Shown here one piece after another: positions 1-39,204 of a stretch of DNA of 39,204 nt. The first letter of the stretch is position 1. Every line of letters starts with the position of its first letter. The stretch is from the NCBI RefSeq assembly GCF_009711975.1, contig NZ_VIKW01000038.1, forward strand, positions 1 through 39,204. Reading direction: 5' to 3'. Under the pieces are notes generated by a model that saw only the letters and a list, made by a program, of their open reading frames with translations, was not told where the DNA came from and made no database searches. The translations under genes and the position numbers were made by a program. The DNA comes from Anabaena sp. UHCC 0204. Lineage in GTDB: Bacteria; Cyanobacteriota; Cyanobacteriia; Cyanobacteriales; Nostocaceae.

Positions 1-121
1 TATTTAATTTCTTAATCCTGAAAATCCTAAAATCCTGGAAATCCTGATTCAGACAAATATTTAATTTCTTAATCCTGTACTTCGACTTCGCTCAGTAACC
101 AGATATCCTGATTCAGACATA
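1..121. repeat. Imperfect tandem repeat downstream of the restriction-modification gene
   Basis: A 20-base block TATTTAATTTCTTAATCCTG occurs at 1-20 and again at 58-77. A second block, ATCCTGATTCAGACA, occurs at 41-55 and 105-119. The second unit carries an extra insert (about 78-104) containing ACTTCGACTTCGCTCAGT. The region is non-coding on the visible side and ends at the stop codon of the methyltransferase gene. It looks like a dispersed intergenic repeat of Nostocales type; no function is visible. Confidence 0.6.
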
Positions 122-3100
122 TTATCTAGAAATCGGCATTCTTGGAGGTGCGGTTTTCCACATTAAATCAATTTCTTCAGGTGTGAGTTGATAAGCTTGA
201 TTAACCAAATCAGAAAGACGATGTTCTAAACTTAAAACTTCATTTTTGCGACTTTGAATTTCTGGAACATAATCATTATGAGCCTTACGTAAAGCCGTAA
301 AAGCTGGTATACTTAAAGGATCTGAAGATTTTTTAGCAGTTTTTGGTTTTGGCATTCTTTTTCTAACTTCTTCTACAAAGTCCGCAAATTCCAAAGTTGC
401 GAAATCTTCTAGTTTATTTCCCAGTTTCTCAATTTTGTATTCTATTTGCAACCAATCTAATACTTCTTTATAAACTTGTCCGTTGATTTTGGTAATCTCA
501 ATTAACCGCGTGACAATTGCTTCTACTTCTGCGCGAATTTCTGCTGTAGGTTGTGCAATAGGTAGAGTTTCCATTAACTCACCAACAGGTGTTAAAGCAT
601 CATCTTTCATGTGTGATAAAAATCGCCAATTATACCACCATATAAGAGGAGAATTGAGAACTCCGAGAATATATAAATCACCTTTCGGCAAAATAAAACC
701 TTTATTATTTGTAAAAAAACCATCACTATCATAACTGTAAGCTGGATGAAATTGGATTTCCTGATAAATAAGTTTAGGTTGTTCAAAAAGATGATAAAAT
801 GCTGGTGATGCTTGCCATTGCCACCATAACTGTTTACCTGCTCTAGCTTCTAACTTATTTCTATAAATTTCTAAATGTTGTTTAATAATAGGATATTGTT
901 CTATATCTATATCTTTGTGTCCAAAAATTATCCAAAGTTTATCCCATTCAGGAATCCATCTTTTAATATCCTGTCCTCTTAATAATGGTTTGATAATTTC
1001 TGATGATTTTGGGTCAGATTGAATTAACTTATGCTTAGTAGCTTCATCTATTATAAAAGCTTCATTAAAACCTGTCTTTATTCCATAACAAGGTTTAACT
1101 CCAGCAAACTCCTTTAACGGAACTCCTACCCGTTGAATTTTCCGCATTAAATCATCAACCGCAGGAGGTTCTAAACTCCAAGCATTAGCAGTAAAACGCG
1201 ACCAAGGAATAGTATAACTGTTTTGTGGATTCTGCACATATTGAGAGAGGTTAATATTTTTCAACTCCTCACGGGGAACAGAACAAACTAAAACCAATTT
1301 TTTCCCATTCTCTGTATTGAAAACTTCAGATTTCTTCGCTGCGATAATACAGGGAAAAGTATCAGCGTCTTCAAAAATTGGTGCGTGTCCAAAATCAATA
1401 ATTTGTTCAAACACACTTGACTGAGAAAAGAACCGACGCAAAGGTTCACCATAACCAGAACGCAACCATTTATTAGTCACAATATAAGAAAGAATTCCTT
1501 CCGGTTTGAGTAAATTTAAACCCTTCTCATAGAAATAAATATAAATATCCGCAACTCCATCATAAGTTTGATAACTTTTATGTAAATAAGGCTTAAATGG
1601 TGATAACAACTCCTGACGAATATAAGGAGGATTTCCAATTACCACATCAAAACCACCCTCAGCAAAAACTTGAGAAAATTCACTTTCCCAAATAAAAGGT
1701 AACTCTGTAAATTCTAAATCAGCAACTATGGAATTACCAATTTTAATATTATCATCCAAATAAGTTAAAGCTTTTCCCTGAGTTGCAGTTTTTAACCACA
1801 GAGATAACTTAGTAATTTCTACCGACTCAGGAGATAAATCCACACCAAATAAATTATTACTGAGAATAGTTTTATCTAATTCAATCTTTACTGTAGTTTG
1901 ATGTTTCAGAAATTGCAAATTATCATTAACTCGTTGATACTGACTTGCAAAATAATCAAAAGCTGCAATTAAAAACGCACCAGAACCACAAGCAGGATCA
2001 ACAACTCGCGTTTTTACTAATACTTCATCTCGGTAACTTTCCCAAAATTGAATTTCTTTTTTTTGGTGTTGTGCTGTATCTACAAATTCCTCTAATTTAA
2101 ACTTTTCTCTTAATTCATCTTCGCGTTTTTGCAAATATCCACCAATTGCAACTTCAACAATATATTGAGTAATATAAGCAGGAGTGTAAAATACTCCTAA
2201 CTTTTTCCGTTTACCTTGTTTCTTATCAAATTCCTGTTTAGCAACATCCGCTTTTAATTCTTCTAAATCTGTAATTGACTGTTCAAAAATTCGCCCTAAA
2301 ATATCTACAGAAACTTCCGAATCAAAATCAAAGCGCGTCAGTTGTTTAAGTTGATTACATAAAGGATCTGGAATATTTAATTGTTCATCTAAAATTGGAT
2401 CATGTTTAAATAAACCACCATTGTAACCAGGAATTGGTGGATCTTCATTACCTTGGTCAACCCAACGAAAAACAGCTTTATAATTTTCCCAAATTGGTCG
2501 AGGATTATAAGCGTCTTTACTATCATGGGCTTTAGTAATTGTCTTTTCTGGTAATAGTCCTCTACTTTCACAAAAAGCAATAAATAAAATTCTGTCTAAA
2601 GTCTTTTGTGCTTTCTCAATTAATACTTGATCACGATTAGGAATATCTAATGAAGCAAAAAAACGAAAATGTTTAACGATATTTAATCTTATTTGTTTAT
2701 ATTCTTTATAAAGTTCTTTAGTAATGTCCTCTTGTGCTTCCTCAGAAGTCGCTAACAACCTATCAATTGTAGATATATCTTTAACTGGTAAAAAGCTTTT
2801 CCGACAAAGCAGAAAATAAAATCTTTTAAAATCCTCTAAATTTGCCAAATCAACTAATAAAAACTTTTCATAATAAGCCGGAGTCTTATTAGTATGATAT
2901 AATCGCAACTCTCGATAATTAGAAATAATAATCCAATGACAATCAGGAGTATAATTAGCATAGCGCCAACCCTGATCAACTGCGGATTCTTTTCTCCCTG
3001 GTGCGGGTCTATCTAAATCATCTTTTGTCCCTTTTAATTCAATTGGTGCAACAACTTTACCCTGTAATTTTACCTTACCTTTATTATTTTCCGTTGCGGT

Positions 3101-3409
3101 GAAAAATCCCAAAGCAGCATCAGCAGTACCCCCACCGTCAGCAATAGTTTGTTCTGCATGAATTTCCCAAACTTTCCCACCACCTGCAATAATGGAAGAA
3201 TAACCTAAAACGTCTTGAAATACATCTTTGAGAAAATCACCATGTAAAGAAACCTCTTTTATTTGGTTAAGAGTACCTGAATTAAAAGCCTCAATCCATT
3301 TTTTAATAATTGTGTGCCGTTCTTCTAAATCTGAAGGAAATTTAAAATTACCCAAAGCATTTTTTAACGCTTTTTTCTGAAATAAAGCTTTAGAAACTTG
3401 TTGATTCAT
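122..3409 (-). CDS. Type IIG (Eco57I-like) restriction endonuclease / DNA methyltransferase fusion
   Basis: A 1095-residue single-chain restriction-modification enzyme, expected to cut DNA and methylate adenine (N6) using AdoMet. The N-terminal part has a PD-(D/E)XK-like nuclease arrangement: D97 in TADAALGFF, then E124-L-K126 in APIELKG, and Q146 in DQGWRY. A helical linker follows, with GVFYTP near 405-410. The methyltransferase core has motif I DPACGSGAF (471-479) and catalytic motif IV NPPY (593-596). The last 350 or so residues resemble a TaqI-like target-recognition region. The length suits the family and no frameshift is seen, so it is probably intact. No separate specificity subunit or partner methylase is visible. 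A hairpin at 3447-3475 separates it from the Uma2 gene upstream. The target sequence cannot be predicted. Confidence 0.9.
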   Translation of the reverse strand: MNQQVSKALFQKKALKNALGNFKFPSDLEERHTIIKKWIEAFNSGTLNQIKEVSLHGDFLKDVFQDVLGYSSIIAGGGKVWEIHAEQTIADGGGTADAALGFFTATENNKGKVKLQGKVVAPIELKGTKDDLDRPAPGRKESAVDQGWRYANYTPDCHWIIISNYRELRLYHTNKTPAYYEKFLLVDLANLEDFKRFYFLLCRKSFLPVKDISTIDRLLATSEEAQEDITKELYKEYKQIRLNIVKHFRFFASLDIPNRDQVLIEKAQKTLDRILFIAFCESRGLLPEKTITKAHDSKDAYNPRPIWENYKAVFRWVDQGNEDPPIPGYNGGLFKHDPILDEQLNIPDPLCNQLKQLTRFDFDSEVSVDILGRIFEQSITDLEELKADVAKQEFDKKQGKRKKLGVFYTPAYITQYIVEVAIGGYLQKREDELREKFKLEEFVDTAQHQKKEIQFWESYRDEVLVKTRVVDPACGSGAFLIAAFDYFASQYQRVNDNLQFLKHQTTVKIELDKTILSNNLFGVDLSPESVEITKLSLWLKTATQGKALTYLDDNIKIGNSIVADLEFTELPFIWESEFSQVFAEGGFDVVIGNPPYIRQELLSPFKPYLHKSYQTYDGVADIYIYFYEKGLNLLKPEGILSYIVTNKWLRSGYGEPLRRFFSQSSVFEQIIDFGHAPIFEDADTFPCIIAAKKSEVFNTENGKKLVLVCSVPREELKNINLSQYVQNPQNSYTIPWSRFTANAWSLEPPAVDDLMRKIQRVGVPLKEFAGVKPCYGIKTGFNEAFIIDEATKHKLIQSDPKSSEIIKPLLRGQDIKRWIPEWDKLWIIFGHKDIDIEQYPIIKQHLEIYRNKLEARAGKQLWWQWQASPAFYHLFEQPKLIYQEIQFHPAYSYDSDGFFTNNKGFILPKGDLYILGVLNSPLIWWYNWRFLSHMKDDALTPVGELMETLPIAQPTAEIRAEVEAIVTRLIEITKINGQVYKEVLDWLQIEYKIEKLGNKLEDFATLEFADFVEEVRKRMPKPKTAKKSSDPLSIPAFTALRKAHNDYVPEIQSRKNEVLSLEHRLSDLVNQAYQLTPEEIDLMWKTAPPRMPISR

Positions 3410-3446
3410 AACTATAATTTCTCAATGTATGTAAATTTAAATTTAG

Positions 3447-3475
3447 ATCCCCTACTTCTTAAAGAGGTCGGGGAT
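3447..3475 (-). terminator. Hairpin between the Uma2 gene and the restriction-modification gene
   Basis: ATCCCC at 3447-3452 pairs with GGGGAT at 3470-3475. The stem continues inward with one mismatch and one G-U pair to a three-base loop at 3460-3462. It lies just after the Uma2 stop codon on the minus strand. It may end that transcript, although no clean U-run follows. It is 22/29 identical to the hairpin at 4203-4231. Confidence 0.5.
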
Positions 3476-3489
3476 ATGAAAAATCACTT

Positions 3490-4065
3490 TTAACAAGGTG
3501 GTAACATATCAGATAAACAAATTTGCAAATCAGGAAACTCTAAAGGTGACACTGTTTCAGTTTCACCAAAAATTACCTGACTTTCATAACCATTTTGAGT
3601 CTGGTTTCTGAAAATGTGTAATTCACGTTTCACCACATCCAAAACCCAATAATCTTTAATTCCTGCCAAAGAATAAGCTTGAGCTTTAGTTTCACAATCT
3701 AATTTTAAACTACTATCTGCAACTTCAATAATTAAATAAACTTCCGATGGTGTAGGATGATGATCTGCATATTCCAAAGGATCAATTTTCACAACCGAAA
3801 TATCCGGTTCTGGTTCAGACCGTTCATTCAATTTTACTGGGTCTTGAACACATATTAAAGCCCGATTTTCCAATCTTTTTTTTAGTACATAGTTTATTCT
3901 TCCCGTTGCTGAACGGTGCGCTGTTGTTTTTACACTTTTACAAAGTATCTTTCCTTCTAACAATTCTACCCGTTCGTCTGGTGCAAAAATACCCGCGTCA
4001 TTCATGCGGTGATATTCTTCTACCGTCCACAAACGCAATTGTAGATTTGTTTCCGTACTTTGCAT
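3490..4065 (-). CDS. Uma2 family (DUF820) PD-(D/E)XK nuclease-like protein
   Basis: The protein belongs to the Uma2 family, greatly expanded in cyanobacteria and predicted to have a restriction-endonuclease fold; its biological role is not established. Visible marks are the N-terminal WTVEEYHRMNDAGIF and ERVELLEGKI segments, the PEPDISVV strand, and LIIEVADSS followed by a downstream lysine, matching the D...E-x-V...K pattern of the family. I place the start at ATG 4065 (MQSTETNLQLR), giving 191 residues. The open frame continues upstream to 4161, but that stretch is a CGCAAAGG-type repeat fragment and reads as low-complexity RKGAKAQSKK. Hairpins of one type flank the gene on both sides. It is probably monocistronic. 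Confidence 0.8.
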   Translation of the reverse strand: MQSTETNLQLRLWTVEEYHRMNDAGIFAPDERVELLEGKILCKSVKTTAHRSATGRINYVLKKRLENRALICVQDPVKLNERSEPEPDISVVKIDPLEYADHHPTPSEVYLIIEVADSSLKLDCETKAQAYSLAGIKDYWVLDVVKRELHIFRNQTQNGYESQVIFGETETVSPLEFPDLQICLSDMLPPC

Positions 4066-4122
4066 AGCGGCTTTAATCACCTTGAGGTGTTTAGATTCAC
4101 TCTTATTTAGTCTAATATATTT

Positions 4123-4155
4123 CTTACTTTGCGCCTTTGCTCCTTTGCGCGAAAC
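4123..4155 (-). repeat. Fragment of a GCGCAAAGG-type dispersed repeat
   Basis: The segment CTTACTTTGCGCCTTTGC (4123-4140) and its continuation resemble the inner part of the MITE at 22077-22210, which has CTTACCTTTGCGTCTTTGCG. No terminal inverted repeats are visible here, so this is a degenerate fragment. It produces a spurious N-terminal extension of the Uma2 reading frame. Confidence 0.45.
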
Positions 4156-4202
4156 TTTCAATATATTGTGGTTTACTTACTGCTGTAAATTCAAAAATGA
4201 AA

Positions 4203-4231
4203 TCCCCGGTTTCTTCAAGAAATCGAGGATC
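4203..4231 (-). terminator. Hairpin downstream of the tyrosine phosphatase gene
   Basis: ATCCCCGGTTTC at 4203-4214 pairs with the segment ending GAGGAT at 4231, across a three-base loop (4216-4218). Twelve of thirteen positions pair, counting one G-U pair. On the minus strand it follows the phosphatase stop codon at 4252 and is followed by a short T-rich stretch (TTTCATTTTT), so it could act as a terminator. Confidence 0.55.
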
Positions 4232-4251
4232 TAAGAATATGATATTTTTGA

Positions 4252-4725
4252 TTACTTCTGCGTGATATATTTTAGCAACCCTTCACAGGCATCCATTAGT
4301 AAATCAATAACTTGATTAAAGCCCTCAGTTCCCCCGTAATATGGGTCTGGAACTTCCTTGAGAGTGTGTGTAGAGCAAAAATCGCACATCAACTTAACTT
4401 TAGAATGATATTGCCCAGAACGGTCAACAGCGAGGATATCATCATAATTATTGCGGTCCATTGCCAAAATCAAATCAAACTCTTGAAAATCCGAGAGTTG
4501 AAATTGACGAGCTTGGCCTTTGAGTTTAAATCCTAACTTATTTTCCGCTGCGGCGCTCATGCGTCTATCCGGTGCTGCACCGATGTGATAACCAGCAGTA
4601 CCAGCAGAATCGCAAAGAATTGTTTTACTCAAGCCCCCTTGGTCAATGAGATGATTCATAATATTTTCTGCCGAAGGCGATCGGCAAATATTACCAAGGC
4701 AGACAAATAATAACTTATAGGTCAT
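4252..4725 (-). CDS. Low-molecular-weight protein-tyrosine phosphatase
   Basis: A 157-residue cytoplasmic phosphatase of the LMW-PTP family, which removes phosphate from phosphotyrosine proteins. The signature P-loop C-x5-R-S is seen near the N-terminus as C9-LGNIC-R15-S16, with C9 the nucleophile. The acid loop DPYYGG supplies the general acid D127. The DSAGTAGYHIG segment (39-49) is also typical. The length is normal for the family. It is the last gene of a same-strand run murC, murB, ybaB-like, with a 66-base gap to the preceding gene. In bacteria such enzymes often act on tyrosine kinases of polysaccharide export, but no partner kinase is adjacent, so the substrate is unknown. Confidence 0.92.
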   Translation of the reverse strand: MTYKLLFVCLGNICRSPSAENIMNHLIDQGGLSKTILCDSAGTAGYHIGAAPDRRMSAAAENKLGFKLKGQARQFQLSDFQEFDLILAMDRNNYDDILAVDRSGQYHSKVKLMCDFCSTHTLKEVPDPYYGGTEGFNQVIDLLMDACEGLLKYITQK

Positions 4726-4791
4726 GTATTTTAATTTTTGTGTCAGTTGTCAGTTATTTTATACTACTGACCACTGACTACTAACTACAGA

Positions 4792-5139
4792 TTACATTCC
4801 AGGTAACTCTAGTCCACTAGTTAAATCTTCCATACGTTCCCGCATGGTTTCGGTAGACTTTTTATAGGCATCTTTCATGGCCGCAGCAACTAAATCAGAA
4901 AGCACTTCTGCACCTTCTTCTAAAGCAGATTGAGCAATTTCTACGCGTTTGGGTTCTTGGTTGCCACTGACAACAACTTTAACGAGTCCACCGCCAGATT
5001 CTCCCAGAATCTCCATTTGCTCCAATTCTTCTTGAAGACGCTTTGCACCTTCTTGAACTTGCTGCGCTTTTTTAAAAGCTTCGGCTAGTTCTTTCATTTT
5101 GCCTAAGCCAAAGCCAAATCCTTGTCCTTTTTCTGCCAT
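4792..5139 (-). CDS. YbaB/EbfC family nucleoid-associated protein
   Basis: A 115-residue small DNA-binding protein of the YbaB/EbfC family, which forms dimers and binds nucleoid DNA. The N-terminal part is a glycine-rich lead ([14 protein letters not shown]), then a long charged helix with [19 protein letters not shown]. The conserved strand region follows ([18 protein letters not shown]), then a second helix with the [12 protein letters not shown] motif. It lies between murB and the phosphatase gene. In many bacteria ybaB sits beside dnaX and recR; here it sits in a cell-wall gene context. The start ATG at 5139 gives the usual length. Confidence 0.9.
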
Positions 5140-5220
5140 AACTGGTTATCCGCTGTACGGTTAATTACAAATCAAATTCAATTATAGATGCGCGGGGTAA
5201 TTGGTAATGGGTAATTGATA

Positions 5221-5252
5221 ATTGTCAATTGTCAATTGTCAATTGTCAATTG
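5221..5252. repeat. STRR heptanucleotide tandem repeat (ATTGTCA)
   Basis: Four perfect head-to-tail copies of ATTGTCA (5221-5248) and a partial fifth lie between the ybaB-like gene and the murB stop codon. Such short tandemly repeated repetitive sequences are common between genes of heterocystous cyanobacteria. Confidence 0.85.
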
Positions 5253-5255
5253 CCT

Positions 5256-6254
5256 TTAGTAAACTGCTTGAAACTCACCCAACATCTTCACTTCTGGTTC
5301 TAGCCAAATTGACCAACGTTCTTGCACCTCATTTTGAATATGACGAATTAGATGGAAAATATCACTGGCTTTAGCTCCGCCCCGATTGACAATAAAATTA
5401 GCATGAAGTTGGGCGACTTGCGCTCCACCTAATTGATAGCCTTTGAGTCCAGTTTGTTCGATTAACCAACCCGCAGTATAAGGTTTGGGATTTCTAAACA
5501 CACTTCCACAACTAGGATAGCTGTAAGGTTGGGTGCTGAGGCGGTGTTTTTTATGTTCCTTAGTTCTCTCTGTTACTTGGACAGGATCTGCACCTGGTTG
5601 GAGTTGGAAGGTGGCTTGAGTTACAACCCTTTTACCACCTTGTAGCAGTGAACTGCGGTATGTGTAGCCTAATTCCTCTGGGGTGAGAGTGGCCAAAGTT
5701 CCATCTGGTAAAAGAACTTGGGCGCTAACTAACATATTTGCAATACAGCTATTATGCGCTCCAGCATTCATGACCACAGCACCCCCGACAGTTCCGGGGA
5801 TACCCACAGCCCATTCTAATCCTTCCCATCCCAAAGCGGCTGCGTCCCATGCTAAACTGGGGATAGGCTCTCCAGCGGACACAGTTAATTGACCTGTAGT
5901 TGAGTTAAAATTTTTAGAACGGAGATGACGAGTAGCGATAACTAAACCGGGTATACCGCGATCGCTCACCAACAAATTAGAACCAGCGCCTAATATAGTT
6001 ACTGTTAAATCATTTTCTTTGGCGTACTCAATACTGGCTTGCAACGCTTCTAAGTCACGAGGAGAAACGTACCATTCAGCTTGTCCCCCAACTCGGTAAG
6101 AAGTAAACGCTGACAAAGACGTTTGGGTTCTGAGAGTACAATTAGTTCCTGGTAAGTAAATTAATTTACTATTATCCACATGATCTTGCATTTGGCTTTG
6201 TGGAGTCAAATCAGAAAATTCGCAGACCTTGCCAAATCCCTGGGAAGTTATCAT
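5256..6254 (-). CDS. murB: UDP-N-acetylenolpyruvoylglucosamine reductase
   Basis: MurB reduces UDP-GlcNAc-enolpyruvate to UDP-N-acetylmuramate with NADPH and FAD, the second committed step of peptidoglycan precursor synthesis in the cytoplasm. The FAD-binding signature [11 protein letters not shown] is at 88-98, with the preceding [27 protein letters not shown] spans about 151-167. The catalytic serine is S251 in SCGSVFRNP and the C-terminal glutamate is E321 in LEPEVKMLG. The chain is 332 residues, with about 35 poorly conserved N-terminal residues; M22 (MQDHVDNSK) is a possible alternative start. It follows murC on the same strand with a gap of about 100 bases, so the two are probably co-transcribed. 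Confidence 0.95.
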
Positions 6255-6355
6255 CTTTACTTCAATGTGTGAATTTGTGACATTTGTTATTTATTTACCG
6301 TAAAAATCCGGTATTTAATGAACTTATCAAACCCTGCTAGATGCAGTTCTTCATC

Positions 6356-7816
6356 CTAAGATGTAGCAATTGCTGGTTCGCTCATCGTGGCAATAAGTTC
6401 AGGAATAGCCTGATTCAAATTACCCGCACCTAAAAACAGTGCTAAATCTCCCGGACGTAGGGTTTGCAGTAAAAACTCACTCACTAAAGGTAAAGTTTGT
6501 TGATAAACTACTTGAGGGTTTTGTTTGCTAATTGCAGTGGCTAAATCTTGTCCACTGACTTGTCCTAAATCAGGTTCACCTGCACTGTAAATATCAGTCA
6601 AGACTACTAAATCAGCATGGGTAAAAGACGCAGCAAATTCTTCTAAAAATGTTAGTGTTCGAGTATAACGATGGGGTTGGAAAATTGCAACTACCCTTTG
6701 TTCAGGTCTAGCTTGAAGACGGGCTGCGGCTAAAGTCGCACGAATTTCACTAGGGTGATGAGCATAGTCATCAATAAAAGTAATCCCAGCCGCCTCACCG
6801 CGGAACTCAAACCGTCGTCTTGCACCTTCAAAGGTGGCAATACCTTTGGCAATTTCCCCAAATTCTAAGCCCAAGAATCGGCCTACAGCCACTGCTGCTA
6901 AAGAATTGCTGAGGTTATGATGACTCAATAGCTGTAAATTTAATAAACCCAAGGCTTTACCTTTTTCCCATACCAAAGCAGTTGTGCCGTCAGCACGATA
7001 ATCTATATTGGTAACGGTGTAGTCAGCCCCTTTCTCTGGGTCAAGACTATAGCTAATAGTTGGTTTTAAGCTATGGCGCACTGTATCACAATCAATACTA
7101 CCCACTAAAGTTTTGCAACCTTGAGCAAAGGTTTGGAAGGTACTAACCACCTCTTCTAAAGTTTCGTAGTGATCAGGATGATCTAATTCAATATTAGTAA
7201 TAATGCCAATCTCTGGCGCGTGTTTTACCAGAGAACCATCAGACTCATCTGCTTCTGCCACTAAATAACGGCTTTCACCCATTCTGGCATTACCTTCCCA
7301 AGCTTTGACTTCACCACCAACCAAAATAGTCGGATCAAGTCCAGCTTGCAACAGCATATAACCAATCATGCTACTAGTGGTAGTTTTGCCATGAGTTCCT
7401 GCCACAGCAATACTGTAATAATCAGCAATCAAAGCGGATAGAACATCAGAACGATGAAAAATTGGGCAACCTAATTCCAGAGCAGCTTTATATTCCAAAT
7501 TATTGGTATTAATCGCTGTGGAACAAATTACTTGGGGTAAAACTGTTTTCGCTGCCGATAACTTTTCTGGTGAAGTTAATAAAACAGCATCAGCCGCTAC
7601 TTCCGGCAGAAAAAATTCCAGATTGTTTGCTTCTTGCTTACTAAAAATGTGAGCGCCTAAAGTTTCTAACTTGTGCGTCATATGGTTAGGACGCAAATCT
7701 GAACCAGATACTGGTAATTGGCGCTTGGTTAAAACATAAGCCAAAGCAGACATTCCAATCCCACCGATTCCAATGAAATGAAATGGTCTACCACTAAAAT
7801 CTATAGAAATACTCAT
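6356..7816 (-). CDS. murC: UDP-N-acetylmuramate--L-alanine ligase
   Basis: MurC adds L-alanine to UDP-MurNAc using ATP, starting the stem peptide of peptidoglycan. The N-terminal Rossmann part has FIGIGGIGMSALA (14-26), the ATP-binding P-loop is GTHGKTTTSS (140-149), and the central domain has the EADESDGS and NIELDHPDHY segments. The C-terminal Mur ligase domain contains IDDYAHHPSEIRATL. The length of 486 residues is normal. It is the first gene of the murC-murB-ybaB-like-phosphatase run. The 650-base region to the divergent gap2 gene should hold its promoter. Confidence 0.96.
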   Translation of the reverse strand: MSISIDFSGRPFHFIGIGGIGMSALAYVLTKRQLPVSGSDLRPNHMTHKLETLGAHIFSKQEANNLEFFLPEVAADAVLLTSPEKLSAAKTVLPQVICSTAINTNNLEYKAALELGCPIFHRSDVLSALIADYYSIAVAGTHGKTTTSSMIGYMLLQAGLDPTILVGGEVKAWEGNARMGESRYLVAEADESDGSLVKHAPEIGIITNIELDHPDHYETLEEVVSTFQTFAQGCKTLVGSIDCDTVRHSLKPTISYSLDPEKGADYTVTNIDYRADGTTALVWEKGKALGLLNLQLLSHHNLSNSLAAVAVGRFLGLEFGEIAKGIATFEGARRRFEFRGEAAGITFIDDYAHHPSEIRATLAAARLQARPEQRVVAIFQPHRYTRTLTFLEEFAASFTHADLVVLTDIYSAGEPDLGQVSGQDLATAISKQNPQVVYQQTLPLVSEFLLQTLRPGDLALFLGAGNLNQAIPELIATMSEPAIATS

Positions 7817-8466
7817 CTTATTCTCCTCTTACACCACACCATACCGAATCACATAAGACACGCGTATCATAACAGGATTTTGATTTTTACAGATACTAAC
7901 TATCCCATCCAAAATGTTCATCCCTGCTGAATGATTAAATTTTGACTTTGGTTTTTTTCTTTGAGCGAGATTATCCCCCTGTCGAAAATGATCACTATTT
8001 ATAATCCGCTCCTATGATTATTCTGAAAATTTCTGCTACATCGGGAAAGAAAATTATGTAAATTTAAATACATATTTTGGGTACTTTTTGACAACTAGTA
8101 GTATGGCCTTGAGTATAGCAACTTGCATCACTTGCCTAAAGCCTCTATCGGAATTGACTACAATAGTACATTGGTAGTGAAACTATTATTCAATTTATAA
8201 AAATCATGATTGGTGATTGGTGATTGGTGATTGGTAAGAATTATTTCTCCTATTCCCTACTCCCCTGCTCCCTGCCTCTTCTCTGTCACCTGTCACCTGT
8301 CACCTGTCACCTATCCGCTGCCCCCTCGACTCTCATGGTTTATAAATAAAATCTGTATTTTTTTTTTGTTCTCAGACTTTCTCGTTATAAATAGCCTCCC
8401 TCTTTGCGATATGATTGGGGTCAACGATATCAACTTATAGGCATAAATACAGAGGGGCAAGACACT
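7817..8466. other. Divergent murC/gap2 intergenic region (650 bases)
   Basis: This stretch contains no convincing gene. It must carry the start signals of murC (minus) and gap2 (plus). Visible structure is confined to its right half: four TGATTGG heptamers at 8207-8234, a C-rich block at 8262-8284 and four GTCACCT heptamers at 8285-8312. No operator could be recognised from the sequence alone. Open frames crossing 8231-8598 are products of the repeats and the gap2 antisense frame. Confidence 0.6.
8207..8312. repeat. STRR block: TGATTGG x4 and GTCACCT x4
   Basis: Four perfect copies of TGATTGG span 8207-8234 and four of GTCACCT span 8285-8312. Between them lies a C-rich segment that continues into the GTCACCT array. 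The 30 bases at 8262-8291 are identical to 25401-25430, so this is a copy of a dispersed composite repeat. Confidence 0.8.
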
Positions 8467-9480
8467 GTGATTAGAGTTGCAATTAACGGTTTCGGGCGCA
8501 TTGGACGTAACTTCGCACGCTGCTGGGTAGGTAGAGAAAACAGCAATATTCAACTGGTCGGTATTAATGACACATCCGATCCTAGAACTAATGCTCACTT
8601 GCTTAGATATGACTCCATGCTAGGTAAATTGCATGGTGTAGACATTAGTGCTGATGATAACTCCATCACCATTAATGGTAATACAGTTAAGTGCGTATCT
8701 GATAGAAACCCCGATAACTTGCCCTGGAAAGAGTGGGGAATTGACCTGATTATCGAATCAACAGGTGTATTTACCAGCAAAGAAGGGGCTATGCGGCACG
8801 TAAATGCCGGAGCTAAAAAGGTTCTGATTACCGCTCCTGGCAAAAATGAAGATGGTACTTTTGTAATCGGTGTAAATCATGAGGATTATGACCACAACAA
8901 ACATAACATCATCAGTAATGCTAGTTGTACAACCAACTGTTTAGCTCCAATTGCCAAGGTATTAGATGAAAAATTTGGTATCATCAAAGGCATAATGACC
9001 ACTACCCACAGCTACACAGGTGATCAGCGTTTACTAGACGCTTCCCACCGTGATTTGCGTCGGGCTAGAGCAGCAGCTATCAACATTGTTCCTACTTCCA
9101 CTGGTGCAGCAAAAGCAGTAGCTTTGGTACTTCCTCAGTTGAAGGGTAAGTTAAATGGTGTTGCTTTGCGTGTACCAACTCCTAACGTTTCCATGGTGGA
9201 TTTCGTAGTGCAAACTGAAAAGCGCACTATTACCGAAGAAGTTAACCAAGCTCTTAAGGCTGCGGCTGAAGGTCCTCTGAAAGGCATTTTGGGTTACACC
9301 GAATTGGAACTTGTATCTTCTGATTATCAAGGTACAAATGAATCTTCTATCGTTGATGCCAATTTAACTATTGTTATGGGTAATGACATGGTGAAAGTCA
9401 TGGCATGGTATGACAATGAGTGGGGTTATAGCCAACGTGTTCTAGATTTGGCTGAATTAGTAGCTGCAAAATGGGCTTAA
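8467..9480 (+). CDS. gap2: Glyceraldehyde-3-phosphate dehydrogenase, Gap2 (Calvin-cycle type)
   Basis: A 337-residue GAPDH that interconverts 1,3-bisphosphoglycerate and glyceraldehyde 3-phosphate. The start is GTG at 8467, preceded by AGAGG at 8451-8455. This places the Rossmann motif [16 protein letters not shown] at the N-terminus, whereas the longer ATG frame from 8404 adds 21 unrelated residues. The active-site cysteine is C154 in SNASCTTNC. The nucleotide-binding strand ends VGINDTSD without the acidic residue that favours NAD only, as expected for the cyanobacterial and plastid-like Gap2 that can use NADPH in carbon fixation. [21 protein letters not shown] and the WYDNEWGYS end are typical. 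It converges on thiL. Confidence 0.95.
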
Positions 9481-9541
9481 TTGTTAATTGTCTTTTGTCA
9501 GTTGTTCGTTGTTTCAATACCACTGACCACTGACTATTGAT

Positions 9542-9585
9542 TAATGGGCGCAGGCCTTTGACTAATGGGCGCAGGCCCTGCGCCC
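9542..9585. terminator. GGGCGCAGG hairpin between convergent gap2 and thiL
   Basis: The phrase TAATGGGCGCAGGCC occurs twice (about 9543-9557 and 9564-9577). The second copy forms a hairpin in which GGGCGCAG (9567-9574) pairs with CTGCGCCC (9578-9585) across a three-base loop. The hairpin abuts the thiL stop codon and lies downstream of gap2, so it could end transcription from both sides. A related GGGCGCAG hairpin lies within the element at 32829-32942. Confidence 0.5.
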
Positions 9586-10608
9586 CTACTGACCGAAATG
9601 TTGAAATCCCTGGCTGAGGCTCAGAACTTGGTCGGGGATTTCTGCTTGTTGATACTGGAGAATTACTGTTGAGCCGGGGGTGATTTTGCCGATTATGGCT
9701 GCACCTGTGCCTAGTTGTTGCACTAATTTTAATGCAGGTTCTAGTGGTAAACATAGGACTAATTCAAAATCTTCGCCACCATAAAGGGCATATTCTAATG
9801 ATTTTTCTGGTGTTAGCCACTCTTGAAAGGCTGATGGTAAGGGTATTTTATGAGATTCTATAATTGCACCGACGTGACTGGCTCGGCAAATTTGTAATAC
9901 TGCATCTGCTAAACCGTCGCTGCTATCCATACCAGCTACAGTAACTTGAGGTTGGGATTCTCGGATTTTTTGGAGGATGGGTATAATATCTAAACGTGGT
10001 TTGGGGCGCTGGTGTGCGGTGATTAAAGCCGCCTTTTCTTCAGTTTTGAGGTGTTGTCCGATTTTTGGGTGTAAGAGTAATTCCAAGCCTACATGAGAAC
10101 CGCCATGAGTGCCTGTGACGACTATCACATCTTCTGGTTGAGCCGTGGAACGCCGGATCATGAAATTGGGGTGAGCTTGACCAAAGGCAGTAATTGCTAA
10201 AGTGGTAATGGGCGATCGCACAATATCACCACCAACTATAGGCACATTGTACTTTTGCAAGCATTCTGTCATTCCCGCATATAGTCTTTCCACCCAACTA
10301 ACAGTTACATCACCAGGTAAACCCAATCCTACTGTTATTCCCACCGGAGTCGCCCCCATTGCGGCTAAATCGGATAAATTAGCCGCCGCAGCCCGCCAAC
10401 CAGCATCCTCTGGTGAGGTGGTAACATCACTAAAATGCACGCCGTCAACGAGCATATCTGTAGTAACTATTAAAGATTGGTTTGGTAAGGTTTCCAAAAC
10501 TGCCGCATCATCTCCAATTACATCTGGTGGACAAAACCGTTGTAATCTTTCTAAAAGACCTTGTTCACCAATATCTCGAATTCGTAGGGAAGATAAATCT
10601 TTATTCAT
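9586..10608 (-). CDS. thiL: Thiamine-monophosphate kinase
   Basis: ThiL phosphorylates thiamine monophosphate to the cofactor thiamine diphosphate using ATP. It belongs to the PurM/SelD-like fold. Visible marks are the N-terminal Mg-binding GDDAAVLE (about 32-39), TTDMLVDGVHF (49-59), the glycine-rich NLSDLAAMGATPVG segment, GGDIVRSP, and MDSSDGLADAV in the C-terminal half, followed by YGGEDFELVLC. The length of 340 residues is normal. It is convergent with gap2 and divergent from the HsdR-N-like gene, so it is probably transcribed alone. No thiamine riboswitch-like element was recognised upstream. Confidence 0.93.
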   Translation of the reverse strand: MNKDLSSLRIRDIGEQGLLERLQRFCPPDVIGDDAAVLETLPNQSLIVTTDMLVDGVHFSDVTTSPEDAGWRAAAANLSDLAAMGATPVGITVGLGLPGDVTVSWVERLYAGMTECLQKYNVPIVGGDIVRSPITTLAITAFGQAHPNFMIRRSTAQPEDVIVVTGTHGGSHVGLELLLHPKIGQHLKTEEKAALITAHQRPKPRLDIIPILQKIRESQPQVTVAGMDSSDGLADAVLQICRASHVGAIIESHKIPLPSAFQEWLTPEKSLEYALYGGEDFELVLCLPLEPALKLVQQLGTGAAIIGKITPGSTVILQYQQAEIPDQVLSLSQGFQHFGQ

Positions 10609-10669
10609 AATAAAATTTACTGATTACTTTACAGACTAAAATAAAAGTATCATCTAGGAGACTATTGAT

Positions 10670-11305
10670 ATGGTTTCTACAGTTGGCATCACAGACACCA
10701 TTAAAAGTTTGAGTGATTTACAAATTCGTTGTAACTTACACCAAGCAGAAGATGAAAACTTTTTTAATGAATGGTTAACAGACTTACCCCAACTTAATCC
10801 ACAAGAACAATCAGGTGTTACTCGTATCAAACAGCGTTATGATTATCATCGCGTTGATGGTCTATTATTAGAAGGGACAATTAATCTTTTAGTCGTTTCG
10901 CCACTTTTGGAACTTGCAGGTTTTTTAGATTCTCCTTACCGAATTCGCTCACCTTATGGGATCAATTTAGAAATTGAAGAACCTGAAGAAACAATTCGCG
11001 GTTTTATTGATGTCCTTATTGTACAAGAAAAACTTTGGATTTTTGTGGTTGAATCTAAACGAAATAGCATTCCAGTTGTCACAGCAATACCGCAGTTATT
11101 AGCCTATATGTTAACTACTCCCCTCCGGGATAAATCTGTATTTGGTATGGCTACAAATGGCGATGAATTTATATTTATAAAACTCGCTATCACAGACAAA
11201 CCTCAATATGAGGTATCCCGCACATTTTCCCTGTTTCCCCGACGACATGAATTAGGTGAAGTTTTGCAAATTTTAAAACGATTAGGAGAAGCTGTTATTG
11301 CATAA
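10670..11305 (+). CDS. Orphan HsdR-N-like PD-(D/E)XK domain protein
   Basis: A 211-residue protein resembling the N-terminal nuclease domain of type I restriction HsdR subunits, without helicase domains. The nuclease triad is readable: D114 in GFIDVLIV, E128 and K130 in VVESKR, followed by Q142 in TAIPQLLAYM. Such stand-alone proteins are usually annotated as restriction endonuclease subunit R in cyanobacteria, but their substrate is not known. The start is supported by AGGAG at 10656-10660, nine bases before ATG. No HsdM or HsdS gene is adjacent, so it is not part of a type I system here. It is probably monocistronic; a MITE follows. Confidence 0.8.
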   Translation: MVSTVGITDTIKSLSDLQIRCNLHQAEDENFFNEWLTDLPQLNPQEQSGVTRIKQRYDYHRVDGLLLEGTINLLVVSPLLELAGFLDSPYRIRSPYGINLEIEEPEETIRGFIDVLIVQEKLWIFVVESKRNSIPVVTAIPQLLAYMLTTPLRDKSVFGMATNGDEFIFIKLAITDKPQYEVSRTFSLFPRRHELGEVLQILKRLGEAVIA

Positions 11306-11337
11306 TAGTGGTATGAATTATGTTATGCCTACAGCAC

Positions 11338-11395
11338 GCTGCACGAACGCGCAAAGTCGCAAAGTTTGAGATTTTAATTTTTTAATTTCATATTC
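11338..11395 (+). repeat. Partial copy of the GGCGTTGCTGAT MITE family
   Basis: The stretch has CGCGCAAAGTCGCAAAG followed by an AATTTTTTAATTTCATA segment. This matches the inner and right portion of the full element that starts a few bases downstream at 11404. It lacks its own terminal repeats and looks like a remnant or partial tandem duplication. Confidence 0.45.
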
Positions 11396-11403
11396 CAATT
11401 CTG

Positions 11404-11514
11404 GGCGTTGCTGATTAAGAGTATGATTTTGTTTCACGCAGAGGCGCAGAGTCACAGAGAGTAAGAGTTTGAACTCATTAATTTTTGAATTTCATACCCT
11501 AATTTAGCAACGCC
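11404..11514 (+). mobile_element. MITE-like element, GGCGTTGCTGAT family, copy 1
   Basis: A 111-base element with terminal inverted repeats. The left end GGCGTTGCTGATTAAGAGTA and the complement of the right end agree at 19 of the outer 23 positions, including the first nine. The interior carries TTTCACGCAGAGGCGCAGAG and TTTGAATTTCATACC. The element at 22077-22210, read on the opposite strand, has the same order of motifs and the same ends. It encodes no protein and no clear target duplication is seen. It lies between the HsdR-N-like gene and the convergent pentapeptide gene. Confidence 0.75.
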
Positions 11515-11531
11515 ACTTTTTTTGTTAAATT

Positions 11532-13289
11532 CTAATCATGGGTTGTTCCATCTGGCATAATTGCACCAGTGAGATTTGCTTTTTCTAGATTTGCACCGCT
11601 GAGATTTGCATCTTTTAAGTTAGCTTTTTCTAGATTGGTACTTCTCAGATTTACTCCTCGCAAGTCTGCTGAAGTTAAGTTAGCTCCATCTAATTTTAAA
11701 GCCTGGAGAGATGCACCACAAAGGTTTGCTTTACTCAAATTAGCACCACTAAAATTACCGCTAAGAGTGACACCAATCAAATTTACTCCACTAAGATTAG
11801 CACCACTGAGATTTGTTACACCATCAAATTTTGCACTTATCAAATTTGCTCCAGACAATTCAGCAGCTGTTAAATTGGAACTTTGTAACGCTGTTTGCAT
11901 TAAATTTGTATTAGTTAGTTTCGCAGCAGTTAAATTAGCAGAAGATAGATTTGCTTCACTTAAATTTGAGCCACTTATATTTGACTGAATGAGTTTCGCA
12001 TTATTCAAATTTGCTTTAGTTAAATTTGCGCCATTCAAGTTAGCCTGGCTTAAATCTGCACCTTGGAAATTAGTAAATTCGAGGTTTGAATTTGCTAAAT
12101 TAGCACCAGTTAAATTTACTTGACTTAAATCAGCACCAGATAAATCAGCCTTTGCTAAAGAAGCACCAGAAGCAATTAAATAAGCATCAGCTAGAGAAAT
12201 AACACAATCTTTAGGTAATATTGTTTGTAGATTGTAAATAGCTTTTTGGAGATTTACATCTTCAAGATTTGCACCTTCAAAATTTGTTTCTAAAAGATTA
12301 GTATTACTCAAATTAGCATTATTAAAATCTGCTCTAATTAGCTTTGCTTTTCTCAAATTTGCCTTACTCAAATTAGCTCCCGTTAAATTAGCACCGCTCA
12401 TGTTAATTTGATAAAGATGCGCTCCCGTTAGGTTGGCTTTTATGAGTTTGACATTTTCTAAACTCACTGAGTTGATTTTTATATTCTCAAGATTGGCATT
12501 ATAAAAATTAGCTTCATTCAAGGTAGAATTAGATAAGCTACCATTACTAATATTTACACCCTGAAGATTTGCACCATCTAATTTTCCATAGGTTATACTA
12601 GCACCTTGAAGATTAGCATTTTTGAGATTGGCTTGACTAAAATTAACTCTACTGATACTTTTCCCACTCAAATCTACACCAGCTAAATTAATTCCTGTAA
12701 AATCTCGTTCTCCAGCTTCATAGCTGCACCAAAACTCTTCTGCACTAATAGGAATATCCTGACAATCTTCCTCTGCTACATAAATCCTATTCACTAACCA
12801 CATTATTCTCTCAAGCTGAAATTCTAAATCTCTGGAATTTCTACTATTTTCCGTCTCTTCTGCAACTAAATCAACTTCTTCATTATTACTTTCAACAATA
12901 TCAATATTTTTAATAATAACTTCTTTTTCTATCAAAATACCTTGACTTTCTCGCCGTTCTACCCTTTCAAAAAACTCCTTGACTATTTCTGCATCATCCA
13001 GAGTTTTTATCTCAGTTGAATTTTCATCACCATTCAAAACTTCACTCACATTAGACGACAAATTTAAACACTTTTGCAACTCAGCCACTTGAGCAGTTAA
13101 CTGGATTATCTCTTGTTGCATAGTTTGAATTAGTTCTAATTCAGGTCTATTGTTAAATTCCTGTTTTAGTTCATCAAAATACTGTTTTAACCAAGAAATA
13201 TTTTTGCGTCTGAGATTTTGCTCGGCTTCAACTTGAAAAATCCGATCTGCCAAAGATGCTAAATTGAGTTCTGATTCCGAAGTATTCAT
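11532..13289 (-). CDS. Pentapeptide-repeat protein with N-terminal coiled-coil region
   Basis: The 585-residue chain has two parts. Roughly the first 150 residues are charged and helical (for example ELIQTMQQEIIQLTAQVAEL), consistent with a coiled coil, followed by an acidic stretch. From about residue 195 to the end it is built of A(D/N)LXX pentapeptides (ANLKNANLQGAS, GANLSKANLCGAS), which fold into a right-handed quadrilateral beta-helix. A non-repeat break containing CVISLADAYL splits the helix near the middle. No signal peptide or membrane segment is seen, so it is probably cytoplasmic. Some pentapeptide proteins mimic DNA and bind gyrase, but most cyanobacterial ones have no known role and none can be assigned here. 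A hairpin at 13333-13366 separates it from the upstream cyclophilin gene. Confidence 0.88.
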   Translation of the reverse strand: MNTSESELNLASLADRIFQVEAEQNLRRKNISWLKQYFDELKQEFNNRPELELIQTMQQEIIQLTAQVAELQKCLNLSSNVSEVLNGDENSTEIKTLDDAEIVKEFFERVERRESQGILIEKEVIIKNIDIVESNNEEVDLVAEETENSRNSRDLEFQLERIMWLVNRIYVAEEDCQDIPISAEEFWCSYEAGERDFTGINLAGVDLSGKSISRVNFSQANLKNANLQGASITYGKLDGANLQGVNISNGSLSNSTLNEANFYNANLENIKINSVSLENVKLIKANLTGAHLYQINMSGANLTGANLSKANLRKAKLIRADFNNANLSNTNLLETNFEGANLEDVNLQKAIYNLQTILPKDCVISLADAYLIASGASLAKADLSGADLSQVNLTGANLANSNLEFTNFQGADLSQANLNGANLTKANLNNAKLIQSNISGSNLSEANLSSANLTAAKLTNTNLMQTALQSSNLTAAELSGANLISAKFDGVTNLSGANLSGVNLIGVTLSGNFSGANLSKANLCGASLQALKLDGANLTSADLRGVNLRSTNLEKANLKDANLSGANLEKANLTGAIMPDGTTHD

Positions 13290-13332
13290 GAATTTTGCTA
13301 ACTGTATTATTTCTATATTTTAGGTTAAGTTT

Positions 13333-13366
13333 GTAGTTGGCACTTTAGTGCTAAAGCACCAACTAC
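13333..13366 (-). terminator. Hairpin downstream of the cyclophilin gene
   Basis: GTAGTTGG (13333-13340) pairs with CCAACTAC (13359-13366). A two-base internal mismatch is followed by CTTTA (13343-13347) pairing with TAAAG (13352-13356), and the loop has four bases. The hairpin lies 14 bases beyond the cyclophilin stop codon on the minus strand. It is a plausible terminator, and its sequence looks like a dispersed cyanobacterial palindrome. Confidence 0.5.
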
Positions 13367-13379
13367 GAACAATAATTAA

Positions 13380-14486
13380 TTAAGCTGCTTGTGGCTGAAC
13401 TAAATTTTCGATGCCTTGAATAACAGTTGCGGATTCAATTTTGTCACCAGCTTTGAGTTTATCTAAAACCTCTTGACCTGCGGTGAGATAACCAAATACA
13501 GCATAACGACCATCTAAAAGATTACGTCCGGCGGGAGTAAGTTCTGGTTCAAAAAGGAAGAAGAAAACTTGGGAAGAACCACCATTTGCTTCACCTTCAG
13601 GACGTGCCATAACTAAAGCCCCAAAGGATGAAAAAGGCAATACTGGCATATCTAAATATCGTCCAGCTTCTTCGAGGGTGATACCATAGGTTGGTTCTTT
13701 TTCCCCTTGGACTAAAATTTCCAAAGGAATAGCGCGATATTGGCCAGTTTGAGGATCTATAAAACCGACTTCTTTACCAACAGGATCTCCGGTTTGGAGG
13801 AAATAGGATTCTTCAGAACGGGTGAATTCTAAGCCGTTATAAAAACCGCGTTGTACCAAATCAACAAAGTTACCAGCAGTGATAGGGGCGCTATAGCCAT
13901 CTACAACTACAGTGAGATCGCCTTTATTGGTTTTGATGGCGATCGCAGCGCGTCCTTTGAGTTGGGGTAAATTACTGTACTCAGCAGGGACTTCAAAGGG
14001 GAACTCCGTCACCATTGATTCTTCTAACAAACTGACAAGATTCAATAATTTGGCTCTTCCGTCAAGAATGGGTTCTTTTTGTTTGGTTTTAACTACTTCT
14101 TGCAGTTCTGTGATGCCAGATTTCAATTCAGTAATCCAGGCTTGGGCTTGAGGTTGGCGTTCTTCCGGAACGCTGGCTAATATTTGCGAAGGTTTATCGA
14201 GTATCCGCAATGCTTGCTTGAGGTCATTAGTAACTGCTCCCCATCGCTTATTTGCCCGCAGTTGGTTAGAAATATCTTCTAAACTAGCTTGTAGTTTACG
14301 TACAGGTGGATTATCTATCGGGAGTGCATAGCGCAATAAAGCCTTACCGTCAGTAATTGCGTTTCCCGCTGGTAAACCGGCGTTACTCGTGGGAGTCCAC
14401 CCAGCGGTGCTTATGCCTAAGAATATTGTTAATAGCAATATTGTTTTTAGGCTGTTCTTGACCCAGGACTTTAATAGGTTAAACAT
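13380..14486 (-). CDS. Exported cyclophilin-type peptidyl-prolyl isomerase (TLP40/CYP38-like)
   Basis: A 368-residue protein predicted to assist protein folding by proline cis-trans isomerisation in the thylakoid lumen or periplasm. The N-terminus is a signal peptide: a basic start (KSWVKNSLK), a hydrophobic core (TILLLTIFLGIS) and a probable cleavage near SNAG (about 34-37). A helical region of about 130 residues follows, as in the plant lumenal TLP40/CYP38 family. The cyclophilin domain occupies about 178-362, with TNKGDLTVVVDGYSAPITAGNF, RGFYNGLEF and the GSSQVFFFL strand. The canonical catalytic FHR segment appears as FTR (EFTRSEESYFLQTGDP), as in divergent members, so isomerase activity is uncertain. 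It is divergent from efp. Confidence 0.88.
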   Translation of the reverse strand: MFNLLKSWVKNSLKTILLLTIFLGISTAGWTPTSNAGLPAGNAITDGKALLRYALPIDNPPVRKLQASLEDISNQLRANKRWGAVTNDLKQALRILDKPSQILASVPEERQPQAQAWITELKSGITELQEVVKTKQKEPILDGRAKLLNLVSLLEESMVTEFPFEVPAEYSNLPQLKGRAAIAIKTNKGDLTVVVDGYSAPITAGNFVDLVQRGFYNGLEFTRSEESYFLQTGDPVGKEVGFIDPQTGQYRAIPLEILVQGEKEPTYGITLEEAGRYLDMPVLPFSSFGALVMARPEGEANGGSSQVFFFLFEPELTPAGRNLLDGRYAVFGYLTAGQEVLDKLKAGDKIESATVIQGIENLVQPQAA

Positions 14487-14570
14487 GAAATTTCTCTTTC
14501 TTCAGCATCAAAGTGTTGATTGGAAGTAACTTATAAATTATCTTCCCACATTGGGGGACTGAGGATGGAC

Positions 14571-14706
14571 GAGGCAGGGGGGCAGAGGGGCAGGGGGCAG
14601 GGGGCAGGGGAGCAGGGGAGCAGGGGAGCAGGGGAGCAGGGGAGCAGGGAGAATATTTTTTCTACTGACAACTGACAACTGACAACTGACAACTAACAAC
14701 TGACAA
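14571..14706. repeat. Composite STRR: GGGGAGCA array plus CAACTGA array
   Basis: A G-rich array with GGGGCAG and about five GGGGAGCA copies (14571-14650) is joined by GAATATTTTTT to about five CAACTGA-type heptamers (14666-14706). The same architecture occurs inverted at 25327-25430. It occupies much of the divergent region between the cyclophilin and efp genes. Open frames through it are artefacts of low complexity. Confidence 0.75.
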
Positions 14707-14764
14707 ATTATGACCCTGGAAGGGTACAATAAATGCCGATTGTCTTGCAAAATTTGAAAATTTC

Positions 14765-15322
14765 ATGATCTCTAGTAACGACTTCCGACCTGGTGTTTCA
14801 ATTGTATTAGATGGTTCGGTTTGGCGAGTGATAGATTTTCTTCACGTTAAGCCAGGCAAGGGTTCTGCTTTTGTACGGACAACACTAAAAAATGTCCAAA
14901 CTGGGAAACAGTTAGAAAAAACCTTTCGGGCTGGGGAAAGCGTTCCTCAGGCGACTTTGGAAAAGGTGACAATGCAACATACCTATAAAGAAGGCGATGA
15001 GTTTGTCTTTATGGATATGGAAACTTATGAGGAAGATAGATTAACTACAGCGCAAATCGGCGATCGCGTCAAATACCTCAAAGATGGTATGGAAGTTAAC
15101 GTGATTCGTTGGGGTGAACAGGTGCTGGAAGTGGAACTACCTAATTCTGTGGTTTTGGAAATTGTCCAAACAGATCCTGGTGTCAAAGGTGATACGGCCA
15201 CAGGTGGTACTAAACCAGCAACTCTGGAAACTGGTGCAACTGTTATGGTTCCCTTATTTGTTTCTCAAGGGGAACGGATTAAGATTGATACCAGAGAAGA
15301 TAAATATTTAGGCAGGGAATAA
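14765..15322 (+). CDS. efp: Translation elongation factor P
   Basis: EF-P binds stalled ribosomes and promotes peptide bonds at consecutive prolines. The 185-residue protein has the usual length and three beta-barrel domains. The N-terminal KOW-like domain has the conserved loop [10 protein letters not shown], with K32 at the position that carries the modification in bacteria with EpmA; no modifying enzyme is adjacent. Further marks are [23 protein letters not shown] and the C-terminal [17 protein letters not shown]...VPLFV signature. accB follows 152 bases later on the same strand, a pairing often seen in cyanobacteria. The intervening hairpin at 15399-15418 may modulate read-through. Confidence 0.96.
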
Positions 15323-15398
15323 TTTTCCTATTTTTTTAATACCAAGTTGGAATAGTGAGGATGAAAATCCAAAATCTCAAATTGGTACTAATGATTTC

Positions 15399-15418
15399 AA
15401 TCCCTTTTTTAAGGGATT
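15399..15418 (+). terminator. Hairpin in the efp-accB gap
   Basis: AATCCCTT (15399-15406) pairs perfectly with AAGGGATT (15411-15418) around a TTTT loop. A weaker outer pairing of GTGAGG (about 15356) with CCTCAC (about 15427) encloses it. It could be an attenuator or partial terminator between efp and accB. Confidence 0.4.
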
Positions 15419-15474
15419 AAATCCCTGCCTCACTGAGGATTTTAATTTAACAGTTAGGTCGAGGTAAAATAATT

Positions 15475-15960
15475 GTGACATTAGACTTTAATGAAATTCG
15501 TCAGCTACTAGTAACTATTGCCCAAACTGATATCGCGGAAGTTACACTCAAAAATAATGAATTTGAGCTAACGGTACGAAAGGCTGTCAGTTTTAGCAAT
15601 AATGGGGTTAGTGCTGGTGTAACCCATGTATCTACTGCTTTACCAGAAGTGGTGATCAATAAAGTTGTGGATAATTCGGTAACACAACAAACTCATTCTC
15701 CTTCACCAATTGATCAGAGATTGGTTGAGGTGCAATCTCCCATGGTAGGGACTTTTTACCGCGCCCCAGCACCGGGAGAACCGCTGTTTGTGGAAGTGGG
15801 CGATCGCGTTAAAGCCGGTCAAAGTGTCTGTATCATTGAAGCTATGAAGCTCATGAACGAAATTGAAGCCGAAGTCTCTGGACAGGTGATGGAAATTTTA
15901 GTTCAAAATGGTGAACCAGTGGAATATGGTCAACCATTGATGAGAATTAACCCGGATTAA
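15475..15960 (+). CDS. accB: Biotin carboxyl carrier protein of acetyl-CoA carboxylase
   Basis: AccB carries CO2 on biotin between the biotin carboxylase and carboxyltransferase parts of acetyl-CoA carboxylase, the first step of fatty acid synthesis. The 161-residue chain starts at GTG 15475, supported by GAGG at 15461-15464. An N-terminal helix-strand region (LDFNEIRQLL) and a variable linker (about 65-80) precede the biotinyl domain. The biotin attachment site is K125 in IEAMKLMNEIE, preceded by SPMVGTFYRAPAPGE. It is downstream of efp in the same direction. Tandem heptamers fill the whole space to the convergent GerMN gene. Confidence 0.96.
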   Translation: MTLDFNEIRQLLVTIAQTDIAEVTLKNNEFELTVRKAVSFSNNGVSAGVTHVSTALPEVVINKVVDNSVTQQTHSPSPIDQRLVEVQSPMVGTFYRAPAPGEPLFVEVGDRVKAGQSVCIIEAMKLMNEIEAEVSGQVMEILVQNGEPVEYGQPLMRINPD

Positions 15961-16019
15961 TTGACAATTGACAATTGACAATTGACAATTACTAATTATC
16001 AATTATCAATTATCAATTA
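15961..16019. repeat. STRR block: TTGACAA x4 then ATTATCA x3
   Basis: Four perfect TTGACAA copies (15961-15988) are followed by three ATTATCA copies (15995-16015) and a partial one. The block starts at the base after the accB stop codon and ends directly before the stop codon of the convergent GerMN gene. It is therefore the whole intergenic region, and no room remains for a conventional terminator. Confidence 0.85.
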
Positions 16020-16631
16020 TTAAAGCGGATAATTTTTCTGAAAACTTTCGCGGGTGAGTGGTTGTTCTAATTCCACACCTTCACCCCCTAAAACCTCTAA
16101 GGGTTTCCCGTTCACTTCAATATATACTTGAGCTTTAGGGTTGAGACTGGTAGCAGTATATACAATTTGTCCCACACGCCCAATCATGGAAGTGCTACCT
16201 CCACCAGTGGTAAAATTTTCCGATAAGTTGACATGAACATCATTATTGTCCGCTTTTAGTCCCAGTAGTTGAGTCCCTTGAGGAATAGTGGTAGAGTCTG
16301 TTCCTTCTGTTGGACCGGCTAATAAAGTTTTAAATGCTGATTCTAAAACCTGGTTGGGCTGGGTAGCAGCAATCTTTAGCGGTTGGGGAACTAAATCAAT
16401 ATTATTATCTTTGGATCTCAGCCAATATATACTAGCAGTCTGTTCATTAACTTGTGGGTTTGTTGGTTGCTGTACTGGATTTTGAATGGTTTGTGAAGAT
16501 TTGGGTGGTGTGGGAGTATCTGTAGTCTGGGAAGCAAACCAAGCTACCCCACCGCTTACAGCTACTACCGCTGCGGAAACGGCCGCTACCGCACCTGACG
16601 AAATTCTATTAGTTCTTTGTTGGTTATTCAT
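16020..16631 (-). CDS. GerMN-domain membrane-anchored protein
   Basis: A 203-residue protein with an N-terminal hydrophobic segment (about residues 12-33, SGAVAAVSAAVVAVSGGVAWFA) and a Thr/Pro/Gln-rich spacer. The GerMN domain follows (about 65-190: IYWLRSKDNNIDLVP, LLAGPTEGTDSTTIPQGTQLL, VHVNLSENF, GRVGQIVYTAT, INGKPLEVL-like end). GerMN was named from spore germination proteins, but cyanobacteria do not make endospores. Here it is more likely a periplasmic, possibly envelope-binding, domain of unknown role. The segment could be an anchor or an uncleaved signal. It converges on accB. Confidence 0.82.
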   Translation of the reverse strand: MNNQQRTNRISSGAVAAVSAAVVAVSGGVAWFASQTTDTPTPPKSSQTIQNPVQQPTNPQVNEQTASIYWLRSKDNNIDLVPQPLKIAATQPNQVLESAFKTLLAGPTEGTDSTTIPQGTQLLGLKADNNDVHVNLSENFTTGGGSTSMIGRVGQIVYTATSLNPKAQVYIEVNGKPLEVLGGEGVELEQPLTRESFQKNYPL

Positions 16632-17063
16632 ATATAAAACCTACTTGACTGAAGGTGGAAATAGTATTTGCTAAGATAAATAGCCTGTTTATATAGGTTA
16701 TATCTTAAATAAATGCTTTGATTTGTACATAAACTGCTTTTGTTAATGTTTCTTGTTTTCGCTCTATCCAATTATTGTAGAGTTATCTTTTCTAGTCCGT
16801 CACTTTTCTCTTTATATAAATCTCATCGTTTCTTGAAAAAGTTTTTAACTTCTTAATTTATTAATCACGTTCTCAAGGGCGATTTCCTGAAAAATGTGTT
16901 TGCAAAATATACAATAGTAGGGGCGAAGCATTCGGAAAATAACCTTAGACAAAAATGAATAATTAGTCACCCGAATGCTTCGCCCGTACAGGAACATTCG
17001 GAAAATAACCTTGAACAAAAATGAATAATTAGTCGCCTGAATGCTTCGCCCGTACAGGTTAAT
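16632..17063. other. Intergenic region between the IctB-like and GerMN genes (432 bases)
   Basis: No gene is visible. The part next to the GerMN start (16632-16915) is AT-rich with no recognised motif and presumably holds the GerMN promoter. The part next to the IctB-like stop codon is filled by a tandem repeat with long inverted ends, listed separately. Confidence 0.5.
16921..17058. repeat. 66-base tandem repeat with inverted GGGCGAAGCATTCGG ends
   Basis: GGGCGAAGCATTCGG (16921-16935) pairs perfectly over 15 bases with CCGAATGCTTCGCCC (16971-16985), leaving a 35-base loop. The 64-base unit 16929-16992 is repeated with few changes at 16995-17058, a period of 66. The second unit begins ACATTCGG and ends with CGCCCGTACAGG like the first. 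It is a non-coding palindromic repeat and ends five bases before the IctB-like stop codon. Confidence 0.8.
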
Positions 17064-18455
17064 CTAAACGTGATTTTTGTTGTTTAAAGGTTGCCAATAG
17101 CTGGCAACTAAGGCCATCATTAACCACCAGAGGGTATTAACTTCGGGACGATACCAGACTGTATCCACTAGACCATGAGCGAGCATCCCTAGCATAGTAG
17201 CGATCGCACCAATTAACCAAAATCCTTCTCTATTTCTAGTATTTCTTAATCGTCGTAGCTGCATATATCCGGTATTAAAAGCGACGACTAATAACCAGAT
17301 AAAACAAGTAAAACCTAAAAAGCCGGTTTCGACAATTGTCTCTAGAAATATGGAATAGGCACTTAAGGCTGTATAACGAGGACGTTGATATTGAGGATAG
17401 ACATTATTAAAAGAACTATGACCAGGACCAATGCCTATGATTGGGCGATCGCGGATCATCTCAAATACAGCGTCCCAGACATTCTTCCGAAAATTATTAC
17501 TGCTATCTTGGCGACCAGCAAATATACTTACAATCCGCAGCCGGAAAGGTTCAACAAAGATCACTCCCATGACCAATATTCCAATTACACTCCCAATCAG
17601 AATTGGTAATGACCAAGTTCGCCAAAATGGTGGCATTTCTATACTCCACCAATAAATCAGCAATACCGCTACACTAAACAATCCCACCAATAAAGCAATC
17701 CAACCACCCCGACTAAAGGTAAGAACTAAGCTGGCAGTATTGACAATAAACATTGTTAGTGCTAGACCTTTTTTGATCCAACCTTGCCAAGCAACAATGG
17801 CCACCAAGCTGAGAACCACCGCAGGTAAAAGATATCCTGCCAATAAATTAGGATTACCCAAATAACTGTAAACCCTGGTAGTCTTAGCTAACGGTGATTC
17901 TGGGTCAACCCAAGTAGCTAAAGCTTTAGCACCAAAAAACCATTGTCGCAACCCATAAACACTGACAATCAGGGATATATGCAAATAAAGGGTAATTAGC
18001 CAAGACCGAAACCGATGAACTCTTAGCACCCTAGCACAAAGGGCAAACAGTAACAAATAAAGAGTTAATGTTCGTAAATCACTCAAAGCAGCTTTTGGGA
18101 CTGGTGATAAAGCTGTTGCTATAACAGCAATACCCCAATACAGCAACACTAGCAGGTGGATAGGAGTGACTGAAGCTACATTTGCTGGTGTGGCTTCATC
18201 AGATAAAGTTAACAGTATCCAAAAGCCCACACAAGCCGCTAGTAATAAACCAATTAAAACACTAGAAACAAAAGGTGCAAGTCCATAGATGAGGCTAAGT
18301 AAGCCAACTGCAATGACATCTCCCCACTGCATTAAGATACTAGTTTGTCTCCAAGGACGTAAAATACCCACTAGAAACCGATGTAGGTAACTGCTAGACA
18401 AATATTCTTTGAGTGGTAAAGAAGATAAAGTCAATCTTTCCCAGACTAAATTCAT
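17064..18455 (-). CDS. ictB: IctB-like O-antigen ligase/polymerase superfamily membrane protein
   Basis: A 463-residue polytopic inner-membrane protein with about ten hydrophobic segments, for example AVGLLSLIYGLAPFVSSVLI and LLPAVVLSLVAIVAW. It matches the IctB family, first described in cyanobacteria as involved in inorganic carbon accumulation. The fold belongs to the O-antigen ligase/Wzy superfamily, visible in the large loop around YLGNPNLLAGYLLP, the LTFSRGGWIALL segment and the IIGIGPGHSSFNNVYP segment with its conserved H and R-rich neighbours. Direct bicarbonate transport has been doubted for this family, and a glycan-linking role is equally possible. No carbon-concentrating genes are adjacent. 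Confidence 0.85.
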   Translation of the reverse strand: MNLVWERLTLSSLPLKEYLSSSYLHRFLVGILRPWRQTSILMQWGDVIAVGLLSLIYGLAPFVSSVLIGLLLAACVGFWILLTLSDEATPANVASVTPIHLLVLLYWGIAVIATALSPVPKAALSDLRTLTLYLLLFALCARVLRVHRFRSWLITLYLHISLIVSVYGLRQWFFGAKALATWVDPESPLAKTTRVYSYLGNPNLLAGYLLPAVVLSLVAIVAWQGWIKKGLALTMFIVNTASLVLTFSRGGWIALLVGLFSVAVLLIYWWSIEMPPFWRTWSLPILIGSVIGILVMGVIFVEPFRLRIVSIFAGRQDSSNNFRKNVWDAVFEMIRDRPIIGIGPGHSSFNNVYPQYQRPRYTALSAYSIFLETIVETGFLGFTCFIWLLVVAFNTGYMQLRRLRNTRNREGFWLIGAIATMLGMLAHGLVDTVWYRPEVNTLWWLMMALVASYWQPLNNKNHV

Positions 18456-18559
18456 GAAGAAGCTCAGAATAAAGAAGTTAAGTTTTAAAACCCAATTAAT
18501 TGTAAACTAATAAATTATAAATCTAGGGAAATAATGTCGAGACGTTTCCTGGAAAATCT

Positions 18560-20614
18560 TTATTGAGAAACTTGCCAAATTTTAATTAAATTATCTTCAC
18601 CACCACTAATGAGTAACTTCCCGTCAGGACTAAAAGCGAGGGAGGTGACAGTATTACCATGTCCTGTTAATGAGATCATCTCTTCCCCTGTAGCTACATT
18701 CCATAATTGAATGTGGTGATAGTTTTGTTCTCCAGAGGTATTCCTTCCCGCAGTGGCTAAAATTTGACCATTGGGACTAAAAGCAAGAGTATTCACATTA
18801 TTAGCTTCTTGGGTGAGAGTAGTAATTGCTGTGAGGGTTTGGAGATTCCATAATTTAATAGTGCGATCGCGGCTGGCAGCAGCTAAAATCTTACTATCAG
18901 GACTAAAAGCCACCGCTATAAATGTTTGTGAACCAGTCGTTAAAGTCCGGACAGGTTTTTCTTGATTAATATTCCATAATTTAATAGTTTTATCGAAACT
19001 GCCACTTGCTAAAGTGACACCATCGGCATTAATATCTACAGAACGTACCCAGTATTTATGATCAATTAAAGTGCGAATTATTTTTCCTGTTGTTAAATCC
19101 CAAATTTTAATAGTTTTATCATCACTAGCACTAATTAATGTTTTATTATCAGCACTAATAGCTAAACTATGAATCGCATCAGTATGATTAGTTAAAGTGT
19201 GAATTAATTGATTTGTTTGTAAATTCCAAATTTTGATGGTTTTATCATCGCTACCGCTAACTAATCTTTTTCCATCATTAGTAATAGCTACCACATTGAC
19301 ATTTTGAGAATGTCCTTGCAAACTGGTAATTTCTCTACCTGTAATTACATCCCATAATTTAATATTATCATCACATTTACTATTATCAATTTTCTCACAA
19401 TCACCACTACTAATAATGATCTTACCATCTGGACTTATTACTACCGAGGAAACTTTACTTGTATGTCCAGAAAGCGTATTTATTAGCGATAAATCTTTTG
19501 TGGGAATTGGTGTACTATTGCGAGATTGACTTAAACTAAAAGAAAAATTTGTTTTTAATTTGCGAAATTCTCGATAGCCAGATTCTCCCAATGCAAAAAA
19601 GACAATTACCCCAAAGATAAAAATTAAATTTCTGACTAAAATATATTTTTGTGGATATACCTTAGACTTTTTACTAGCTATTTTAGGAATTTTACTATTT
19701 GCTGCGGGGAGAATATGAGTATGTTTTTTCATCAAATCTCTAATGACTTCATCAGCAGATTGATAACGATGCTGGATTTCTTTTTGGAGTAGCTTATCTA
19801 TGATTTCTGCTAATTCTCTACTTAGAGGAAACCGTAAATAATTATGCCAATTTCCCACCCAACCATAGCCATATTCCGTCCATAATTGAAAAGGAGACAT
19901 TCCTGTTAATAGATGAAAACAAGTAGCACCTAAGCTAAATAAATCACTCGCAGGATAGGCTTTTCCATCTCTAATTTGTTCAATGGGAGAATAACCATGT
20001 GAACCAATAGAAGTACCATTTTTTCGTTGTATTCGTGCCGTAAATTGTTTGGAAGAACCAAAGTCAATTAGGGTTAATCTACCATCACATTTGCGACGAA
20101 TAATATTTTCTGGTTTAATATCACGATGAATTACACCATGTTGATGTACAAATTTGATAATTGGTAATAAATCTAATAAAATAGATTGAATATCCCAATC
20201 TCGATAAACTTTGCGAGAATTCAATTCATTTAATAAATTTTGACCATCAATAAATTGCTGAACTAAATACAAACAATTATCTTGTTCAAAGTAAGCTATT
20301 AAAGTAGGAATTTGGGGATGTTCTCCTAATTCCTGTAATCGTTTTGCTTCTTCTGAGAATAACTGAATTGCTTTTTTTTGTGACCAAGTACCTTGAAATT
20401 TAGGTGCTAGTTGTTTAATGACACATAATTCATTTAATTTATCAATATCTTCGGCTATATAAGTTCTCCCAAATCCCCCTTCGTCAGAAAGGACACGGAT
20501 AACGCGAAATCGGTTTCTCAAAAGTGGCACTAGAGGAGTATGACAACTTTGACAAACCTTATTTTTATGAGGATTTTGAGGATTTGAACAGTCGGGATTT
20601 AGACAGCAGATCAT
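18560..20614 (-). CDS. Zinc-ribbon Ser/Thr protein kinase with transmembrane segment and WD40 propeller
   Basis: A 684-residue receptor-like kinase of Hanks type. It begins with a cysteine motif (C4-x4-C9, C21-x2-C24) resembling a zinc ribbon. The kinase domain (about 35-295) has the glycine loop EGGFGRTY, lysine K67 in CVIKQL, the catalytic loop H163-R-D165-IKPEN, DFG at 184-186 and the SPIEQ substitute for APE. All key catalytic residues are present. One hydrophobic segment (about 326-342, LVRNLIFIFGVIVFFAL) follows. The C-terminal half (about 376-684) has seven WD40 repeats ending in IKLWD/IKIWN-type strands, enough for one propeller. The second repeat-free insert GDCEKIDNSKCDD carries two cysteines. 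The kinase should face the cytoplasm and the propeller the periplasm; this topology is inferred. Confidence 0.9.
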   Translation of the reverse strand: MICCLNPDCSNPQNPHKNKVCQSCHTPLVPLLRNRFRVIRVLSDEGGFGRTYIAEDIDKLNELCVIKQLAPKFQGTWSQKKAIQLFSEEAKRLQELGEHPQIPTLIAYFEQDNCLYLVQQFIDGQNLLNELNSRKVYRDWDIQSILLDLLPIIKFVHQHGVIHRDIKPENIIRRKCDGRLTLIDFGSSKQFTARIQRKNGTSIGSHGYSPIEQIRDGKAYPASDLFSLGATCFHLLTGMSPFQLWTEYGYGWVGNWHNYLRFPLSRELAEIIDKLLQKEIQHRYQSADEVIRDLMKKHTHILPAANSKIPKIASKKSKVYPQKYILVRNLIFIFGVIVFFALGESGYREFRKLKTNFSFSLSQSRNSTPIPTKDLSLINTLSGHTSKVSSVVISPDGKIIISSGDCEKIDNSKCDDNIKLWDVITGREITSLQGHSQNVNVVAITNDGKRLVSGSDDKTIKIWNLQTNQLIHTLTNHTDAIHSLAISADNKTLISASDDKTIKIWDLTTGKIIRTLIDHKYWVRSVDINADGVTLASGSFDKTIKLWNINQEKPVRTLTTGSQTFIAVAFSPDSKILAAASRDRTIKLWNLQTLTAITTLTQEANNVNTLAFSPNGQILATAGRNTSGEQNYHHIQLWNVATGEEMISLTGHGNTVTSLAFSPDGKLLISGGEDNLIKIWQVSQ

Positions 20615-20916
20615 AATCTATAAGGTGCATCTGCATGATAAAATATATAGATAAACCTGGAGTTAATTGAGGCAATTAGTAATTATATTTAACCTATAAA
20701 TTGAGAATTTACTTTTCCTGGATAAGGAAAAGTATAAAAGATGTATTATTGCCAATTTCCTCAATTATATATAAATTAAAATAAAAGATAACGGCATTTT
20801 GCCATTATTATATATATGTATATTTTGGTGAAAACTAAATTTAGATTTTAAGTAAAAACAATTATTTCTTGAACTATATTTTATTATTCAAAGCCTTAAA
20901 AAATCTGTATTGATAT
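20615..20916. other. Intergenic region between the two kinase genes (302 bases)
   Basis: Very AT-rich, with TATATATATGTATATT-like stretches near 20811-20825. No gene is visible. A perfect eight-base-pair hairpin at 20711-20733 is the only clear structure. The region follows the upstream kinase gene and precedes the WD40 kinase gene, so it may contain a terminator and a promoter. Confidence 0.5.
20711..20733 (-). terminator. Hairpin between the two kinase genes
   Basis: ACTTTTCC (20711-20718) pairs perfectly with GGAAAAGT (20726-20733) around a seven-base loop. It lies about 185 bases after the stop codon of the upstream kinase gene on the minus strand. It is a possible terminator, or a regulatory hairpin in the leader of the WD40 kinase gene. 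Confidence 0.35.
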
Positions 20917-22050
20917 TTACAAAGGTGTAAAATCATGATGGGAATTAAAAAGATTTTGTCTAGCTTTTAATTTACGGATTGCAATAGCCGCGCGTGTTGC
21001 AGGTGAAGTATATAGGGGTGATTGTTCTGAGGAATTAATAGTGGGATTTTTGGGACGTTGCTGAGTTAAATAATTACTTAAATTTGCCTGATTTTTTCCC
21101 CCACCTAAAGCCATAATTACATCTTTAGCACTTTTAAATCTTCCTCCTAAAGAAACCTTGACCATTTTCCCTAAAACTTCAGCAAAATCATCACTGATAC
21201 TTACTTCTTTTTGCCAACAAATTTCCCCAGTACGCAGATTATGTTCAAAATCTAAAGGACCTTTACCAGTCAATAAATAAATACAAGTTATTCCCAAAGC
21301 ATAAATATCACTCGCATAAACTGGCCGTAGTGATAACTGTTCTGGAGGTGCAAAACCATTTGTACCAATGAAGTTAGTAGAAACACTTTTATTAACTGAG
21401 TTACCATAGGTATCTACAAGTTTTTCCTTAACAGCACCAAAGTCAATTAATACTATCCGTTTATCATCTTGACAACGCAGTAAATTCTGGGGTTTAATAT
21501 CTCGATGAATAACATGATTTTGATGGATATAGTTTAAAACTGGGAGTATTTCTTGTAAAAACTCTTTGACATCTTTTTCATTTTTTCTGCCATTTCGTCT
21601 TACTTCCCGCGCTAAAGTATGACCATGTACATATTCTTGGACTAGATAAAATTCCCCATTACTTTCAAAATAGTCAATTAGCATGGGAATTTGGCTATGA
21701 CTACCTAACAGGGATAAAATTTTAGCTTCTTTTTCAAATCGTTGACAAGCTTTTTGCAAACTTTTTGGTTTAGTAACTCTAGGATAAAGCTGTTTAATTA
21801 CACACAAAGGATTTCCTGGTAAAATTACATCTTTTGCTAAAAATGTAATTCCAAAACCACCTCTACCTAAAACCCGTAATACTTGATAGCGTTCTCGAAA
21901 TAATACCTGAGAACCGCATATTTGACCAAGTTTAATATGCTGTAATGTATAATCTTGCAGGTTTGTGATATTTCGAGTAAAGGGATTCATTTTAATCAAG
22001 TCGCAGATTATAATATCTTCAATCTTATGATAGATATTCTCAAGTGACAT
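20917..22050 (-). CDS. Ser/Thr protein kinase (Hanks type, no sensor repeats)
   Basis: A protein kinase paralogous to the neighbouring WD40 kinase. The kinase domain has the glycine loop GRGGFGITF, the lysine in CVIKQL, the catalytic loop HRDIKPQN, the metal-binding DFGAVK and an APPEQ activation-segment end. About 60 residues without recognised domain follow, and no transmembrane segment is evident, so it is probably cytoplasmic. I place the start at ATG 22050 (MSLENIYHK), giving 377 residues; ATG 21990 (MNPFTRNI) is an alternative. The open frame runs back to 22212 only because it crosses a MITE (22077-22210), whose reading gives the spurious LTQRRKDAKVR stretch. No ribosome site distinguishes the two starts. 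Confidence 0.87.
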   Translation of the reverse strand: MSLENIYHKIEDIIICDLIKMNPFTRNITNLQDYTLQHIKLGQICGSQVLFRERYQVLRVLGRGGFGITFLAKDVILPGNPLCVIKQLYPRVTKPKSLQKACQRFEKEAKILSLLGSHSQIPMLIDYFESNGEFYLVQEYVHGHTLAREVRRNGRKNEKDVKEFLQEILPVLNYIHQNHVIHRDIKPQNLLRCQDDKRIVLIDFGAVKEKLVDTYGNSVNKSVSTNFIGTNGFAPPEQLSLRPVYASDIYALGITCIYLLTGKGPLDFEHNLRTGEICWQKEVSISDDFAEVLGKMVKVSLGGRFKSAKDVIMALGGGKNQANLSNYLTQQRPKNPTINSSEQSPLYTSPATRAAIAIRKLKARQNLFNSHHDFTPL

Positions 22051-22076
22051 GAGTATGACCGGATATTTAAAAAATC

Positions 22077-22210
22077 GGCGTTGCTGATAGCCTGCGTGGC
22101 GATAGCCATATTGAGGTATGAAATTCCTAAATTGAACCTTTAAAACTCTTACCTTTGCGTCTTTGCGCCTTTGCGTGAGACTAAAATTCATACCGTTAAT
22201 CAGCAACGCC
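22077..22210 (-). mobile_element. MITE-like element, GGCGTTGCTGAT family, copy 2
   Basis: A 134-base element whose ends GGCGTTGCTGAT (22077-22088) and ATCAGCAACGCC (22199-22210) are perfect inverted repeats. Read on the minus strand it has the same ordered motifs as the copy at 11404-11514: GGTATGAATTTT, CACGCAAAGGCGCAAAG, GTAAGAGTTT and GAATTTCATACC. It also carries an extra 20-odd bases (TATGGCTATCGCCACGCAGG) near one end. It ends 27 bases upstream of the assigned kinase start, so it sits in or next to that gene's promoter. Confidence 0.75.
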
Positions 22211-22302
22211 AAAAAATCCTGTACTCTTAAATTAAATCCGGTTTTGCGAACTAACGGAAAATCAAGGGTGAAGGAGAAATATAATTGAGATAATATCTAG
22301 AG

Positions 22303-22491
22303 ATGCAAAACACATCTGAATTTTATTGTGCTTATTGTGGTGAACCAAACTTAACTTTTATTGACTTTAGTGCAGGAATGCAACAAAGTTATATAGAAGA
22401 TTGTCAAGTTTGTTGTCGTCCTAATATTTTGTATATTAGGATTGATGAAGATACACTAGAAGTTGAAATTGATAGTGAATACGAAGGCTAA
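22303..22491 (+). CDS. CPXCG-motif cysteine-rich small protein
   Basis: A 62-residue protein with two cysteine pairs suited to binding one zinc ion: C9-A-Y-C12-G and C34-Q-V-C37-C38-R-P. This matches the CPXCG-motif cysteine-rich family, here with A in place of the first P. The rest is acidic (DEDTLEVEIDSEYEG end), typical of the family. The function is unknown. It is a single gene pointing away from the kinase gene, and a hairpin (22524-22560) lies 33 bases after its stop codon. Confidence 0.82.
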   Translation: MQNTSEFYCAYCGEPNLTFIDFSAGMQQSYIEDCQVCCRPNILYIRIDEDTLEVEIDSEYEG

Positions 22492-22523
22492 TTTTTAGAT
22501 ATTTATCAATTGCGAGAAACTCT

Positions 22524-22560
22524 GTAGAGACGTTCCATGGGTAGGGATTCTCGTCTCTAC
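22524..22560 (+). terminator. GTAGAGACG hairpin after the CPXCG gene
   Basis: GTAGAGACG (22524-22532) pairs with CGTCTCTAC (22552-22560), a nine-base-pair stem with a 19-base loop. The sequence belongs to the same palindromic family as the hairpin at 32749-32777. It could end transcription of the small upstream gene, followed by ATTGTTTTT. Confidence 0.5.
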
Positions 22561-22590
22561 ATTGTTTTTCACCAGATGTCTATTATATTT

Positions 22591-22690
22591 AGGACTTACG
22601 CAATAACTCCCTGAAACTCTTATTTCGACCTGTCCTCTGCGTCCTCTGCGTCCTCTGCGGTTAGTTTCTTCATGATTTTGCGTAAGTCCT
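22591..22690. mobile_element. MITE-like element with AGGACTTACGCAA ends
   Basis: A 100-base element bounded by AGGACTTACGCAA (22591-22603) and its perfect complement TTGCGTAAGTCCT (22678-22690). The interior contains the tandem CCTCTGCGT motif three times (about 22634-22660). It encodes no protein. It lies between the CPXCG gene and the convergent GH57 gene and ends about 12 bases before the GH57 stop codon. The same end sequence occurs alone at 29872-29889. Confidence 0.7.
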
Positions 22691-22701
22691 GATATTGTTC
22701 A

Positions 22702-24936
22702 CTAAGGAACATCAATAGGAATCAAACCATTTTCTGGGACATAACTAGAAAAACAACCATCATCAGATAATACCAAAACCAAGCGGAGAGGATAATCTGG
22801 TGGAACTTGCAAATCAGCCCAGGGTACTGATATTTCTAAACAAGAATCTAACGCAGCTTGGGCGCGAGTAGCACGAGGACACCATAAATAATTGTCTTCT
22901 GCTTCTTGAAATTGAACTGATTGACTGAGTAAATTAACTTGTAAATGATGGTGAAATAGATAATTCAAAGGTGCGTTGTCTGGTAGTTCTGCTAGAGGTA
23001 TGGAACTATTCACCATTGTTTTATCTGGATAATACCAAAGTAAGTTTAACTCCGGTGGTAAGTCTTTTCCGGGAACAGCACCTGCTTTAAAATCTACTCG
23101 CAGGTAGAAATTCAAATGGTCTACCCCATACCATAGACGCTGAATGAGGCTATTGTTGTGCATTGTTCCTCTTGCCCCACCAACTTCTATGCGTCCGGCT
23201 TTGTCCCAATCTTGTTCATCACCTTTACCATCTATGACAGGATGAATAAAGCCTTCTGGTTTATGCTCGGAACGGGCTTCATGGATTTCCAGTGGTGTTT
23301 GCAGATATGCGGGTATGGGTTCATTCAAGGCTTTATAAATGCCATAGAGATGTTCCCGAAATAATTGGTCAAATATGGCATCTTGGTTAGAAGAATGTCC
23401 TTCTCCAAACCACCAAAACCAGTCTGAACCTTCAGCGGCATAGAGGGCTTCCCAGGCTGCGGGGTTGTTTTCTTCTGTGGCTTCGGGATGATTTGCTAAG
23501 ACTTGTCGCGCTGCGGTGAGATAATCCCAGGCGCGGTTTTTTGCTGGATCTCCTATCCAAGTGGTAAAATTACCGTCTACCCAAGAACCGCTATGGAGTT
23601 TTTCACTTTCGATAGTTGCGGTGGGGGGGAATTTGCCAATAAATTCGGAGACGGTGACAAGTTTGATATGGGGTTCATTACTCAAACTTTCATACAGTGT
23701 TTCCAGGAAGTCTTTTCCGTCATGGGGATAAAATTCCCAGCAATTTTCCCCATCTAGGGCAATTGTAACTAACCAAGGTTGATCATCGCCACTTTCTTTT
23801 TGTTGTTTAGCGATCGCTTGGAAATGTCCCACTAAATCTGCTGCTGCTTTTTTCGCCGGCATTGCCCCGTAGGTAAAGCCAATTAAATCTGATAGTCTAT
23901 GATCACGGAAAACAATAGCAACATCACCGGCTGGAGTTTGCAGACGATAGGGACGATAAAGCAATTCTGGTTGCTGGACATTTCCCGCAGCGTCACGATG
24001 AAAAAAGTGTTTTAATGACCAACCTAAAACGGCTTCATCTGAACAAATCCATTGAAAACCTTGTTTAATAATATACGGTAAAATTTCTGGACTAACGGAT
24101 TGTTCCGAAGGCCATAAACCTCTTGGTTCTTGTCCAAACCTGTCTATATATAAATCCCAGGATTTTTGTAAATGTCGGGGTATATCTTCCACCCACTGAA
24201 ACCGCTGTTTAGGTAATGTCATTTGCGGCACTGCTACTCGTCCCGCATTCGTGTCCGCTAATAGGGGTAAAATGGGGTGAGTGTAGGGTGTGGTGGTAAC
24301 TTCTAGTTGCCCACTTTTCTGCATTTTCCGGTGTTGGGGAATAATCTGACTGAGGATTTGCCGTTGTTTGGAATAAATGCGCTGGCGATCGCCTAAACTG
24401 AAATTACGTCCTTTTTCTAACCACGCTGCAATTTCTGGGTCATTCCAAAATAAAGGATCAATCCAAGCTAAATTATGCCACGCTAGTAAATCACCATAAT
24501 CTGATAACTGCCAATTTGCTAGACACCAATTTTCTCCTTGTTCCTGCCGTTGATAATATAATTGGGCATAACGAGGATGGGGATCAATCAAGGTATGATG
24601 GTTAGCATCAAAGAAATGTTGAATAATAAACTCTTTCTGTTCACGACTTAAGTGTTCTACAGGTGTCAAACTAGCAGTCAAATAAGGGTCTAAAGCCGTA
24701 CCCGCAACATAATCTTCCAATTGCAATATTAACGAAGGAACTAAATTCACCGTTTGGTGTAACTTAGGATACTTCTCTAACAATAATACTAAATCCAAAT
24801 AATCCTTAGTGCCATGTAAACGTACCCAAGGCAAGCGATACTGCTGACTACTCCCCGGAGAACTACCATTTTCAGGAGACTTGTACAACGGTTGATGTTG
24901 ATGCCAGATAAACGCAACGTGCAGAGGATGAGACAT
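22702..24936 (-). CDS. Glycoside hydrolase family 57 protein
   Basis: A 744-residue GH57-family enzyme, a group including alpha-amylases, 4-alpha-glucanotransferases and branching enzymes that act on alpha-glucans such as glycogen. The family's N-terminal motif HQHQPLY (in AFIWHQHQPLYK) is followed by GLWPSEQSVSPEIL with a conserved glutamate. DGENCWEFY lies in ALDGENCWE, and the C-terminal half has a beta-rich extension. The start is ATG 24936 (MSHPLHVAF): the frame extends to 24990, but those residues come from an ATTGATA heptamer array. Which glucan reaction it catalyses cannot be decided. The Nfu-type gene lies upstream on the same strand. Confidence 0.87.
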   Translation of the reverse strand: MSHPLHVAFIWHQHQPLYKSPENGSSPGSSQQYRLPWVRLHGTKDYLDLVLLLEKYPKLHQTVNLVPSLILQLEDYVAGTALDPYLTASLTPVEHLSREQKEFIIQHFFDANHHTLIDPHPRYAQLYYQRQEQGENWCLANWQLSDYGDLLAWHNLAWIDPLFWNDPEIAAWLEKGRNFSLGDRQRIYSKQRQILSQIIPQHRKMQKSGQLEVTTTPYTHPILPLLADTNAGRVAVPQMTLPKQRFQWVEDIPRHLQKSWDLYIDRFGQEPRGLWPSEQSVSPEILPYIIKQGFQWICSDEAVLGWSLKHFFHRDAAGNVQQPELLYRPYRLQTPAGDVAIVFRDHRLSDLIGFTYGAMPAKKAAADLVGHFQAIAKQQKESGDDQPWLVTIALDGENCWEFYPHDGKDFLETLYESLSNEPHIKLVTVSEFIGKFPPTATIESEKLHSGSWVDGNFTTWIGDPAKNRAWDYLTAARQVLANHPEATEENNPAAWEALYAAEGSDWFWWFGEGHSSNQDAIFDQLFREHLYGIYKALNEPIPAYLQTPLEIHEARSEHKPEGFIHPVIDGKGDEQDWDKAGRIEVGGARGTMHNNSLIQRLWYGVDHLNFYLRVDFKAGAVPGKDLPPELNLLWYYPDKTMVNSSIPLAELPDNAPLNYLFHHHLQVNLLSQSVQFQEAEDNYLWCPRATRAQAALDSCLEISVPWADLQVPPDYPLRLVLVLSDDGCFSSYVPENGLIPIDVP

Positions 24937-24959
24937 AGAGTTTGTTGAATAATAGGGAA

Positions 24960-25014
24960 CAATTGATAATTGATAATTGATAATTGACAATTCACAATTA
25001 TCAATTATCAGTAA
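24960..25014. repeat. STRR block (TTGATAA / CAATTAT type)
   Basis: Several copies of a TTGATAA-type heptamer (about 24960-24984) are followed by TTGACAATTCACAATTATCA and another partial copy. The block fills the gap between the Nfu gene stop codon and the GH57 start, and creates a false N-terminal extension in the GH57 frame. Confidence 0.75.
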
Positions 25015-25015
25015 T

Positions 25016-25246
25016 TTAGATGATTTGTTCTACCTCGGCAATTTCGGGAATCATTTCTTTAAGACGGCGTTCAATACCCATTCTCAAAGTCATTGTAGAA
25101 CTCGGACAAGAACCACAAGCACCCTGTAACCGGAGTTTCACAATGGGACCATCTAATTCTACAAGTTCCACGTTACCACCATCGGAGATTAGGTAAGGAC
25201 GCATTTCGTCTAATACAGTTTCTACGTTGTCTATCGTTAGTTCCAT
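25016..25246 (-). CDS. NifU C-terminal-domain (Nfu-type) Fe-S scaffold protein
   Basis: A 76-residue stand-alone Nfu domain, which binds a 4Fe-4S cluster between two subunits and passes it to target proteins such as photosystem I. The cluster ligands are C44 and C47 in [13 protein letters not shown]. The preceding [14 protein letters not shown] and the following [14 protein letters not shown] are family hallmarks. The small size is typical of the cyanobacterial NfuA/Nfu protein. It does not lie in a nif cluster, so a housekeeping role in cluster delivery is likelier than nitrogenase maturation. Confidence 0.93.
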
Positions 25247-25326
25247 AATTTCAGACCTGTTGAGTTAATAAATTGGGAATTATCGAAGTTGCTAATGATC
25301 TAGTTTAGGCTGGTAATGGGGAATTA

Positions 25327-25430
25327 GTCAGTTGTTCGTGGTCAGTTGTCAGTTGTCAGTTGTCAGTTGCAAAAGAATATTTTTCCCCTGCTCCCCTGCT
25401 CCCCTGCTCCCTGCCTCTTCTCTGTCACCT
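25327..25430. repeat. Composite STRR: GTCAGTT array plus CCCCTGCT array
   Basis: About five GTCAGTT-type heptamers (25327-25370) are joined by AAAAGAATATTTTT to three CCCCTGCT units (about 25385-25408). A segment identical to 8262-8291 follows at 25401-25430. This is the composite seen at 14571-14706 in inverted orientation. It reaches to within two bases of the stop codon of the DUF3386 gene. Confidence 0.78.
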
Positions 25431-25432
25431 TT

Positions 25433-26089
25433 CTAAGCTGCTACCAATTCCAGTAGCTTTATATTAAAATAAACAAACTCAGTAATTGATTGAGCAGTTT
25501 CACTTTCAGCACCTTCATACTCTGTGACTACCTGCTTCGTCAAAATGTAATAATTTCCAAACTTTTGATATGTATCTCTAAATTTGAGAATGCTGTTAAC
25601 ATCACTTGTTTGCGAATTCCGAAACACCACATCATAGACAGAAGGAATATAACCGGAGTCTGTATCTAGGAATTCCCAAGAATTAATCTCCAAAGCCATC
25701 CGACCCATGACGCGAATTTCTTGGCATATTTTTTGATTATGGATTTGATAGTGAGAATCAGTAGTTTCACCTTTGACGAAAACCGTGACTGTATCTGCTG
25801 TCTCACTTAAACTAAATTCATGTTGACTGTAAGCATTTTCAAAATTGCTTCTTTGACAGCGTGTGACTATTTCCTGTAACTGAATATCAATTCCTGCTTC
25901 TATTTGTTTATCTGCAACTCCTGTAATTTCTATATTCAAGCTACGGTCAATCTGAATTTTACCGTTGTAAACTTCATCTTCCTGTAGCAGTTGCACATCG
26001 GCAGCATAACCAGGAAAGTTTTCATCCCAAGTGTAGCGACTTTCGTAAGCAGTTTGGAATATAATTCCTGCTGTTGACTGAATTGCCAT
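25433..26089 (-). CDS. DUF3386 family protein
   Basis: A 218-residue protein matching cyanobacterial DUF3386 proteins, whose function is unknown. Recognisable parts are the N-terminal FQTAYESRYTWDENFPGY, the strand ADVQLLQEDEVYNGKIQIDRSLNIEITG, and the C-terminal block FGNYYILTKQVVT...ITEFVYFNIKLLEL. No signal peptide, cysteine motif or catalytic motif is evident. The fold looks beta-rich and soluble. It is divergent from the haemagglutinin-like gene and the nearest gene on its own strand is the Nfu gene; co-transcription is uncertain because a composite repeat lies between them. Confidence 0.75.
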   Translation of the reverse strand: MAIQSTAGIIFQTAYESRYTWDENFPGYAADVQLLQEDEVYNGKIQIDRSLNIEITGVADKQIEAGIDIQLQEIVTRCQRSNFENAYSQHEFSLSETADTVTVFVKGETTDSHYQIHNQKICQEIRVMGRMALEINSWEFLDTDSGYIPSVYDVVFRNSQTSDVNSILKFRDTYQKFGNYYILTKQVVTEYEGAESETAQSITEFVYFNIKLLELVAA

Positions 26090-26455
26090 ATAACCACTTT
26101 GACTGCACTTTTCTAACAGTTTAATTCAAAGTTGATAATTCCTATACAAAATATATTCTTGTTTTGGCGATCGCCTTCAATAATTTTGACTTTGGCACAA
26201 CAATACCGTTCAAGTCTAACTCCAATATAGCACAAACTCGAACTATGTCAATAATCAATCGCCCAAATGTTGAAACTTCGTTAAATTATTGACGATGTTC
26301 TCAATAACTCTGAGAATTACCCCAGGCTTATTGAGAATGAACTATTTTGCTGGATAACCTATTTGAAAAACTTATTGATCTAGAAAACCTCTGTAAGTGT
26401 ACTAAAATGTTGGTTTCAGGGAATACTGAGAAATTATCCCAAAGTTGATCTAAAT
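26090..26455. other. Divergent DUF3386/haemagglutinin intergenic region (366 bases)
   Basis: No gene is visible. It should contain the promoters of both divergent genes. It holds one HIP1 octamer near 26167 and a perfect ten-base palindrome at 26298-26337. The rest is AT-rich without recognised motifs. Confidence 0.55.
26298..26337. promoter_or_regulatory. Inverted repeat TTCTCAATAA in a divergent promoter region
   Basis: TTCTCAATAA (26298-26307) and its exact complement TTATTGAGAA (26328-26337) are separated by 20 bases, with a related TGAGAATTA in between. The site is about 118 bases before the haemagglutinin start. It could be an operator or a transcript hairpin; no matching regulator is identified. 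Confidence 0.35.
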
Positions 26456-29400
26456 ATGAAAATTCAGCATCTCATTCATCACTTCAAACTCGCTTTATTC
26501 CTGATTTTGGGAACACTAACGACAGAACAAGAACTTTACGCACAATTAGTGCCTGATAATACATTACCAACAAATTCCGTTGTCATGTCTATTGATGAAC
26601 TCAATAAACTTATAGAAGGTGGGACAATTAATGGTGCAAATTTATTTCACAGTTTTGCAGAATTTAATGTCAGTGAAAATGGCAGTGTATATTTTCATAA
26701 TCCCATAGGGATAGATAATATATTAACTCGTGTAACTGGTGGTAATATATCTCATATTTTAGGAACATTAGGAGTAGAGGGAACAGCAAATTTATTTTTA
26801 ATTAATCCTCATGGAATTCATTTTGGTAATAGTGCAAGTTTAGATATTCACGGTTCATTTACAGCGACAACTGCGGATAGTATTAGATTGGGTGAAGATG
26901 GATTATTTAGTGCTGATCTTTCCCAAAATAGTAATTTACTTTCTGTCCAACCAAGTGCATTATTTACGAATGCTTTAAAAAATCAGCAAGCCATTATTAA
27001 TAATCAAGGAAATCTCCAAGTTGATGAGAGCAAAAATATAACTTTATTGGGTGCAAATATAATCAATACAGGGACATTAATCGCACCAGGGGGAATGATT
27101 GAATTAACAGCTACAGAAAATATTTCAATTATAGGAAATATTTCAATTCCAGGAAATATAACTACATCTAGTTTAGATAATGACGCTGGTAATATTGCCA
27201 TTACTTCGGAATTCGGAAATATTGAGATTAGTAATAGTAACTTAATTAGTACATCTTCGATAGAAGATGGTATTAGTAGTGGTAGGGGTGGAGATATAAC
27301 TATTCAAGCCGGAGGAACTGCGATTGATAAACCAGCCATTAGTTTAACTGATACCACAATAGATACAGCAGCTTTTGGTAATAATGGAAAATCAGGAAAT
27401 ATTTTAATTTCTGCAACTAATAATGGAGGAATTAAATTAATAGGAGAAAATCAACAACCGCGAATTTATGCTGATACCTTTGCTAGTGATTCTCAAAATC
27501 AAAATCAACGAACAGGTGGTAATATTAAGATTATTGGTGGGGATATTAATATCAATAATTATATCATAGATAATACAGTTCATAAAAATACCTATGGAAA
27601 TGGTGGTTATATCAAAATTTTCGGTAAAAATATTACTGTTGAGAACAACAGCAAAATTCAAACAAACGTTAAATCTAATGCTATTGGTGACAGTGGTCAT
27701 ATCTATCTACTAGCAGATGATTTTCTTTATTTTCAAGATTCTGAGATTATTGCTAATAATGAATCTGAAGGTGTTGCTGGTAAAGTAGAAATCACAGGTA
27801 ATAAATTAGTATCTTTAACTAAGACTAAAATTAATAGTAGTAGTAAAAATAGTGATGAAGAAAATGGTTTTAGTTATATACAAGTAACATCAGAAATTGG
27901 TTCAATTAATTTAAATTCTGTCACATTTGAGACTAATAACTCTGGTACTTCCTACGCAGGAGATATAGAATTAAATGCTGGTGATACCATTAATATTAAT
28001 AATGAAAGTAGTTTAAATAGTCAGGGTAATTATGGTCGAGTTTTAATTAATAGTCAAAAACTGAATATTGATAATTCCACCTTTAATACCAACAATCCTA
28101 GTAGTGATAGTGATGCTGGTTATATGGAGTTTAAAATCACGGAATTAGCAGAAATTAATAATAGTCAATTTACTAGTAAAGGAAATCTTGGCTATATCTC
28201 TATCGAAAGTTCTAGCGTCGTGATTGATAACTCAATATTTAACACCACAAACAGCAGCGTTGAAAGTGGAGAAAATCAATTAATTCATTCTGGTAATATA
28301 TCAATTAATGCTGAGAATCAAATATCTATTCTTAATCATTCCCAGCTAAATGCTTTTACAGAACGTCAAGGAAATGCAGGTAATATTATTCTCAATTCTC
28401 CCAACGGCTCAATTATTATTAACAATGGTTCTGGATTAAGTAGTAACGTAGAAAAAACAGGAATAGGAACAGGAGGTTATATTGATATAGATACTCAAAA
28501 ATTACAACTTTTGGGAAATTCAGCAATCAAAACATTAGTCCAACCAGGAGGAGAAGGAAACGCCGGAAATATTAATCTCCGAAATTTAAATAGTTTAGAA
28601 ATTAATCATAGTGAAATTTCTGCAACATCTATTGATGGTCTCGCGGGAAGTATTAATATAGATGCTAAAAACTCAATAGAAATTAGAGGAGAAAAAGGTA
28701 TAGCGGTAGAATCCACCGGTCAAGGCGAAGCAGGAAGTTTAAATATTTATACTTCTAACTTTATTATTGCTGATGGTGCGAAAATATCTGCATCTAACAC
28801 AGATGGAGCAGGAGGTAGTATTAATATTTATGCTGATACATTTACAGCCACCAATGGGGGACAATTAATTACGAATACATCTGGTAATGCTAAAGCTGGA
28901 AATATTACTTTACAGGTGAAAGAAAATATTACCCTAGCTGATGCCAATAGTGGCATTTTTGCCAGTACCAATCCTGGTTCTAGTGGTGATAGTGGTAGTA
29001 TTGATATTGACCCCGAAATGTTTATGATTAAAAATGGTGCGGGGATAGGAGTCAATAGTCAAGGTAGTGGCAAAGGTGGAGATATTTATCTACAAGCTGG
29101 GACACTGATATTAGATAATAATGCTTATATTACTGCGGCTACAGCGAGTAATCAAGGTGGAGAAATTAATCTCACTATTAGAGATTTATTATTATTACGT
29201 TATGGTAGTAATATTACTGCTACAGCAGGGAAATCAGGTGCAGGAGGAAATGGGGGAAATATTAATATTAGTGTTCCTTTTATTGTAGCTTTGCCTAGTG
29301 AAAATAGCAATATTACAGCCAATGCTTTTCAAGGAGATGGAGGAAATATCAACATCACTACAAATACTATTTTTGGTTTAAAGTTTCGTGATCAAGAAAC

Positions 29401-29887
29401 TGAATTTAGTGATATTACTGCTTCTTCAAAATTTGGCTTGAGTGGTGAAGTGATAATCAATCGTTTAGATGTTGATCCTGCTCAAGGTTTAGAAGCATTA
29501 TCTACTAATTTAGTTGATGCTTCTAGTCAACTTGCTCAAAGTTGTCAAGGTGGTGGAAAATTAGCACGTCAACAAAATCAATTTATCATTGTCGGGAAAG
29601 GTGGATTACCATCTCAGCCTAGCGATTTATTAACTGGAACAACTCCTTTAGTAGATTTAATAGATCCAGTTTCTACTCAGGAAACAAGTCAAGAAAATAT
29701 TATACCAGTTGTCATTAGTAAAAAGTCAGAAAACAGCACAAATCGGGTATTTCAACAAGTACAAGGATGGGTAATTGCTGATGATGGTAAAGTAATTCTC
29801 ACAGCCGAAGCACAAAAATCAACATTGCAAAATACAGGTTTAAATCATCCTGGTTGTCAAGTTTCTGTGGGAGGACTTACGCAGTAA
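26456..29887 (+). CDS. Filamentous haemagglutinin-like secreted protein (TPS-domain adhesin)
   Basis: A 1143-residue protein with a signal peptide (hydrophobic LALFLILGTL at 12-21, cleavage probably after YAQ at 28-30). The two-partner-secretion domain follows (about 31-160) and shows the haemagglutination-activity signature, with SVVMSIDELN, LTRVTGGN and LFLINPHGIHFG, where NPHG (117-120) stands for the usual NPNG. The rest is a long Asn/Gly/Ser/Ile-rich beta-helix of degenerate repeats such as GNAGNIILNS and GGNINI. The C-terminus has the cyanobacterial end motif with SCQGGG...FIIVGKGGLPSQPSDLL. It is probably exported to the cell surface, but no TpsB transporter gene is in the window. The last codons GLTQ and the stop lie in a MITE-like end (29872-29889). 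Confidence 0.87.
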   Translation: MKIQHLIHHFKLALFLILGTLTTEQELYAQLVPDNTLPTNSVVMSIDELNKLIEGGTINGANLFHSFAEFNVSENGSVYFHNPIGIDNILTRVTGGNISHILGTLGVEGTANLFLINPHGIHFGNSASLDIHGSFTATTADSIRLGEDGLFSADLSQNSNLLSVQPSALFTNALKNQQAIINNQGNLQVDESKNITLLGANIINTGTLIAPGGMIELTATENISIIGNISIPGNITTSSLDNDAGNIAITSEFGNIEISNSNLISTSSIEDGISSGRGGDITIQAGGTAIDKPAISLTDTTIDTAAFGNNGKSGNILISATNNGGIKLIGENQQPRIYADTFASDSQNQNQRTGGNIKIIGGDININNYIIDNTVHKNTYGNGGYIKIFGKNITVENNSKIQTNVKSNAIGDSGHIYLLADDFLYFQDSEIIANNESEGVAGKVEITGNKLVSLTKTKINSSSKNSDEENGFSYIQVTSEIGSINLNSVTFETNNSGTSYAGDIELNAGDTININNESSLNSQGNYGRVLINSQKLNIDNSTFNTNNPSSDSDAGYMEFKITELAEINNSQFTSKGNLGYISIESSSVVIDNSIFNTTNSSVESGENQLIHSGNISINAENQISILNHSQLNAFTERQGNAGNIILNSPNGSIIINNGSGLSSNVEKTGIGTGGYIDIDTQKLQLLGNSAIKTLVQPGGEGNAGNINLRNLNSLEINHSEISATSIDGLAGSINIDAKNSIEIRGEKGIAVESTGQGEAGSLNIYTSNFIIADGAKISASNTDGAGGSINIYADTFTATNGGQLITNTSGNAKAGNITLQVKENITLADANSGIFASTNPGSSGDSGSIDIDPEMFMIKNGAGIGVNSQGSGKGGDIYLQAGTLILDNNAYITAATASNQGGEINLTIRDLLLLRYGSNITATAGKSGAGGNGGNINISVPFIVALPSENSNITANAFQGDGGNINITTNTIFGLKFRDQETEFSDITASSKFGLSGEVIINRLDVDPAQGLEALSTNLVDASSQLAQSCQGGGKLARQQNQFIIVGKGGLPSQPSDLLTGTTPLVDLIDPVSTQETSQENIIPVVISKKSENSTNRVFQQVQGWVIADDGKVILTAEAQKSTLQNTGLNHPGCQVSVGGLTQ

Positions 29888-29889
29888 CT
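29872..29889. mobile_element. Solo end of the AGGACTTACGCAA element
   Basis: AGGACTTACGCAGTAACT matches the left end of the element at 22591-22690 (AGGACTTACGCAATAACT) at 17 of 18 positions. No matching right end is visible downstream. It overlaps the last codons and the stop codon of the haemagglutinin-like gene, so that gene's end appears to have been set by an insertion or its remnant. Confidence 0.5.
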
Positions 29890-30026
29890 AGGAAATGTAA
29901 AGGTAATTCATGAATTACCACAACGATAAATAGAGATTTCACGTAATTTTTTTCTATTTCCTGTCACCTGTAACCTCAGATTGGGCAATAATACTACATT
30001 TTAAAGATGTGAAGACCGATCCAGCT

Positions 30027-30092
30027 ATGACCCCAGATATTTTTACAATGATGTTATTAGACAAAATTATTCTAAAAGCCTATGCAGCCTAA
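30027..30092 (+). other. Possible 21-codon upstream frame overlapping the clpB start
   Basis: ATG at 30027 opens a frame of 21 codons that ends with TAA at 30090-30092, eight bases past the first base of the clpB ATG (30082) and in a different frame. The peptide would be mixed hydrophobic and basic, with [10 protein letters not shown] inside. It could couple translation to clpB, but a frame of this size can arise by chance and no strong ribosome site is seen. Confidence 0.2.
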
Positions 30093-32700
30093 TAACCCCA
30101 ATCAATTTACAGAAAAAGCCTGGGAAGCGATCGCTCAAACCCCCGATATCGCTAAACAGTACCACCAACAGCAACTAGAAAGTGAACACCTGATGAAAGG
30201 GTTGCTAGAGCAGGAAGGACTGGCCAGTGCGATTTTTACCAAAGCCGGTGCAAATCTGCAAAAAGTCCGCGATCGCACAGAGCAATTTATTCAACGTCAA
30301 CCCAAGGTATCTGGAACTAGCACTTCTGTTTATTTAGGGCGAAGTTTAGATACACTGTTAGATCGGGCAGAAAAATATCGTCAAGAATTTAAAGACGAAT
30401 ATATTTCTATTGAACATTTACTGCTGGGTTACGCCAAAGATGACCGTTTTGGTAAAGGTCTCATCCAGGAATTTGGTTTAGATGAAAACAAACTCAAAAA
30501 TATTATTAAAGAAATTCGGGGGAATCAAAAAGTGACAGACCAAAATCCAGAAGGTAAGTATCAATCACTGGAGAAATATGGCCGCGATCTCACAGAAGCC
30601 GCCCGTAAAGGTCAACTAGACCCTGTAATTGGTCGTGATGATGAAATTCGTCGGACGGTGCAAATTCTCTCCCGTCGTACCAAAAATAACCCGGTTTTAA
30701 TTGGTGAACCTGGCGTTGGTAAAACTGCGATCGCTGAAGGTCTAGCACAACGCATAGTAGCAGGTGATGTTCCCCAATCTCTCAAAGATCGGAAATTGAT
30801 TAGTTTGGATATGGGAGCTTTAATTGCCGGAGCAAAATTCCGAGGTGAATTTGAAGAACGGCTCAAAGCAGTATTAAAAGAAGTTACCGAATCTGGCGGA
30901 AATATTGTTTTATTTATTGATGAAATTCATACCGTTGTCGGTGCAGGTGCAACCCAAGGGGCTATGGATGCCGGTAACTTATTAAAGCCGATGTTAGCAC
31001 GGGGTGAGTTACGCTGTATTGGGGCGACAACTTTAGACGAATATCGCAAATATTTGGAAAAAGATGCAGCTTTGGAAAGACGCTTCCAACAAGTTTATGT
31101 AGATCAGCCAAATGTCCAAGATACAATTTCGATTTTACGCGGTTTAAAAGAACGCTATGAAGTTCATCATGGGGTGAGAATTTCTGATAGTTCCCTCGTG
31201 GCTGCGGCTACTCTCTCTAATCGTTATATTAGCGATCGCTTTCTCCCCGACAAAGCCATTGATTTAGTTGATGAAGCCGCTGCTAGACTGAAAATGGAGA
31301 TTACATCCAAACCCGAAGAACTCGACGAAATAGACCGGAAAATTCTCCAATTAGAAATGGAGAAACTCTCCTTACAAAAAGAAATTGATCCTGCTTCCCG
31401 CGAACGTTTAGAAAGATTAGAAAAAGAACTAGCTGACTTCAAAGAAGAACAAAGAACTCTCAGCAGTCAATGGCAATCTGAGAAAGATATTATCACCAAA
31501 ATTCAGTCAATTAAAGAAGAAATTGACCGTGTTAACTTAGAAATTCAACAAACAGAAAGAAACTATGATCTCAACCGGGCTGCGGAATTAAAATATGGCA
31601 TATTAACAGACTTACAGCGAAAATTAGCCGCAGTCGAAAGTGAACTTTCTCAAACCCAAGGCACAGGCAAATCTCTATTACGAGAAGAAGTCACAGAAGC
31701 CGATATTGCCGAAATTATTTCTAAATGGACAGGAATTCCTCTTAATAAATTAGTGGAATCAGAAAAAGACAAACTCTTGCATTTAGAAGATGAATTACAT
31801 CATCGTGTCATCGGTCAACATGAAGCCGTCACCGCTGTAGCTGATGCCATTCAACGTTCTCGCGCTGGACTCTCTGACCCCAACCGTCCCATTGCCAGTT
31901 TTGTCTTCCTCGGTCCAACAGGTGTGGGTAAAACCGAACTCGCTAAAGCCTTAGCAGCCTATATGTTTGACACAGAAGAATCCTTAGTGCGGATTGATAT
32001 GTCCGAATATATGGAGAAACACGCCGTCTCTCGCTTAATTGGTGCGCCTCCCGGATATGTCGGTTATGAAGAAGGAGGACAATTAACCGAAGCCATTCGT
32101 CGTCGTCCCTATGCGGTGATTTTATTCGACGAAATCGAAAAAGCCCACCCTGACGTTTTTAATATATTCCTGCAAATTCTCGATGATGGTAGGGTGACAG
32201 ATGCCCAAGGTCGAACAGTGGACTTTAAAAATAGTATCATTATCATGACCAGTAACATCGGTTCTCAATACATCCTTGATATATCTGGAGATGACACCCG
32301 TTACGATGAAATGCGTAATCGAGTAATGGAAGCAATGCGTAGTAGTTTCCGTCCAGAGTTCTTAAACCGTTTGGATGAACTAATTATTTTCCACAGTTTA
32401 CAAAAATCAGAATTGCGGAATATTGTCCAATTACAAGTAGATAGGTTAAGACAAAGATTGAGTGACAGAAAAATGTCTTTGAAATTATCTAATTCTGCTA
32501 TTGACTTTTTAGCAGAAGTAGGATATGATCCTGTATTTGGTGCAAGACCATTAAAACGAGCTATTCAACGGGAATTAGAAACCCAAATAGCTAAAGCCAT
32601 TTTACGGGGTGACTTTAGCGACGGTGACACCATTTTTGTAGATGTTGAAAATGAGCGTCTTTCCTTTAATCGTTTACCCGCAGAAGTATTTACGAGTTAA
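30082..32700 (+). CDS. clpB: ATP-dependent disaggregase ClpB
   Basis: An 872-residue Hsp100 chaperone that, with DnaK, extracts polypeptides from aggregates in the cytoplasm. The Clp N-domain covers about 1-145. The first AAA module has Walker A GEPGVGKT (208-215) and Walker [15 protein letters not shown]. The ClpB-specific middle coiled coil lies at about 405-530. The second AAA module has Walker A GPTGVGKT (611-618) and [16 protein letters not shown]. The absence of a ClpP-binding loop fits ClpB rather than ClpA/C. The length equals that of cyanobacterial ClpB. No CIRCE operator is seen upstream. The hairpin at 32749-32777 is a likely terminator. Confidence 0.96.
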
Positions 32701-32748
32701 TTGCTTGACAATAGGGAATAAGAAGAAGATATTTCCTAATCATCATCT

Positions 32749-32777
32749 GTAGAGGCGTTTCCGTGGAACGTCTCTAC
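32749..32777 (+). terminator. GTAGAG hairpin after clpB
   Basis: GTAGAGGCGTTT (32749-32760) pairs with GAACGTCTCTAC (32766-32777), twelve base pairs including two G-U pairs, with a five-base loop. It lies 48 bases after the clpB stop codon. It belongs to the same palindromic family as 22524-22560. Confidence 0.55.
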
Positions 32778-32828
32778 GATAAAAGGTTTAATTTCAGTTT
32801 TTATTAAATTTTTAATTCCGAGAAAGCG

Positions 32829-32942
32829 GTACTATAGCGGTATGCACTTGAGTGAGATACAGTCAGCCAATTGCAAACCCTGTAGGGGCGCAGGGTCTGC
32901 GCCCTAAATTGTATTGCATCCTACCGATAACCGCTATAGTAC
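32829..32942. mobile_element. MITE-like element with GTACTATAGCGGT ends
   Basis: A 114-base element with perfect 13-base inverted ends, GTACTATAGCGGT (32829-32841) and ACCGCTATAGTAC (32930-32942). Inside is a GGGCGCAG...CTGCGCCC hairpin (about 32885-32904) of the kind seen next to thiL. It encodes no protein. It lies between convergent clpB and the nucleotidyltransferase-like gene. Confidence 0.65.
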
Positions 32943-32998
32943 ACAACGGCGTAAATAAACCAACCATTAAGAATTCTCAAAAAGCTTGTGTTATCTGC

Positions 32999-33028
32999 TT
33001 TTTTAATTTTTAATTTTTAATTTTTAAT
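32999..33028. repeat. TTTTTAA short tandem repeat
   Basis: Four to five copies of TTTTTAA overlap the 3' end of the nucleotidyltransferase-like gene, whose stop codon is at 33017-33019. The last few residues (GGIKN) are encoded by the edge of this repeat and an adjacent CCGCCCTGCGG palindrome, so the true C-terminus may have been altered. Confidence 0.55.
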
Positions 33029-34144
33029 TCCGCCCTGCGGTACTAGCCTTTTTATGCCTTTAATCATTGCATGATATGGAATTTGCCACGAATTTTCTAA
33101 CCCCCAAAGATATTGTAGATACTTAGTAAAGCCTAAAAAATTTGATTTCCCATTTTCATCAGATACCATTCTTACATATTGGTAATATCTCAAATTTAAA
33201 CGATCTAATACGCTATTATTCTCCTTCCTCATAATCTGATATTCACGATCTTCAAAGTTAGAAATGGGTAAATTGATTATCTGCGTCAAAATTGAAGATG
33301 GGATAGAAATATTTAAAATTTCCTGTAAAGCCGTGAGCAGATTTTTTAGTCCCCAAACAAAGCGGTATTCTTGGGCTTTGATAACTAACTGATTCCAGTC
33401 AATTTGATTTTCTGAAGCATTGATAATAATTGCAGCATCAGCTAGTTTATTACTTGACATAGCCTGATTTTTTAACCCTGCACAAATATACAATAACTGA
33501 TATGTTGGATTTAAAATATTTATTTCTAATTCACCCAATTGAGTAATTATTATATTTTCCCAAAAATCATGTTCAGCTTTTTCTGAAAAGCCATCTGCGA
33601 ATAAATGCCACCGCAAAATCAAAAATTGATTGGCACTGTTTTTAAATCCTATCGCTTGGGAAAATAGTAAAATTTCTTGAGGTATCTTTCCTGTCGCTTC
33701 CCAACCAAGATTTTGCAATAAATTAATCCCCATTAAAGCATCTGAGGAATGAATCAATAATTCTAAATTAGGCATCATTCGTAATCCATTATCGTGGTAA
33801 TAATGGAGATTTAACGCGGCATCTTTAAGTAATAGAGTTTTAATTCCCTTTTCTGAAAAAGACTGTAAAATTGGGGCAATGGCTTGAAATAAAACTTGAT
33901 TTTCTACCCAAGTGCGTCGGTAAACTCCCTTCAGTCTTCCTATATGCACATCTATCACTTCCTGTGCAGATAAATTGCGATAAAGTAAAGGCAATAAACG
34001 ATAAGATTCAGTATCTAAATCTTCAATATCAACAGTCTCTCTCCATTGCTTCCAGGAATCAAACCCCGCTTCTTCTGATAAGAATGCTGCTTGCAAAAGC
34101 AATTTTTTCTCGTTAGTAAGTCCAGAATTTTCTTGATTATTCAT
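33017..34144 (-). CDS. PF14907-like nucleotidyltransferase family protein with altered active site
   Basis: A 375-residue protein resembling the uncharacterised nucleotidyltransferase family PF14907, found beside lasso-peptide and other peptide-modification genes. Matching parts are ILQSFSEKGIKTLLLKDAAL, YYHDNGLRMMPNLELLI (115-131), LLQNLGWEA and the RWHLF strand. Family members I recall read KGAAL and RPMSDIDLLV at these sites. Here the glycine after K107 is D108, and the two metal-binding aspartates appear as N126 and E128. Ordinary two-metal catalysis is therefore doubtful; it may be an altered enzyme or a binding subunit. It is the last gene of the seven-gene minus-strand run, starting two bases from the SMP-30-like stop codon. 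The C-terminus runs into a TTTTTAA repeat. Confidence 0.75.
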   Translation of the reverse strand: MNNQENSGLTNEKKLLLQAAFLSEEAGFDSWKQWRETVDIEDLDTESYRLLPLLYRNLSAQEVIDVHIGRLKGVYRRTWVENQVLFQAIAPILQSFSEKGIKTLLLKDAALNLHYYHDNGLRMMPNLELLIHSSDALMGINLLQNLGWEATGKIPQEILLFSQAIGFKNSANQFLILRWHLFADGFSEKAEHDFWENIIITQLGELEINILNPTYQLLYICAGLKNQAMSSNKLADAAIIINASENQIDWNQLVIKAQEYRFVWGLKNLLTALQEILNISIPSSILTQIINLPISNFEDREYQIMRKENNSVLDRLNLRYYQYVRMVSDENGKSNFLGFTKYLQYLWGLENSWQIPYHAMIKGIKRLVPQGGIKN

Positions 34145-34146
34145 GA

Positions 34147-35091
34147 TTATACTTTTATCCCTGGAATATTAACTCTAATCTTGTAAACTGAGGTAGAAGC
34201 TGTAATATAAAGACTTTGGTAATCTTCATCTCCCCAAGCACAATTTGCTGGTACTTCTGGAGTCACAATTGTTCCTAAATGATTTCCTGCTAAATCAAAA
34301 ACCCAAACTCCACCACCACCAGTACAGTAGATATTTCCTTGCGCGTCTATCTTCATTCCATCTGGTAAACCGGGTTTTTCGACTTTCATATCATAAAAGA
34401 TCCGTCCATTGCTAAGTGTTCCATCAGATTGAACATCAAAAACTCGGATATGACGGCGTTCGGAATCATCTATATACAGCTTTTTTTTATCAGGTGAAAA
34501 TGCTAAACCATTTGGTTTGAGAAAATCATCAGCTAAGAGAATAATTTCTTTGGTATCTGGTGAAAGTCTATATACTCCTTGAATTGGTTGTTCCTGTTGT
34601 TCGGGTTTAATCCCATAAGGGGGATCTGTAAAATAAATAAACCCGTCGCTTTTAACAACGACATCATTAGGACTATTGAGTTTTTTACCTTGAAATGTAT
34701 CAGCTAAAACGGTAATTGAACCATCATTTTCTGTGCGGGTAACTTGACGTGTACCATGTTCGCAAGCAATCAATCGTCCTTGTTTATCTCTAGTTAAACC
34801 GTTGGAATTATGGCTAGGTTCTCTAAAAATTGTTAATTCACCATTAGGTGTGAGTTTATATATTTTATTGGCTGGAATATCGCTAAATAGGAGATACTTT
34901 TCTTCAGTAAACCAAATCGGTCCTTCTGTAAATTGAAATCCTGTAGCTACGCGCTCAATTTTCGCATTTTTAGGAAAGAGGGTTTTAAATATTGGAGATT
35001 TTGCCTCTAATCTACCTGGTGCTAATTTTTGAGTAAAAATTGCAGCTATTCGTTTGATTTTTCTATTAATCCGTTGAACAATATGAAACAT
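34147..35091 (-). CDS. SMP-30/gluconolactonase/LRE family beta-propeller protein
   Basis: A 314-residue protein of the SMP-30 family, divalent-metal lactonases or hydrolases with a six-bladed propeller. The probable metal ligands are E56 in FTEGPIW, N142 in LNSPNDVVV, N194 in KPNGLAF and D208/D209 in YIDDSER. LLFSDIPANKIY and YFTDPPYGI are also typical. The N-terminus (about 1-30) is basic and not clearly a signal peptide. Its substrate is unknown. In the run it lies 32 bases after the SDR gene and two bases before the nucleotidyltransferase-like gene, so tight co-expression is likely. A lactonase acting on a sugar-acid or peptide-linked lactone is possible but not shown. Confidence 0.87.
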   Translation of the reverse strand: MFHIVQRINRKIKRIAAIFTQKLAPGRLEAKSPIFKTLFPKNAKIERVATGFQFTEGPIWFTEEKYLLFSDIPANKIYKLTPNGELTIFREPSHNSNGLTRDKQGRLIACEHGTRQVTRTENDGSITVLADTFQGKKLNSPNDVVVKSDGFIYFTDPPYGIKPEQQEQPIQGVYRLSPDTKEIILLADDFLKPNGLAFSPDKKKLYIDDSERRHIRVFDVQSDGTLSNGRIFYDMKVEKPGLPDGMKIDAQGNIYCTGGGGVWVFDLAGNHLGTIVTPEVPANCAWGDEDYQSLYITASTSVYKIRVNIPGIKV

Positions 35092-35123
35092 TATATTTAT
35101 GCAAAAAAAATAAATAGGGTTGT

Positions 35124-36023
35124 TTATTCAGGCGGATTTTGAGCAACACGATAATTATATAATGTTGTGCCACCATCAATTTTTAGAACCGTTCCCGTCG
35201 TGAATTTTGAAAAGTAATCTGAGGCTAGATAAACAGCCGCTCTACCAATATAACAAGGAGAGATAGAACAACCATGCAATAGATTATATTCGATACTCAA
35301 TGGTTGTTTTTGCTCATCTTCCGCTACCCAACTGGGAGCAATTCCATTGACTCTTATTTTGTATGGGGCTAAGTCTACTGCTAATTCTTTGATAATCATC
35401 CCTAATGCTGCTTTGGAAGAACTATAACTAGGCCAACGAACAACTGTTTCTTGGTGGATAGAAGTCATAAAAATAATAGAACCTTGAATAGAATTACTCA
35501 CCATCATTTGGGAGATAAGTTTGGTAAGGTACATGGGACCAAATACATTAGTTTGAAAGATTTTTTGCCATTCTCCTAAATCTAAGTTATTTATCCCAAT
35601 TGTTTCAAATTGAATGCCTACATTATTGACAAGAATATCAATTATGATTTTGTTTTCCTCTAAAATGCTATATAAATAATCAATATTTTCAGGTTTTGAT
35701 ATGTCTAAAACAAAGCCTCTTACCTTAACTGGATAAGTATTTAATTCTTTTTCTAAGTTTAAACATCCTTCCTCAACAATATCTGTGAAGAAAATATTTG
35801 CACCTTGTTTAGCCATTTCAATAGCGATACTTTTGCCAATATTTTTTGCTGCTCCGGTAATAAGAACATTTTTTCCAGCTAAAAGCTGATTATCTAAAAC
35901 TAATGAAGGCTCTACAGTTTTGACTAAAATTTTCGGTTTGAGAGTAGGTATCGGATCGAGGAAGGCTTTTGATGCGGCTTTAAAACGCATTCTAATGTTA
36001 TTTAACTTGGTTTTTAAGTTCAT
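35124..36023 (-). CDS. Short-chain dehydrogenase/reductase
   Basis: A 299-residue SDR enzyme using NAD(P)H. The cofactor motif is TGAAKNIG (56-63), the structural motif NNVG is at 133-136, and the catalytic residues are S188, Y200 and K204 (YSSSK). The C-terminal part with LKIDGGTTL is typical of classical SDRs. About 48 N-terminal residues precede the Rossmann fold, longer than usual and without a recognised motif (NLKTKLNNIRMRFKAASKAF, basic). The N-terminal extension may be a targeting or docking segment. It sits between a glycosyltransferase and the SMP-30-like gene with short gaps, so it may act on the same product. Confidence 0.9.
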   Translation of the reverse strand: MNLKTKLNNIRMRFKAASKAFLDPIPTLKPKILVKTVEPSLVLDNQLLAGKNVLITGAAKNIGKSIAIEMAKQGANIFFTDIVEEGCLNLEKELNTYPVKVRGFVLDISKPENIDYLYSILEENKIIIDILVNNVGIQFETIGINNLDLGEWQKIFQTNVFGPMYLTKLISQMMVSNSIQGSIIFMTSIHQETVVRWPSYSSSKAALGMIIKELAVDLAPYKIRVNGIAPSWVAEDEQKQPLSIEYNLLHGCSISPCYIGRAAVYLASDYFSKFTTGTVLKIDGGTTLYNYRVAQNPPE

Positions 36024-36061
36024 ATCATATCCGTGAATTATAAGCCATCAATTTGAATATC

Positions 36062-36751
36062 CTAATCTTTAGTGCGACGACGATCTAGTGATGCTTTGAG
36101 AATCTGAATATATTCAGTCTGATATTGTTTTTTCTGAATTCCTTTATTGGTTTCATGCAGTCGCCGCTTGGCTACTAAATCGGGTAACATCATTGTTTGG
36201 AGTCCTATCTCTGTCAGACGTACTTGCCAACTAGCAAATTCGGCTAATTTCCAATGAGTTTCAAATAAACCAACCCGAAAAAAAGACTCTCTTTTTATTA
36301 GCAGTGCTGAAGGAATATGTCCCGGCATTAATTTATCGGGAACGTACAGTTTTGCTTTCAGATTGTCTGCCAATTCTGGACTAATAAACTGTTCAACCTG
36401 TCCAAATACAACATCAAGATTGGGGTTATTTATAAATGCTGCCATTTGGCGTGTTAATTTATCCTCTACCCAAAGGTCATCTGCATCAAGAAAGGCAAAA
36501 TAATCGCCTTTGGCTAATTCTAAGCCTCGATTACGAGCCGCCGCAGTACCACTGTTGACTTGACAACAATACTGCACTACAGAACCAAATCCCTTGGCTA
36601 TTTCTGCACTAGCATCAGTTGAACCATCATCTATAACGATAATTTCTAGGGGCTGATAGGTTTGAGCTAGTACACTTTCTATGGCTTGGGCTAGATACTT
36701 TTCGCAATTGTAAACTGGAATAATGACGCTGATTAAAAGGTTTTTGTTCAT
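36062..36751 (-). CDS. Glycosyltransferase family 2 (first of two, downstream copy)
   Basis: A 229-residue GT-A fold glycosyltransferase that transfers a sugar from a nucleotide sugar. SVIIPVYNCEKYLAQAIESV is followed by the nucleotide-binding DDGSTD (41-46), NSGTAAARNRGLELAKG, and the metal-binding DADD (89-92). It lacks membrane segments and is short for the family, a compact domain ending soon after an acceptor-site region with RRLHETNKG. It is a paralogue of the gene immediately upstream (36824-37576), sharing the same order of motifs. The sugar and acceptor are unknown; the setting suggests a peptide or small-molecule acceptor. Confidence 0.92.
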   Translation of the reverse strand: MNKNLLISVIIPVYNCEKYLAQAIESVLAQTYQPLEIIVIDDGSTDASAEIAKGFGSVVQYCCQVNSGTAAARNRGLELAKGDYFAFLDADDLWVEDKLTRQMAAFINNPNLDVVFGQVEQFISPELADNLKAKLYVPDKLMPGHIPSALLIKRESFFRVGLFETHWKLAEFASWQVRLTEIGLQTMMLPDLVAKRRLHETNKGIQKKQYQTEYIQILKASLDRRRTKD

Positions 36752-36823
36752 GCTTATTCTTGCTCCAATTTTTGATTGCGTTTACGTTCAATTGATTGTC
36801 TCATAATCTTTTAACGGTTGAAT

Positions 36824-37576
36824 TCAAGGAGGACTACCAAGATATTCATTAATTGGCATATCTAATAAAATATTAGTTGGAGATATTTGTTTTTTTCGGA
36901 TTCTATCTAAACGTTTCTTGTATATTTTGATAAATCCCAGTTCAACTAAATTTTTCCCCTCAGTCATATTTTTTTGATGTTTTCGATAAAACAGCATTAC
37001 CTGATCTATAAGAACCTTGGATATCCCATTTTCCCAGGCTCGGATAAACCAATCTACATCTTCAGCATAATTGAGTGTTTCGTCAAAAATGCCAATTTTT
37101 TCAAATACAGATTTCCGATAAATTGCGCTCCCTAAATTAATATAGTTGTAAGGTTTATAGACAGGTTCAAATATAGGTTTTTTATCAGATGTCAGTTGTG
37201 ATAAATTCATTTGTTGAATTAATCCTTGTACAATCTCTACCGAGGTATTATCTGCCAAATAATTTCCTTGCACTTTCAGTTTATCATCCGACCAAATATC
37301 GTCAACATCCAAAAAGGCAATTGCATCACCATTTGCTATTCTTATCCCTCGGTTTCGAGCAGCCGATGGACCACTATTTTCTTGATAAATATAGCGGATA
37401 CTGTCCTTGAATTCGGCAGCTATTTCCGCAGTTTTATCTGTTGAACCATCATCAATGACAATAATTTCTAACGGCTGATAATTCTGATTTTTGACATTTT
37501 CAATGGCTTCTACTAGATATTTTTCTCCATTAAAAACTGGAATAATAACGCTAACAAATAATTTTTGATTTTCCAT
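36824..37576 (-). CDS. Glycosyltransferase family 2 (second of two, upstream copy)
   Basis: A 250-residue GT2 enzyme paralogous to the next gene of the run. It shows SVIIPVFNGEKYLVEAIENV, DDGSTD (42-47), NSGPSAARNRGIRIANG and DVDD (90-93), in which the usual DADD is changed at one position outside the metal ligands. The RKHQKNMTEG segment near the end parallels RRLHETNKG of the other copy. It starts three bases from the HPr-kinase-like stop codon, so translation is probably coupled. It most likely works with the kinase product or with the second transferase. Confidence 0.92.
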   Translation of the reverse strand: MENQKLFVSVIIPVFNGEKYLVEAIENVKNQNYQPLEIIVIDDGSTDKTAEIAAEFKDSIRYIYQENSGPSAARNRGIRIANGDAIAFLDVDDIWSDDKLKVQGNYLADNTSVEIVQGLIQQMNLSQLTSDKKPIFEPVYKPYNYINLGSAIYRKSVFEKIGIFDETLNYAEDVDWFIRAWENGISKVLIDQVMLFYRKHQKNMTEGKNLVELGFIKIYKKRLDRIRKKQISPTNILLDMPINEYLGSPP

Positions 37577-37579
37577 TTT

Positions 37580-38665
37580 CTATTGTTTTGTAATGAGATT
37601 GGAAATTACTTGAGGGATTTGCTCTAAATCAGTCCCCAGTTCTAAATAATAACAAGGAACTTGTTTCAAGACTTGCATCATAATTTGACAAGCTTCTTTC
37701 CCCGCACCTGCTAATTGAATCATCGTACTTGGTACAAGTGAAGCTAAAGCGGCAGCGGCAGAGGTAGCTGTTAAAGAAGTATCTTTTTTTCCCGTAATGC
37801 GGGGAACTAAAACTGCCCGAATGGGACAACTTTTCAATATTTTTTCCGGAAAATGTTCGTTAATAAAATAAACGGCTTTTTCTGAATCTAGGCGATCGCT
37901 ATTACTAATAGCTTCAGCCAAAAATGGTAATCTATTCACATCATCGGCATTTTTTTTGCCTGTATTGTAGATGCTAAATACCGTTGGTATAGGTTCACAG
38001 GTAATTAAACTGTAATCGTCACTGGCATAAAAAAGCTCTGAATTAATACAACTTAAAGCCGTTGTTGATTTTCCCGAACCTCCTTTTCCTACTAACAACA
38101 CACCACCGCTGGAAAGTCCCACCGCACCTGCATGAACCAGTTGTATTCCCCGTTTACTCATCCAGACATTCAAAATAGTTCGTAGCGGTGAACCGGTTTC
38201 CCAATAGGGAATTTGTTCTGTCGTATCTACCCAATAGATGCCTAAATTGCGATCGCTATCTAACAAACTCAATGCAAACGCACCCCATTGGAAACTCGTA
38301 TGAATGCGATCAGTATTGAATCCGTAAATTTCTCCACGCTTAGGATGATGATGATTTCTACCCCAAGGTGGTGGTGGCATAATTGTGTTTGTTGATGTAC
38401 TATCCCACAAACAAACTGTTAAATCGGGATTAACAACAGGCTCAATTTCTAAATGTCCTAAAGCCGGAGTTTGATAAGGAATTAAAGCCTCTCCAGCAAA
38501 TCGCAACTGAATTTTAAAACCACCAATATCATAAAACCGATTAACTGCACCACCCACAGATGCTTCGGCTTTTTTGTATAGTTCATAAATTGAATCAAAA
38601 AAAGCGATTGGGTCTTTTTTCTCTGTTTCAATTAAGTTTTCTGATTCTTCAATATCGGGTTTCAT
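37580..38665 (-). CDS. HPr-kinase-like P-loop protein
   Basis: A 361-residue protein whose C-terminal half matches the HPr serine kinase (HprK) fold. The P-loop is GKGGSGKST (193-201), preceded by H178 in LVHAGAVG, and followed by SDDY (D216-D217) in the Walker B-like position. The first 160 residues are unlike the HprK N-terminal domain. No HPr or sugar phosphotransferase system is expected in this type of organism. Proteins of this group occur in lasso-peptide clusters, where some phosphorylate the peptide. It lies 84 bases downstream of the PqqD-like gene and three bases upstream of a glycosyltransferase gene. The substrate here is unknown. Confidence 0.83.
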   Translation of the reverse strand: MKPDIEESENLIETEKKDPIAFFDSIYELYKKAEASVGGAVNRFYDIGGFKIQLRFAGEALIPYQTPALGHLEIEPVVNPDLTVCLWDSTSTNTIMPPPPWGRNHHHPKRGEIYGFNTDRIHTSFQWGAFALSLLDSDRNLGIYWVDTTEQIPYWETGSPLRTILNVWMSKRGIQLVHAGAVGLSSGGVLLVGKGGSGKSTTALSCINSELFYASDDYSLITCEPIPTVFSIYNTGKKNADDVNRLPFLAEAISNSDRLDSEKAVYFINEHFPEKILKSCPIRAVLVPRITGKKDTSLTATSAAAALASLVPSTMIQLAGAGKEACQIMMQVLKQVPCYYLELGTDLEQIPQVISNLITKQ

Positions 38666-38699
38666 TATTTATTTTCACTTATATTTTTAACATTGATTT

Positions 38700-38727
38700 G
38701 GTTGGGTTGAGATCAGAAAACCCAACC
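38700..38727 (-). terminator. GGTTGGGTT hairpin in the pqqD-kinase gap
   Basis: GGTTGGGTT (38700-38708) pairs perfectly with AACCCAACC (38719-38727), nine base pairs with a ten-base loop. It lies within the 84-base gap between the PqqD-like and kinase genes. It resembles a dispersed cyanobacterial palindrome and may lower read-through into the downstream genes. On the minus strand AATGTTAAAAATA follows rather than a strong U-run. Confidence 0.45.
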
Positions 38728-38749
38728 TACATAAATTCTGTTAATTGAT

Positions 38750-39202
38750 TTAAACCTTGGCACTCGGCCAACCCATTTCCGGCTCTACATCATGGATGGG
38801 ATCTAAAGCCAGCAATTCTTCCATATCTGTATATTTATTTAAAACTGGTGGTTCAAATTTTAGCTTTTCTGTAGCTTCTGTTGGAGAGTTATCTTTATCT
38901 GTATAGGTTTGATTTTCTCCATCAGTTGTATCAATACTAATTAAATTTTCGCGCTGCAATTCGGAAATTAAATTGTTAATAGCGGTGGCAATTGTTTCGC
39001 TGCTGCTGTCGTAACCACTAACTATTTTTGCCAAAATCTCACCTCTGGAAAGACCTCTAGCTAGTTTTTCCCAAATATCTGCTCCGACTGTCACCAAACT
39101 ATAATAATCTCCCCCCTCCAGATTGACGATAACTACTTCACCTTCAATCATTTCGTGGACAACCTTCGGGACATTGATTTTAAATTTTTCAGATAAATTC
39201 AT
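38750..39202 (-). CDS. PqqD-like peptide-recognition protein with distinctive C-terminal tail
   Basis: A 150-residue protein. Residues about 8-92 match the PqqD/RRE fold that binds leader peptides in ribosomal-peptide pathways (VVHEMIEGEVVIVNLEGGDY, YSLVTVGADIWEKL, AINNLISELQRENLI). An acidic, Thr/Asn-rich linker (92-113) follows, then a tail (115-150) with PPVLNKYTDMEELLALDPIH, an acidic stretch and GWPSAKV. No other PQQ gene is seen, so this is not PQQ synthesis. The ATG at 39202 is two bases from the window edge; the start is plausible because it precedes the conserved domain directly, but a longer N-terminus cannot be excluded. It is the first visible gene of the seven-gene run. Confidence 0.83.
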   Translation of the reverse strand: MNLSEKFKINVPKVVHEMIEGEVVIVNLEGGDYYSLVTVGADIWEKLARGLSRGEILAKIVSGYDSSSETIATAINNLISELQRENLISIDTTDGENQTYTDKDNSPTEATEKLKFEPPVLNKYTDMEELLALDPIHDVEPEMGWPSAKV

Positions 39203-39204
39203 TG

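Follow-up and report, generated by a model that had tools for sequence, protein, structure and literature searches.

The locus at the right-hand end of this stretch of Anabaena sp. UHCC 0204 DNA raises the question of what substrate is served by a compact run of genes for a PqqD-type protein, an HprK-like kinase, two glycosyltransferases and a PF14907 protein, and whether these genes belong to a lasso-peptide cluster. The preliminary description took them for tailoring genes of a ribosomal peptide, set in a lasso frame. Our best reading is of a system related to the linear polyphosphorylated peptides (LPPs) in which RRE and precursor-like peptide share one chain; the probable function of the operon is the phosphorylation and glycosylation of a peptide.

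Operon layout and enzymes

The window, by which we mean the whole stretch of 39,204 nucleotides, is an entire contig (C31) and ends at 39204, 2 bases beyond the start of the PqqD gene. Seven consecutive open reading frames lie on its minus strand at 33017-39202, separated by 2, 32, 38, 72, 3 and 84 bases; these coordinates and gaps are exact in the open reading frame list, so that the seven-gene run with gaps of 2-84 bases described earlier stands, and because the same gene set recurs together in relatives the grouping is not due to chance. The window was also said to stop at the first gene of the run. It does stop at the contig end, but a further gene lies past PqqD: contig C55 abuts the right end of the window and carries an eighth, NTb (C55:247-1482, outside the window), a second PF14907 protein; the frames beyond it look unrelated by eye. 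Best Pfam scores were 46.8 bits for PqqD (PF05402), 127.4 and 127.9 for the two family 2 glycosyltransferases (GT2), 146.9 for the SDR oxidoreductase, 203.9 for the SMP-30/SGL protein and 88.2 for PF14907.

The kinase call (37580..38665, minus strand) is weak from the single sequence, with 18.1 bits to PF07475 (E=0.002, cut-off 33.3) and 23.9 of 200 bits to TIGR04352. The family profile matches the HprK chains 1jb1 and 2qmh (E about 4e-7, about 55 residues), and the AlphaFold model (pLDDT 93.4) has its best PDB matches in PEP carboxykinase, which belongs to the same superfamily as HprK. Across 104 distinct aligned sequences, the window's included, H178, G198 and K199 are present in all, S200, D216 and K263 in 103 and D217 in 102. 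Two short GT2 genes follow, both on the minus strand, GT2a (36824..37576) and GT2b (36062..36751), their products being 250 and 229 aa long. HprK and GT2 are fused in 12 loci, and GT2a is nearer than GT2b to the GT2 part of the fusions. One chain in genome G591 reads RRE-tail-RRE-HprK, with domains assigned by eye.

The last gene of the run, NTa (33017..34144, minus strand), is a real PF14907 member, its score standing against a cut-off of 31.2. It has N-x-E where most PF14907 relatives here show D-x-D, which we take to be the catalytic motif of this nucleotidyltransferase. Among proteins of 300-540 aa, to which the count was restricted and within which some NTa are poorly aligned (L110, L190), 31 of the 72 distinct NTa and all 33 distinct NTb have D-x-D. 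NTb of this genome has the motif. Where a locus has NTb, the distinct NTa lack it in 30 of 30; short contigs are among the loci scored as lacking NTb. On this alignment NTa is a probable pseudo-enzyme, partnered by NTb. The SDR (35124..36023) and the SMP-30/gluconolactonase-like protein (34147..35091), both minus-strand, had been assigned a part in the tailoring. The genes are there, but they look accessory, being present in 24 and 20, respectively, of 40 cyanobacterial stretches; SDR and SGL families are also missing from the 25 (of 43) families listed in a tally of 101 neighbours that covered 16 other loci.

The tail of the PqqD protein

The PqqD protein (38750..39202, minus strand) consists of an RRE at about residues 8-92, a variable linker (93-115), a near-invariant tail (116-146) and the last residues 147-150. 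The AlphaFold secondary structure agrees with the RRE fold, a winged helix-turn-helix of bbb-aaa order with its leader cleft. So does the closest experimental structure, that of the lasso RRE TbiB1 in complex with its leader, which matches at rmsd 1.0 across 84 columns (family profile E=3.8e-18, Foldseek E=9.7e-6). By these comparisons the RRE is of lasso-B1 type, with 48.3 bits to the NCBIfam model lasso_PqqD_Bac, below its cut-off of 80.

The tail, FEPPVLNKYTDMEELLALDPIHDVEPEMGWP (38765..38857, minus strand), comprises an FxxPxL leader-like part followed by an LxLDPIH[DE]V...GWP part, with the consensus FExPxLxKYTDMxxLLxLDPIHEVDExGWP, and its start resembles a lasso leader. It was found in 79 of 80 kept loci, from a scan that relied on a tail pattern, which counts against our best explanation, and that reached about a dozen phyla; it was also found in 38 of 39 PqqD proteins from loci reached through the kinase alone, the single exception having a transposase gene between RRE and tail. 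In this kinase-selected set mean pairwise identity is 78% in the tail and 52% in the RRE, the tail being higher in 739 of 741 pairs, and tail positions outside LxxDPIHxV still have 74% identity, above the RRE in 736 of 741. In an alignment of 65 sequences across phyla (the window plus 64 of the 80 loci, 16 having been dropped as near-duplicates or at random, L174 among them), the values are 71% for the tail and 39% for the RRE, or 63% for the tail outside the pattern, above the RRE in 2057 of 2080 pairs. The leader-type motif has F, Y or W in 65 of these 65 sequences, P in 64 and L in 59. L174, outside this alignment, has a shortened tail, which we count against our best explanation.

Codon comparison of the window with L039 gave 7 silent and 1 changed codons in the tail and 4 silent and 8 changed in the linker; with L129 the picture was less clear-cut (tail 3 silent and 2 changed, linker 7 and 5). 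All 32 tail matches in 386 sampled genomes fell in frames of at least 150 aa, and no stand-alone tail peptide was seen among them. A natural split of RRE and tail, considered for L064, was rejected, as a transposase-like gene (judged by eye) separates the two. AlphaFold predicts the leader-like part of the tail as ordered and the remainder as floppy, with pLDDT of 88 at residues 111-120, 47 at 101-110 and 51-53 at 131-150, in five models with mean pLDDT of 80.6 to 71.0. Taken as a whole, the tail hints at a peptide pathway whose recognition element and substrate are parts of the same protein.

Lasso clusters and other known systems

A truncated or split lasso-peptide cluster, with cyclase and peptidase encoded elsewhere, would accord with the lasso-B1 type of the RRE, and one genome, G156, is a partial exception to the pattern below in having a B2 gene and two PF00733 genes 10-21 kb from its cluster. 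We nevertheless consider it very improbable. The B2 transglutaminase-like peptidase family PF13471 has no match in the genome of this strain and is absent from 32 of 51 genomes; of the 19 with a match, only G156 has it near the cluster, and in the other 18 it lies on a different contig or at a distance of megabases, many contigs being short. The Asn-synthetase-like cyclase family PF00733, at E≤1e-5, is not found on C31 or C55, and its matches in this genome lie on C80 (two) and C17 only. A lasso cluster running past the contig end was rejected on these grounds, for where lasso genes were to be looked for, to the right of 39204, NTb and then the unrelated-looking frames were found. Homologous runs in relatives lack such peptide-processing genes, G156 apart, so that the lasso frame of the preliminary description falls while its set of RRE, HprK, PF14907 and GT2 recurs.

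The cluster yielded no peptidase, which leaves peptide release unexplained and counts against our best explanation. It had also been observed that no separate precursor is visible, and a scan for [YW]xxPx[LVIFA] yielded none that is convincing in the operon region of the window, L039 or L129. The window region gave three small frames with the motif, L039 a single one and L129 none. Of the three, two overlap known genes; for the other (32852-33013, plus strand) neither L039 nor L129 has a counterpart. None of the four was convincing.

The enzyme set of RRE, HprK-like kinase and PF14907-type NTP transferase is that of phosphorylated ribosomal peptides, namely LPPs, which are made by Bacillota (PMC13381572, Nat Commun 2026), and paeninodin-type lasso peptides (PMC8498205). 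As there, kinase, transferase and RRE are separate genes here, and LPPs share a [Y/W]xxP-type motif, glycosyltransferase-rich surroundings, patchy distribution and the lack of a cyclase. The LPP precursor motif is given as YxxPxVLxHQxIxFETxxS with a variable C-terminus, and the characterised LPP kinase requires Ser (PMC13381572). In contrast with LPP systems, the RRE protein here is longer than a discrete RRE, NTa is degenerate, the leader-like peptide is fused to the RRE with no separate precursor seen in the operon region, the putative core is near-invariant and of other sequence, kinase-GT2 fusions occur in some phyla, and the family is found far outside Bacillota. LPP clusters have an MsbA-like exporter; none is present in the eight genes here, although 10 full ABC exporters are among the 101 neighbours of 16 relatives. 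The archaeal-type signal peptidase of LPPs (LppS, SpI; TIGR02228) exceeds its cut-off in 0 of 51 genomes, and this genome has a sub-threshold match 61 kb into C55. In the paeninodin-type and pseudomycoidin systems the kinase phosphorylates a peptide Ser and the nucleotidyltransferase decorates that phosphate with one or two hexoses (PMC8498205); the lasso-type RRE and the kinase-nucleotidyltransferase set are shared, but here no B2 or cyclase accompanies the cluster and no separate precursor was seen in the operon region.

According to published surveys (RRE-Finder, PMC7470986; PMC12710340), a peptidase and a cyclase accompany only about 4,000 of almost 8,000 lasso-model RREs, and 21% of PF05402 proteins are larger than a discrete RRE yet have no further Pfam domain. 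The present family may be among these orphan lasso-model RREs or PF05402 proteins above 110 aa, and neither the tail nor the HprK-GT2 linkage is described in the sections of those surveys that we cover. Since RRE mining seeks an RRE and then a separate small precursor, a family with a leader-like peptide in cis would be missed or filed as a lasso false positive.

Mycofactocin and PQQ are conserved-core peptides made with a PqqD-type protein; of the two, mycofactocin receives sugar from a GT2 and serves SDRs. The present system differs in having a kinase and in the fusion of the peptide to the RRE, and the neighbour tally, which lists 25 of 43 families, shows no radical SAM family.

Linkage, mechanism and distribution

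Comparison of gene order showed, as the preliminary description had suggested examining, that the same genes recur together: of 59 well-covered RRE-tail loci, 55 have HprK, 48 PF14907 and 57 short GT2s. ABC proteins were counted in 34, the least safe figure because the group catches ordinary ATPases. An ordinary ABC ATPase of L039 was placed there by local clustering, and the model may match any ABC ATPase. A strict tie of tail to HprK was rejected, as the tail persists in three Chloroflexota loci (L158, L178, L185) that have no match to HprK or PF14907; these loci count against our best explanation.

An ordinary polysaccharide locus (capsule, exopolysaccharide or hormogonium-type), with PqqD and HprK as regulators, could account for the 42 GT2 and 8 GT1 proteins among 101 neighbours (101 of 206 frames and 16 of 24 loci tallied) and for family f47, in which most loci have the module heading glycosyltransferase arrays and resemble glycan clusters; LPP clusters are also located in capsule loci (PMC13381572). 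We think a polysaccharide locus unlikely, as the GT2s are short and in some loci kinase-fused, and RRE, HprK, PF14907 and GT2 remain linked where the rest of the gene content differs.

We put at about an even chance the reading that the operon encodes a phospho- and glyco-tailoring system centred on an RRE with a precursor-like peptide of its own. On the predicted order and secondary structure, the FxxPxL start of the tail would dock in the cleft of its own RRE, in cis, where a lasso leader binds in trans, and docking would present the LLxLDPIHEVDExGWP segment to the kinase and the adjoining GT2, which is kinase-fused in other phyla. The kinase would place phosphate, NTb with its D-x-D and the GT2s would add sugars, with NTa as degenerate partner of NTb, and the product may be exported. 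The tail would either serve as acceptor for a growing phosphoglycan or act as a hub recruiting the enzymes.

Alternatively, the tail may stay unmodified. It would then be an autoinhibitory or docking peptide, either blocking the RRE until displaced by a real precursor or a partner, or recruiting kinase and transferases, and the true substrate would be a glycan, a lipid or a peptide from a gene elsewhere. We regard this as a serious possibility, if probably not the correct one. It is consistent with the lack of a peptidase, the f47 arrays and the three tail-bearing loci without HprK. It is also consistent with a putative core that hardly varies, unlike LPP cores, which counts against our best explanation, and with the finding that no Ser, Thr or Tyr of the tail is invariant in the 65 sequences, which also counts against our best explanation. 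T125, the best candidate phosphosite, is T or S in 57 of 65 and S, N or D in f47, and was rejected as not invariant. On the other hand, the motif scan of the operon region gave no convincing precursor, and the DPIHEV...GWP part is near-invariant though it is outside the leader-like motif and predicted to be floppy.

A fuller version of the tailoring reading, which we hold only tentatively, is that RRE and precursor form one protein throughout bacteria, in which the cis-docked leader-like segment presents the almost invariant peptide LLLLDPIHEVDETGWP, to be phosphorylated and glycosylated on the RRE by the kinase-GT2 pair, giving either a conserved-core product like PQQ or mycofactocin or a carrier-bound glycophosphopeptide, patchily distributed among roughly a dozen phyla. 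For a secreted natural product, such constancy of the tail from phylum to phylum is unusual, and it speaks for a common product or mechanism, perhaps a housekeeping one. With the kinase-GT2 fusions and the pair of active and degenerate PF14907 proteins, the roles of two little-understood families of enzymes become testable in a single operon. The spread appears to include small-genome non-photosynthetic lineages of the cyanobacterial phylum, and among cyanobacteria the operon is patchily inherited. In an empty-site comparison bearing on mobility, the two flanks of L039 mapped to separate contigs of this genome, C2 and C18.

Operon structure across a contig junction

The seven consecutive minus-strand genes of the preliminary description were confirmed at 33017-39202, with gaps of 2, 32, 38, 72, 3, and 84 bases, and profile searches recovered the domains it had named, i.e. 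PqqD/RRE, an HprK-like kinase, two GT2 glycosyltransferases (GT2a and GT2b), SDR, SMP-30, and a PF14907 protein (NTa, 33017-34144). The window is a complete contig (C31, 39,204 bases) of a 5.7 Mb genome. On L039, a locus from another genome, the match to the window's end runs down as far as base 8932 and is taken up at base 8940 by the start of contig C55, continuing downwards; the two contigs therefore abut. The gene next to PqqD, beyond the window, is C55:247-1482, encoding a second PF14907 protein (NTb), and the unit therefore consists of eight genes; homology of C55 to L039 stops shortly past this gene. Lasso machinery, which it had been suggested to seek to the right of 39204, did not appear: the second PF14907 gene was found and C55 had no match to PF00733, the family of asparagine-synthetase-like cyclases. 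A PqqD homologue was present in four of 16 genomes of the genus, counting that of the window, with the eight-gene order kept in one (G013) and another arrangement, with PqqD at 45% identity, in two (G012 and G014). Adjoining the operon on the plus strand, at 30082-32700, is an 872-aa ORF that by eye resembles a ClpB-type chaperone.

A conserved C-terminal tail on the PqqD protein

Searches for the kinase matched seven of 60 relatives and 41 of 388 genomes of the order, the window's genome counted, and 40 stretches were taken from 38 of the other 40 matching genomes (G143 and G377 were left out). A PqqD homologue occurred in 39 of these stretches, being absent from L069, and 38 of the 39 homologues had the same C-terminal tail motif (residues 116-146 in the window). 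These loci were picked by the kinase, so the way they were selected does not account for the tail. Mean identity in this set was 78% for the tail versus 52% for the RRE, and 74% for tail positions outside the LxxDPIHxV pattern. In the sole exception, L064:10960-12650, a transposase-like gene separates the RRE from the tail.

In a sample of 386 genomes of the phylum, a profile built from 22 tails had matches in 29, and 20 of these 29 fall in one family (f47) outside the cyanobacterial class with genomes of 1.6-2.5 Mb, which we infer from genome size and taxonomic place to be Gastranaerophilales-type non-photosynthetic bacteria. Loci fetched from 16 of these 20 carried the RRE-tail protein in all 16, the kinase in 15, an adjoining PF14907 relative in 15, and glycosyltransferase arrays in most. 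HprK proteins of about 500 aa lie beside a separate RRE-tail protein at L112:7850-9346 and similar loci of this family, and in the one scanned a C-terminal stretch weakly matches a PqqD model.

A wider scan of a collection of species genomes, described as comprising 84,980, with the tail pattern as query, gave 560 stretches, of which 310 were confirmed and the best 80 kept. Among these 80 were Cyanobacteria, Nitrospirota, Bacteroidetes and Ignavibacteria, Chloroflexota, an anammox bacterium, Acidobacteria, Deltaproteobacteria, Lentisphaerae, Bipolaricaulota, Gamma- and Alphaproteobacteria, Aminicenantes, Bacillota, and Gemmatimonadetes, single labels possibly being wrong since most of the genomes are metagenome-assembled. 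The tail was readable in 79 of the 80. In an alignment of the window with 64 of these loci, P119, D126, M127, L130, L131, L133, D134, P135, I136, H137, V139, G144, W145, and P146 were invariant or altered in one or two of the 65 members, and position 116 was aromatic in all. Because the wide scan used the tail pattern, the argument is carried by the kinase-selected set and not by this alignment, from which L174 was excluded. In the latter (L174:10001-10393, Nostoc sp. NMS4) the tail ends early and no HprK was found in the neighbourhood, which looks like a decaying cluster.

Leader likeness and a possible precursor model

Leaders of linear polyphosphorylated peptides (LPP) and lasso peptides have in common an RRE-bound [Y/W]xxPx[L/V/I/F/A] motif (PMC13381572), which the tail resembles in opening with FxxPxL. 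In both sequence and fold the nearest relative of the RRE domain is TbiB1, the structure of which includes its leader. In an AlphaFold model built on 65 sequences, block values of pLDDT were at least 90 within the RRE, followed by 47 at residues 101-110, 88 at 111-120, 73 at 121-130, and 51-53 beyond 130, with a strand at 122-124; we read this as a predicted docked, leader-like part followed by a core-like part that would be free.

The simple precursor model is weakened by several observations. The tail has no invariant hydroxyl residue, its core-like part is conserved beyond what suits a typical secreted peptide, and no peptidase was seen in the cluster. Furthermore, three Chloroflexota loci (L158, L178, and L185) retain the tail without matches to HprK or PF14907; all three have ABC-type matches, L158 and L185 have AMP-binding ligases with carrier domains and a phosphopantetheine site, L178 and L185 a sulfotransferase, and L185 also a lipid-A-acyltransferase-like domain. 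It is possible, though less likely than not, that RRE and precursor are one protein, the tail being phosphorylated and glycosylated on the RRE; acceptor, carrier, and docking element are candidate roles of the tail.

The B2 peptidase (PF13471) had no match in the window's genome, and among the 51 genomes searched it matched in 19, near the genome's own cluster in G156 only. In that genome a lasso-like B2 peptidase and two PF00733 genes (G156:C3:4229420-4240170) lie 10-21 kb from the RRE-tail cluster. PF00733 matches in the window's genome were on contigs C80 and C17. Signal peptidase of the archaeal type, a feature of LPP clusters, scored over the cut-off in none of the 51 genomes. In the window region three small ORFs had a [YW]xxPx[LVIFA] start, L039 had a single one, and L129 lacked any; none looked precursor-like.

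The nearest published system is that of LPP, which has in common with the window system a kinase, a transferase, and an RRE. The LPP peptidase and, in the window, the LPP exporter are without counterpart and no separate precursor was seen, so the window system is placed as a variant beside LPP rather than a member. No description of the tail or of HprK-GT2 fusions was found in the parts seen of the lasso and RRE literature searched, and no occurrence of the tail motif strings; few subscription journals were covered in either case.

Partner genes and the PF14907 pair

Partners were counted in the 59 of 80 loci flanked by no less than 2.5 kb on the left and 5 kb on the right; HprK was present in 55, PF14907 in 48, short GT2s in 57 (2.8 each), and ABC proteins in 34. 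HprK was fused to GT2 in 12 loci, kinase first in eleven and GT2 first in one (L069), and GT2a of the window outscored GT2b against the fused domain in all 12, narrowly in L169. In one genome (G591) the RRE, the tail, another RRE-like stretch, and HprK form, by eye, a single chain. Among 101 neighbours in 16 loci (15 labelled non-cyanobacterial, one unlabelled) there were 42 GT2, 12 PF14907, 12 HprK, 10 ABC exporter, and 8 GT1 proteins, and the 25 families (of 43) that were listed included neither a cyclase nor a peptidase.

The kinase model had PEP carboxykinases as best PDB matches, and the P-loop and acidic pair were conserved in 102-104 of 104 sequences, counted, as for the D-x-D motif of PF14907 proteins, as distinct sequences with duplicates removed. 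D-x-D was present in 33 of 33 NTb proteins, 15 of 16 from the f47 family, and 31 of 72 NTa proteins, these sequences being related and not independent events. In loci with NTb it was missing from NTa in 30 of 30, and in loci lacking NTb it was present in 31 of 42. Many cyanobacteria have two PF14907 paralogues per cluster with complementary motifs, here those at 33017-34144 of the window and C55:247-1482.
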